Source: Auriscalpium vulgare (taxonomy: Eukaryota; Basidiomycota; Agaricomycetes; Russulales; Auriscalpiaceae). Taken from it: a stretch of DNA of 64,000 nucleotides. Numbering within the stretch: the stretch's first letter is position 1; every line of letters begins with the position of its first letter. A program made the translations under genes and the position numbers. The notes under the pieces are model-generated. The model was not told where the DNA came from. It searched no databases and saw only the letters and a program-made list of their open reading frames with translations. Below are positions 1-64,000 of the stretch, piece by piece. Location of the stretch: positions 1 through 64,000 of the forward strand of contig JAHBBC010000021.1 of NCBI GenBank assembly GCA_019915015.1, in the 5' to 3' direction.

Positions 1-20
1 TAGTGTTGCGGGAAAAACCT
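1..20. repeat. Left terminal inverted repeat of the hAT element
   Basis: TAGTGTTGCGGGAAAAACCT is the inverse complement of 5301-5320 with a single mismatch at base 4. The window starts exactly here, so one or more outer bases and the target duplication could be missing. Confidence 0.85.
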
Positions 21-42
21 CTGGCCAGTATCCCCCCGGTAA

Positions 43-91
43 GGTACCGGTGGCGCTCCTAGCCGGGGAGGTATCAAACCGGTACCGTACC
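43..91. repeat. Left subterminal GGTACC repeats of the hAT element
   Basis: The palindrome GGTACC occurs at 43-48 and 81-86 in the context CCGGTACCG or GGTACCGG. It occurs again near the other end at 5245-5250, with degenerate copies around 5213 and 5262. hAT transposases commonly bind short subterminal repeats, so these are candidate binding sites. The assignment is inferred from position and repetition only. Confidence 0.5.
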
Positions 92-379
92 AGGGAAATA
101 GTCACGTGATGTTTAGTTCCCACGCAGTAGCAGCTCGATTTTCGCGTACACACGAGGATTTGGAATGGTTTCAATGCATCAGATGAAGATTTAGCAGTGT
201 ATGTATCCATAGCCAAATTGCCAGAGCTTAGCCGTAGGTGCCCCGACCTGTACGAATTCGCTGCTGCCTGCTACACAAGTGTCATGATTTGTCAGCAGAC
301 GCGGCTTTTGCAAGGCTGCCGCAGCACTCGAGCGTACATTGTAACAACGCGTACAATACATACTGAAACCTCGGGAGGC

Positions 380-3300
380 TTATTGAAACAAGGCATCTGT
401 GCTGAAATCATTGTCCTCTTCATCAGAATCTGGTATGCTCTCGTCCCTAGCCTGACCTGCACTGACTCCGACAGCAGGGTTCCGACGTGCAGGAAGCTGA
501 GCTTCCTCCGCGAGGACATCAGATAAAATTGCAGACCTCAGGTTGATGTGAGGCATCTTGATGAAAGCATTGGCAGGTTCGTACGGTTCTGCCAGGTCTT
601 CACCTTGAACGTCATTGTCGTCTTCTTCGTCCGACATCGGTGCGGGTGCGTTTTCTGAAGAGGGGAATACCTTCTTTTCGATGTTGTAGAACTTGACCGA
701 AGGGAATTGATTAGTGTGCGCGCACACCTGCTCGAATGGTTGGAACACTGTGTACTTCAATAAAGAACGGAGGTTGCTTACCTTGCTCTTAGACATGTGG
801 TACTGTCGGACTTGAGTCATTGCAGACATGTTATGCACGGATAGCCGATTCCTATGCTTTGGAGTAAGCCATGTGAATGTAGAGCCAGTCCGTTCATCGG
901 GCATGGAGTTGACTCGGACGGAATACAGTTTGATAGCGAGATGCTATTCATGACAGCATCAGTCGGCAGCGCTCGGTGAATCATACGGACACGAACACGT
1001 ACGGAAGGATGTGCACATTATCAGAGCCAACACGGCCCTTCCACCACTTAAGGACCGCCTGCGGAACCGTATCGTCGAGCGGATGATCGAATGGGAACTG
1101 GTGTCGAGCATAGGCTAGAGTTTCCCTGTGAAGTTGGGCTGTAAATGATTTCCCTTTTTTTGCCCACTTCAAGAATGCCTTCTTATGGCCATGAACGATC
1201 TCTTTCTCTCCGATGTTGGCTAAGAAGCGGACAACGGACTCGAAAATTGATGGATGCCGAACACCAATGAGTGTCACCTTCTCGCCTTCCGGTAGCCACA
1301 GGTCCGACGTGATAAGATCTGATTGATGCACACATAAGACAGCGACGAGATGCAAGCAAAAGAATGGCTCTAACCAGGGTTCAGATATGCTGCAGCAAGG
1401 TATGCATTATTAGCTATGTTGCCATCCAGAAAGAGTTGGCGATGTCGCGCATTGAGGATGCCGCGGATGGCGTTCGCGACCTCAGCGTCAAAATACAGCC
1501 TAGGATTTTGAAAGGCGTCCTCTGTTGCACGAATAACAGCATGCCAGAATATATAGACGTCGGCAGCAGTTGCCTCCAGAGCCTCCAGGCAGGCTAATGC
1601 CTTTGTTGCAGGCAAAGTGGCCGCGATGAACTGGGAGAGACCAGACTCGAACTTGAATGTCTGGTGATCATCCGGTGCAGGCTGAAAATACTCAGCAATT
1701 TCCTGCGAATGTTGTCAGCAAGTCATTTCGTCTAGTCGATCCATCAATTGTACCTCATAAAGTCCGTTAGGCGATTCACGGATGACTTTCTTGATCGCAG
1801 CTGAGGACCGATGGACAGAGCGAGCAGAGAGCGGGATTGTTGCGAATCTCGTCTTTCCGATAGCCTCCAGGCCGCGTCCTGTCTTTAGTTTTTCACGAGC
1901 TTTCTTGAGGGCTGCATGTCCAGCGTGCGAGGTATGAAATAATGTTATTGTCTGCCGCACCACACGGATGATCTGGTTGCGGATTAGATCTGATTAATGC
2001 TGGTAGTGTGGACGTTTGCGCACCGGTTTGAAAACATCAATGAGATTAATCTCAAGGATTGTGCGATTCAAGTGATGGCAAACATCCGCAAGATTGAGCG
2101 CAGTGGGCATGAGGGCCAGAATTGCAATGGAACGCGAGGCTCGCGTGTTACCCGTGCTATCACATGTCAGGCCGGAAAACCTGGACGGACCGATGGCATT
2201 GACAATCTGCGCGAAGTTGTTAGAAATCGCTGAAGTAGTTAAGTTCCAATGCCCACGTACCGGACTTGCGACATTCTCAACGATCCAAGGTGCAGTGTGC
2301 GACTCGGAAGTTGCCTCCCGTGTGTCCATCAAGTATACTTCACGGTCTGAGGTCGAGACGTGTACAGTCCAGTAGGACTCACGACCTGTCGAAGTTCCGC
2401 CGTCATAGGAGAGAGTGAGGTCTTCCTGACCTTGCAGATACTTGAGTTGCTCCCGGCGGACCCACGATGCTTCGTTTACGATGCCTTCATATTCGAGCTT
2501 GTCTCTGGTTGAAGGTGCATATGATGGTAAGGCAATCTCAAGCATCTCCTTCCACTCCGGGCGCGAGACGATATATGTTGGCAAACCCGCGACGCATATG
2601 AGTTTAAGAATGGCAAGGTCGAGCTTTCTGTGACGCTCGAGCTTCCCAAGCGCCTTTGCTTGCCGAAAGAACGCATGTGTCGCGGCGCCTGCATCTTGCT
2701 TCTCCCCATCTTGTCCAATTCCATCTTGAGCTCCTAGTTCCTTCGCAACCATCATGGATCCTTTCGAATTGGTGAGCTCCTGGACCTGCGCAGACAGTGC
2801 CTTTCCAGCTGAATGTATGTGCACTTTCTCCCGCAGCTCTGAGGACAGCTTGGGGCAGTCCTTTGCATGACGAACGACTCGGATCAACGCTCGATGTCGG
2901 AAAGTATGATGGCAAGGGTTATCAGGACCTCCGACACAGCGCCAGAGCAGCGTAGTTGGATTGTCGCGGCGATAGCAAGCCTCGGTGAGAGCGTCCATCA
3001 GAGGATCCGGCGGCCGTCCTCCCCGGCGCGCATCCTTCTTCGGCTGCACCCATTTGACAAGGTCACCAGGGTTAAGCTCAATCTCCATGTCGCTCCCATC
3101 TTCTTCCCCCATCTCGTTCACATACGGAGCTGCGCCGTCCGCAACTCCTTCGGCATCTGATTTCTGTTCATCGAGCTGCTGGTCTTGCAGTACCGGTGAA
3201 CTACTAGGCTGCTTGTGCGTAGCGACTGTGTTTCCGCCCGAACGCTTTGCAACCTGTAAGCAAAGCTTCTGTTACTTACTGCTGTCGCGCGCTGACAACC

Positions 3301-4887
3301 TCTTTGGGCACTTACAGTTGACGTTCCAGCAATATGCAGATTCAACGACGCCGGTTTGAAGACCTCGTCCCACTGCTGCTTGCTCCCCGCATTGCCGGAA
3401 CTCTCCGCCGGTTCCTTTCCTTTCGAAGCGGCATTTTTCTTCGTGCGTTTGGCTGGCACGGTGAGTGGCGTGACATTGGTGGCTACACTCAGTCGCCTCT
3501 TAACGACGCCTTCTAGACTCAATAACTGCGGCTTCGTGAACGCCGATGTGTGCGCACTTGCCCGTATAAGCATGCCAGGCGCTAGCATATTGGACTTGTA
3601 TTTGAGACTGTCCTGCACTGTCGGTGAGTCGAGTCCGCAAGTAAGTGAAGCTGAGCGCGCACTGACCATGTCACGTAGGTAACACATTATGTCAGCAAGG
3701 TGTCGAATGCGTTGCACGACACAGTCTGTATCCGAGAGGAGATGGATGTCGTCGGGGATGAGATGGTGAGCAAGAGAATTGTGGCTGAGGACAGAGCAGG
3801 AGAAGCTGTCGAGCTGTGGGGTGCATGGTAACACGTTGAGTGAAAGCGGCCCAGTCGCTCCGTGTTGTCCTAACCACCATTCTATCATCTCCAACAGCTC
3901 GCGGGGCGGCTTCCGTCCAAGAGAATCAGCATAGAAAGCCGTGTGTGGCTCTACGCTGACCGCAATGGACACCCAGTGATTTGTCTCGTGTACGGCTGCT
4001 GGCAAGAGCACATCCGCGCCATCGATCCGCACCCCGATCGTCATTCCAACCTCCTTGAGTGATCCATCTTGCAGCTGCGAGCCAGCCAATCGTAGGGGAG
4101 TGATGCCGCGCATTGATTGGTAAGATGTTCCGCTAGCATTGAGTCGTGCGCGGTTGCGGTACGTGTCAATGAGCTTGACTGATGCCGCACTCGGCAGTAT
4201 ACATGCCGGCTTGCCTTGTCTTTGCAGACGATGACCTAGCAGCATCCCCAGCTGATCCATATGCTCCGCCGCCAGCCAACGCCGACCACAGTACGATGTA
4301 AGCGTCTTTGGATCGACGCCCATCGTCGTTGGGAGGGGTACGTCCCATGGCCAGTCGTCGAGGAGTGCTGACGTGTCTGCAGCAAGGGACTTCACCTCGT
4401 CGTTGAGCAAGCCCTCGGTCCAAGTCTTCAACCACGCAGTGGCCAGAGAAAGGCGCGCCTTGGCAGCGAGTATGCGCCGGACCTCGTACCAGTAGGTGAG
4501 AACCCACATCGGGGTTTTGAGTGTTTGTTGAGTGACCGACTCTTGAACAGGATAGCCCAGGCAAGCATAGCCTGTCTCTAGGGCGGGGTTGACGCGGTTT
4601 TGCAGGATTTCCAACACCTCGGTGTGCGGCGGCATCGGCCTAGAGAGCAGGACCATTGCATTTGCGGCCGTTATGAAGCTTTGGCCCTTCGAGAAGAGTG
4701 TGCTCTGCTGGAGCAGAGACGGCGCGTTCGCCTCCGGTGGGACAGGGAAATCTTGGATATCGGCATTGCGCAGGGCTGGTGTGGGTAGTAGGACATGTTT
4801 AATGTCGTCGGGAATGGGTATTCTTTTGAGGATATCACCCAGAGTTTGAAATGAGTCGATGTCGTGGATGACCTCGTCGTCCGCCAT
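380..4887 (-). CDS. Ulp1-like C48 protease fused to hAT transposase
   Basis: Spliced model: complement(380-943, 987-1318, 1375-1702, 1754-1972, 2024-3253, 3316-4887). This totals 4,245 nt, an exact multiple of three, giving about 1,414 residues. Residues 1-524 hold a Ulp1/SENP-like cysteine protease: His304 in NHW, Asp321 in ADSLG, Gln358 and Cys364 in QLDSFSC. A Cys/His-rich, BED-like stretch follows near residues 630-657. The hAT core comes next, with Asp808 (SYDGGT) and Asp889 (TCDSTGNTR). The dimerisation tail (DERTGSTFTW) starts near 1243, and the C-terminus is acidic. The 62-bp intron at 3254-3315 (GTAAGT..ACAG) keeps the protease frame open into the transposase. A further in-frame 54-nt intron may exist in the last exon. 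The third catalytic acid of the transposase was not pinned down. The protease could process SUMO-like conjugates or host factors; that is inference. Confidence 0.82.
3254..3315 (-). other. Intron that joins protease and transposase frames
   Basis: Read on the minus strand it has a GTAAGT donor after an ACT codon and a CTTACAG acceptor before GTT. It is 62 bp long and phase 0. Without splicing, the protease frame runs to a stop at 3118, overlapping the start of the transposase frame. With splicing, the two frames become one. It therefore decides between one fusion protein and two separate products. Confidence 0.75.
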
Positions 4888-5300
4888 TTGACAGTTTTGA
4901 GGGTTGGCAAAATGTGCTAGGCCAGTGTCGAAGGTGAAGATTGCGCCCTCATTTAGTCACTCACTACGGAGTGTAAATGTCGATCACAGCAACGGGTCGA
5001 TCATACACACGTTGCTGCATACAACACTCTTGCAACTATCCCATGCCGAGGCGGGATGTGTCTAATACCTCCTTAAACATCCGCGTAGCATTGCACAACC
5101 ACCTTACGACTGCCGGCCATGTCTGCGTGCGAGGCTGCGAGCCTCATGGCTCATGGGCCGGCGCCGGGCGCCGGAGGGGCCGACACACATCACGTGCTGG
5201 AGGTATTGTACCGGGTATATTGGGGCCCAGGGCAGGGCAGGTATGGTACCGGTACTATACAGGTACATTACCGGGGAAAAACTTTTTCGGGGAAAAACTC
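4888..5300. promoter_or_regulatory. 5' region of the hAT transposase gene
   Basis: These 413 bp lie between the start codon of the minus-strand gene (4887) and the right inverted repeat, so they must contain its promoter. I see no clear TATA box. The outer part (from about 5210) is packed with GGTAC-type subterminal motifs and two copies of CGGGGAAAAACT (5272-5283 and 5288-5299). Confidence 0.5.
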
Positions 5301-5311
5301 AGGTTTTTCCC
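5290..5311. repeat. Hairpin at the right end of the hAT element
   Basis: GGGAAAAAC (5290-5298) and GTTTTTCCC (5303-5311) form a perfect 9-bp stem with a TCAG loop. The left arm is one of two tandem copies of a GGGGAAAAACT motif spaced 16 bp apart. The right arm is part of the terminal repeat. The left end has no matching hairpin, so the two ends are structurally unequal. Confidence 0.6.
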
Positions 5312-5320
5312 GCAACGCTA
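5301..5320. repeat. Right terminal inverted repeat of the hAT element
   Basis: AGGTTTTTCCCGCAACGCTA is the inverse complement of bases 1-20 with one mismatch. Host sequence begins at 5321 and runs 163 bp to the stop codon of the neighbouring MARVEL-type gene. Confidence 0.85.
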
Positions 5321-5483
5321 GCGTGGGGTTCGCACTCCAAGCACCTGCATCTGCAAGACGTACATATACACTGGTATGTACGGCACATTGATCGTTAAAA
5401 GTACATCACTTTCATATAGATATCGTCTCAAACGAGCGTAACTCCCCCTATGTCCCCAAATAAATGTCGTAAAATCCGTGAAA

Positions 5484-6628
5484 TCACCTCCGGGGCGATG
5501 CATCCCTGCGATAATAATCTGGCCTGGCTGACCGATCGTTGCGTTCTCGGGTGTGGGCACGCGCGGGTGCGCGACTCGAAGGATAGTTGACGTAGTACGT
5601 CTGGGGGTCCTGACCGACGGCATACACCGGTGTGGCGGCCGGGCGCTTCTCGTGTCCACTGCGGTCGCTGCGTTCGCTCCGATGACGCTTGGGAGCGTCA
5701 GGAGGCGGCACGGGCGCAGCCTTGGACTTTGAGCGGGAGCGGCTGGGGCGCGCGGTGACGGGCGCAGGCAGCTTGCTTGCCTTGCCGCCTTTGCCAAACC
5801 AATCGTAGGTCGTGACGGGCGACTGCCAGACCTCTTTATGTCCGCTCATGTAGTGCTTCATGGCCAGACCGAAGAGCAAGAGCAAGAAGCCCCAGACTGT
5901 TACTGCGTCAGCAAGCAAGGACAGATACAGGTATAGGTGACTCACCGAGAGCTGCGTTGAAAAGAGAGAACGCCTCCAACACACGGTATTGCGCCTGGTA
6001 TGTATCCGTCGAGACTGGAGTCCGGTTCAGAAGACTGCATGATAGCGATGAGGAAAGGTCACGCACATCCACCGTCTACGGGGCTAGTGCTATCTCCCGA
6101 TTCGAAGCACTCCACGCTTGCCGTCTCGGAGTCCGAGGAGGCCAAGAACGCCCCCAATGCTGTACGACAGTCAGTTATTTTGAATGACCAGCAAAGAGGA
6201 ATGGGGCATACCGATCCAGAATGTGCCCACAAGCCCCAGGCAGCCCAGCTCAATGCGCGTGGATATGGGATTCATATTCCTCCGCACGCTGAAGGCGGAC
6301 CTGCAAGCAGATTGTCAAAGCCATAATGCGATGCTGGGAAGGTCAGACTTACAATACAAGGATGATTACCATGCTTGCACTGGAGACAAAGATTGCGAAT
6401 GGAACGAAGCGAGCTGCAAGAAGTGAACATCGATGCAGCGATGCAGGGAAGGGTAACGCACTGAGGTCTGAAGCCGCCAACACGCTCTGAAAGTGGGCGG
6501 CGATGGCTAAGCAAATAATTGTCCATAAAAACACAAGAGCTAGAGACGGCTTAGCTTCCGCGAACATGGGCGAACAGCGAACACGCACAATAGACAATCG
6601 CGCGGATGATATTGAACCTGGAAGGCAT
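5484..6628 (-). CDS. MARVEL-domain-like four-span membrane protein
   Basis: Spliced model: complement(5484-5902, 5946-6014, 6067-6159, 6212-6300, 6353-6413, 6462-6539, 6589-6628). It sums to 849 nt and 282 residues with every junction in frame. The protein starts MPSRFNIIRAIVY. It shows four hydrophobic spans, including LVFLWTIICLAIAAHF, RFVPFAIFVSSASMVIILVL and VTVWGFLLLLFGLAM. An exposed Cys-containing loop follows the third span, and a basic Pro/Arg/Ser-rich cytosolic tail of about 100 residues ends the chain. This is the layout of MARVEL-type proteins common in basidiomycetes, thought to act in membrane apposition; the cellular role is unknown. An in-frame ATG one codon upstream (6631) is an equally possible start. 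The hAT element ends 163 bp beyond its stop. Confidence 0.75.
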
Positions 6629-7213
6629 CATCTTGGAAAAGCTCAATAGGGCGAGCAGAGGAGATGACCGTTTAGCAGTGCGAGGAGGCCTTTGATGGCC
6701 GGAAGCCTGTGGTCGCGACTGGGGGGGCATCTTAAGGCGGGGGCGAGAGGTCGTGCCAACGGCGAGGTGATGGCCTAGGGGAGGACTAGCGAGGGGGGCG
6801 CGGGCCACGAGGAAAGCAGGAATGGAGGCGCCGCGCAGGGCTTTAAAGCATGGCCTGGCCTCAAGTCGGGGTCGTGGAGCGCTGATATGAAGTTTTCACG
6901 TTCTGCACGGCACGTCCGTCTGCTGCCTCGAGGCCCGACATCTGCCTCGAGGCTTAAGCCGTGCGCCGCCTTGTCGGCCGAGGTCCGGCATCTGTGCCAA
7001 TCTTATCTCGCATGCCCCGCTTCGCAGTCATGAATAAAAATAACCTGACCACAGGGCCAGATAATGATATTTATCTACACGTGTGTGCGCAAGTAACGTA
7101 AGATCGTACGATGGACAAAGGTACAACAGCGATCAAGGACTGCAACGACGAGACAACAGAATGCCAATGCTGAACCGTAGAAATACAAGGGTGGATGAAA
7201 CACGTAAAGGTCG
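6629..7213. other. Intergenic region upstream of the MARVEL-like gene
   Basis: No gene is recognised here. It must contain the promoter of the MARVEL-like gene and the 3' end of the next minus-strand gene. TGCCTCGAGGC, an 11-bp near-palindrome around CTCGAG, occurs twice at 6924-6934 and 6943-6953. It is followed by a related CCGGCATCTG motif that echoes CCGACATCTG between the copies. Confidence 0.4.
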
Positions 7214-7798
7214 TCAGATCTTGATGGACCGAGCGGGGTGCTCGAGCTCGGACACAATGAACTCGGATGAATTGTGCCAAGAGAGCAGCACAGAGAGGTT
7301 GTCGCCGGTGTTGACCACCCGGTCGATGGACGCCTCGCAGAGGTGCAGCGTCTGCAGCAGTAACTGAGCAAATGGAGCAGCATAGGAGCGATGACGACGA
7401 CGACGTACACGACTGTAGCCCCCAGGCTCCAGGGTGGTGCGAGCTCTCGCGATGATATTGTGGACGGCGACATGGCTGTAGCGACGGCTGGAGCAGAAAG
7501 ATAAGCCTCGCGCACGGACGCGGGGAAGGGGACGAGACGTACAGGATCGAGAGCAAGTCACCCTTGGACTTGGGGGGATAGAGCAGATCGGCACCGCTCA
7601 AATAGCGGCTGAGCGCCTGATAGGATGCGCAGTGGGCGATGATGGCTTCGTTCAGAGAAGCCTGCTCCATGTCCCACTCTGTAGAGTTCTCGCTGCGTGA
7701 CGGTCAGAAGGGCGCAGGAGATGAGGGGACGCGGGGACGGACGTGACATGGTAGTGGGCCTGGGCTTCAGGGGAGTGAGGGGCGAGGAAGCGGTCCAT
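7214..7798 (-). CDS. Small protein of unknown function
   Basis: Spliced model: complement(7214-7363, 7409-7487, 7543-7692, 7743-7798), 435 nt and 144 residues, with all junctions in frame. The first intron has a weak GTCCGT donor. The others use GTACGT donors. I do not recognise the family. The predicted protein is soluble and mostly helical, with no signal peptide or membrane span. A Leu-rich stretch (LLLQTLHLCEASIDRVV) could form an amphipathic helix. It begins MDRFLAPHSPEAQ and ends HPARSIKI. It sits head-to-head with PPN1 across a 692-bp spacer. The start codon is the weakest part of the model. Confidence 0.5.
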
Positions 7799-8490
7799 GA
7801 GACGGTGGAGGGGATTGAGTTGACGTGGAACGAGAGCAAGAGCAGATGTGGGTATCGGGTTGCGAGTGATGCAGGTTCTTATACAAGGGGGTGTGCAAGT
7901 GCCGCAGCTGACTGTGCCGGTGATGTGTACGCGTCTATGGTTCTATGAGGTAGCCGCGCCTTCGAGGGGGCCACAAATGAGGATCTAAAAGGGCGACGAA
8001 CGTGAGCGGCCGGCTTTATGTATACACCAAGATGCGATTCGCACGTTTGAAAACCCGGCGGATGACTCGGACCCTTGCGTAAGATAAGCCACCGACACGC
8101 CGCCCGCCCCGCCCCGCTCGGCCGCGTCGGCCTTGGCTCGCCCTGCCGCCCCCTTCCCTGCCGTCCCCATAGACCTCTAGCGTCAGTCCTTATGTATAGG
8201 CTCGCGTCGTCTGTCGGCTCGGACCAGAGCATCACTAGTCTTCTTCGCCTGCGGACTTATTGTCATCGCCGATCTTATCTCCCTAATTACGCTATTGGCG
8301 CGTCCGAGAGGAGTGCGCAGGACTGTCCGGGGGCCTGCGCGCCAACCGACAACTTGAACCGATGTCGTCGTAAGTGTAGCAAAGTGAGTCCCGAGCGAAC
8401 GTGCGTTGACCTTCCCGCGTCTCCCCCGCCTTGCCGTTCCATTCGTGTCTGGCACGCGACGAGCAGAGCTTGCTCTCGAATGCAACCCCC
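7799..8490. other. Divergent intergenic region upstream of PPN1
   Basis: This 692-bp spacer separates the starts of the small minus-strand gene and PPN1, so it should hold both promoters. It contains a strongly C-rich stretch at about 8098-8166. No gene, RNA or clear transcription factor site was recognised. Confidence 0.4.
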
Positions 8491-9106
8491 ATGTTCACCC
8501 TGAAATCCTCGTTTCTGTGGTCGCTCTGGCTCGCCGGTGCTTTCTCCCTGCCGGCGCAGCAGCCTTTGCAAATCGCAGGCCCTGGTGAGTGCGCGTTAGC
8601 GCCTGGTTTTCCGGGCTCATCTGAGGTCACACGAGAAGGCTTGACCCGGCGGAAACTCCACGGCCGATTCCTTCACATTACCGACATACACCCCGACCCG
8701 TACTACATCGCAGACGCGTCGCAGTCCTCGGCGTGTCACAGGAAGAAACCACGGAAGGAGGAGGAGCGTTCTGGATACTATGGAACTCCATACAGGTGCG
8801 CCCATATTTGGCGGCATTCGCGCGTCTAATCCCATAGTATAGCGACTGCGATTCGCCTTTCCGGCTCACGAATTTGACGCTGGATTTCTTGGACAAGAAT
8901 TGGGCTTCCGAGATAGACTTTGTGATTTGTGCGTTCCATTTGCCTTGGCGTGTCGTGTTCGTGCGCTTACACTATGAAGGGACTGGCGACAACGCTCGGT
9001 AAGCTTGTGCTTGCCGGTCCTAAGCATTCTTGGCGTTGAAATCCCCGCAAGACATGACAACGACCGAAAGCTACCACGCACACTGAAGGAGATCTACGAA
9101 CTCAAT

Positions 9107-9109
9107 AAT
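9107..9109. repeat. Left copy of the 3-bp target duplication (AAT)
   Basis: AAT directly precedes AGGGGAGCTC and is repeated at 12498-12500 right after GAGCTCCCCT. PIF/Harbinger elements typically make 3-bp duplications. An alternative reading is a 2-bp TA duplication, with termini starting GGGGAG. Both readings keep PPN1 in frame when the element is removed. Confidence 0.7.
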
Positions 9110-9177
9110 AGGGGAGCTCAGAGTAGACCGTTTTCGTTTCCGTTTCGTTTTCAAACGCCTTTCGTTTTCGATTCGGC
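9110..9177. repeat. Left 68-bp terminal inverted repeat (Harbinger)
   Basis: It begins AGGGGAGCTCAGAGTAGACC and continues into a run of CGTTTTC-like units. It matches the inverse complement of 12430-12497 without mismatch and diverges right after GATTCGGC. Confidence 0.95.
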
Positions 9178-9262
9178 GCCCCGGCGTGATATTACATAAT
9201 GTCACTCAATCTACGCCGCTGCGCGACACCGCCGCCATTGCTTTCGAGCTCTTCCACCAGCC

Positions 9263-10586
9263 ATGGCCCGTGCTACCTACCACGATGAGATTATCGACGC
9301 ATACATCACATATATGGCTATCCAGATGGCACTCATGCCTCCATCTTCAGCCACAGCTATGATGGAGCAGCTCCAACGCGATAGCTCAATCCTTCACACC
9401 ATCCTATCCTCCCGCTACATCAACCCCCGTCCTCCCGTCGTTAAAGCCGGCAATCTCCAGCTTGCATGGGAGTATGCACAGGATCCTGCCCATCACCACC
9501 GCTTTATCAACATGCTCCGTGTCTCTCCCCACGTCTTCGACACTATCCTTGGCCTCATCGAGGGTCATCCCGTATTCCAGAACAACTCGAACACCCCGCA
9601 GGAGGATATCCGAACGCAATTAGCGGTGACCCTGTACCGTATGGGTCGCTATGGCAATGGCGCATCTCTCGAGGATATCAGCCGTGCAGCGGGCTGTTCA
9701 GAGGGCGCTGTGGAGCTATACACGGAGAGATGTCAGGAGGCGCTGATGTCCTTGCATGGGATGTTTGTACGGCCGCTAACAGAGGAGGAGAAAGAGGTCG
9801 AGAAAAGGTGGATTGATGAGCAGCTTGGTTTCACGGGATCCACCTGGAGGGAGGGATGGGTGATGTACGACGGGACAATTGTTGTCCTGTACAGTCGCCC
9901 CGGCCTCGACGGTGACGCGTACTACACAAGGAAGTGCAACTATGGGTTCAACGTCCAGGTATGCTGGATATCTTCTAATAGCTCCTGACTGACATATCTG
10001 TACACAGATTGGCAATACACCGTCGAATCTACGAATCGTTGACTATTCGCTTGGCATGACCGGTTCTGCTCATGATGCATCTGCATTTGAGCATACTGCA
10101 GCTGTCAAGCATACCGACTGGTTCTTCAGAGGTGACGAGTTTGCATGGGGTGACTCTGCGTACCCTGTCAGCTCGCGGACCATCCCAGTTCACAAGAAAC
10201 CAGCGTCGTTAGACCGCTCAAATGCCTTATTCGACAAACACGTAGCTCGCCTACGCGTTCGCTCTGAACACACCATGGGTGCACTCAAGGGCCGATGGCA
10301 ATCCCTTCGTGGCTTACGGCTCAATATCCGTTACAATCGGGACCATATACGAGCGTGTCGGTGGATTTCATGTTGCATCATCTTGCACAACGCAGTGCTC
10401 GACATCGAAGGATGGGCGAGTGGGACAAGCTTTGCGACTTGGCACTCACGTGCTCAGGAAGAGGACGATAGGGGGGAGCCAGATGATCCTATAGATGATG
10501 ATATCACAGAGGATGATGATTGCGAGGCTAGGAGACGTGGCCTTGTGGCAGAAATAGTAGCCGCTCAACGAGCAGGACTTGTATAA
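9263..10586 (+). CDS. PIF/Harbinger DDE transposase
   Basis: Two exons (9263-9958, 10008-10586) with a 49-bp intron (GTATGC..ACACAG) give 424 residues. Residues 115-165 look like a helix-turn-helix of the Harbinger transposase type (TPQEDIRTQLAVTLYRM..GASLEDISRAAGCS). The DDE_Tnp_4-type catalytic domain follows, with acidic residues in YDGT (Asp203), GSAHDASAF (Asp255), GDSAYP (Asp281) and RSEHTMG (Glu319), then GRWQSLRGLR and IILHNAVLD. The C-terminus is strongly acidic. The ATG lies 85 bp inside the left inverted repeat. It converges on the accessory gene with a 115-bp gap. The enzyme excises and reinserts the element, normally together with its Myb-like partner. Confidence 0.92.
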
Positions 10587-10701
10587 ATGAACAAGATTAA
10601 ATCTGAGATTGTAAAGAGTAAGAGAGATATAATCAGAAAGAAGAAAGGACTGTGTAGCATTAAATGAGAGGCTGCAGTTAGAAAGGACAAAAGCAAAATG
10701 A

Positions 10702-12298
10702 TCAGACTAAGCCTCGCTCCAACTCGTCTGGAACCACAGATGATCCTCGTCCAAGATCTCTGTCCAACTGGCTCTCATCCCAGGGAGGACTATTTTCTCT
10801 CTGGCTTGTCATCTCGCTCTCGGGCTCATCATCCGGAGGTGTCGATGCGCGCGGCAGAGATGAAGGCGTCGATGCAGCGGTTGACATAGAGCCCGTGCGT
10901 GAGATGGAACGAGCGGGCGTAGCGGCGGCGACAACCAGAGGAGGATTCTGAAGGCGCGATATATTTTCACGGAGATCTTGAAGCTGCAGCTGAAGGTCAT
11001 CGTCAAGTGCTTCCGACTTGCGGCGATACTCATCGTTCGTCCACAAGCCAATCTGCAGCTCACGAAAGAGGCGGTCGTGGCGATCGCGAGCGTCTTGGCG
11101 AAGACTATTCATGTCATCGCGCAGCCTGTCGACAGCTTTGCGGATGTTCTCTTCCTTTGACACCGCAAAGCTACGCCTGCCACATGAATTAGTCCACGTG
11201 CATTACCAACAACTAGTATTACTTACTCGATGGACTCCTTCAGTATGTCTTGAATGCCGGTGCGTGACGTGGGCTTGAAGCGACCCTTCAAGCTCTCCAG
11301 CTTCTCTTCCGACAGGTGTGCGGGAGTCTTCTTCGCACTTGCTTGCGACGAGGGCGGCACGCGGTTCTCTTTGGGAGTGTGTGGCGTCTGCGGTGGCGAT
11401 CCCGGGCCGGGTGCGGTCGCAGAAGAGTCTTGCGCGAGAGGCGCCGGGCCATCGTGAACGCGTAGGACGGGGTCTATGTCCTCTTCGCGCGGTTGCCGCA
11501 CAGGTGGCGCGTCGTCGGGAGGCTGATAGTGCACTGTGCGGTGACCGTCCGGACCAACCCCAGTCGTGATGATGATCGGGTTTTCATTTGGGCGGGTGGC
11601 AAGGATCGCGTGAATTCGGGGGAAGACAGCGAACTCGGCCTCGATCTCCTCTGCACAGGATGTGTTAGCCTCCAGCGTGCTCATCGGAGATCACAAAATG
11701 AACTTACGCCAGATATTCTTGTGGCGTGCATCGGTATCCTCGGATGGGCCATCTGGCCCTATGTAGCAGACCAAATACTCATCTGGACCATCGTCGGCAT
11801 CACCTGTGTCGACGATGGCCTCATTCCCAGTGAGGACACCTCCACCCGTGCACTTAATGCGCCGAACCTTGGAGTGATAGGTGATGCGTAGCCTACACAA
11901 GCCTGTGAGCACGTATGAGGCATCCAATAAGGGTATGGACATACTGATTTATTTTCCCGAGCACCTTTGCTCCCAGACTGACGAAATCCGAGTCCGGAGC
12001 ATCCTTCCAGAGGATGCGAGCAAGCCGCTGACCCGCTGCGACCTTACTTTCTCCGCTTTTCTTCTGGAAAGATGTCAGTAACAAAGCCCAGATGATGCGT
12101 GGGCCACCTGCATACCTCACCACGCTTGTTACCAAACATAACCTTGCGATTTTGCGGCTGTTCGAGCTCCGTGATGAGCTGCAGGAGCAGCTCATTTGGC
12201 TTCTTATTTGTGCCCCAGCTGATGTTCTCCTCACGGGATTTCTTGCCCGGAGCTGTCTCAGGCTGGTCGGAGTCCGAGCGGCCGCGTTTCCGGGGCAT
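10702..12298 (-). CDS. Harbinger accessory (Myb/SANT-like) protein
   Basis: Spliced model: complement(10702-11176, 11227-11650, 11708-11892, 11945-12063, 12116-12298), 1,386 nt and 461 residues in frame. The N-terminus is basic (MPRKRGRSDSD). It is followed by a Trp-containing helical block (WGTNKKPNELLLQLITELE) and FGNKRGE. A second block resembles a trihelix linker (LRITYHSKVRRIKCTGGG). The next segment reads VFPRIHAILATRPNENP and TTGVGPDGH, which I recall as frequent in agaricomycete Harbinger partner proteins. A coiled coil rich in Arg/Asp is near the C-terminus. Such partners bind the element ends or bring the transposase to the nucleus. That role is inferred from family knowledge, not proved here. 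Confidence 0.82.
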
Positions 12299-12429
12299 TA
12301 AGAGAGTAGGAGAGTGTAGATTAAGGAGGTATCGCGAGGGAATGAGTGTGTGAGACACGAAGACGCCGCACAACGCGAGCGTCACCTAAAGTCACACGAT
12401 TGTCACACATCGGGTCACTTATGCCGCGG

Positions 12430-12497
12430 GCCGAATCGAAAACGAAAGGCGTTTGAAAACGAAACGGAAACGAAAACGGTCTACTCTGAGCTCCCCT
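12430..12497. repeat. Right 68-bp terminal inverted repeat (Harbinger)
   Basis: It is the exact inverse complement of 9110-9177 and ends GAGCTCCCCT. The 131 bp between it and the start of the accessory gene (12298) must hold that gene's promoter. Confidence 0.95.
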
Positions 12498-12500
12498 AAT
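12498..12500. repeat. Right copy of the target duplication (AAT)
   Basis: AAT follows the right inverted repeat and repeats 9107-9109. PPN1 exon 4 resumes at 12501 with GTT GTG GCA, in the frame left at 9109. Confidence 0.7.
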
Positions 12501-12706
12501 GTTGTGGCAACGAGGATGAATGACGTGTTTCTGAGTAGGGGTATCCCGGTCGTCCCTAGTTTGGGTGAGCATCGTACGGCACAGGGCCCAGTGCACTGAC
12601 TGATCGCCCCTGTTACCGTTTCCCCTTGCACAGGGAATAACGACGTGTGGCGTACGTGCGGCTGTTCTCGTCCCTACGACTGCGCTGATAACCTCACATC
12701 TCACAG

Positions 12707-12711
12707 CGCAT
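12707..12711 (+). other. PPN1: Five-base microexon in PPN1
   Basis: CGCAT lies between a CTCACAG acceptor and a GTAATA donor. It completes a Pro codon and supplies His to give the WPHN motif that is conserved in endopolyphosphatases. Without it the frame and the motif are lost. The flanking introns are 55 and 64 bp long. Confidence 0.65.
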
Positions 12712-14379
12712 GTAATAACCGCTCTTGCTCATCCATGCCATACACGATTCTGACCAACGTTTCCGATCTTCCAAGAACATTCTAGCAGCAGGTGGGCCAG
12801 TTTCTCAGCGGATCAGTGATTGTTGAACGTTGAGTGCTTGTCTGATAGGTCCCAATGATATCATTGGCCGATTCTCCTCGTGAGTGTTCGCCGCGCGTGC
12901 GCGCTCCTAGCTGACCGGCATGATAGCCTATGGAGCGCTTTTGTACCCTTCTCCTCCTATCAAGTCTTCCGACGCGGCGCATACTATTCCACGGAAGTTA
13001 TACCAGGCCAGGTTGCCGTGATTAGCCTGAACACCATGTATTTCTATGATTCAAATAAAGGCGAGTGCCCTTGAGCTTCGCTCTCAGCGCTACTGACTCA
13101 AGGCTGTCACACAGCTGTGGGGGGCTGTGAATACAACGATCGTGATGACCCCGGGAATCTACAATTCGATTGGCTCGAAGTGCAGCTAGAACTGTTCAGA
13201 GGGCGCGGGATGCAGGTGGGGCATCATCCAACTATCTGAAGCCGCCGCCTTCTGATTTCATGACATCTTCACTGCCTGCAGGTATGGCTGAGTGGACATG
13301 TTCCCCCGTCGCCAGGCAACTACTTTGACGAGTGTGTACGTACATCTGCATTCGTGTTCAGACGCGAACCGATGACGTGTGCATGTCAGTACGTTCGCTA
13401 TGTCGAGTTGTCCCTCCGCTTCCAGGATACGATCCTCGGACATCTGTATGGGGTGAGTTGTTCTGCCCCTGACAGCATTCTCGGTACTGAAGTCCAGCGT
13501 CCCTTAGCACATGAACAATGACCATGTAAGCGCATATGCCACAGATCTTGATGATTGATGTGAGCGATGATATAGTTCTTCTTCGTGGAGGCCAAAGATC
13601 TGGATTTTTCGTCCGATCCAGAAGACGCCGCACAAATTGATGGGACGGCACAGGCGAGCGCGCACGATCAGCTCTATGACACGCTCATAAAAGACTTTGC
13701 GGAGCTGCCGAAAAGCGGGAAGAAAACCGAATACGCTGACTACGCAGTGGTGAACGTGGCGCCGTCAGTGGTCCCGAATCCGTACCTGCCATCCTTCCGG
13801 ATATTCTCGTACAACGTCACAGGCGCTGGGTCGGAACTGAAGAAGAAGAAAAAGAAAAAGGAGCCGAAGCGGAAACACGGACATCGACCCGGGGGAGGGA
13901 GCCGCGACAAGTTGTGCAAGGAGGCGCGGTACCAGGACAGCTGGCGGTGCAAGCTGAGGCAGCCGTGGCACACGGACGCGGAGGCGCCGAGCCGGCAGAA
14001 CACGCTGTGGTCGCCGCTGGGGTACGCGCAGGTAGGTCGGATGGGTGCGGCGAATGGCGGGGACTGACGTGGTTTGCAGTACTACCTGCCGGGGGAGCGG
14101 GTGATGAACAAGACGCATCGGCCGAAGTTCAAGCTGGAGTACCTGACGTACCGGGCGTCCGCGCTGGTGCCGGCCGAGGGGGACGAGTACCCGGTGCCGC
14201 CGCGTCACCTGCCGGGGTCGCTGCGCGGGGGGAACGGGACGGGGACGAAGTACACGCCGTACGGGATGGAGGACCTGACGCTGGGGTCGTGGCTGCGGCT
14301 GGCGCGTGCGCTGGGGGGCGGGTCGAAGGGGAAGCTGCGGGGACGGTTCCGGCGGTACATGTACATGGAGGACAATTGA

Positions 14380-14806
14380 TAACGAATAAAAGATATCACG
14401 GTGGCGGTGGGAAGATCGCGGAGCAGCGGGGGTCGAACCGGCGGGAGGGCGGGCGGGGGACGGGATCAGGCGTATAAGCGTTGCCTTGACCACCGCGACC
14501 TGGGCCATATTCCCCCCTCCTTGTTGTTTTCTTGTCCCCAGCGCCGACCTCCAAACGGCCGGACGGACGCTTCTTTCCCATACAATTACAATATCTCTCC
14601 CCGGCTGTGCGCGCCGTTTTCCTCTTCACCTCCTCCCCCGACCCGCCTCGTTCCCCCTTCCCCAGAGCCCTCTCGCTCGCCCCCTGCTTGACGCTCCTTT
14701 CCGCTCTATCCATCACGGCTGGCCCGCGTTCTGCACCCACACTCGTCCACACTGTCGTTACCTCCCCCGCCCCGCCCCGCCCTACTAGTCGCACCCTCTA
14801 ATTCGC
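14380..14806. promoter_or_regulatory. Promoter region of the RFX gene
   Basis: These 427 bp separate the PPN1 stop from the RFX start. From about 14490 to 14800 the plus strand is very rich in C and T, a common core-promoter and 5' leader style in filamentous fungi. No TATA box was seen. Confidence 0.5.
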
Positions 14807-17804
14807 ATGGCCGCCGTCAACCTCCACGCCATGGCGTCCAACATCCCCCTCGACTTCATGCCCATCCACCACCACTCGCGCTCCAATTCCGTCTCCTCCT
14901 CGTCCCCCAGCTCCCGACCCCAGTCTTCCCAGGGTGGCGGGATGCGCACGTCAGCGGCAATGGGCCCGCTTTCTGCCGAGGATCTCTTTCGTGCTTCCTA
15001 TCAACTCGGTAGACCCACCTCCATCGTCAACGACCACCACGTCCGCACCTCCTCCCACTCCTCCGCCTACACAGACATCACGTCGCCCGCAGACTCCCCG
15101 CCTAATCACAATCTCTCCAATCCCGCCCTGAAGAACCACATCCGCGCTTCCCACATCCGCGCCCGCGCGGCCGCGTCCCCCTACCCCCGTGATGCAGAGA
15201 GCGTCCACTCATCCTCCAGCGAGACAGAAGACCTCTCGATGTTTCTCGCCGGCAGCTCCCCGGCTGAATACCAGTCTGTTTTCTCTGGTGGACACATGAT
15301 CTCCAGCCAGGAAGCCATCCATGCTACGGGCGCCTTTGGCCGCATGACTCTCAGCCCCGACCATACCCTGGAGAAGCTCGCCGCCAACGTCCGCGCGGCC
15401 ACCACGACGAGCGCATCTGACCGGGCGAAGCAGATCTTTGTCCAGGCATGGTACGTTTTTTTTTTCTCTCGTCATCGCACTGCCGCCGCCGGGCCTTGTT
15501 TTCTGATCATGTTCCAGGTTGACAGCCAACTATGCGCCATACCCTGATGGAAATGTTCCTCGACAAGGACTGTATTTCTCCTACCGGCGAGTCTGCGATC
15601 AGTATGGGATCCCTCACATCAACACCGCCACGCTCGGGAAGGCCATCAGGCTCTGCTTTCCCACGATCAAGACCCGGCGCTTGGGCGTGAGAGGGAACAG
15701 CAAATACCACTGTGCGTTATGACAGTTTCTTCATCTCCACCGATGATTCTAATACACTTGCATCACGGCAGATTGTGGGATCCGCCCAGCAACGTCCGCC
15801 GAGGCGGAGTGGTTACAAGATTATATCCGCAAATCCAACAACAACGCCGCACAGCAGTCTGTCAACGCTGCTCGCATCGCCAGCGAGCAGGCGGAGGCTG
15901 GGCTCCGGGACGATCGCTCGGACGATGATGATGAGGACGAGTCCGAGGGTGCGAGCTCCGGAAATGTTTCCAAGCGCAATTCTCTGGTGCTCGAGAACGG
16001 CCTCAAGAGCCCGGCGCTGTACGCCGAGGATCTCTTGTCGGACAAGACACCCACCGCCGCGTCACTCCTTGCCCACGCACAGGCTGAACCTCGCGCAGGC
16101 TCCTTCCCACCGCAGGCCACAATACGGCGGCGTCCTGGCCAAGACGGCTCAATGCCAGTCTCATCTCAGCCCACGGCCAGCGCCTCCGGTTCGTACCTGA
16201 ACTCTCAGCAGCCCACATCTGTGCGCCACATGCCCCACTTCCCGTCGATAGAGGAGGCCATTGGGTCGAACTCGTCGATGTCCTCGCACAGTGTCGCTGC
16301 GCGGGAGGTCTGGGAGTGGTTCCTCGAGCACCTCGATGCCCTTCTGGAGAGCGTGCGGTTCTTCCGCTTCGATCAGTTCGAGATGCATGTGCGGTCATTC
16401 TGGACAAATCTTAGCGGCAACCACCGCGAGGTCGTGCACGCGCCGGCGATCGCAGGGTTGATGGCCAAGGGCGATGCGATCGTTTACGATGTATGTCACG
16501 GCATTTGTTTCCCCATTTGCGTATAACTAACTGATCCCGATCCCGACATTGTTACAGGAAATCCTGGAAATTCTCCGATCTCAGCTTCTGTCCTCGATAC
16601 CCGCAGCTGCCCTTGCGAGCTTGCGCCAACTAGCCGACAAAATGGAGAAGATTCTTCTTGTGTCCTTGGAGAACTATGGCAACACTTTCGTCGAGCCCAA
16701 GGTGGAGTTAGGAGCGCGTTTCGGTCACCTAGTCTGTGAGTATCCGGCTCCTTGCCCGTGGCGCCCGTCTTACCTTTCGCTCGCAGTGCGCTTCCTGGAC
16801 ATCTATCAGGTTACGCAGGCGCTCAACACCGTCCTGACAAACCAAAAGCAGCTCGCGGAGATGCGCCGCTCATGGGAGAAGATCGATTTCGAGTCTGTAC
16901 GGAATCAGTCTGCGTTGGTCTGCAACTGCCGGCATGAGGATCTCGTCCAACTGTTGGAGGTGGAGTTCCGGTCGCTGATGGACGCTCTGTCCAAAAGCGC
17001 GGAGCCTGTACGCGACGTGATGTCCTGGGCGGACAAGTGCTGTGAGAGGCTGATGGGTGGTCATGGCGGAGAGGACAGGAGTACGATGAGCTCGAGGAGT
17101 GTATTGATACGGTGGGGTTACGTGACTAGCCAGGTCATGAGGGACTTGGTCAGTCGTCTTCTGTTTCCCGCGGGGTACCAGCGACTCACCGAGCACCCCG
17201 CAGACGATTCGCAGCGATCCCACGTTCGGTGCTTACCAGATTTTGAAGCTGTTCCTGGAGTGAGTAGCTTGTCTTATGCGGACTTTGCGTGCGAGATGTC
17301 TGATGTGTCAATCATCCTAGTGACTGGATCGCCCTGAATGTCCTGCGAAGCGTCGCGTTGTCTACCACGTCGGTCGCGGCTTCTGTGGAACCCGTCATGC
17401 AGCAGCACTTCTTCACGCTGTCCCCCATGATCGGACAGGAAGCGTTCGGCAACAACATGGATTCGCGGCCGGCCCACCAGGTTATGAGTCATACCCCGAC
17501 AACATCGAGCATGCTTGCCGCCCTCCAGCAAGACGCATATCCTGCTGGCGCGCTCGACGGCTCCACTGCCTTCAATTCTGACAACTACGGGCTTCCTGCG
17601 TACATGGATACCTCTGCGGCTCAGGATGACCCGCTTGTCAACGTTCATCAATCTGGCCTTTCTTTCTCCGACTACGTGACGGGTTCAGGGAATGCTTTCG
17701 ACGTTGCGGCGTTCAATCCGCAAGACTTGAACATGGGCGCGTCGGGCGCGTCGGCGGCCAACGAGCACGACTCGGAGGTAGAGGGTGTGAAGGCCGAGGC
17801 TTGA
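14807..17804 (+). CDS. RFX-family transcription factor
   Basis: Seven exons (14807-15450, 15518-15711, 15772-16490, 16558-16735, 16787-17148, 17204-17259, 17321-17804) sum to 2,637 nt and 878 residues in frame. The N-terminal 200 residues are Ser/Pro-rich. An RFX winged-helix DNA-binding domain follows (FVQAWLTANYAPYPDGNVPR..GKAIRLCFPTIKTRRLGVRG), covering about residues 208-285 and split by two introns. An acidic linker (DDRSDDDDEDESEG) and the conserved central RFX region (about 430-740) come next, then a low-complexity tail. Fungal RFX proteins (yeast Rfx1/Crt1, S. pombe Sak1) control DNA-damage and cell-cycle genes. The target genes here are unknown. BFR1 converges from the right. Confidence 0.92.
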
Positions 17805-18222
17805 GTGGTGTGCTTTCAATCTGTACAGAATATGCTTTCTGCTATGGGTTTACGTGTCTGAACTTACTCTACTATCCGCGCGAAGTGGTTTTCGCTAGTG
17901 CTTAGTTATAATTTGTCGCTCCTTGCATCTTTTCGCATCTGCTGGTTACTATTTATATATCTCTTCGTCGCTGCTTATCTGTATCCAATGTGCCTTCGAA
18001 CTCTAGTTTTCTCAGCTATCCCCCGATGAAAATGTATATTCCCCGATATTGACAGACGATGGGCGACTTGCACCGTACTTACATATACCACCGAACGAAC
18101 CCGCTGAGTACGTGCGCCAGAGCAATGTTGCATGGGGACAGACAAGCAGATCCTTCCATTATTCAAAAAATACGATTTATGGAGTGGTGACGGAAAGCAA
18201 TCGTCAGATGTCCTTAGCCCAG
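17805..18222. other. Convergent 3' region between RFX and BFR1
   Basis: These 418 bp are AT-richer than the flanking coding DNA and should contain the 3' untranslated ends of both genes. Nothing else was recognised. Confidence 0.4.
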
Positions 18223-19998
18223 CTATGCCTCGCCTGCGTGTTCCTGCACATCGTCCAACTTCTGCACCACCTCCTGACTAGGCAGTGTAGTGGAGACGTT
18301 ATCCGTCACCAGTGGCGTAGGGGTGGGTTCTGGCGGGTTTTCGCCGTCACCATTCGGAGGGACGATGTCCTTCGGCGAGGTTGTCGACTCTGTCGGCGCC
18401 TTGCCCTTTGTCAGGCGCTTGATCTCCGCCTCCGCCTTTGCAATCGCCTCCTGGGTGGCACGCGCCTGGTTTGCCTCGAACCACGCCTTCTTAGTCTTCA
18501 AGTCCTCCACAACGCGTGGAATGTCGGCGGAAGAGGCGGGCGGGGGTATTGAGAGGCGAAGCAGGGCGGTGAGGGTGGGCAATGGGACGTTGACGCTGCC
18601 CGACGCGGCGCTGGGCTCCGCGGCAGCACTGCCGTTTGCCTTTGCGCCACCTTTCTTACCCTTGCCCTTGCCCTTGCCGACGAAGTATGTGTCGTCTTCC
18701 TCGCCCTTCTTTTTGCGCACCACCAGGCCATCGGTAGCTGCCTCGACCTGCCTGATCTCCAGCTTCGGCGCGCTGGCCAGGGTGATCGCGGTGGAAAGGG
18801 AAGAAACCGGCGCGGCGTTGGGCTTGCCGGACAGGTAGTCGATTAAAGTTTGGCAATCCTCGATATCGACTTGGTAGGCTGGCTCGGAGGCCTCTTCCAT
18901 GAGGCGCGCAGCCAGTGCCTTCTTCTTCTCATCTTCCTCTGCAGCGCGCTGGGCACGGTCTCGCTCCGCACGACGAGCACGATCCTCGGCAACCTTGGCG
19001 TAGTAGTGGTCATTGGCCTCACGAAAGCGCTTGCTTGAATCTCGCCGTTGATTTATGAGAGTGTCGAGCTGGGACTGCAACACGTTGCGCTCGTCGTAAA
19101 GTTTGTTCAATCCCGCATGCGCCTCGTCTCCCTCTTTCCGCAGTTCGTCAAGCTCGGCCTTGATGGTGTCATAACGCTCAGAAACCTTCTTCGCCTCCGG
19201 GTCATCCAATTGCTTGCGGAGCTCGTCCGCCGCTGCTTGGTCCTTTTCAATGGACTCCGACTCAGCTTGGAAGCCTTCGACTGTCCGACGTGCTCGCTTG
19301 CTCTGGCTGATGTCCTGGAGTGCACGCTTCTCGTCCGCAAGCTTCAAATTTCCGGACTCAACTTGCTTCTCAAGATTCCTGCAAAGCCGCCGTCAACCCC
19401 AAGTGGCAGGAAGAATCTCGTGCGACATACTTGATGTGGGCGTCCACCTCTGCAACTGACTTAAAGCCCACCTTGCCCCTGGATGCTTGGATGGCCTTGG
19501 ACTGTAGCAAAATGAGTGCAAGGCGCCGCTGGATCGCGGCTTGCACGCACCTTTTTCTGAATACCCTCCTGTAAAGCTTTCAGCTGGTCGAAGATCTTGC
19601 CCCGCGATTGCTTATTGCCAGACTGCTGGCTTCGGAGGATATCCAGCTCGGAACGGAGGGCGTTGCGCCTTTCGTTGCCCTTGCCGCCTTTCCCTGTCAA
19701 AGAGATTTTCTCCTTGACAGCGGTCTACGATTGGAGGTGTTCCCTGAGTCTGCGAGCGTCACGAACGCAATATGACTAGACGTACGAGCTTGACCTGTAC
19801 AGCATCAATCTCTGCCTTTATCTTTCCCTGCTCCGCATCATATGCCGCCTTGTCTGGTCTGCCTATAGTAGCGGGAGTTTTGGACGACACGTCTGCAGCG
19901 GGAGTCTCGGGAGTCGCTGGCGTGCCATTGGCGACCACAGCGTCTGTGGACTTGGACTTTCCGTTGGCGGGGGCCGCAGTCTTAGTCTTGGGTGCCAT
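18223..19998 (-). CDS. BFR1: Bfr1-like nuclear segregation protein
   Basis: The gene starts MAPKTKTAAPANGK at 19998 and has about five exons. The longest runs from 18223 to about 19377, and short introns lie near 19725-19785, 19505-19560 and 19380-19430. The product of about 500 residues is a continuous Lys/Glu-rich coiled coil through most of its length (for example TIKAELDELRKEGDEAHAGLNKL). It has a GKGKGKGKKGG linker and a Pro/Thr-rich tail. This is the layout of yeast Bfr1, an mRNA-binding protein associated with polysomes and the ER that affects chromosome segregation and secretion. NHP2 lies upstream on the same strand, separated by 273 bp. Confidence 0.85.
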
Positions 19999-20271
19999 TT
20001 TGTGTGATAAAAGAGCGAAGTAAAGGTGGTTCGAAACCAAAGTGGGAGTTGAGGGAAATGGAGAGACGTGAGGCGCGCGACGTGGAATTGACTGCTTGCG
20101 TGAGAATTACAACCGGCCGCCCGGCCTCAGCCAGTCGTCAGCCTCAGTAGTCTCAGGTTGCGCGACTCTGTGTCTGTATTCACAAGACGTGGACTCGTCC
20201 ACATTCCAGCAGAGCGCGGTGAAGCAAAATGCAATGCAGAGTGAGGACAGCAACATGGTAAAGACACGTTT

Positions 20272-20970
20272 TCAAAATACTATCTTCTGGTCCAGCTTCT
20301 GCACTTCCTGATAGCACTCTTCGTAGAGCTCCCGATAATCATCGTCCTTGTCGCTGTCCCCTTCTTTCCGCTTTCCGCGCTTCGAGTCCGGACATACCAT
20401 GACGCAGCTCGTCGGCCGTTTTGTTGAGCTCGCGTGGCCCAACTCCTCCTTCGACGTGACGAAGATATATGGAATCTGCGCCTCCTCGCTCAGGACGGGT
20501 AAATGTGAGATGATATCGATGGGTGTAATGTCAGCGGCAAGTATGAGTAGACTGGTGGGGGCGGTGAGCATCCGAAAGCCAGGAGATAGATTGCGACGGA
20601 CCCCTTCTCGCCCTTCCGGATGCTCTTCGCGACTTCCTTCACCCCTCGCTTGACTTGCCGGGCCTTAGAGGCTGGCGAAACGTGTCAAAGATGGCATGAA
20701 CGCTGAACTCATATGTGCACACCTTTTTTGATCGTTTTGTGGATCTTCTTCAACAATTTCTTCTGGGCAAGAGGATGCGCAATGGGGGAAAGGTCCTCAA
20801 TTGGGATGACGACCTCCTCCCGATCCTTCGACTTTGCCTTTTTCGGGCTCTGCAACAGCCTTGAGTACCCACAATGAGGAGGGTGAGCCGAATCGCACCT
20901 CCGCCTCACCCATCTCTACGTCCTCTGTCGCTTCAGATTTTTTCTTCTTTTCAGACTTGTCCTTTGCCAT
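20272..20970 (-). CDS. NHP2: H/ACA snoRNP subunit Nhp2
   Basis: Four exons from MAKDKSEKKKK at 20970 to the stop at 20272 give about 183 residues. The L7Ae-type RNA-binding core is clear: LAQKKLLKKIHKTIKK, then ARQVKRGVKEVAKSIRKGEKG, LLILAADITPIDIISHLPVL, IPYIFVTSKEELG and PTSCVMV. Nhp2 binds H/ACA guide RNAs with Cbf5, Nop10 and Gar1 and is needed for rRNA pseudouridylation in the nucleolus. The C-terminal tail after PDSKRGKRKEGDSDKDDDY is longer than in yeast Nhp2 and acidic. Introns interrupt the codons after GEAE, IKK and EKG, all with GT..AG ends and in phase. Confidence 0.92.
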
Positions 20971-21369
20971 GCTTGATTGAGGTCTGCATAGAGTGAGAAA
21001 ATATATGACTGCCTCTCTATCCACGTACGTGTACAGGCTTGTCGTGTGGGGAGGCGACGGGACGAGGACAGACTCGGTTGGCGGCGACTCAAGACAAATG
21101 GTCCGGGCCGTGCCGGACCGCACCGGAATCGGAAGGCTGAACCCGTTTGCAGAGTTGTTTGTAGGTTTAGTAACCGCACCGTCGACGGAACGCGCGCTCA
21201 CTTTACAGAAATCCCAAGTATCCAAGAACAGTACGATTCGGTGGTATGTGCGGAATGTGAGGTATAATGTAACGGCAGATGTGAGCGTGAGTACATAGTA
21301 CAGGACAGAGCTTAGCTATGCGACAAGGGAAGATACATAACCATACAACAAAGATGCGGAAGACTAGTA
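20971..21369. other. Spacer between NHP2 and MED12
   Basis: These 399 bp contain the NHP2 promoter and the 3' untranslated end of MED12, both on the minus strand. No gene or site was recognised. Confidence 0.4.
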
Positions 21370-24300
21370 CTACTTCTTCTTTCCGCGAGGCTTAGCCGGC
21401 GCTTTTCCCTTGGCCCTCTTCGCAGGCGGCTGGGAAGCGGTGTCCTCAATTATTTCGATGTCAGAGTCAGCATCTACACTAATGATTGAGGCTTTGCGTT
21501 TGGAGGAACGCCTGCCGTTGATCGGGGATGACCCCGGATTGTCCAGGGTCATGTGATCATCCGATTTTGAGCTCGAGCCGGCTGGAAATGAGAGCGCGGG
21601 ACTCTGTAGGCGCGACGAAGGCGCGGACATCCGACCGGATCCTCGAGAGCGTACGGACGATGCAGGGGATGGTTTACGCATGGCGCGACCATCTTGACTT
21701 GCACTGAACGTGGGCAGTTCGCCGACTTCGTCGTCGTCCTCCCCGCGAAGGCGGCTCCCCCCACTGACGGCGTCGCCGACGAGATCCACGCGAGTTTCCA
21801 TCCAGTCGCGTGCGAGCATGCTCTGCGCGGAGAGATTGTCTTGAAAGGACCACAGGTTAGCTTGAGCTCCTTGATGGGAATCGATGACCCTGTCGCCCGT
21901 TGCCCTGCCTGCAAACAACTCCAGTGACAGCGACCCACTGTTCTTGACCGCAGGTTGGCCCTTGTGCGCACTTTGCTCGTTGACCTGCTGGTCATCCTTG
22001 ACGTCGCCCACAGCATGATCACCTAAGCTTTCCACCCACTCCCAAGGCCTGTTCACGACAGCAGCGCCAATGACGACCTGACCTGACGCGTCCCGTGATG
22101 CATAAGCCAGGTCGGCCACACCTTCTGACGGCGGTGGATATGGCAGAAGACAACGGAGTTGTAGTCGATACTCGGCCGGCATATCTGCTGGTAGGTCCGC
22201 CAAGCGGGTCTGAGGATAATTGAGGGTAGGCTCGGTTGCGGTGGACTTCGTGTCGTGAGCAATCTCTGCGCCAAATATATCAGCGCACACTCCGGAGCCT
22301 AAGCAAGGTACGCCTCACCGTCTAGCAGATACATGTAGGTGTCAAGGAAGATTGGAAAAGCCGACGTGTTCAGGTAGTCACCCGCAGCATGTGCCTAGAG
22401 GAAAGAAAGTTATCAGTGCATCCGGCGCGCATACACATATTGACTCGCCAGTGTCAAATCGAACATCAGTGAACATAGCCTACTACTCATCGACCTGGTC
22501 TTCGGCGTCCAAATGCCCCGACAGCCTAGATTAAATTGTAGGAGCCGAGCCATGAGCACAGCTCCCTGAGTAGCTTGCGCAGGGAGGATGCCTGTCCTGG
22601 AAGACACCCCATCCCTGATGACTGCTTCGAATGCTCCGATCTTGGTGGCCAGAGCAGTGATAAATTGATCCTGTGCCATGGTATCCACGGAAGGAAGCAC
22701 CGTGTGGTCGTCTCGCACCAGCTCAACCACATGGGCCAGTAGGCGAAGCTGTTCACTCGCAACATCTACAATTTCTTGAACGCCTTGAATCGTGAATGGC
22801 GTTTGCACAGCGTTGAGGATGTTGGCAATGCATACGAACCCAGTGTTCACGAACTACAGGATCGTCAGCACCAGGCCAGGCTGAGGATGCTGCCATTTAC
22901 TTTACAAGCAATTGTCGGCCCTACACCTCGCGCCATCTCGGCGACAAAATCTGCCTCTTCCGTTGACATGTGGTGATGCATGAACTTTGCTATGAGTTTG
23001 TCGACCTTTGTATTCCCGTGGGTGTGTGGTGTGCCAAGCGCTAGACGTTCGCCCATCTGTTTCAGAGAGAATTGCACTTCGATTGCAGTAGCAGCCAGTT
23101 TCCAAGGACTCAACAGCGCTGATGTATCCAGCCACTCTGATGAGCCGATCGCTGCGGTGTCTATAGGAAATCAAATTAGCATTGTGGTAAAATTGTTGTA
23201 CCGAGCGCACCTGTCCGAGCCACGTTGAGTATGAGGCGTAGCGCATCCATCAGCGGCTCGACCAGACTCTCGTCTAGAGAGTCGTACTGGAGACTATGCT
23301 CGAATGCATCCCGTGCAGCATTGAGGTCTCGATAGACGCCTTGGCGAAATTCGACCGTCTCGCAAACAGCCCCGCGAAGCGCTGCAGATAATGGCCGGAG
23401 GTCCTGTGGCACATTGGAGTCATGCTCCAAGAACACCAGAGTTGGAATGCTGGCAATAAGAAGCGACAGATGAGGCTCGGAGAAGACGTCCTGGCGGCGG
23501 GCGATGATTCGCTGTAGTTGAATGAAGTTGATGGGTGACAGAGTGAAGTCGACACCCGCCTCATTATGCAGAATGAGCTGCGCAAAGAGATCGTGTGCAG
23601 CACGGAGATATACGCTGGGCGGCTGTGAGGCAAGGTGACCCCCCTCAGTCAATGCGAAACTCCAAAGTGGATATACCAAGCCACGAAGAATGGTCGTTGT
23701 CGAGAGCACACCCTGCACGACGAGGTAGAGTAAGGTGACCGATACTGTGTTCCAAGCATCAGCATCAATTGCAGTCAGCTCAGCGACGCCAGGCTCGATG
23801 AACCATTGGAAGATGTGTTCGTCCAATCCGTCAGGTAGGTGCTGGTCGATGTGGAAGAGGAAGTTGGCGTAGCCGAGCGCTCTTGCACGCGCAGTGTCAG
23901 CGTCGAGTGTTGGAAGCGAGATACGAAGGCTGGCAAAGGTGTTGTCCCACACCCGCCACGCCCAGTTTGGTGCTGCACGATACCGGTACCATAAACTGTT
24001 CGCCAGCATAGATGCCGCATCAGGGCGTGGGTCGTTGGGTAGTAAGAGAATTTCCTGCAGATGAGTTGGGACAACTTCGGGGTCGCTGTCTGCAGGACGG
24101 AGCGCCTGTATACGGAATGAGAGGAACGGCAGATAGTTAATGTGGTCGCACACGCACCAAGGCAAAGTTCGCAATTTCTGTTTCTAGAGTTCTCCGCGCG
24201 GCGGCCTCGAGGTGGCGGCCCCCATCCATCTCCATCAACAGATCCATAAGGGCACGCGAATGCACACCGCGGGATTTACACATCTGATGTGTAGAGTGCA

Positions 24301-27140
24301 ACGCACGAGTGATGTCTTCCTGGACATCCATGCTTGCCCAGATAGTCGCGTAGCGCCATAGTGTCTCAACGAGGACCACTAAGCAGTCTGGCGCACAGAA
24401 ATGCTCCAAAGCTGCCAACGTAAGCTGCCCGGAGTTCGGAGTCAATAACGAATGAACCCATGAAGGAGTGATCTACTAACATCGAGTATGGCACGATAGC
24501 ACTTGATCTGTGCCATGAGATCTACCACAGTGCAGTAAGTAAGCAATGCAGAGTCTTGCGTGAGACTATCGTCCATATGTCTGAGTTTTGTGATCAGATT
24601 GTGTTAGGCTAAAGCCAGTAAATTTCGCACCCAGGAATCCGCTCAAGAAGGATGGGAAGGAGCCAATTCCTGATGGTGCGTACTTGCTGATAGCGAGAAG
24701 ATTTCAGCACCGTTGGGCATGTGCTTGAAACTGATGTCGGAGGCATTATGAAGGTATTCAATAGCTGTCCAGAAGCTGCGAACTTGGCTTAGACGCGACT
24801 ATCACCACATAAGAAAGACTGCCTACGATGAAAAACGTCGGGGAGCAACATGCGAATCTCGCGGCGCATGGTACGCTCATTAGACTCCTCCGGGGTCTCA
24901 CGAGCACGGGCACCGTAAAGCGTGACCCTTCGTTGATTCACAATTGCTGCAGGTGATGCATGCAAAGGTATCCAGGTCATGAAATCTCGATGTGGAGAGC
25001 CTTCGCCTGTCTGCAATCCACCGCCGTTCAGTTACCGAGTTCAATACAAATGGATAAGCCTACTTCGGAATTTTGAAGGCCAGGCTCTCCGCGCGCAATG
25101 AGCCTCTGTATGTATGCAGTGTATTCAAACATTTTTTCTCGCACAAGCTCTCCGAAAAGAAGAGCAATTGCAGGCAGGTGTGCTCGTGGTGCCGCGTCGA
25201 GCCACGCAAAGAGCAAATCCTGGAGGCCCGGGTCGGCGCCTAGCACTCTTCTTGCTGCCCGAGCGCGCCAACGCCGGAGGAGAGTAACTGCAGCGTAAGG
25301 GCGATGGTCTCCGTACTGCAGGGGAGTGACAGCCCATGTCAATAAGCGATCAAGCTTGTCAGCAAAAGATGGCGGAATAATGGTAGATGATGTTGCAGGA
25401 AAGAAAGGCACAGTGGAGAAATCAGTCGTGGAGGTGAAAGCGTTGAGGCGCTATAAGGCCTGATAGTGAGTAGTGTTTGTAGCATCTTTGCAGGCTCACG
25501 TACAGATACATCGGTGACAGCGTCTGTTAGGCGAGCGAGCAGACGAGGCGGCATGTTGCGGAACCACATGGCATCGTTGCGCTTCTGTATATCGTAAAAA
25601 TTCTCGGCCAGCAGGCCAACGACGACGTCGCCCGGACTTTCCACCTGCGCTAAATTTGGTTCTCTGTTCAGTACTTCATCCAGGAGCGCAGCATGCGTGA
25701 TCCACATTCGGGGACTGATAAAAGCGTCCGGAAGCACAAGGCAAGCTCGCTAGTTCATAGGCATTCGCGTGAGAGAGCGAAAGAACGGAAACCGGTTACA
25801 AGCGCACCTGCAAGAACGACCTCAACGATGCTTCAACTCTGGGAAGAAGTTCTCGTGCAGCGGAAGTCCGAATCTGGGCACGAGTCAACAGCAGGAAAGC
25901 TTGCTCGAAAGATACTGACTTCGGTGATTTTGTTAAGACATGCCTCAACGAAGGGGCGAGTGAGAGCGCGGCAGCTCAGAACCCCATCTAAATACGCTTC
26001 CGCCAGTCTTGCAACAAATCCTGCTTGAGCAAGATTGCACGCGGACATCGAACCTACAAGCCAAGAAAGAAACGTTCGGTTGTCGACAAGACCTTCGGCG
26101 TAGAAACTTCTCAGAAGTTCCAGACTATCCGAGACGGAATCAGTGAAACAGCGTCTTTGGACTCGATGAGCTCGCACCTGTATCTGAAGCGTGATATCCA
26201 GCGTTCCCGGGACTCGAACTCTGATAAAACCCCCTTGAACGTTGACTTAATATTGAGACCTGGTCGCGGGGCACTTGGCAGGTTGATGTCACCCAGCTGC
26301 TTCTTGATATGACTGGTGACTATAGTCGCCCAATCAATACTGTATTGCGTTGGATCGTAATTCGGCTTGTGCCTAAGACCGGCCTGATATGCTGTCAGGC
26401 GACTGCTGAGATATCAAAAAAGCAGATACATACAACTTCATTTGCACCAAAAACACGCAAGAACCAGACAGCGCGTGGAATGGCGACGTTGTTGGTCTGC
26501 AATAAGTCAAGGAGGTCGTGACCCTTAGCGCCGTGAGGGACACTCTTTCCGAGCTTGTGCAAAGGGACGTCCGGGTTAGCGAGGTCGGCAAACCATGCGA
26601 GACGTTTCGTATCGTTCAACGTCACTCTGGAGGGCATACGAAAAGTTGAAGGCCTAAAAACAGTATTCGTTATTTGAGTCACATTCAGGGACAGACTGCA
26701 CATGTGTCCCAGACGTACGGGATTGCGGGCACCAACTCAGCACGTCGAGCAAAGATCTGGTTCATGAAGTCCTCCAGTTCCGATACTGCGTTCTCATAGT
26801 TGAAGCGATTCTTGACTAGGTCTTGTGCACCCCATGTCTCCGCCTACAGATCAGAATATCAATTTGAGGAACACGGACGAGTGAGGGAGGTGGCCCACAG
26901 ACACAATGGTCTGGAGGTGCAGACCATTCTTCACATTCGTCTCGGTCAAGATATCCTCTTCTTGGCGGGGTCGTGGGGGATAATATCCGATAAACCCTTC
27001 GCCGAGTGTCGTCAGAATACGACATGCTCGTCTTGAAAACCCCGCTTACCAAGGTCAGCTGCGGAGTGAGCCTCTGGCAACCACTCCGGGGGATGCGCCT
27101 CCTCGATTTCGAGCGGGAGCTTGTCGTGCTTGTCTTTCAT
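21370..27140 (-). CDS. MED12: Mediator subunit 12 (Srb8)
   Basis: A long minus-strand gene with many short introns runs from MKDKHDKLPLEIEEAHPPEW at 27140 to the stop at 21370. Exon 2 carries the N-terminal Med12 signature (GFIGYYPPRPRQEEDILTETNVKNG). The conserved Med12 domain follows (PLHKLGKSVPHGAKGHDLLDLL, NNVAIPRAVWFLRVFGANE). Downstream come DRLLTWAVTPLQYGDHRPYAAVTLLRRW and a long helical region (ALRPADSDPEVVPTHLQEILLLPNDPRPD). The tail of about 150 residues is Ser/Lys-rich and ends in a nuclear-localisation-like AKRAKGKAPAKPRGKKK. Med12 activates Cdk8 in the Mediator kinase module. The exact exon boundaries in 22300-27000 were not all resolved. DAD2 diverges from it across 173 bp. Confidence 0.88.
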
Positions 27141-27313
27141 TGTCTCACCTCATGGGTCGTGGGCACTCGGCGAATGAGAGCGATGAGCTGTGCAAGTTCG
27201 GAGGCGCCGGCGCTGTCACGCACGCAATGCCAACAGCGGGCCGGGCGACTCGAGGCGACTCCCGGCCACTGCCTCCGACCGCCGGCCCACTGGTCACTCA
27301 TACTCCTACCAGG

Positions 27314-27782
27314 ATGCGGTCGTCGACGGTGTCCTCCAGGGCATCCCATCTGTCTGCTCAACCGTCCAATGGTGCAGCCATGGCGCGCCTCTTTGAAAAG
27401 AAGAAGGAGTTCGAAGCGGTAGCTGCTCTCGAACGCGCCAGTGCCCTTTTCCTAAGGCGCATTGAAGGCCTCGCAGAGGATTGCGATATCATGGCCGAAT
27501 CGGGGATAGGTAAGCACTATCTTACTCCTGGCCAAGCCTTGCTTATCTTAGGTGTAGTCCATGGCCAAGTTCTTGCTCAGTGGCCGCAGATGTTTCGCGT
27601 TCTGGACATGTTTCGTGAGTGTGGATCTGAGCGCAGGTTCGGTGTATTGGCTGATATGCAATCAAGTGGCGGCGAGAGAGACGTCGTCCAAAGGCCCAAA
27701 TCGTGAGGACGCTTCGTCCTTATCTGGAGAGAGACTAGTTCGTGTGCCCTTAGAAGAACTGCAGTCAACGGAAGGAAGTTAG
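27314..27782 (+). CDS. DAD2: DASH complex subunit Dad2
   Basis: Three exons (27314-27509, 27558-27614, 27667-27782) sum to 369 nt and 122 residues in frame. The protein shows the Dad2 core: FEKKKEFEAVAALERASALFLRRIEGLAEDCDIMAESGI then VHGQVLAQWPQMFRVLDMFLAAR, ending near VRVPLEELQ. Dad2 is part of the DASH/Dam1 ring that couples kinetochores to microtubule ends. The start at 27314 gives a 22-residue leader before the first helix; a second in-frame ATG at 27380 would give a shorter protein. It shares a 173-bp divergent promoter with MED12 and converges with LYS2, the two stop codons being about 200 bp apart. Confidence 0.9.
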
Positions 27783-27985
27783 TTTGGTGCTCTGCTGTTT
27801 TGATGTTACTGTCATCTTGTATATTATTCTGCTCACACATGAAGACCTCGCTTAGCGACCATCTGGTGAGGAAACAACCGTTCTGCGATTCCTAACTGTC
27901 AGACAATATACACACGAATCCTTTTTACACGAATCCTTTTTCGTCTGGATGCCCCCATAATTGTTCCCCCCGAGGAGGCAGTATT

Positions 27986-30900
27986 CTACCTCTCCGCCCC
28001 GCTAGTCCGTCCTAAAGCCTTCGTGGTAGGATCGCCAGTGAGGGCGGGCAGCAGGCGGTCGGCGGGTGCGTTGGGTTGCGGCAAGAAGCCCGCACGCACA
28101 AGCCACGCCAGATACTTGCCCATCAGCACGTCGGTCACGGTCATGTTCGAGCGCTCCGTGTGCGGGCGCAACACTGTTCGCATGCTAGTGTCGTCAAGAT
28201 CGGGGGATTTGGTGCTCGTGGGAAGATCATCCAAGACGAAGTGCAGAAGGGGGAAAAGGGCGTTATCCTGCACTTCAATGACATGTTGCTCGAGCTTGCG
28301 CCTCCATATCAAATAATCACACTGCTGCGTCGCGAAACCGTACTTGTCCAGGGACGAAAGGATATCGTTATAAGTCGGTGGCGGCCGCGCCTGCACATGG
28401 AGAACAGACATAGCAGCATTTGGGACGGGCGTCAATGTGGCTGCCACGACGCAGAGCGCCACATGGTCCACTGGAACCATATTGACGGTGTTGTTAATGT
28501 CAGGAACAAGTCCCAACTGGATGCATCCCTTGACCAGTCGCCAGATGAAGTCATCCGTGTTCGTCACTGAAACATGAATTAGCCATCAATGAAAGACGTG
28601 GCAGAGCAGAGTTATAGACCAACCTGCCGTCTCAGATGCACCTACAACGTAGCCCGGGCGAATGATATGGCCTTGCAAACCGCGCTTGCCGGCCTCAAGC
28701 AGGAGCTTTTCTGAAACCCATTTGGACTGCCCGTAGCCTGTCTTCAAACTAAGGCGTGCGCCTTCAAGATCATCATTCTCCGGGACACCGCCTGATCCTC
28801 CCCGCGATGTGGTTTCAGACAAACGGACATAATGATCTGTGTCGATCACGGATGTGCTGGAAACAAATACCAGAGACTTCTGCTTGCCCGTCGACGCGAA
28901 ATCGATTGCTGTCAATGTTCCGATGACGTTGACCGAGCGTAGTCGCTCGTATGGATACACCCAATGGACCTATCAAAAGAACGCCATCAGACGTATTGCC
29001 CCTGCGAGGACGGAGGAGAACGCCTTACCAAGGCTCCATTATGTACGATAACATCACATTCATCCGTTACACGCTTCCACGAAATAGAGTCCAAACCGAA
29101 CAGGTCCCGGTCGAGGTCACCGACGGCAACTTCAAGCCGAGCCGTTCGTACCCAAGCCTCATCCCAGATACCCCGATCGATAGCACCCTGCCGCAGGCGC
29201 TCAAGTGCGTATGCCTCGGAGGATGCTCGAACGAGGCAAATGACTTTCCGAACCCTGTATTCCCTCGACAGCAAGTCGTGCAATATGAAAGCACCCAAGA
29301 AACCAGTAGCACCAGTCAAAAACACAGTCAGTGGGCGATTGGAAGAATCGGACGAAGTACGGGGATATGATTCCCGCAACTTGGGAAGGAGGGAGTCCAG
29401 GTCTTGGCCGTACGGCACTGTCAACGTAGCGGCGCTCTTTGTTCCCTTGTCGGGCAGAGCAGCACGGACTTCAGAGTCCGCGACGTCTGCAAGCCCAAGA
29501 TCGGCATTTCTAAGGGCGTCTACCTGTGAGGCAAGCCCTCGGATAGTTGGTTCGTCAAAAATCAGACCGAGTGGCGCGTTGACGACAAAGGTCTTCCGTA
29601 TTTCGAAGATAAGGCGTGTTGCGAGTATGGAGTGGCCGCCCAGGTCAAAGAAGCTCTCGTCGAGTGGGAGTGGGGATGGTGCATTTGGCAGAATCCGTGC
29701 CCAAACGGCCTGCAGCACCTGCTCCGTCGACATCGCCGTGCGGAAGCCAGTGACGGGTCGTAGGTCTGCAGTCGCAAGTTGTGCAGTGTCTGGGAACGGA
29801 AGAGCCGGCTTATCGATTTTGCCGTTTGGATTAAGTGGCATTCTCTTCAGGGGCACGAACACTGCAAAATAATCTTCACGATAAGAGTGAACAAGGATCG
29901 CATGAGGACGCACAGGTCGGGACGCTGTAGCTTGGTAATTTTTTCTTGAGATGATCGCGTATGTCTTTGATCAGTCGCCTGTATTTCCTGATGCCACCCA
30001 CAACATCCTCCCCGACGTGAGTATCACTCGCGTAACCGGCGAGCGCGGGACCGTCCAGAGGCACAAAGTAGCTGACCAGGATTTTCTCTTCGTCTTTGTC
30101 ACGTCGTACAAGCGTCACGTTCTCGCGCACAAGCGAATGCTGGCTAAGGTGGGTATCAATCTCGCCGAGCTCTATACGGAATCCGCGAATTTTGACCTGG
30201 TCATCTGCACGGCCGGTGCACTCGACGGTACCATCGGGCATGTAGCGACCAAGGTCTCCAGAGCGATACATCCTGTCTCGGATGCCCTTCCAGTGTCCGG
30301 CCTCCGGCCCGGGATCACCGTGAGGAGGGTGGAGAATGGTATCCGGGCGCGGTGTCGCGTTGGCCGAGAACCAGTTTGTAACGAACTTTTGGGTCGTGGC
30401 ATCGGCATCGGAATATCCTTCGGCAAGGCCACCAGAACGGACGTAGATCTCGCCCACTTCGCCGACGGCACAGGGTATGTTCCTGTCGTTCCTGTTCACA
30501 ACGAGGAGTTGGACGTCAATCATGCCTTCTCCGGCAGGCATGATGTCCTTTTGGGTGGCAAGAAATGTTTGATCGTCGGCCACGCTAGGGATGGCGAAGT
30601 AGGACACCGCACGCTGTGTCTCTGTCGTCCCGTACATGTTGATAATGCGGACATTTGTAGCCAGGGCTTGCAGTCGCGTGCAGTCTCGCTTGGTGAGAAC
30701 GTCACCGACAAAGAACGCATTGCGGAGAGAGGCAATTTGTCGAGTGGCCTGGGCGGATAAGAGTTGGCCCATCGCAGGAGTAAGGTGAGTGACGGTGACT
30801 TCGCTTTCAGCCATCCACTCCGCCAATCGTCCCGGCATACCGATGTCATCAGACGTTGGTACATGCAATTCAGCCCCGAAAAAAAGGGGAGTAAACACTG

Positions 30901-32536
30901 AGCAAAGAACATGAGATCACAACTGACTGGAGGCAAGACCAACTCACTGTCTCTCTGAATGGGATCATGAGCGATACCGCTCAACATTGTGAACTTGGAA
31001 TGAGAGCCCAAGCCAAAACGTTCGCCCATCCACGGGAAGAAATGGGTTAAGCTATAGTGACGGCCTTTGACGCCCTTTGGGATGCCCGTGCTTCCACTCG
31101 TGAAAGACAAGGTGCCGATGCTATCCGGGCCAAGGACAACATCGGGGTCTTTGTCACCCAGGGCTGCCTGTGGAAGCAGCGTGTCCGCGCCATCTCTGCC
31201 AAGGCCACCAACGACGCTGCCGTCGGGCAGTAGTTCCAACTCAGGAACTTCAATACAGATTTGCAGCTCGGTGGAGATGAACTCCCGCACGCTGGGACTG
31301 ATGGTTCCCGCCCCTTTCAAGACGACTAGTCCACGCGGTTGAGCCACGCCGAGGTAAACAGTTTGGCGAGATGGTGGATATGCGGGGTCTGTGGAGCAGT
31401 TGTAATTTTCGGAAACCAAGGAGATGGACGGGCGCACCGATGACAGAAAATGTTGCTCCTGCCTTAAGGACAGCCATTACGGCCACGACAAGGTCGACGC
31501 TACGGTGGGCATACACCATTACTACATCGCCACGCCCGATACCAGCTTGCAAGAGATGATGTGACAGAATGTTTGAAGCGCGCAGAATGGCACCATAGGA
31601 ATACGTCCGCCGCTCTTGCAGATCGCCAAGATTCGCCGCAGGCACACTCTGGACAACACATGGGCGGTCGGGATGGAGACGGGCATTGTGCGAAAACACG
31701 TCCGTAATCGCGCCTTTCCAGTCGCACCAGTGCAGGTCTGCAGTGGGATCTGGCAGCTTTGTTCTCTGTCCAGATGTGAGCAGCGGCACGGAGCCCACCG
31801 GTGCGAGCGGGTTCGACGCGACTTTGCGCAGGAACATAGAGAGCTGATCCACGAGGTGAGCGATGCGGGCCGACGCAAAGAGTAGGGAATTGTAGATGAT
31901 GCGCAGAGATATTTGAGGGGCGAGCGATGCGTGTGTTGACGCCGGTGGGCGCGTGACGAAGAAGGTAAGATCGGAGGTGAGGGAGGTAGACCGGATAAAG
32001 TGCTCCTTCTGCACGTCGGTCTCGTCAAAAAAGCGCACGCGAAAGAGCGGCCGTGAACCTTCCACATTGTCGTCTTTGTCCTTCCCAAGCGCGCGTACAA
32101 TTGACTCGTACGGGACGGCGTCCGTCTCCGCCTCGCGCTCGACCTGCTGCACCTTCCGCACCACAGCCCAGAACGGATCGTTGGGCTCAACCGTCAGCCT
32201 TAGAATCAGAGGTTCCCGCGCAGACGCAGACGAGGAGCCGATGACTAGATCAGTGTCGCCTGTGTAGCGATGCAGGAGGACAGCGAACGCGGCCAGGAGT
32301 AGATGGAAGGCGGATGGACTTGGCGCGATGTCAGATTCCTCCTCCTCGTCTATATCGCCCTCATTGTGGAGAGCGAGCTTTAAAAGACTCAGGGACGTCT
32401 GTTCTGAAAAATTGGCAGTGTGGGCTGCCTCGACCAAGCGCTGACCACCGGATGGGCGAGGGTAGTCTGTCGGAAGGGATATGGATGGTAAGTTTTGCAG
32501 GCGGGCCACGACACGGGACAAAGCATCTGAGGACAT
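27986..32536 (-). CDS. LYS2: L-2-aminoadipate reductase Lys2
   Basis: Six exons, complement(27986-28566, 28624-28969, 29029-29861, 29914-30897, 30948-31388, 31438-32536), sum to 4,284 nt and 1,427 residues in frame, a usual Lys2 length. It reduces alpha-aminoadipate to the semialdehyde in fungal lysine synthesis. The order is adenylation domain ([58 protein letters not shown]), carrier domain with phosphopantetheine serine ([12 protein letters not shown]) and NADPH-dependent reductase ([15 protein letters not shown], catalytic YGQSK). The carrier serine must be modified by a Lys5-type transferase, which is not in this window. The gene diverges from MED14 across 357 bp. Confidence 0.96.
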
Positions 32537-32893
32537 CCCTCCACAGGCCGACGACGACAGATGAAAGAGAGTTAGTAGTACTGCTTCTCGGTCCGTTCGG
32601 AGTCATCGCGATTCGGATTGCGGCCGCAAACGGCGGCACGTGATCGGATACAGGACGTTGTCTTGAATTTGGCGTGCTGGTCCTTACTCTTGTTTCGTAC
32701 CGACTTCCACTCGTCTCCCCCTTCACGCGTTGTGCGCTCCTTGTTTACACACTTCTCCTACCACTGGACGTGCGCCCACTTCTCACACTGCAACACTGCG
32801 ATACACATCCTAAATAAAAGGCCAAGGCGCAGCGGCTGATATACGGACAACCCGCGAGGACACCGACTGTTGGCCCTCCATCTCCTCCCGTAG
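32537..32893. promoter_or_regulatory. Divergent LYS2-MED14 promoter region
   Basis: The 357-bp spacer must serve both genes. ATGACTC, read on the minus strand at 32600-32606, lies 64 bp upstream of the LYS2 start and matches six of seven bases of the Gcn4/Cpc1 site TGACTCA. Amino acid biosynthesis genes are usual targets of that regulator. An AT-rich AAATAAAAG at about 32813-32821 lies upstream of MED14. Confidence 0.4.
32600..32606 (-). promoter_or_regulatory. Possible Gcn4/Cpc1-type site upstream of LYS2
   Basis: The minus strand reads ATGACTC here, followed by C. It is a near match to TGA(C/G)TCA. The match is short and could be chance; position and target gene make it plausible. Confidence 0.3.
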
Positions 32894-35800
32894 ATGGCCT
32901 TGAATGGCACCAATCTTGCCGCTTCTACCTCCTACCAACAACCATCTACACCGGACACATTTGAAGGCGACATCCTCGACGCCAATGGACTCAGCGATGC
33001 GGATGCGGACCTCGTGACTCTCCAAAGCGAGCTTCCCTTCGTAGACGACGGCCAAGTGCATTTCGGAGATGTCGTTTCACGCGTTGTGCAGGCGTGCTAT
33101 GCTGAAGTAACGGAATTGGCTGAGACGTGAGTTGAGTTCCTTACATTCGTTTATCAACCTGCCGAAGCGCAGGATGTGACACTGGGGTCAATTGTCGTTA
33201 CCTATAGCTCCCAATAGTTTTGAAAACAAAGCTAATGTTCTTCTGTCTACTACAGTTTGCCGAGCATGTCAGATAGTGGGCGAAAACGAAAACTTGCGGA
33301 CTTCGTCGTGGCGTGGAAGAAGCAAGTGGTGAAGTTATACGCTGTTGCGAAGTGGTCGAGGGATGCGGACATTGTCCAAAAATGCATGGTGCGCGTCTCT
33401 CGCACGTTAAGCTGTCGTAAACTTTATCTACCATGAATCCTTACCGTTTCTGTAGAATATCACTGCTTTCCTCATGAGTCAAAGCCGACAATTTGAGGAC
33501 GTCATCCATGGTCTTACCTATGCAAAGGATAGTTTGGACCCAGCTAGGTAGTCATGCATTGTGTCACTGTTCCGTCGTTGAGACGTTAACTGGTATTCCC
33601 TCTACCGTCAGACTTCGCAATCACGACTTGCTAACATCACTGGACGTCCTAACCACCGGCTCTTACCGCAGACTCCCAATGGACATTAAGGTTAGTCTGG
33701 CATTCCGAGACATTCGCACGGATCTATGTAATACAATCGCTTTCTAGAAATACATTGTGCCACCTCCTCCATTAACCGACGAGGAAATTGCACAGACACT
33801 CACCGATGTAGAGTCCCTCATTCGGCACCGTCTCAGAATAGTTGATATCGTCCCCATAGAGATGTCGAAATATCGAATAGGTATGCCGCATTGATCTTTC
33901 TTTTGACCTGAGGATCTAACGTAGGCTAGCGGATGGACGAGTTTTCTTCACCGTTCCCCAGCTATTCGAAGTCTCCGTGTCACTTCTAGGAGGAGCAAAG
34001 CACGACGCATGGTTCTTTGTCAACGTCGAGTTTCTCTTCCATGTTGGCGGCGACCACACCGGGATGCAAGGTAGCTTTCATTCCACACGCGCCCAGGCGA
34101 TTGACGACTCAATTTACCATGTCAGAGTTTCCTCGGAAACCTGTAGGCGTTCTCAAGCATCACTTCGCTCAAGAAGCGGACCGACTTCTCGCGTATTATA
34201 CCCCCACTCGGCCCGAGGAGTTACAGCAACTTCCCCCTGGCCTCGAAGTGCCCCTGAAGAAACAATTACCTGCTGGAATGATCAATGCGCCTCTCATCAG
34301 ATTGTACAACTTTCTTCGTAGGTTTCTACCTTGAGGCGCATCGCAATGAATCAAACCATATAATAACTTTCAGAGATGATGTCCTTGACGTATCAGCTCG
34401 AAATCCTATGGTTTCAAGTAAGTCCACTTCCGATCAAAAACTTAGTATATATCGACTTACACGCGGCCAGGCAGAACGTCTACGTTCTCTGGGCTGGGCC
34501 GACTTTCTGAAAGTGGAGATGAGTGCTGATCGTAAGACCTTGAAGGTGTCGTACTGGATGTACGAAAGATCTTCTATATAACAGCACTGTTACTCACACC
34601 CTCTCCAGTCGCCAGCCTCCGATTAACCCTCCTGCTGCTTCGCGCTTCAGACTGCCGCTTGCAGGTGGAACGCTGAGCATAGCACTTCTCACTTCTACAC
34701 AACCTCAACGGTCGCCCAAGTCTCGCGTGCTGGCTGATCTGCAGGAGAGGTCAAAGATTGCGAGCGCAGATCAGAAGCCATCCGACACGGTAGAAGGCGC
34801 GCAATGGAAGGTCCAGTGGGAGCCTGTCTCAGGAGCACTAGGCGTGAAGATCAGACCAGACGATGCCGTCCTGCACAACCATGAATTGACGATCGTAAGT
34901 TATCGTCGCTTGTGGAACGACTATTTAGCAATATTTAGCAAGAATGCTTTTTTTCTAGGATGCGGGGGATTTGGATCTAGAACACTTACTCAGAAAAGTC
35001 ATAGAGAAGCACATTGCAGGCATTTTCAACGTGTTCCTGCTGCAGCTCCAGCACGGCTCTGCGTTCTCTTTACCAAACGCTGTGGCTGTAGTGCGTGAAG
35101 GTGCGCAGGCTTCCCATTTCTTTTGAAACATCCTTAACCTGGCGCAGATGGGGCGATCGCACTTCGTGCGCATCTTTGCGCGGATGAACTGGTCATAGTG
35201 ACCATCGATCCTCGCACCGGCCGACTGAGCCTACGTGACACGGGCGATCTGGGCGCTGCTGGGCGGGGCCCACGCTTCCTAGCCATAACCGAGAAGCTAA
35301 ATGAAAACCCAGGAATGTTACTGGATGCGTTGGTGAGGTTGCGCATGAATGTGAGTGTCTTTCACCGACTTTGTAGGCATGGAGATTAACAAGAAGCAGA
35401 CCATCATCGAGCTCGCCGAACAGAAGGCGAACTACCTCGGTCTGCAAACTTACCGCAACCGCAACTTCTCCCGCGATGGTATGTCGTTGCTTCATACTGG
35501 ATATCAACGCCGGTGTTTAGCGCATGACAGAATTTGCGAAACTGGGTCCCCATGCTCGCAGCTTACTCTACATCCAACTTTCCCCATTTCCGAATCACTA
35601 TCTGATGTTGGTTGTGACGGACCAAGACTTTCGATATGCCCTTATCAGCGTCGACGTTGTCACCGGGAGTGTATACCAGAGCCTGACTATGGAGGATATT
35701 GGATGGTTAGAGGTAGAGAGGATATGCGGGCATGGAAGGGAGGACATAACGGAGGCGCATCTGGGCAAACGCAAGCGCGACGCGGACGTAGTCATCGGGC

Positions 35801-37352
35801 CAGGTGAAACCTCTAGGTGAGCGCAATTTCTGACTACAATAGGTTTGCAACTGAAGCTCTATCAGATTCCGGCTAGAGACCCATGTCTTGCGAGAGTTAT
35901 ATGCGTACTGCTGGTGAGTCATTCGCGCATTCTCGCTCTGCACCTCCTCATGCGGCGGGCAACAAGTGCTCGCGTTGCTCACACCAAGGTTGAGAATCAA
36001 CTCAAGGCTCGGTCCATCCCTTACAAGCACGTTCATCCCTCCTTTTTCATGGGCAGCGCCACAGTTCCTACAACTCTCGGCCAAGTCCACTCTACGCTCT
36101 CTCATACGATACCTGCCCTCTGTGTCCAATCAAAGGACATATTGGCAGGCTCACCGGCTTTCGAGGCCGCTATGCCAAACATTCGCGTGATTCCTCTTTC
36201 TTGGTGGTCGACATCCGCGTCCCCTTTTGCTGGCGAACATCCACCTCAGGTTATCACACTGGTGAAGCTCAAGTATGTCCAGCAGCCCATTGGCCGTCGC
36301 GCGAACGCAGGGACGAGCATCATCCGACCATCCAAGCGCATTGTGTATGATGCCAACGAAGCCATCGTGTGCTTTCTAGCTGATCAAGTGGAGGGTTGTG
36401 TGGACGAGTTCTTGGAAGAGTGGGCCAGTGTCTCTAAGATTGTCGTCATAGCTCGCGAAGGTAAGCACTGTTATAGTGTCGGCGATCTGTGCTCATACGT
36501 CTATCCCTGTAGTGGCAAGGATGTCGAAGGAGAAACAGTGGCAAGATATACGCTTGCTGTCGTTCGATCTGCAGACCGTTGAATTCGCATACGCATCCGT
36601 TAGTTCTTCCCTTCTCCCAGGCTCGAAACGAATCTCAGTGTGATCATGTTCAGGACTACACCGTTGCCATCACTTGCAAAGACCAGCTGAGTACCGGCGG
36701 CTCATACAACCTTCGATTCTCGAGAGCCATCCTCAGCCCACAACCCGAAGAATCAGCAGACAACTCTCAACGGCCACATAACCCACACATGGACGCCGAA
36801 CACTTTCTGCACAGTTTGCTGTCCCGCGGCAAACTCTCACAGGCTCTTCCGGCCTTCGTATCAGTGTTACGCAGCACTGTACCCATCCTGGAAGTTCTAG
36901 AAGACATCAAAGCGGGAACTGGTCGTCGCGCCGCGGTCGACGGTGATGCATTGAGCAAATTGCAGGAGGTCGACATCTTCCCGAAGGCGGCGGGCTGGTG
37001 GCGCATCCTTTTTGGTGTCGAATCGGACCATGGACTCGACTTCAGACTGTTGGCGGGTGGGCGGGTGGCCATTCTCGACGCTTGCTATCCTATGTTTGGT
37101 CGCGCTGCGCAACCGCGGAGCATCCCCGGCGTGTTGGATCCGCTCGGTCTGCGGCCGATTCCTGGTATGCGCGGCGCCCTGTCGGAGGCGATCAAGGCCA
37201 GTCGTGGGCGGAAGCGTCGAGTAGCTGACATCGATATTGGGGCTGTGTGTGGTGTCGATGATGTCCGCGCCGTTGGGCGGAAGGTATGGGAGGGCATCAT
37301 GCAGGCGGCGCCTCACGAGGAGGGTATCATGATCAAAAATGCCCCCAGCTGA
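32894..37352 (+). CDS. MED14: Mediator subunit 14 (Rgr1)
   Basis: A multi-exon gene starts MALNGTNLAASTSYQQ and ends GIMIKNAPS. Early exons are 32894-33126, 33256-33388, 33456-33547, 33612-33690 and then from 33748. Med14 hallmarks appear in order: SGRKRKLADFVVAWKKQVVKLYAVAKWSRDADIVQKCMNITAFL, then TTGSYRRLP and the Pro-rich linker IVPPPPLTDEE. A repeat-containing region follows (HGLTYAKDSLDPAR, ILWFQAERLRSLGWADFLKVEMSADRKTLKVSYW). Med14 is the architectural backbone that links head, middle and tail modules of Mediator. The last exon runs from about 36650 to 37352. The gene ends only 41 bp from the convergent JMJD7-like stop codon, so their 3' untranslated regions probably overlap. Middle exon borders are approximate. 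Confidence 0.88.
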
Positions 37353-37393
37353 TGCTAACCAGTTCGTGAATGCGACTACGGAATTCACATTGT

Positions 37394-38792
37394 CTAGTGG
37401 TCGTCTTTCTCTACATTACCCGGAGGTACATCGTCCCCTCCTCGAAGCAGATTCAACCATACCCATGCCATACCTCGAGGTTCAATATCATACCACCAGT
37501 TCAAGGCTATGGTAATCTCGCTGGACTGCTTGACATGATGCCACCAGCCTGCAGGAAGATATAACGTCTCCCCAGCGGAGACAGTGATCGAGATGGGATG
37601 AGCCTGGGATGGCAATGCTCCTCGACGGTCGGGATGCTGTATGGACGACCAGCGGACTGGTGCGACGTCCGGCGAAGGTGACAATGCCAGGGGAGCATCA
37701 GGGTTAGAGCGGACATATGTCGCATGTGGATACAAACGTTCTGCGGCGGTCAACTCCCGATTGTTGCGATGACAGTTAGCTAGCATACCTTCCAAACACC
37801 AGCCTTCTGTAGGTGGCAGAAGAGTGAAAACTTTGCGACCTCTGACAACGTGGTAGATATTCTCGTACGGATCTAAGGTATCGATGTGAGCAAATGGATT
37901 TAGTCAGCCTCTGAAACTTACCGCTGTGTATGCTTGTAACGCTGCGGTTATTCCCTATCCACAAGTTAACAGCGTCCGGGTGTCTTCCTACATACTGATC
38001 GGCAGCCTATATGCGGAGACGAGAAACAAACGTACCCAGAGCTTCGCTGCACCATGAAATTTCAGAAGGCACATCTTCCCTTAGAGGCATGAACTCTGAG
38101 AGGTCCACTTCTCCGCTGTGTTCGTCGAAAAAGGCACTCGAGAACAGATTGCCGTTCTGAGACTGCAGATAGTATGCCTCGTCCCTCTTTTCTTGGTCTA
38201 CACGACGATCAGTAGCTAAACCCAAGCTGCGTCCAATCATTGACATGGAGTTACCCTCATGGATACCGTTCAATCGGGCTAGAAGCGACGACATAGTCAT
38301 CTGCTGAATATGTGGCTCTGCGAAGTACTTCTTGCCATGGGGACCGGCAGTGACAGCATCTGCGTAGCTTCGCTAACTTCAGTTCTTCTTATGACCACTC
38401 GGATGGGATATACCCTCACCCATTGGGAGTGACAGCGACGGAGACCGGTCGGTCGGACATGGCCGTTGAGAGATACGAGTCTGACCATCTTTGATCAGTG
38501 GGAACGGAGTACCCTTGTCGAGTCATTTAGTGCTCTATGATGCTCAAGAGAAGCCAATAAGGGACGCTGGGATCTGAACATACCCTTCACGAGAACGGGT
38601 CGCGATATGTGGCAGATGCGAGAGAATTCCACAGCTGATGGCGACGAATTGAGGGTCTCGTAGTGACCGCCGTTCATTCCTATCGGAGCACATGATTGTT
38701 TGGAAGAGGGCTGCTGGATGAATGTGCCCACCATGATATTCTGCGGATATCCATTCCAGGAGTGGTCTGCGATCCTCGCTGCCCGGGGGCAT
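37394..38792 (-). CDS. JMJD7-like JmjC/cupin-8 oxygenase
   Basis: About eight short exons run from MPPGSEDRRPLLEWISAEYH at 38792 to the stop at 37394. The first three, 38732-38792, 38584-38679 and 38420-38513 on the minus strand, join in frame. The protein resembles human JMJD7, an Fe(II)/2-oxoglutarate-dependent lysyl hydroxylase. It shows VEFSRICHISRPVLVKGY, GKKYFAEPHIQQMTM, EAYYLQSQNGNLF and [29 protein letters not shown]. The metal triad is visible as H-S-D across an exon junction plus a distal His in LPAGWWHHV. An in-frame upstream start (38915) would add 41 residues. Substrate is unknown in fungi. ELG1 diverges 170 bp away. Confidence 0.85.
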
Positions 38793-38962
38793 CGTCACGG
38801 TGCGGCTGCGACGGTCGATTCCTGCGTGCAGCCAGTGATCGCGCCGGCCCGGCAGGGAGCGTGACACCGCGACGCGACTCGACGCGCGCGTTTGTTGAAC
38901 GCTGCGTTCGACCACTGCTTACCACCCTCAGCCGCAGTCCTCCAGGACTCCACTATCCTATC

Positions 38963-41876
38963 ATGTCGGAACTGAAGAGGAGGACGTCGTCACGGAAGCC
39001 GAAGGCTAAGCCAGTGCGTCTGACAATGTGCTGCCGCTCTGCCCAACGCTGACAGACACTTCAGAGCGGCCCAAGTTCCCAGAGAACTCTCCTCGACCAT
39101 TTCCCGTCCAACAAGCCACAAGACACGCCCGTAACCTCAGGGAATGATGACGCTGTAACAGAATTGCTCACTCCAGAATCTGGAATTGAGTCGCAACCTC
39201 ACCCAGCGGAGACAAGCCATGGAACGGCTGCCACAACTGGTGGTTCCTCACCAAAACAATCGATGCTCTCCATCCTCTCCGACCAATCCAACTCACCTCC
39301 CCCTGTGTCTTCTGCTGCGGGTGGGTCAGGTCAATAGTCTCACCTACTCGGGGCACTGACGCCAGCTGCAGAACCGTCACCACCTCCCATACGGCTTTTC
39401 CCCCTTTTCGAGCGCGGCTTCAAAGCAGGCGCACGAAGCTCGTCATTGAAGACCACTAAGTTACCTTCCGGTGCGAATACTGCGACGACGACCGTCGATA
39501 CGAGTCCCTTGCTTTCTGCGTCTCAGCCCCAGCTATCCATCCGCCATGCACACGAGATGCACGCGCCTCCCTCATCCGCACCCGCAGATTCTTCTTCCAG
39601 AGAGATTGTCGATCTTACTGTCGATAATAATGAAGAAGAAGGAACTGAAGACACGCCGATATTCATCGCGTCTTCCCCCGTCCGCGAGCGCCCTCTTCCC
39701 GTGCTTCGCGTGCCCGGTCTGCCTAGACCATTACGACCTCCCCCGTCCCCTCAGAAGATCCGCCGCATGCAAAAGGAACGAGCCGAACTTGACAGTCCCC
39801 TCCCGACTGCTGATAATCAGCACATCCGCGGCCACCAGGACCATTACTTACCGCCTACCATAGCCTTTCCACGACGGGACAAAGGAAAGCAACCAGCGCG
39901 AGACTCAGATGCCAAGGGATCCAGTCTTTCATTTCTGAAGAATGCATGGGACGCACCGACGTCGGCTTCTGCATCTACAGCGCAGCCGACTTCCACGCCA
40001 GCCAAGAGACGAGGTTCAACATCCGAAGTTGGACCATCGACGCCTCTCTCTCGTGAAGCCTCTCCTGGGACAGACGACCTGTTACAGACATATTGGAACG
40101 AGAGATGGCGTCCACGGCGAGCAAGTCAGGTCTTAGGCAACGAGCAGAGCGCCCAGTACCTCCGAGACTGGATGCACGCTTTACGGCTGCACTATGCGAA
40201 ACCTCCTGCTTCGTCGGACGGGGAACCCGTCACCAGCTCTCAGACAAGCCATCGGGGCAGCCAGAAGCGCAAATCAGCCTCGCAGAGGAAGAAGCGCCGT
40301 GCACCGAAGGGTCCCGCTATCATACGCGAAGTCCAGCGGCCACACAAACGTCGACGTGGCGGACTTGACGGCTGGATGGTCGATGACGATGATGATGACG
40401 TCTCCGATTCATTTTTCTCTGGCTCGGAGGAAGAAGAATTTGAACTGGGCCCCTTTGGCGACAAGATCCACAACACAATCCTTCTCAACGGACCGTCCGG
40501 TAGCGGGAAGACTGCCGCTGTCTACGCCTGCGCGGAGGAGCTAGGCTGGAATGTCTTCGAGGTGTATCCTGGCTTGGGGAAACGCGGGGGAACGAATCTG
40601 GATGCTCTGGTGGGTGATGTTGGGAGGAACCACACTCTGCCTCCCGCACGGTCGAAGGCAAGCGCTGGAGTTGGCACATTCTTTGCGAGGCAGGATACTC
40701 CCGACGGATTTTCAAGACTATCAATACAGCCTGAGGACTTAAAGCATGCTGTGGTGGTCGACGTTCCCCCTGGCGCGTCGCAAAGTGACGGGAACTCCCC
40801 ACAAGTACAGTCTATCGTTTTGTTGGAAGAAGTGGACGTCGTATTTGGAGACGAAGCGGGATTCTGGCCGGCTGTCATCGCCTTCATCAAGAGCTGCAAG
40901 CGTCCCGTGGTGCTGACCTGCAACGGTAAACCACCACGGGTTTGATATGTTGAATAACGTGTTGACCGTTCACACAGACATCTCATTGGTCCCCGTCTCT
41001 GATCTTCCATTGCAAAGCACCCTCTCTTTCACACCGCCTTCTACTGCGCTCTTCACCTCGTTACTGCGCCGGCGTGGCGTGGCTGGTTTCACAAGTTCCC
41101 CCCAAGTGTATTCTCCTCACGACGAGCAAATTCGACAGGAAACGGCATCGAGTATTGTTGACCTACGACAGTCTATCAACCAACACCAAATTGGACTTCC
41201 AATATCTGGCAACGAGGCATTCGAACGATCGCTTGATTCGGGCGGCCATGCATGGTTAGAGACGTCGACTGAAGGCATCAAATTACAATTGACGTCTGAT
41301 GGAAATCAAGAGTTACGTGAAGTACGTGCTCTTTTCCGGAACGCCGAATCTGTTTCCTACTTGGAGGCATACCTCGTCCTGCACCGACCATTCGACATTG
41401 AGCTCTCTGACGGGCATCCTGACGACGAGGTGGGCTATCGCACTCTGCGTGCGACGGCTCGCTCGACGCTCCTCGTAGCGCCTGAGCATTACGTCCACGA
41501 CGCATTGATGGCGAGGGCTGCTCACGCGTCTTTTACGCGTGTAGGCTTCGCGGGTGTCGCGCGACTGCCACGAGGTGCGCGTGCACATGCACAGCAACAG
41601 TCGTATCGGACACGGTTGGAGGAGGGTCTGGGGAGGTTCGTTCCGGGGAAGACGATGGCGCTGCAGTTGCCGGCGCTGCATCTGGAGTACGGCCCATGGC
41701 TGAGGTACATGGCGGGCATGGACAAAGCGGAGCGGGAGCAGAGCGCGGCGCGGAGGGCGAGTCGGGCGGCTGGACGGGCGACGCAGAACAGCCAGCGGGT
41801 GGATGCTGGGATGCTGGGACTGACGGGGGAGGAGATAGCGGCACTAGAGAGTACAGGGCTTGTAGCAGCAGAGTGA
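38963..41876 (+). CDS. ELG1: Elg1/ATAD5 PCNA-unloading AAA+ ATPase
   Basis: Four exons (38963-39013, 39056-39320, 39366-40925, 40978-41876) sum to 2,775 nt and 924 residues in frame. Elg1 forms an RFC-like complex with Rfc2-5 and removes PCNA, including SUMOylated PCNA, from DNA after replication. The N-terminus has a PIP-box-like QRTLLDHF and a SUMO-interacting-like REIVDLTVDNNEEE. The AAA+ core has Walker A (LLNGPSGSGKTAAVYACAEELGWNVFEV) and Walker B (SIVLLEEVDVVFGDEAGFW). The region before it is basic (KRKSASQRKKRRAPKG) and then very acidic (DDDDDDVSD). The C-terminal helical domain ends in LTGEEIAALE. The short first exon encodes a basic, nuclear-localisation-like start. Confidence 0.9.
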
Positions 41877-42012
41877 ATGAGACCCCGGACAGTGCGGTGC
41901 CCGATCTCCGAGATGTTTGTGTTTGTGCCGGCGTCTGTGCCGCGTCCGAGTCCGGTTGCACGCCTATACGACCTCTCGAGTCGTCCTGGCTCGCCGCCGT
42001 CCGCCTCTCCGC

Positions 42013-44056
42013 ATGGGCGACAAAGACACACACTCCGGCCCCTCGCCCTTTGTCCACCGCGCACCGTCCGCAGACATCCACCCAAGTCCCCACTACTCCC
42101 GCGCGCCTTCCCACTACCCTTCCTTCTCTGCACCCCGCAACGCCATCCCCCCGCTCGCACCCCTCGACTATCTCCAGAGTCAACGCCGCGGCTCCATCAC
42201 AGACCCCTCCCTGCATGCGGCGGCCCACAGCCGCCTCCCTCGGAGTGCAGTCTATACCGCTGCTTCACCTGACCCTTCCTTTGACCCTCCCTCTGCTTCC
42301 CGCGAGCCCTCGTCCAAGCCTGCGTTCTTTGGGTCGCGTCCAATGTCCCCATATAAGTTTGGGGACGCATCTTCACACTCTCCCGGCCATTCATACACCC
42401 GTACGCGCGTCCGCTCCCTTGTTTCGCGCTTCCCATAACGTATGAACGTTCCTCTGACCAGAATCGCCTTCGCGTCGAGGCTCGCTAGAGTCCACTGCTG
42501 GAAGCTCCTCATTACCACCTCACCACCAGCAGGGTATGTACAAAATGCATTCTTTTTCTTGCCGTCGATTGATCTCGACGAGCAAGGGTCCGAAGGTCGT
42601 CCACACTCCCGTGCGTTGAAACTGAGATCCTCACAAGCGCTAGCACACGTGTCTGGCGACCGAGATCACTCAGAAAGTAAGTGGCCTCGCTTACAATCGC
42701 GTCAAGTCACATCGAACACGTATCTCGGAGAAGGCAGGCCCTCGTCAATGATCGGTCAAACTTCTCAGGCTCCTCGTGGGGCTGAGTCTCCGTCGCTACC
42801 TCACGGCACGAAGCGCAAATTATCGCATGAACGAGGCGTGCCAACCGCAGGCGGTGATGAAATAGACCCCCAACTCATTGGCCCAGGAGTCCCTAGCTCC
42901 GCTGGCGTCGATATGGAGGGTCCCTCACCCAAGCGGCGTGGATCGATGGCTGGACTCGCACAAAGCATCTTTGACCGCCGGCACTCGCTAGACGCTCGTG
43001 TATCGTCGGCAGGTCCTCAATGGTGGCCAAGCGACCGAAGGGACTCGACCTCGTCAATGTTCTCCAGTCCGTCCATGAGCTACGGCTCCCCAGCATTCTC
43101 CGCAGACTCATCACATAGCCATGTGCCAGGCGCCACCCCCGCCTTTGCCATGCCTGCGATGCAGCCGGCCGATCGGGCGCAAGCGATGCAAAGTGAGGGA
43201 GAGACGTTTGATCCACGAGGTTTTGACCCAACCGCCGTTTCTCATATAGCTATGACCTCGACGATGGGTTTCAGTGCTGACCGTCGCATGTCCGTCCCGA
43301 CCAACCTTCCATCGACGATGCCGCCACAACCCACCACGAGTCGTGTGTTGCGGTCAAGATCACGTCCACCATCTCGCGCCGCAGGACGTGCGCGCGGGAG
43401 CGAGCAGCCAACCGGAGACCCATCCGGTAGTCAGTCAGGCGGGGCGACCGATTCAGGAGGCCCTGAAGCTGGCTCACCACAAGGACATTCGAAGGACTCG
43501 GGCGCGACGCCTTACTCGCGATCTCCTGAACTCCGAGTGTCACATAAATTAGCCGAGCGAAAGCGAAGAAAGGAGATGAAGGATCTTTTCGACGAGCTGC
43601 GGGATCAACTACCAGCCGATCGAGGCATGAAGGCAAGCAAGTGGGAGATTTTGAGTAAAGGTAAACGCTATTCACCTCATCTGCGAGCTGTCATATGAAT
43701 TTACCGTTCTATCTCAAGCCGTCGACTTTATAGTGCAGCTCAAAACTGGTCAACAGGATATGGGTCGGGAGATCGAGATGTTGCGGCACGAGTTGGAGAG
43801 CGTCCGTCATGGAATGCCACCGTTTGGGACTGGCGCGCCCCATCCTGGCATGTACCCTCCAGTACTCCCCGGCCATTTCCCACCCGCAGGGCCTTCAATG
43901 CCTGCACCTCTCGTGCCACCAAGCCAAACAGGGGCGCCCCACCCGCCGCCGCCGCCGTCGCGACCGGGGTCATCAACGCCTGCTGGGGAGCCACCGCAGC
44001 CACCGCAGAACATCAGTGGGTCATCTGAGTCTGCGGGCGGGGTCGAGACATCATGA
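42013..44056 (+). CDS. bHLH transcription factor
   Basis: The likely start is MGDKDTHSGPSPFVHRAPS at 42013. The basic helix-loop-helix domain is near the C-terminus: SHKLAERKRRKEMKDLFDELRDQLP, loop with ADRGMKASKWEILSK, then, after an intron at about 43660-43719, AVDFIVQLKTGQQDM. The basic region has the H-E-R pattern (His, Glu, Arg) expected for CANNTG binding. The sequence is close to S. pombe Esc1-type factors. A coiled extension and a Pro-rich tail follow, ending in GGVETS. The N-terminal half is low-complexity Ser/Pro; exon joins between 42390 and 42740 are uncertain, although a join through SPSRRGSLESTAGSSSLPP keeps the frame. It follows ELG1 by 136 bp on the same strand. Confidence 0.85.
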
Positions 44057-44372
44057 CCTTTCGTGTAGACTTATATTCTGTTGCGCTTTTTGTTGTTCAG
44101 TTGTTGTAGTAAGGTGACTCCGGTGGACTGTGTCTACGGAGTATTATTGCACCTCCAGGTACTATTTGCTGGCATATTTACTTCAGTACCGGCCTTTGAT
44201 ACTGGTGTGCGCGCCGCAACAGTCGAGGATCTGGCTAGTAAAGCAGGCCAGTCGACGTCACCTGGGATAGTATAGTGAAGACCGATGCCGCATATACTAG
44301 AAATTTAAATGCTGGCATCGTATTGCCAGAGCATACATGCAATTATAATAACGATCAAAATCGTCCAGTCAA
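44057..44372. other. Convergent 3' region between the bHLH gene and TFG1
   Basis: These 316 bp lie between two convergent stop codons and become AT-rich toward 44290-44360. No gene was recognised. Confidence 0.4.
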
Positions 44373-46622
44373 CTAAGGCTCTGGTGAATCTGCGCCCGCC
44401 TTTCCACCCTGTCGATAGGCGCCCCTCAGCGTCAGCACGCCGCCCTTCAACTGGGCGACCTGCTTGATCAGCGCAGTGAACTTCGTCTTCTCCTCGTCAT
44501 TGTGCAGGTACGGCGTGAAATGCAGTATGCAGTCGCGCGTGTTCGCCTGCGGAGTAGAGTGGAGCCAATCGAGGACCATCTGCGTCGTGAAGTAGATGGG
44601 GTTGCCGTCGGCGTCGAGCGCAGGCGGCGCAGCCTTGCGCTTCTTCTGCTTCGGCTGGCCAGCGTTAGGCGCCTCCGCGGTTTCGCCAGATGCGGGTACA
44701 GCTTCATCGTCGGCCTTCCGCTTGGTGCCGGATCGCTTGAGATGAGCACCAGCAGCGGTCGTCCCATTGCTAGGAGTGGCGCGGGACGAAGACGGTGAGC
44801 TGACGGCGCGGCTGTCCGCAGACGCCGTCGGAGGCACCGTAGTGACTTGTGCCAAAGGGCTGATGGCCCGCGCTCCAGACCCGAGGGGCTTCGGTTTGGG
44901 GGCATTGGGACTGGTGGCACGCTTCGCAACGATTGAGTGTCCGCCATGGTTCGCCGCGGGAGAGGCGGCGCGTGACGTAGGAGTAGATGTCGCGACAGGG
45001 CGCGCGGCTGGCGTTGCCGCCGTCTGAGCCGTCTGAGCAGACGGAGCTTGCGAGAGGGCGCGAGGAGGCTGTTTCACAGACATGTGGGGCTGCACAGCCG
45101 GACCATCCGCGATCACAGTCTCTTCCTCTTCTTCCTCCTCCTCCTGAATTGCCATATCTAAGATTGACTACCGACCCCAAAGGGCATGCCACGTACCGAG
45201 CTTGCATATGGATTGACCTCGTCGTCACTGTCATCATACTGATTGTCGTGCTTCTTGACAATTTTCTTTATTGCCTTGCCCGAGTTTGTTAGGCGCTCGA
45301 TCTCCTTTAAATCTTCATCTTCATCGGCGTCGATAGTCCCGTCGGTCTGCTTGTTAGCACTCATATATTCGCGCCGAATACGTTCCTGAGGCAAAATGTG
45401 ACGATACATATGTCGGCAAACGAGCACTACTCACCTCCATGTCCTTCTGGAGTTCCTCATCTGCCTCCGGTAGCAAGTCTGCCTGCTCCTCGTCATCCGC
45501 GAAGTCCTCTTCGTAAGGCACCTCGTCGAAATCGGCGTCAGCTCCAAGGTCTCGTCTTGATCGCCGGCCACCGTCTTCATCGTCATCCCCAAAGATACTG
45601 GAAGACCGCGCAACCGCGCGCAAGCGTCTCCCACCCGGGCCGTAGCTCTGACCAGAACCGTCTTCTGTCGTCTCTGCCTTAAGAATTGCACTGGTTGACG
45701 CGGACGGTGCTTGACCATTACGGTTGCGCAGTAGCCAGCGAGCAGGATCCTTGTTTTTCTCCCTCAATGCCATCTGTGCAGTCAACGCGATTAACGAGGA
45801 ACACATGCCCCTGTCTCCTCAAATCAGGCTACTCACCACAGACTCCGCCTCCTCCAAGTTTGGAATGCGGTAGTTCGGTCGCTTCTGGAACTTATACCAG
45901 CGATGAGCAGGCACAAACTTGAAAGTATTGTTGGAAGCAGGCATGAAGAATGCGTTTGTGTTCGCCCTCGCTGAGTCCTCCAGACGCCCAACCCACATCT
46001 CCATCCCCGTAGAGTCCTCCATAACCCAAGGATATCTCTCCTCCTTTCTAAGCTGCCGCAGCTCCTCTGGCTGGACGTGAATCTGTCGGGTTTTGTGTGT
46101 GAGTTTCTTCTTCCCACCTCCACCTGCCTTCCCTTGCCCACTTCCCGAGGCCATCGAATCTCCGTGGATCGGCTTGCCCTCCGCATCAACCATGACTATG
46201 CGGCCATCCATGCCGATAACGGGCTTGCCGTCAGGCCCAAGCATGGGACCAACGGCTTTGACCACCTCGCCTTCACCGGACTCCGCTGCGTAGGACTTGC
46301 CAAGATCCTTCCGATTGAGTTTAACAGGGCCTGTCCATTTGAGAATGTCGACAGGCTTGTGCGAGTCGAACTTCATTACATCGTACTTCCAACCATTGAG
46401 CGCCGACGAGACGAGTTTGAACTCTGTGTATGGGCCATCTGGTAGGGCCGAAGGCTCGACAGATGTTGCGGGGGACGGTTTAGCGGGGAGCGTGGGCTTC
46501 TGAGGTGAGGCTGAGCGAGATGGGTTGGATGCAGGACGTTTCTCTGGTAAAGGCTTCTTCTTCTGGTGGAAGATATTCTGCTGAGGTTTGCGCTTTTTAG
46601 ACGCGGCTTGGGCTGGAGGCAT
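44373..46622 (-). CDS. TFG1: TFIIF alpha subunit (RAP74/Tfg1)
   Basis: Four or more exons run from MPPAQAASKKRKPQQN at 46622 to the stop at 44373; the first is 45838-46622. The N-terminal dimerisation region is recognisable: YTEFKLVSSALNGWKYDVMKF, PVKLNRKD, then KTRQIHVQPEELRQLRKEERYPWVMED and FKFVPAHRWYKFQKRPNY. The middle is highly charged (DDDEDGGRRSRRD, EEDFADDEEQADLLPEADEE). The end has the winged-helix-like LDADGNPIYFTTQMVLDWLHS. TFIIF binds RNA polymerase II and helps initiation and elongation. The gene diverges from the coiled-coil gene by 262 bp. Confidence 0.9.
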
Positions 46623-46884
46623 GATAGACGTCGCAAGGGCAAGAAATGGCAAGTCGGGGAGAGATGGGGGAAGAGAATATGATAGCAATGTAAAGGGGTG
46701 TGGTGGTGGTTGCAGTTAGAGACTAGTGTGAGGGTCCATTGTTGTGCAAGCGGCGGCCTTGTGCAAGCCAGTGCGCGCGGCGTCGTGACTTGGAAATCCC
46801 GGCCCGGCGCGCCGCAGCCACTAGCGCCGCCCTCTCCCGGCTCTCAAGTCATAGATTCTTGCCTCTTCCCTCCAACTCGCCCTC

Positions 46885-49800
46885 ATGAGTCTCAACATGA
46901 ATGTCTCTGGCAACAAGCGTCTCTCACATAGCAATGGCTACTACAGCCCATCCGACCTGCCGCCCGCTCGCGTGCCAACCAATTCGACGACATCCTTACA
47001 CAAGGCTGCAGGACGTTCGCAGCCTGCGCCCTCTTTCTTCACCCAGAGCTCGGGCTTCATAGAGAACTCACAAGACCTTCTTGTGAGACGCAACTTTGCT
47101 CCGCATCGCCTGGTGGATGCACCACCCCGGCAGGCCGCAGACGACAATCGTCCCTCTCCCACTCTGCGGCGAGCGAGCTCACCCATGGCTCAAAATCATT
47201 CCTACAGCGACTCTCACCCAGAACCTAAACCTGCATTGCCTTTGCGACTCACAGGTGACGGTCTCTCTGAGCATACAGCTCCTCTAGCTCACAATTGCGT
47301 CGAAGAATATCACTCTAAAGACATCCGCACGCCTTTATCAAGTTATCGCCCCAGCGATGCTCGCTCGGTAGCAAGCAGCGACGCTGACATTGGCTTGAAT
47401 TTCCAAGGAAATGAAGATGAGACGACCGCACGTGTTTTGAGGAGCTTTGAAGACCTCAAGCGCGCGAAAAAGGAAATTGAGAAGCAGGTGCGCGTATCAC
47501 TTCATGTCGGGGCTACATACGATGCTTATATGCGCATTCAGAGGGAAGAAAATGCGCACCTGATAGCACAAGTTGCTGTCGCACGAAGCGAGAAGGCAGA
47601 AGCAATCACCCGTTTAAATCGTCTAAAGGACGCAACTGTCAAAGCCAGCGATGTTCACTCAAAAAGGTCGGTGATGACCTTCTCACATCCAGAAAAGCAT
47701 AAGGGGAATTAACATCATCGTAGCCTTGCAGTGATGAGAAGTACAGTCGACGCTCTGAAAGCGCAATCTCAAGAAGTCTTTGCTTTTGCTTCGAACGCTC
47801 AGTCGACTATGCCCGAAGTTGATGGTATGCGACAGATAGTCAAAGAAAGCACTCAGAGTACGTTGTTTTGTTCCGATTGGTTCCTTTCTCTGACCGTTGC
47901 TCAGAGCTTGAACTTCTGCTGAGCGAGGATGGCCCTCTAGCAAGAGCCGCCGAAGCTCGACAGATAATGACCGATTTACAGACAGAGTGTGCGAAGAGTA
48001 TGGCTACTCGCACTCATCGTCAAATGCTACTGCTAACGTTCCCTAGCCCGCCAAGCCAATGACTTGCTTCGGGATAAGCTGACAGACCTCACATCTCAAC
48101 TGGTTGAAGCTCGAGACCGCGTTCGCGACGTGGAAGGGAGCCATGCCGATCAAACAAACACACTTAGGGTCGCAGTTGCTGACTTGTCTAGTGCCAGTGA
48201 GTAAAAAATTAGATCATAGCGCGACCAGTCTCCTCATGCATCCATAGATTCAACCATCGTCGCGCAGAATACTGAGCTGAAGAGGGTTCAGAGCGAGCTT
48301 GCAAACTCTCTCATAGCAGGTCTCCGTCTTGAAGACAAGTGCAAGACTTTAGAGGCGGGGTAGGTGGCTATATGCGCCTTCGCACGGTGTATTCTGACTT
48401 ATCACTTCCCAGACTACATGCATTAGAAGTCGACGCTGGCGAGAAACACACAGCTCTGAAGCAAGTCCAGGAGCTGCAACAAAAGTGCGCGTTTTTCTCC
48501 CGACCAAGACCATAATCATAATCCCTGAGCCCTCATCGTGCTATTCAGGAACGCTGAACTTACTTCTCTTGTCGACGAGAAGGAGACTCGTCTAGTCGCA
48601 TTGCTTAGTATGAAGACCGAGTTTGTTCAATCTTATTGGCTGTAATGGCCTCAGACCCTCAGACCCTCATCCAATTCCCCTGTGACAGAATTCTCTCGCA
48701 AATGTCTTCATCCAACGAGCAACATTCTGAAATTGGGGCTTTACGCAAGGCTCTAGCTGATCAGACGAGCATCGGTGAAGGTCATCAGTCGAAGTAGGTG
48801 CGTCTGCATCCTGACGATGTGTATCTGACTCCGTCGGCAGGTGCATGGTCCTCGAATCCGACTTGCAATCGAGTCAGAACACGATCCGAAGCCTTGAGAC
48901 CGAGTTAGCAGCTACTGCGGGCCGCGAGCAAGCAAATCTCGATCTCATCAATCACCTTACCGCCGAAAAGACAGGCAGCCTCCAACAGGTGGCCACTCTT
49001 CAGGTTGCCCTCAAGGAGGCCGTGGATAATGGCATGCTACACAAAGACAGGTCGGCTCTCATCCGGCTTATTCCTTCATGACTCCGATCGTTGTTCCTGT
49101 AGAGAACAGCAAGCGCAGATGCGCTCCCAAGCACTGCAAGAGCGTTTTGACGACCAAGCGGCGACCTTGAAACTTATCAGAGAATCGCACGGCGATATGC
49201 AGGTATAAAGTTTTGGCTCTTCCTTCCAACTGTTCCTCATGATTAGCTAGGAACGCCTGATCAATGCAGAAAGAGCCTTCGCTGTATGTGTCTTCGTCAG
49301 TCTACGGGGTCAGACACAGTTTGACCGTATGGCTATTTAGACAAACTTGGAGGCCGAAACGGGAAAGCTGCAGAGGGACCTCGTTGTTTTACAGGAACAG
49401 CACTCATCCTTGCAGAGCCGCTTCGAAGAGGCGAAAGGACGGATCCAGCGTGAGCAAGACTTGCTTGCCAAGATTCAGGTCGACTGCGAAGAGCGTCTCA
49501 AATCGGAGCGAGACAGTGCACAAGCCAACCTTCTTCACGCGCAGGAAAGAATGCTTCAGACTGAGCACGCTCACACAATTTCACACAAAGAGTGCGAAGA
49601 GCTGCGAGAACGGCTCTCACAGGCGCACGAGGACAAGCATACGATACAGACGCAGCTTGATGCCAGCAAAGCGGTGGCTTCCCGACGCGAGGTGGATATC
49701 AACGGACTTACAACCCGGATTCGTGCGCTCGAGGCAGAGAACGCCCATCTGACTGAGCCCGGGAAGTCCATCAGCGAGCGGTACAAGATCAATACCTTGG

Positions 49801-50862
49801 TGCGTGGTCGAGGCTGGCATCGTTCGCATGTATCTGAAATGACGTCGTCAGACCGACGAGGAGAAAACTTTTGTAGACGCGTTGCACGAGGATCTGCAAT
49901 CGACCCACAAGAAAGAGCTCGCAGAGAAACAAAATGAGCTCAGACGTGTGAGTTGGCGATTTCCTGACCTGCTATCGGAGTCTTTATTGGTTGCAGAGGG
50001 GCAACACAATCACGGGCCTTGAAAAAAAGGTCACGCTTTTGGAGAAGAATCTTGCTCGCCACCTGAAAACGGAGGCTCAGGTAAACGAGAACTTGGTCGA
50101 CTTTCATAGCGCATACATGTTGAAGCTTGTTGACAGAAGCCTGTGGCCAAATCGGAAGGGCAATCGATCATCAATTTGGCTCGCTATGCCAACTCTAGTA
50201 TACCGCCTACCTCTCCCCCGCGGCTCTCCCAGGCTCCGGATAGCGACGAAGCAGTAGGAGTGTCTATTTGTACCGCCGTGTCTAACCGTCTTATGCTGCG
50301 CCAGTCGCCCAATGATGCAGCATCCACACGCACCCGCGCAGCTCCCAGTCGCTCGACAGCCATCTTCGTCGCCGCTGCGGTATCCGCCGGAGAAACCCAA
50401 GCCAAGTACACGAGCCCTCCACCGGCTCCCGCCCTCCCGCCCCCCTCTCCCGTCAAGTGGACTGGCCGGGGGACCTTCGCCAGGCTTGCAACCAACGATT
50501 CTGACGAGATCGCCGACTTCGAAGATCCAACAGCCGGTCCCTCTCTCCACAGCTTGGGCAAGCACAATCGTCCAGTCGCTCTCAACACCGTGGCCCAGGC
50601 CGAAGGAGCGGACAGCATTGAAGAAGTGGAGGAAGAGCGACCTGCGAGGCGTCTGGTATGTGGTCGTCGGATGGGCGTTTGAGCTGGCATGACACGGATT
50701 CGGGTTATAGAAAGCAAGCAAGAAGCCAGATGCTCGGTCGGTCGATGCCAAAAAGGTCAGTGCTGGCGGACTCGTCGTAGGCACTGACGGGACCGGCCCC
50801 AATAGGTGGTCATTGATCAGAGTACCGTCAAACCTCGCCGCCCCCGCCGCAATGCCAAGTAG
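46885..50862 (+). CDS. Multi-exon coiled-coil protein of unknown function
   Basis: The first exon starts MSLNMNVSGNKRLSHSNGYY and runs about 780 nt. At least ten short exons follow, each coding uninterrupted heptad-like helix: ARQANDLLRDKLTDLTSQLVEARDR, NTELKRVQSELANSL, HALEVDAGEKHTALKQVQELQQK, ESDLQSSQNTIRSLETELAA. A longer exon (about 49342-49800) has TNLEAETGKLQRDLVVLQEQHSSLQ. The last exon (50806-50862) gives the basic end VVIDQSTVKPRRPRRNAK. The N-terminal 200 residues are Ser/Pro-rich and likely disordered, and a Pro-rich linker precedes the basic tail. The layout suggests a structural or chromatin/cytoskeletal protein. I do not recognise the family, and the exon borders are partly approximate. 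Confidence 0.6.
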
Positions 50863-51084
50863 ATCTCTGGCTGTTCTCCGTCTGAGTGCCCTCTTTGTGA
50901 CTGGACCTGCCTCTTCTGTGAATCGCACTGTTGCCTGTTGTCCTGGAGCTTCCATGCCGTGGCCCATGTTTCGCCCGCACTTTGTAACATATAGTGTACA
51001 ATGTCAATCATCGAAGATATTTGCCACGCGACGACGCGAGCATCGAGAGCAGTATCCGTACATTGCTACAGGACGATCAAAATG

Positions 51085-51592
51085 CTACAGTATTACTCCG
51101 CCATCCTCGTCCATCGCATCTTCTGTGGAAGCAAAGACAGAACCCGCTGGATGTGGCGCAGATGGGCCCTGGTGCAGCTCATAGTGCCCGCTAGACCCGA
51201 TGATGCCTTTGTCAACCAGTGCAAGATTGAGCATGCTGATGCGCTCCTCTTGAGATGCACTGACAGCGTGATCGTCAGCGGTTCTGCGACGACTAGACCG
51301 CAATGCATCCTCGACTGACATGGTGCTGTCGTTCTCTTCGAACGCCTGTACGAGGTCCGGATCCGACTGCGCAGCTTCGCCTTGTACATATTGCCGCAGC
51401 TCGTTCTGAGTTTTACGGAGGTGCTGCAGCGAATTCTGCAGCCGGGCAATCTCTAGATGTACGCTGCGTCACCCTCAAATGCTAGCGCTCAAGAGACGGT
51501 GGTAAGACCGAACCATCAGTGATGACTGGGACGTCGAGCTTCATGACTTCCGCAAGCGTGAATGGCTGAGGGTAACGAGGGCGGTAATCCAT
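51085..51592 (-). CDS. Small coiled-coil protein of unknown function
   Basis: Three exons, starting MDYRPRYPQPFTLAEVMKLD at 51592 and ending DEDGGVIL at 51085, give about 128 residues with both junctions in frame. A helix-turn-helix pair of likely coiled-coil helices is visible: DEIARLQNSLQHLRKTQNELRQY, then DPDLVQAFEENDSTIASQEERISMLNLALVDKGI. The C-terminal third is acidic and likely disordered. There is no signal peptide or membrane span. The order of two short amphipathic helices resembles small cofactor or chaperone-like proteins, but I cannot name it. Confidence 0.6.
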
Positions 51593-51835
51593 GATATTCT
51601 GCAAGTTGAACGAGTGATGGGAGGAAGGAGGTGACCGCAAGTGAGTGACGCGGCGTCCGAATGTTAGTAAGCTACGACTCGAGTAACTGAAACTTGAAGT
51701 CCTCAAGATTGACATACGTGCATGTACAGCGTGATGGTAAAAGGTACAATGGACCCATAGTAATGGATATCATCTACGGTGGATTATAAGGTAAATTGAT
51801 GCAAACTAGACGCCAAGCCTGACCAGGGAGCAAGG

Positions 51836-54198
51836 TCAGTTTCGAACACGCGGAATGCAGCCACCACCCACGTACTTCCGTTTACTCTGTTCATACACCA
51901 CATATGATATAGAGACAGCCGGAATAACCTTGAATCACAGACGAGACGTCATCAGTTTCGTCGAGCATTAAAATACTCAACGCTTACCTTAGCAAGGGTA
52001 GGTATGAGTCCGCGGTAGAACCCACGCCATCCCTCTCGCTCATACGTCTTGATGGCTACGTCCCGAATGCCGGTGTAACGCTGCGGATGCCCTGAAGATC
52101 CTGAGGCCTGCAATCGCGTCCGCACAAGGTTGAGAGGGTAGACACTTGTCGCTCCAACGCTCCCTGAGACGCTGCCGAAAGCCAGCAAGGCGAGCACACC
52201 AGGTTCGTCTTTGCCAGTAGAGCGCAGGTAGGCGAGCTTGAGAGCCTCGAATGTGCTCATGTCGATGGCGGAGTACCTGCAATGATGCCCCATCCGTAAG
52301 CATGATCAAGGACAAGCTGAGGTTTGCCTTACGGAAATACACCCAATAACCCCGCCTGTCAAACAAGATTAGACCAGGTGCAGTTAGCCACAAAAATCAA
52401 AACGCACCCCAAGACCGCGATAGTATGCTCTGAGCCCGCCGAGAGCCCATAATCGCTGCGCTGCGTTCACTAGTGAACGCCGGGGCTCACCCGCACTGCT
52501 CATCATTTGAGTCTAAACAATGCTATGGTCAGAATCTGGTCATGACAGTGGTTGCCGGCGTATGCGGACCTTCAGGGTCTCAATGGGGTATATGCCTGAG
52601 TCGCGAATTTAATGGCCAATTTGAAATTGGGGTATACTGTAATAGACGCACTGAGCTGAGCCGTGATGCCACCTAGGCCGCCGGACATAAAACGACTGGT
52701 CCCACTGATCTCTCGTGGGTCCTCTACGTGATCTACATACTGTGCAAACATCCGTTTCTTATGAACAGTGTCCCGGTCAGTGACGTATGAACGTGGCTTG
52801 GATTAGAGCTCTGCTAACCGAGGACTCGTATGTCATGAACTTGATCGCGGATTCAGGCAAGATCTTGGCGACGGAGAGACCATTTCCGACCCAGAAGGCA
52901 GCCACTCCGCCCTCTGCGTAGATTTTGGCAATGGCAGAGCCAATAGCTTTCAGCCCCCGGGTGTAAACTTGTGGCTGCAGTGCATTTCCCCCGAGGTCTG
53001 GCGGTCGGGTGATGAGAAATATCTTGAGACGGTCGAACGGTGCCGTGCACGTCCGCGATACTACGACGAGCAAATATCATTGAGTACATTCAACATGGCA
53101 GCGCAACGAAGGGACTCGCCTGCTCCTGCGACACCTCCCGCTGCCAAAAATTTGATAGCCATGTGGCCGTCCAACCAGTGATGTTCCTCGGGTGTCTCGA
53201 AGTCATCGTCGAATCCATCCTCGTCATCGACCTCTAGTACCTTGGCATGCTCTCCGGATGGTGCGGACAGAGGGCGGTACATGATGTTATTTGGAGGTTT
53301 GTCCTCGGCACTCAAACTGACGTCCCCTAGTGCAAGGTTAGTCCATAGCGCACTTGACACAACGCTCAGTGCCGACCTTCCATAGTGACGCGAGCAGCCC
53401 CCCGCCCGTCATCGCCGAGGAACTTTCGCACCTCGTAAAATTGGTATATCTCGACCGTCGAGACCTTTCTAGGCAAAAGAAGCAAGAAGTCGCGGAACTC
53501 TGCGAAGCTGATTGAATGGGAATGAGGAGATGCGGTGAGATACGTCATGAAGTCGGATAAAGTGGATGGTGATAATGTTATGCCTTGGGATGTAAGAGTG
53601 AGTTGTACCGCAGGCGGTGGGGAAACGGCGGAGACATTACCTGCTTTCTGGAGAGCCACAGCAAGCTCCTCCGCGTCTAGATGGCCATTATTGTCGAGAT
53701 CGAGCTCGTCGTGGAACGTATGCCATAGTTCTGCGCACAGCCCTGAGCACGCATCCAGCTCTCCAACAGGAAGAGAGGGCACACACCAACTTCCTTCGAT
53801 TCAGCGTACTTGACAAAGTCCTTCCAGCTTATGCGACCGGAAGGTTCTTTCGACGGACAGCTACCCGCCAGCTCGCGCTCGTACTCCCTCCGAATCTTGC
53901 GTGCTCGCTCCGGTGTCAGGGAGAGGGAGGTATTATGCCTGGACGCTATCGCGGTGACAACGTCGTCTGCGTCGGCGGGGGTCTGGTCCACCGGGGGCAA
54001 CCTGTGCCAGAGTGTTCGGAGGCGCTGTTTGCGGCTCTCCCGCCCCTCCGCCTCCCGGAACTCGACGAGATTCCTGGGTAGCGGATGGAACGACGCACGG
54101 GCGTCGGAGCGGAGACGTGGGATGAAGGGGCGTTCTTGGGCGCCGGAAACGCTACCGTCGAATATGTCGCGTTTGCGGGGGCCATGTTCGTCGGCCAT
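51836..54198 (-). CDS. SAL1: Calcium-regulated mitochondrial ATP-Mg/Pi carrier
   Basis: About ten exons run from MADEHGPRKRDIFDGS at 54198 to the stop at 51836. The N-terminal part has EF-hand motifs, one canonical (DLDNNGHLDAEEL) and others degenerate (PSGRISWKDFV, HSISFAEFRDFLLLLP). The C-terminal part has three mitochondrial carrier repeats: FLAAGGVAGAVSRTCTAPFDRLKIFL, FMSGGLGGITAQLSGIYPIETLKTQ and FGSVSGSVGATSVYPLNLVRTRLQ. These are the P-x-D/E-x-x-K/R repeat signatures. Such proteins (SCaMC, yeast Sal1) exchange ATP-Mg for phosphate across the inner membrane when cytosolic calcium rises. The last exon ends VVYEQSKRKYVGGG. An early exon pair bridges into ELWHTFHDELD in frame. Confidence 0.92.
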
Positions 54199-54393
54199 GC
54201 GAATGGTAAAATGAAGGATGCAGGAGATGGTAGGGTGTGTTTCTAACTTGACATGGTAGCGGCACTGGCGAGGCTGATGTGCTCGATGGAGTACTTGCGC
54301 GCCAACTGTTCACGCGTCACGTGCATATCACCGGGCTAATAGCAATACACTCGATAAAGATACAAAAATGTTTGTGTCTGCTAAATCTCTTCT

Positions 54394-55486
54394 TCAGACA
54401 CCGGACCTACGGAAGGGCCACAAAAGCACATGCCCGACCTTAGCCATGCCTCCCCAGAGCACAGCGGAGCACGACCGGCTGCGATTCTTCTTCAGGGCGG
54501 CGGCTGGAATAAAGTGCATCGGCAGTCCCTGCTGACGATTAAAGCCGAGTTCCTTCTGCTCGTCCTCCTTCTGAGGACGATCCCACTCAGCTTGCCACGG
54601 TCCAGGAAGGTACCACGAGGATTTGTCGCCAGCACTCGAGGCCACAGCAGTCTTATGGTCCGATCCCATGGACACAGACCGAACGCTGGGATGCGCGGTG
54701 ACTGAGGTAGGCGCATGCATGCTCGCGACAGTGCTCGCCTTACTACGCAGATCTTGCGAAGAGTCCTTCATGTACACTGAGGGAGGATCGGGATAGATCT
54801 GCGGAGGCCAGGTCAAAAGGTGCAGCGAGAGGATAAAGGTTCTGTAGTCACCATGCGATATGGGAGCGACGGCCTAGCTTCGACTGCGTTAGGAGTGGTA
54901 AATGACTTTGGACGACTCGCAGACGGGAGAGGAGGTGTCGGCGGTCGATAGGGCTGGGTTCTGGGTTAATGAAAATACGATCCTCGGTGACCGGGAGGCT
55001 CACCATGGAGCCCTTGCGCGACAATTGGGAACGAGAAGACTTCGCATAGGGATCGTTCAAGAACTGGACCTGCTCTTGCACATCAGTGATACAATTGCTG
55101 GCCAATCACGTCTGAATGACCTCACAGTAGTCGGCGAAGAGACTGTCTCTCTCATTTGCTCCGGCAAGCTCCCGGCACCAGTCTGGGCAACCGACTCGGA
55201 GTCAGTGGATCTGAAGGCGCGGTCCAGCGCTTGCCGCCAGTCTTGCGGAAGCTGCGGTGCATCAGTCGAAAGCAATGATGTGGTAACATGGACTGCGCAC
55301 CGGTGGCATGTCGTCCTGCGTCGAGCCACTCAAGGACATCCTTCCTTCAGCCTCCGAAGGAGGATCCAGCACACCAGCCGAGACAGGCGGGGAGGGTATA
55401 AACTGAGGCACGGGTTTACGCCATCCGGGTCCCTTCGAAGTGGAAGGGGTAGTCGGGGTAGTCGGGACGGGGGTGGGGACGAACAT
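54394..55486 (-). CDS. Unrecognised Ser/Pro-rich protein
   Basis: The start is MFVPTPVPTTPTTPSTSKGPG at 55486. At least three exons continue in frame through LPQDWRQALDRAFRS, VQFLNDPYAKSSRSQLSRKGS and then a last exon ending in LWGGMAKVGHVLLWPFRRSGV at 54394. The join near 54850 was not resolved. Most of the product is low-complexity Ser/Thr/Pro and likely disordered. One hydrophobic, basic-flanked segment close to the C-terminus could be a membrane anchor. I do not recognise a domain. It could also be two gene fragments. Expression data would be needed to trust the model. Confidence 0.4.
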
Positions 55487-56452
55487 GTGTATCGACGCAG
55501 ATTCAATTGCGCTCGAGAAGAAAGAGGAGCTCAGCGCAGACCAGAGATTATATATTCCACAGCGAGACTCAAAGCGGTGTGAGAAAGGGTGTGGCACAAA
55601 GCACAATGGAGGCGTGTGTGGCCGGCCGCAAGTGACTGGTGGGCAAGCATGCGGCCTCCTGCCAGGGCACGAGGAGTCTTCGGCTGTGCGTCCCGCAAGT
55701 CAAACATAGCGGCGAGGAGAACGCAAGGTCAAGGCATGGCCCCTGGCTGACACGGCTGCACGCCACTGAGCGAGTCAGCTGGCCTGCAAGAGCGCAAACC
55801 AGACTCGTTGAACAAGCGGACAAAGCCTGTTTGGCACGTTGCACGAATGTCAAAGACATTCGAGACGCCTCGGAACTTGAGCGCTTGAGCCTGCGGCCGA
55901 AGGGCCACTCAAACGTTGATGCACGTCGTTGATGTTGAGAACGTACCCGCGTTTGCGCGGCCGCGCGGTATTCCCGCCGGCCAACTTTCCGTCAAACGGC
56001 AAACCTCCCCACCTGTTACCATGTATACAGCCGCGCCGCCGCGGCCCGCCAGAACCATAACATAGCAGTACTCCGTCGGGCGAGTGCGATCCGTCGGGCG
56101 CATACATGACCTGCGGTGAAAACCTTACGGAACTGTTCACTCACTCACGCACATCAGAAGAATCGTCACGATGGCTAGGGTCAGTCATTATTCGCGTACT
56201 GTAGATGTGTATGTAGATATAGGTGATGCAATGGGCGAGAAGGAATGATATATGCCTACGGTGAATCAGTAGTGGGGAATCGGCTTGTGTGAGCAAGCAT
56301 GTGTAGTAACTCTACGCGCACCACGTCATAACAGATGCAAGAACTGGACTGGTCAGTGCTGGGCCCAACGCCCCGTGGAGTGAAAACAAAGCAAATAAAT
56401 AACCCAAAATGTCGACCTAAATGACCAGCCCAACTGCGCGAACGCGATGACT
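55487..56452. other. 966-bp intergenic region
   Basis: It lies upstream of the unrecognised minus-strand gene and downstream of TVP38. I find no convincing gene, RNA or repeat. A 12-bp palindrome, GCGCGGCCGCGC, occurs at 55955-55966 within a GC-rich stretch. The region should hold a promoter and the TVP38 3' end. Confidence 0.4.
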
Positions 56453-57934
56453 TCAGGGCAATGACCGCTTCTCTTCCACTAGGGCCTCCAATTCCACTTG
56501 GTTGAGAGGCGGCGATCGTGAGCTGGACGCAGCGCGGACTTTGGCTCGCCAATCCTTGATCCAGGCCCACCTCGAGACGCGCTCCTCATCTCCCTCAACG
56601 GCCGTGGGAGAGAGCCAGGCCTTCAGATAATCTCGGCCGAGGATGGGGGCCAAAGAAAGAACCGATAGGAAGACCAGCTTGATGATGATGGATGGCGAGG
56701 TCAGAATCGATGAGATGGTCTCTGGATTGGGCGATGGGGTCGAGGCCACCGTCTGCAGGATATCTCCTATCTGGAAACCATAGGATATAGTGTCAGCAGA
56801 TGTCGGCGCGCAAAGCCTGATAATGCTCGTACCTGGCAGGTAACCGCGGTCCACGGAATAGAGCCAATAAAAGTGCCCAGCCCGCAGTCGAAGATAGACA
56901 CTCCAATAACACCGCACGCGACATTGATGCCGGACCACGGCACGATGCCGATGAGCCGAAGCACCGTCAATCGCACCCACGCAGGCGACTTGGCCTTGGT
57001 GCTGTTTCCCGAATCGCTTTCAAAGGCGCTGCGGGCCATGGCCAACGGACGCGGGAAAAAATGGGTGAGGAAGGGGGACAGCGGCGTTGCGAGCAAGGTG
57101 GCGAAAATGGATCCAACGGTGGTGAGAACAGCAAGAAGCACAGTTGCCAAAAGAGGCGAAAACAAGGCCCCGGCTAGGACGTTCTTTGGAACCCAGTCAA
57201 ACGACGATGCAACGGACAGAGTCGGGAGACGACTCACCCAGAGGACGCTCCCCGGGACCGACCATGCATGCATCCATATCGTAGCCACGGAGATGACGCC
57301 GATAACATGGGCAAGCGCCCCATGACCACTCTGAGAATAGCCATGGAGCTCGCGACCGAGCTGCGCAAGGTCGGCGAGGTTTTGCGGCCAGGAAAAGGAG
57401 AAGGGCAACGACCAGAACGAGAAGACAACAATGGCGGTGGATACAGGAAACATTGTTATCACAAACAAAATGGGGGCATGTACCTGACGAGCAGATGGAT
57501 GAGCTCGTGTGACAGGAGGACGGGAAGGGGGAGAAACGTACAGAGGGCGTGCCCTCAAACCATGATCGTGGATTTGCTTTCGTGAAGGTCGATTTCTCAA
57601 GGAGGTCGTCTCCGACAACGGTTGTTGATGCGGACATGGGGAGGATGGATTCGTCGGAGGAGGAGCGAGGAGAGGAGGGGCCGGAGAGGAAGGAGTGCTC
57701 TGTGTCCTTGCGGAAGAGCTCCAGACATCGGGATACGATAGTTGACAGTCTGGAGGGCGATGCTGGCGGGGACAGCGCCTTGCGTGGATCCGCAGTCACA
57801 GGAGGAGTGCCTGGGACTGCGTCGAGCAGACAGCCCTTCTGGCGTGCGCCGAGGGTGGCGATGGTCAAGGCGGGCCTGAGGTTTGTGGAGGACGCGCGGT
57901 GACGGGGAGGCTGGGGAGGGACAAGGGTGGCCAT
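56453..57934 (-). CDS. Tvp38/TMEM64-family (VTT domain) membrane protein
   Basis: Several exons run from MATLVPPQPPRHRASSTNLRP at 57934 to the stop at 56453. The first 130 residues are Ser/Pro-rich and cytosolic. Hydrophobic segments follow (PILFVITMFPVSTAIVVF, NVLAGALFSPLLATVLLAVL, IIIKLVFLSVLSL). The VTT/SNARE-associated core has the typical pattern LIGIVPWSGINVACGVIGVSIFDCGLGTFIGSIPWT. Yeast Tvp38 is a Tlg2-vesicle Golgi protein; related VTT proteins can scramble lipids. The tail is charged and ends LEALVEEKRSLP. FRS2 starts 197 bp away on the other strand. Confidence 0.85.
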
Positions 57935-58131
57935 GGGCGTTCGGGAGCAAGGGACAGGCGCACGACTAAATAATCGGCAGCCTCACTTGTTCAAGTTGCT
58001 CAGCAAGATTACAGTACCTCCAGCCGTCTTGGTCCGCACGCCCGGCCGGCACGGCTTCGGCACGGCTTCGGCGCCTGCCGAGAGACGTAACCGCGGTGGC
58101 CCGTCCACCGACTCGGTCCCGCTTCACCACC

Positions 58132-60185
58132 ATGGCCGAGGACCTGCAACAGCTCGTCCTCACCACCCTCGACAGCCATGGCGCGATCGCAGACACCCGC
58201 ACCCTCGCCCTCCCTGGCACGTCCCAGCCAGCAGCGTCCGCCGATGCCCAGATCATCGTCCTCGGCGCACTCAATTCTCTCGACTCCAGACAAGTAACCA
58301 ATCTCACTACATCGTCTGCCCATCCCCGCCTCTTACCCTGGCCCCATTCCCCCAGATGATCAAATACGACGCCCATGAGACCGTGTCCCATGTTCTCACT
58401 CCAGAAGGCGCCCACATCGCACTCGAGGGCTCCCATGAGGCGCGCGTATGGGCCGCCCTTCCCGCAAAGGGAGACCGCGAACCCGTCACTCCTGCTCAGC
58501 TCAAAACCCTCGTCGGCGACGAGACCGCCAAGATCGGTCAAGGACGCGCCTTCAAGAACGGCTGGATCGCGAAGGAAGGCAACGGGCTCGTCAAGTCTGT
58601 GCGTCGTGTACGAGTACCTTGCCACAATGATCACTCATTTGTATCTGCGCACGAAGAAACCGGCCATCGAGGATACCACCCAAGTTGAGCTGCGTCAAGT
58701 TGACTCTACCGGCACGCTGCCCTCGGGCGACAAGGGCCTCGCCGAATTGAGGAAGCGCAAACTGATCGTGCAAAAGTCCGGTTCGACTCATTTATTCTTT
58801 GATATTGTATTCAATGGGGTCGGCCATCCAGGAAGGGCCAATGGTTCACCGTGCACAAAGGCCCAGAGTTCAGCACGTCGACCGCAAAGCCAGAGACCGA
58901 TCTGACTGTCGACATGCTCACTTCGTAAGTTTTGTTCGTAGCCTGACGCATACACCGTAAATGACTTGGCTTAGTGGACAGTGGAAAACCTCGAAATTCA
59001 AAAAGTACAATTTCGAAGCCGAGGGCATATACCCCAATGGCGGCGCGCTTCATCCACTGCTGAAAGTCCGGGAGGAAATGCGCAATATCTTCTTAGAGAT
59101 GGGGTCAGTTCCAGGAAATATCCTTGGTCCGCTCACAAATATATTGACCTTCTACAGCTTCGCTGAGATGCCGACGTCATCCTTCGTTGAGTCGGGCTTC
59201 TGGTGCTTCGATGCTCTCTTCGTGCCTCAACAACATCCAGCGCGCGAGATGCAGGATACCTTCTATCTCTCTGATCCTGTCAAGTCACTCCACCCTCCAA
59301 AAGACTACTATGAACGGGTCTCAAAGGTGCATGAGCACGGCGGCTATGGGTCGACGGGCTACCACGCCCCATGGTCCGATGCAGAATCTCATAAACTCCT
59401 CTTACGCACGCACACGACTGCCTCATCCGCGAACATGCTGTACAAGCTCGCCGCGCGGTGCCGCGGCGAGCAGATCGAGGGCGAGGAGTTCGACTTTGGT
59501 GGCACATCAGGGCGTGTGGAACGCAAGGAGGGTCTGGAGGGCGCGACTGATGGATTCCGACCTGCGAAGCTCTTCAGCATCGACCGTGTCTTCCGAAATG
59601 AGACGATGGATGCGACACATCTTGCAGAGTTCCACCAGGTCGAGGGTGTCGTCGCCGACCGCGGGCTCACTTTGGCTGATCTGATCGGTACGTGACCTGC
59701 CAAGCCATCTACCGCCGAGCTGATCTCTGGGCAGGGTTCATGCGTGTGTTCTTCAACAAGATGGGCATCAAGAACGTCAGATTCAAGCCCGCGTACAATC
59801 CGTACACCGAGGTATGAACTCGCTCTGGCCGCAATCTTCGCACTGTCCATTCATTCATGCACCTTCTAGCCGTCGCTTGAGATCTTTGCATTCCACCCGA
59901 TGCTCAATAAATGGGTGGAGGTCGGTAATAGCGGCATGTTCCGTCCCGAGATGCTGGCGCCGATGGGCTTCCCGAAGGACGTGCATGTGCATGGTTGGGG
60001 AATCAGTCTTGAGCGGCCAACCATGATCAGGTTAGTGTGCAGATCTCCGATACTCCGCGCTCGCTTTTTGATGTGTGCGGTCATTTTTTGCGACCGGCAG
60101 ATACGGCATCAACAATATCAGGACGCTAGTGGGTCACAAAGTGCCGATCGAGAGCGTGGAGAAAGCGCCGGCGGTCCGCTTCTGA
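58132..60185 (+). CDS. FRS2: Cytosolic phenylalanyl-tRNA synthetase alpha subunit
   Basis: The gene starts [19 protein letters not shown] and ends [11 protein letters not shown], with about six or seven introns. The N-terminal winged-helix region ([32 protein letters not shown]) is followed by the class II catalytic core: [52 protein letters not shown], the motif-2 [19 protein letters not shown], and motif-3 region [22 protein letters not shown]. The enzyme is an alpha2-beta2 tetramer that charges tRNA-Phe. Its partner subunit is the FRS1 gene at the end of this window. It diverges from TVP38 with 197 bp between starts. Confidence 0.95.
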
Positions 60186-60392
60186 TTATGCGGTACGAAG
60201 GGCAGATGTGTAGTAAAAAGAATTGTTGTGAATTAGATGGCTTGGGCCGCAGTACAAGATGCATGGATTGCCACACCAGGATGGGAGAACAGAAGTACGC
60301 TTTATCTTTTATACTCGGCTAATGATACACGAGGAAAATGGACGGACACAACGCCCCTCAGAAGATCTGTTTCATAGGATAGGGATAAGAGT

Positions 60393-62712
60393 TCAGAAGG
60401 AAAATACTGCGGCATTCTTCTTCGTTCCGAAGAGGTAGACGATGGCCTGGCTCATGAAGAGCCCTATGGTGATTCCCACAGACACTGCTATCATCGCGCT
60501 GCCAATGTCGATGCCGTTGCCAGAGGCAGTGATGCCTCCAGCTTGAGAGAGACCCGACTAACACAGATGTAAGTAGACGACATGGATGGGAGGACGAGAC
60601 TACTGACCGGGACCAGGAAGAGCGCGCCAGTGACCATGACAGTGAAAGCAGTACCTCCGAACTTCCGAGAGTAGATGTTGCCCAGCAATCCCACCACGAA
60701 AGCGCCGATCGCTGAGACTACGTCCGACCGATTGAAGATGTAGTGGTTCGCCGCCTTGTTCGCAGCGTAAGACGCGCACGAGATGAGCACCATGACGATG
60801 AGGACGAACTTCCTCCACGGCTGCAGGTTCGCGAGCGAGCTCAGGATCGAGAACGCTGGGACGATGACGAACTGGGTCCAGAACGGGAACGGCTGCAGGT
60901 ACCACGGGAAGTCCGCCGGGCGGTAGCACCCGTCGACGAAGTGCTCCTGTGTTCTGATTGTATTGTTGGAGTACGCGAATGTGCCCGTGGGTGGGATGCC
61001 GTTGCCCACTGCGGTGGCGTTGTCCGCGATGAACATACCAGTGTATATGATCATCCGCTGCGACGAAGAGGCGATGTCTCTCAGCAGAAGGCGCTCGCCA
61101 GTGTCAAAAAGGAGGTAAAGGTCGGAGCCGATTTGCAACCCGATGCCGAGGAAGAGAGTGTAGATCAGGGCGTAGACCATGCGCACGGACCCCGTCAGGA
61201 TGTTCTTGGAGGCCAGCTCCAGTGCGCTGCTCACTACACAATCGGTGAGAAAGGAAGGTCAAATAACTGGGGAAATAACGTACGGATGAGGTACCCAGGC
61301 AGGATTCCGACAATTCCAGCAGAAGAAATGGCCGAATAGCAGAAGAAATCTACTCTGATGCTGCTCAGTCCACGAGCCAGGAAGGAGATGCCGATGGCGA
61401 TTGTAATCCTAAGTGATGGATAAGCACGCCTCCAGGCCCAAGGGAATGCACGACTCACTCAAACACGTTCGATTTCAGAGAACTCTTCCCGGCAACCTTC
61501 AGCTGCAAGGCACAAAGTATGAGCGCGCCAAATCCAGCGATCCACATGTCGACAAAGGAGCCTCCAAAGGCCAAAGGACAGATCAGGGCTGAGAGCATAA
61601 AAGCGAGGAGACAGCGCGTCTTGGTTCCGTAGATAGGGGGTGCCTTGATGAGGTCTATGAGCTGCTCAGTGCCCGTCTTTGCGCAGATCTCGTCGTGAAC
61701 AACGGATCTGTACAGCCTGTGCACGTCTTCGAGCCTGCCGAGCGCCAGGCGGCCTGAACAGCTCAAGAAATGGGCTATGTGCGCTTTAGACTCGGTACCC
61801 TCGAAGCTCACAAGAACGATATTGGGAAGGTGGATGAACTCGGCGTCAATCTCGAGGATACGAGATGCCGAAATGAGCTGCGATTCGATGCGATGCGATG
61901 GGGCACCGTAGGTGATGAGGGCACGAGCGAGGGTGATGACGAATTGTTGCCGGTTGAGAACGGCTGGAGAGACGAAGTTAGACTCGAAGAAGAGCGGTGA
62001 ATGTAGAGAGCGCATTACAGGTCACATTGTAGCTGATCTGCATCCTCTGTGCTTCCTTCCGGCGCTCCCTGTAGCTCGTGTAGGGAAGCCCGTTATCCCC
62101 ACCGATACCTTCCTCTGCGTTATGTAGGTCGCGAATCCGCGTCGAAGTAATCCCAGTCACTTCAGGATCGTCAGGATCAAGACCCATGAAAGGTGCAGAC
62201 TCGTCTGTGTCAAGCCGATGCATGGACGGACGCGAAGAGAAGTGCCGCCCGTCATCGTCAAAGGATGCTTCGGATGAGACTGAGCGGCCGCGGGAGTATT
62301 GATAGATATCCCTGACGCCCGTCAAAAAACCACGATGACGCTGAGGGCGCGACACCACCTCCCGTTGCCGGTCTGCATATCCTCCGAAGGCCAGAGATGG
62401 GGGCGGGATGTCGTAGGGATGCTGGTAAGACGACAACGAGTACTTGTTCTGCTTGCGGGAGCCATGCTGAGACCTGTCGAATAGCGTCCTGTCGCTCTCG
62501 TCAGAGCCGCGCCGGGTTTCGTCTGCAGGTGCTGCAGACCCAAAAGGCATGTCCACAGAAAGGTTGCGGGTGCGGAATTCATCGTCGACCAACGTGCGCC
62601 GGCGAGACGGTCCAGCGTCGTAGAAGGGGTCAGCCGCCGCCTGCGGAAGACGAAGCGTGTCCTGATCTTCGAAGCGAGATGTAGACAAAGAGCGTTGCCT
62701 CGGTGCAGCCAT
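60393..62712 (-). CDS. PRM10: Prm10-like ThrE-family membrane protein
   Basis: The gene starts MAAPRQRSLSTSRFEDQDTLR at 62712 and stops at 60393, with about seven exons. The first 230 residues are soluble. Both ThrE halves follow: VSPAVLNRQQFVITLARALITYGAPSHRIESQL, with TKTRCLLAFMLSALICPLAFGG, and then about ten membrane spans (ALIYTLFLGIGLQIGSDLYLLF, FVLIVMVLISCASYAANKAANHY, AIGAFVVGLLGNIYSRKFGGTAFTVMVTGALFLVP, IAVSVGITIGLFMSQAIVYLFG). Yeast Prm10 is pheromone-regulated; bacterial ThrE exports threonine and serine. The fungal substrate is unknown. It sits between the two PheRS subunit genes. Confidence 0.88.
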
Positions 62713-63122
62713 GAGAGTCAGACAGGCGTGGAGAGAGTGGGGAGACCTGCTTTCGCTATGGATGGTGGGTGTTTGGGGAGGAAAGACAAGACGCTGACGT
62801 CGAAGAGCTTTGGGTCTTGCCTAGAACGTAGACAGCGCATCCGGATGAAGACCAACAGTCCATATCAAAGCCGAGCTGCTCCGAACGGCGGTCCATGTTC
62901 GTGACAGTTTGTTTGAACCAGGCGAGGACCAGAGTCTATCATTGTCGGGCGGCAGGATCCCATCGTTGCGCAGAGTTGCCAGCAGAGAGGAATAGCCTAG
63001 CTAAGTAGTAGCGGCCTATCCAGTGCGGAACGAGGTGTTCGGGGGTCCGCGGACTGACTCGAAGATCTGAAGGATCTGACGAGTCGGCCATCTCATCCAA
63101 GCGTGCACTTCACCTCTTAACG
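62713..63122. promoter_or_regulatory. Divergent PRM10-FRS1 promoter region
   Basis: These 410 bp separate the two start codons and should contain both promoters. No RNA gene or known site was recognised. Confidence 0.4.
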
Positions 63123-64000
63123 ATGCCGACGGTTTCCGTAGACAAGGAGGACCTCTGGGAACGCCTCGGCCAAACATTCAGTGCGTCAAGCGCTGCACGA
63201 TCTGCTATACAGATACCCACAGACACCTCTTCCAGCTACGGAGGAGTTCGACAAACTCTGCTTCGAGTTTGGCATCGAGTTAGATGAGGATGTGCGCTCT
63301 GAATCCAATCGGCTCTTTGCTTTCGGGAGCTGAACCTACTGGCTTCCGCAGACGACCGAGGAAGTCGAGGCCGCGATCAAGAAGGGCTTGCCTGCGGAAC
63401 GTCCGGTGCGTTGCACTCCTCTGCAGGGCAACGATGTTCTGACAAGCGTTCTACAGCAATTGAAGATAGAAATACCTGCAAATAGGTACGTAGCTCAGGA
63501 AGCATATGGGCTCCTGCGTTCTAAATGTTTGTGAAGATACGATCTGTTATGCATAGAGGGCATTTCACGCGCCCTCCGCGTCTTCCTGGGCAAAGGTGAT
63601 GCTCCGCAATACAAACTGGTATATCCTCCCGGCGGGGAAGCGGATCTTATTGAAGTCACCGTCTCACCCGAGGTGCGTGTCCCACCTCCCGGACCTCTGC
63701 CCACCATTGACGCGACCCCGTAGACGAAACAAGTTCGGCCGTACTTTGCGTCCGCCGTGCTCCGCAATGTTACCTTCACCCAACGGTCTTACGAGTCTTT
63801 CATTGACCTCCAGGACAAGCTGCACCAAAACATCTGCCGGAAACGACAGTTCGTCGCAATCGGCACGCACGACCTAGACACCATCTCAGCGCCGTTCCGC
63901 TACCAAGCACGGCCACCGAAGGACATCAAATTCACGCCGCTGAACAAGGATAAAGATTACACTGCGGAGGAGCTGATGACGGTGTACGAGGTAAAGCTCT
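63123..64000 (+). CDS. FRS1: Cytosolic phenylalanyl-tRNA synthetase beta subunit (5' part)
   Basis: The gene starts [19 protein letters not shown] and runs off the window end. Short introns lie near 63180-63235, 63291-63351, 63405-63456 and 63487-63537. The spliced beginning reads [19 protein letters not shown], then [44 protein letters not shown] and [14 protein letters not shown]. This is the B1-domain start of the eukaryotic beta chain, which contributes the tRNA-binding and editing parts of the tetramer. The segment [22 protein letters not shown] is a further family hallmark. The remaining catalytic-like and B5 regions lie beyond 64000. Confidence 0.93.

Follow-up and report, generated by a model that had tools for sequence, protein, structure and literature searches.

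A hAT DNA transposon of Auriscalpium vulgare with a gene predicted to join a Ulp1-type protease to its transposase

In the 64,000-nt stretch of the Auriscalpium vulgare genome analyzed here (the window), a frame resembling a C48 (Ulp1-type) protease is followed on the minus strand, between positions 4887 and 380, by the frames of a hAT transposase. This raises the question of whether both belong to a single gene, as a preliminary description had claimed, and what a protease would contribute to a transposon of this kind. The gene lies within a complete DNA transposon covering window positions 1-5320. Contig C21 begins at window position 1, and the left flank of the window copy consequently falls off the assembly. 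The ends of the element are:

1..20, plus strand: left TIR, TAGTGTTGCGGGAAAAACCT; the contig starts here, leaving the left TSD outside the assembly
5301..5320, minus strand: right TIR, a single mismatch versus the left TIR
5321..5328, no strand assigned: presumed right TSD copy of 8 bp, its partner beyond the contig start; based on the flanks of other copies

The TIRs of 20 bp are short, as in the hAT superfamily. Within the searched genome (51.6 Mb, 96 contigs), the 20-mer end gave 142 matches (73 forward, 69 reverse) compared with zero for a reversed control pattern. Among the ends listed (100 of 142), 96 formed 48 pairs and four were unpaired; 47 of these 48 pairs spanned 5,294-5,336 bp, and the remaining pair spanned 8,720 bp with ~3.4 kb of other sequence inside. 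hAT families usually have internal-deletion derivatives, so that the lack of short ones among the 48 pairs from these 100 ends is unusual and fits a recent burst. A genome DNA search with 87 candidates revealed at least 28 near-identical full-length places including the window, all copy counts being lower bounds with 28-40 of 72-87 candidates scored in the DNA searches. Identical 8-bp flanks were found in 18 out of 19 extracted copies having both flanks (the exception being L021), corresponding to the 8-bp TSD of the hAT superfamily, while the window copy itself is without its left flank. Thirteen of 20 extracted copies were identical across 5,330 bp, and the 20 fall into five sequence types separated by 13 single-base sites (including two gaps) as well as by a 9-bp in-frame insertion. 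TSDs and near-identity of the copies indicate recent mobility; this hAT DNA transposon is complete and was amplified recently. The near-identical copies carry no information on whether movement needs the protease. The possibility that a transposon had inserted into a host gene was rejected, since the entire gene lies inside the TIRs and was amplified together with them.

Guided by P0001, a protein of Artomyces pyxidatus that aligns over the entire spliced gene, we modeled eight exons and seven introns with predicted splice sites:

3316..4887, minus strand: exon 1; start codon, helical N-terminal region, C48 protease and linker; residues 1-524
3254..3315, minus strand: intron 1; 62 nt, GTAAGT...TTACAG; its removal joins the protease and transposase frames
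2261..3253, minus strand: exon 2; linker with GGRP motif, candidate zinc finger and the beginning of the RNase H fold; Asp808 codon 2404-2402
2207..2260, minus strand: intron 2; 54 nt, in frame
2024..2206, minus strand: exon 3; Asp871 codon 2161-2159
1973..2023, minus strand: intron 3; 51 nt
1754..1972, minus strand: exon 4; predicted by the homology-guided model
1703..1753, minus strand: intron 4; 51 nt; position in the C24 paralogue (below) approximate
1375..1702, minus strand: exon 5; part of the transposase helical insertion, by analogy with the model of P0003
1319..1374, minus strand: intron 5; 56 nt
1003..1318, minus strand: exon 6; 3' end of the window copy one base shorter than in 21 other copies read
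944..1002, minus strand: intron 6; 59 nt by homology
782..943, minus strand: exon 7; hAT C-terminal dimerisation region; putative third catalytic acid Glu1221, codon 895-893
728..781, minus strand: intron 7; 54 nt, in frame
380..727, minus strand: exon 8; acidic C-terminal tail and stop codon

Intron 1 had been proposed before as the join between both frames, and the predicted junction is sound. The preliminary description had counted six exons summing to 4,245 nt without any frame error. This sum was reproduced exactly with a terminal stop only, but the six-exon model was rejected because the relatives point to two additional 54-nt introns (2260-2207 and 781-728), which it took as coding, and to a different donor of the sixth intron, which it placed 16 nt too far downstream. 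With this displaced donor (43-nt intron) the frame indeed stays open, whereas the homologous 59-nt intron shifts the frame of the window copy at residue 1205, with loss of Glu1221 and the remaining dimerisation region. The donor follows a CTTCCG context in the other copies of the window family as well as in the diverged C24 element, which identifies the 59-nt intron as the homologous one. The one-base difference at the end of exon 6 is unique to the window copy among the 22 copies read and may be either genuine and inactivating or an error at the end of the contig. Intact copies are present elsewhere in the genome: L008-type and L014-type copies translate into 1,373 and 1,376 aa, respectively, free of internal stops, while the stretch taken as L027 was cut without its start, and exon 1 of L028 contains one stop.

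An independent view on the fusion is provided by a diverged element on contig C24 (L029:1279-6214, 4,936 bp, TIR TAGGGTTGCGGG), flanked on both sides by the 8-bp TSD GCCGTGGT, for which scoring of 40 out of 75 candidates gave at least one full-length genomic match. Its protease is 36% identical to that of the window and its transposase pieces 37-67%, in the same order; it carries one in-frame stop. Introns 3, 5, 6, and 7 have clear GT-AG counterparts at matching places, while intron 2 was not located with a limited donor list, the alignment breaking at that place. The best candidate for its junction intron (2789-2837) directly follows the protease core. In the C24 element, the linker containing GNAGSKTEWDNVF runs without a break into the transposase frame, and the window family has GNAGSKQQWDEVF at the end of the protease exon. 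Alignment of the linkers scored 68 between the window family and C24 (reached by 0/2000 shuffles), 61 between the window family and P0001 (3/2000), and 56 between P0001 and C24 (11/2000). Two independent neighboring genes would place the same linker in the protease gene of one family and in the transposase gene of the other; a fusion explains both arrangements, and the two-gene model was therefore rejected.

Extension of the analysis toward other fungi showed that P0001 (1,377 aa) covers 98% of the 940-residue query. A search with a transposase profile returned 26 proteins, and a part of the transposase gave an 89% match to an Auriscalpium vulgare fragment. An HMM of the protease module, trained on a set that included P0001 and P0005, recognized three of the 26 at E <1e-5, namely P0001, P0005, and P0012 (Suillus weaverae), the last one from outside the training set with E 1e-8. 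All three are annotated with protease and transposase joined, and homologues keeping the two always apart are thus not what was found. P0002 (Tricholoma matsutake) gave a weak match (E 0.038). The other 22 showed no convincing match to this local HMM; 20 of them are uninformative, with at most 129 residues ahead of the first aligned position and many being fragments, as is P0025, whose alignment begins inside the transposase. P0013 has 246 upstream residues yet no protease by the same HMM, and the fusion is therefore not universal in this transposase family, while as a predicted architecture it is present in several genera. A search with the fusion profile gave only P0027, a protein of Rhodofomes roseus, and missed P0001, P0005, and P0012; it is not a census of fusions. 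Judged from sequence comparison, the fusion architecture is far above chance, recurring in tens of near-identical copies, in a diverged paralogue and in other genera.

The protease part comprises the following features:

4294..4743, minus strand: helical N-terminal region, ~residues 49-198; common to P0001, the C24 paralogue, and P0027; low model confidence
3721..4293, minus strand: C48 (Ulp1-type) protease core, residues 199-389
3978-3976, 3927-3925, 3816-3814, and 3798-3796, minus strand: codons of the active-site residues His304, Asp321, Gln358, and Cys364
3355..3396, minus strand: linker motif GNAGSKQQWDEVFK; also present in the C24 paralogue, where it runs without a break into the transposase frame

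The active-site residues, numbered correctly from the outset, stand in fold order and align with P0001, the C24 paralogue, and P0027; the gene model of P0005 is without the Gln-Cys block and P0012 has that block alone. Exon 1 of the window reaches 15.0 bits against Pfam PF02902, below the cut-off of 20.7, which is passed by the C24 paralogue (30.3 bits) and P0027 (31.9). Besides this sub-threshold C48 match, the Pfam scan of the window pieces gave a DUF1280 match at chance level (E 0.15); NCBIfam yielded no match for exon 1 and only chance-level matches for P0001 and P0027. A structure model built on a five-sequence alignment predicts a core of Ulp1/SENP/adenain-type fold, i.e., a C48 enzyme of the Ub/Ubl type, with a mean pLDDT of 47.8 and ten-residue block means of 56-90 only in the core (~211-380). 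Searching the PDB with the fusion profile gave eight weak matches, unrelated proteins among them; those to a Xanthomonas C48 enzyme (E 0.17) and to Hermes (E 0.2) fall at the expected places.

For the transposase, the predicted fold is an RNase H-fold DDE domain with a large helical insertion, resembling Hermes. Ahead of it lies a candidate zinc finger:

2855..2938, minus strand: BED-like zinc-finger ligands Cys630, Cys638, His653, and Cys657; invariant in four aligned fusions; no Pfam zf-BED match

The C-terminal dimerisation domain (PF05699) scored 21.5 bits in the spliced transposase part of copy L008, against a cut-off of 21.4, and this region is out of frame in the window copy when the homologous intron 6 is used. 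The two middle transposase pieces of the window had no Pfam match; splicing and the predicted fold resolved these piecewise results. A PDB sequence-profile search with the transposase alone gave no match. DUF659 was absent from the spliced transposase of the window family in the Pfam scan; its cut-off was passed by P0002, P0006, P0008, and P0013 (eight relatives scanned), with P0001, P0003, P0004, and P0012 below it and none in P0005. Taken together, homologues, diverged paralogue, predicted folds, and TSD/TIR structure support the proposal of one gene fusing a Ulp1-type protease to a hAT transposase.

Since this join recurs in relatives from other fungi, protease and transposase probably cooperate when the element moves. 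The predicted chain would consist of the helical N-terminal region, a protease of the C48 deubiquitinase/deSUMOylase type, a basic linker, the candidate zinc finger, and the Hermes-like transposase. Based on TSDs, TIRs, and predicted fold, the transposase part would bind the TIRs, pair the two ends, excise the element, and insert it with an 8-bp staggered cut. With a DNA-binding module in the same chain the protease would act locally, most likely stripping proteins at the transposon ends of SUMO, and less likely of NEDD8 or ubiquitin. Silencing factors, repair factors, or the transposase itself are candidate targets, and deconjugation could help the escape from repression, the excision, or the completion of repair. 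That a single polypeptide combines a transposase acting at the TIRs with a tethered protease removing a SUMO-type modifier near the transposon ends is a reading we hold with about even confidence. More tentatively, we propose that in a hAT lineage of Agaricomycetes the Ulp1-type protease is an integral, long-conserved transposase domain that removes SUMO or a relative at the ends, and that retention of the junction intron may release a separate protease.

Regarding the modifier, a protease directed at NEDD8 or ubiquitin instead of SUMO, e.g., shielding the transposase from degradation, is conceivable though unlikely: in the fold comparison the NEDD8 protease NEDP1 tied with SUMO proteases, several of which score equally, and SUMO, NEDD8, and ubiquitin specificity are not separated by fold. 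Rather unlikely in our estimation is a captured passenger with little role in transposition. Transposons often transduplicate Ulp1-like genes, plant MULE and CACTA elements having repeatedly captured ULP fragments (PMC2528002), and the relative P0013 has no protease; against this stand two diverged families of the genome, both with the fusion in the same strand and order and with all of His/Asp/Gln/Cys preserved, and the protease sequence in other genera, which argue for a retained function.

Regulated splicing could alternatively yield two products and thereby a switch between a soluble and a tethered protease, with a free protease of ~589 aa when intron 1 is kept and the fusion when it is spliced. 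The exon 1 frame stays open through intron 1 to 3118, and in the C24 element, where the protease frame is open to 2830, retention of the junction intron right after the core would end the protein within this intron. We consider such a switch improbable, as intron 1 has good consensus sites and the linker lies before the junction intron in one family and after it in the other, which favors a constant fusion. The preliminary description had suggested that the protease may process the fusion itself; such self-cleavage to free the transposase is very improbable: a GGRP motif does occur at residue 602 between protease and zinc finger, but C48 enzymes of this predicted Ub/Ubl-type fold recognize a folded ubiquitin-like protein, no such segment ahead of a diglycine was noticed when the fusion sequence was read by eye, and GGRP also occurs in P0003 and P0013, whose gene models have no protease, so that a DNA-binding motif fits better than a cleavage site.

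KDZ elements, basidiomycete DNA transposons with a transposase of a different superfamily, are said to carry Ulp1-like proteases. Among the closest known systems are hAT elements such as Hermes and fungal hAT7 (PMC12730594), sharing short TIRs, the Hermes-like predicted fold and the C-terminal hAT dimerisation domain; they differ from the present element, whose gene also encodes a C48 protease at the N-terminus, and the TSD measures 8 bp here as usual for hAT but 7 bp in hAT7 (PMC12730594). Some hAT7 elements have a TET/JBP gene beside the transposase, and the words Ulp1, protease, SUMO, and peptidase are absent from the main text of that paper (PMC12730594). Ginger1 likewise combines a transposase and an Ulp1 or OTU protease in one protein, but its transposase is integrase-like (Gypsy-type) with the protease at the C-terminus; the tabulated elements are mostly from Hydra, and its authors suggested that these domains may switch on repair while transposition proceeds or afterwards (PMC2836005). 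MULE and CACTA are cut-and-paste elements with Ulp1-like coding sequence as well, but with mudrA or Tnp2 transposases and in plant hosts; the ULP sequence of grapevine MULEs is placed downstream of the transposase ORF and can have either orientation, and where the same source describes hAT elements with captured genic sequence, the passages concerned name no ULP in them (PMC2528002). CryptonF and CryptonS are mobile elements with a C48 peptidase that use a tyrosine recombinase instead of a DDE transposase, some CryptonS peptidases being on an additional protein (PMC3212892). For Sleeping Beauty, a host factor employed by the transposon has been reported to be SUMOylated (PMC10138897).

Ulp1 domains are thus already known from MULE, CACTA, Ginger1, and Crypton, and new here, as far as our searches reach, is the junction with a hAT transposase. 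No Ulp1-hAT fusion was found in searches of the open-access full-text literature, and passages of papers naming hAT, Ulp1, and transposase together describe no such element; the earlier remark that this type of fusion is little described holds within this literature. If the more tentative reading of an integral protease domain is true, this would within the same scope be the first known hAT transposase with its own deSUMOylase domain. Ulp1-like proteases occur across unrelated transposons. Here protease and transposase would share a polypeptide in an element that is compact and apparently recently active, and the system could connect SUMO-based silencing with transposon counter-defence in fungi.

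Beyond the hAT fusions, the helical and C48 module recurs in P0027 (1,970 aa) with 24% identity over 340 aligned positions (E 4e-15). Its remaining >1,500 residues match no Pfam family at E 0.1 and are not this hAT transposase; at a guess, P0027 is possibly another mobile-element protein.

In the gene joining a C48 (Ulp1-type) protease to a hAT transposase, a conserved helical region (window 4294-4743, minus strand) lies upstream of the protease. The same helical and C48 module is found in a Rhodofomes roseus protein (P0027, 1,970 aa), but joined there to a different C-terminal part, which suggests that it may pass from one mobile element to another.

Among the matches of the transposase profile search, the one closest to the window family was P0009, a transposase fragment of Auriscalpium vulgare with 89% identity, representing either a near relative or a recent transfer. 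The window's genome hosts a second Ulp1-hAT element, diverged from the window family (G000:C24:327078-332013; positions 1279-6214 of the extracted stretch L029). This element possesses its own TIRs and an 8-bp TSD, its transposase contains one in-frame stop, and at least one full-length match was detected in the genome among the candidates scored.

Within the window family, other sequence of ~3.4 kb interrupts the copy L028 (G000:C7:325200-334200) close to its right end, and the junction shows an 11-bp overlap resembling a target duplication; exon 1 of L028 also carries one stop. The full-length copy L021 is devoid of matching 8-bp flanks, perhaps originating from recombination between copies. 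In the window itself, the contig start coincides exactly with the first base of the element (position 1), as if the assembly had broken on this repeat, and a one-base difference near 1002 falls in this contig-end copy.
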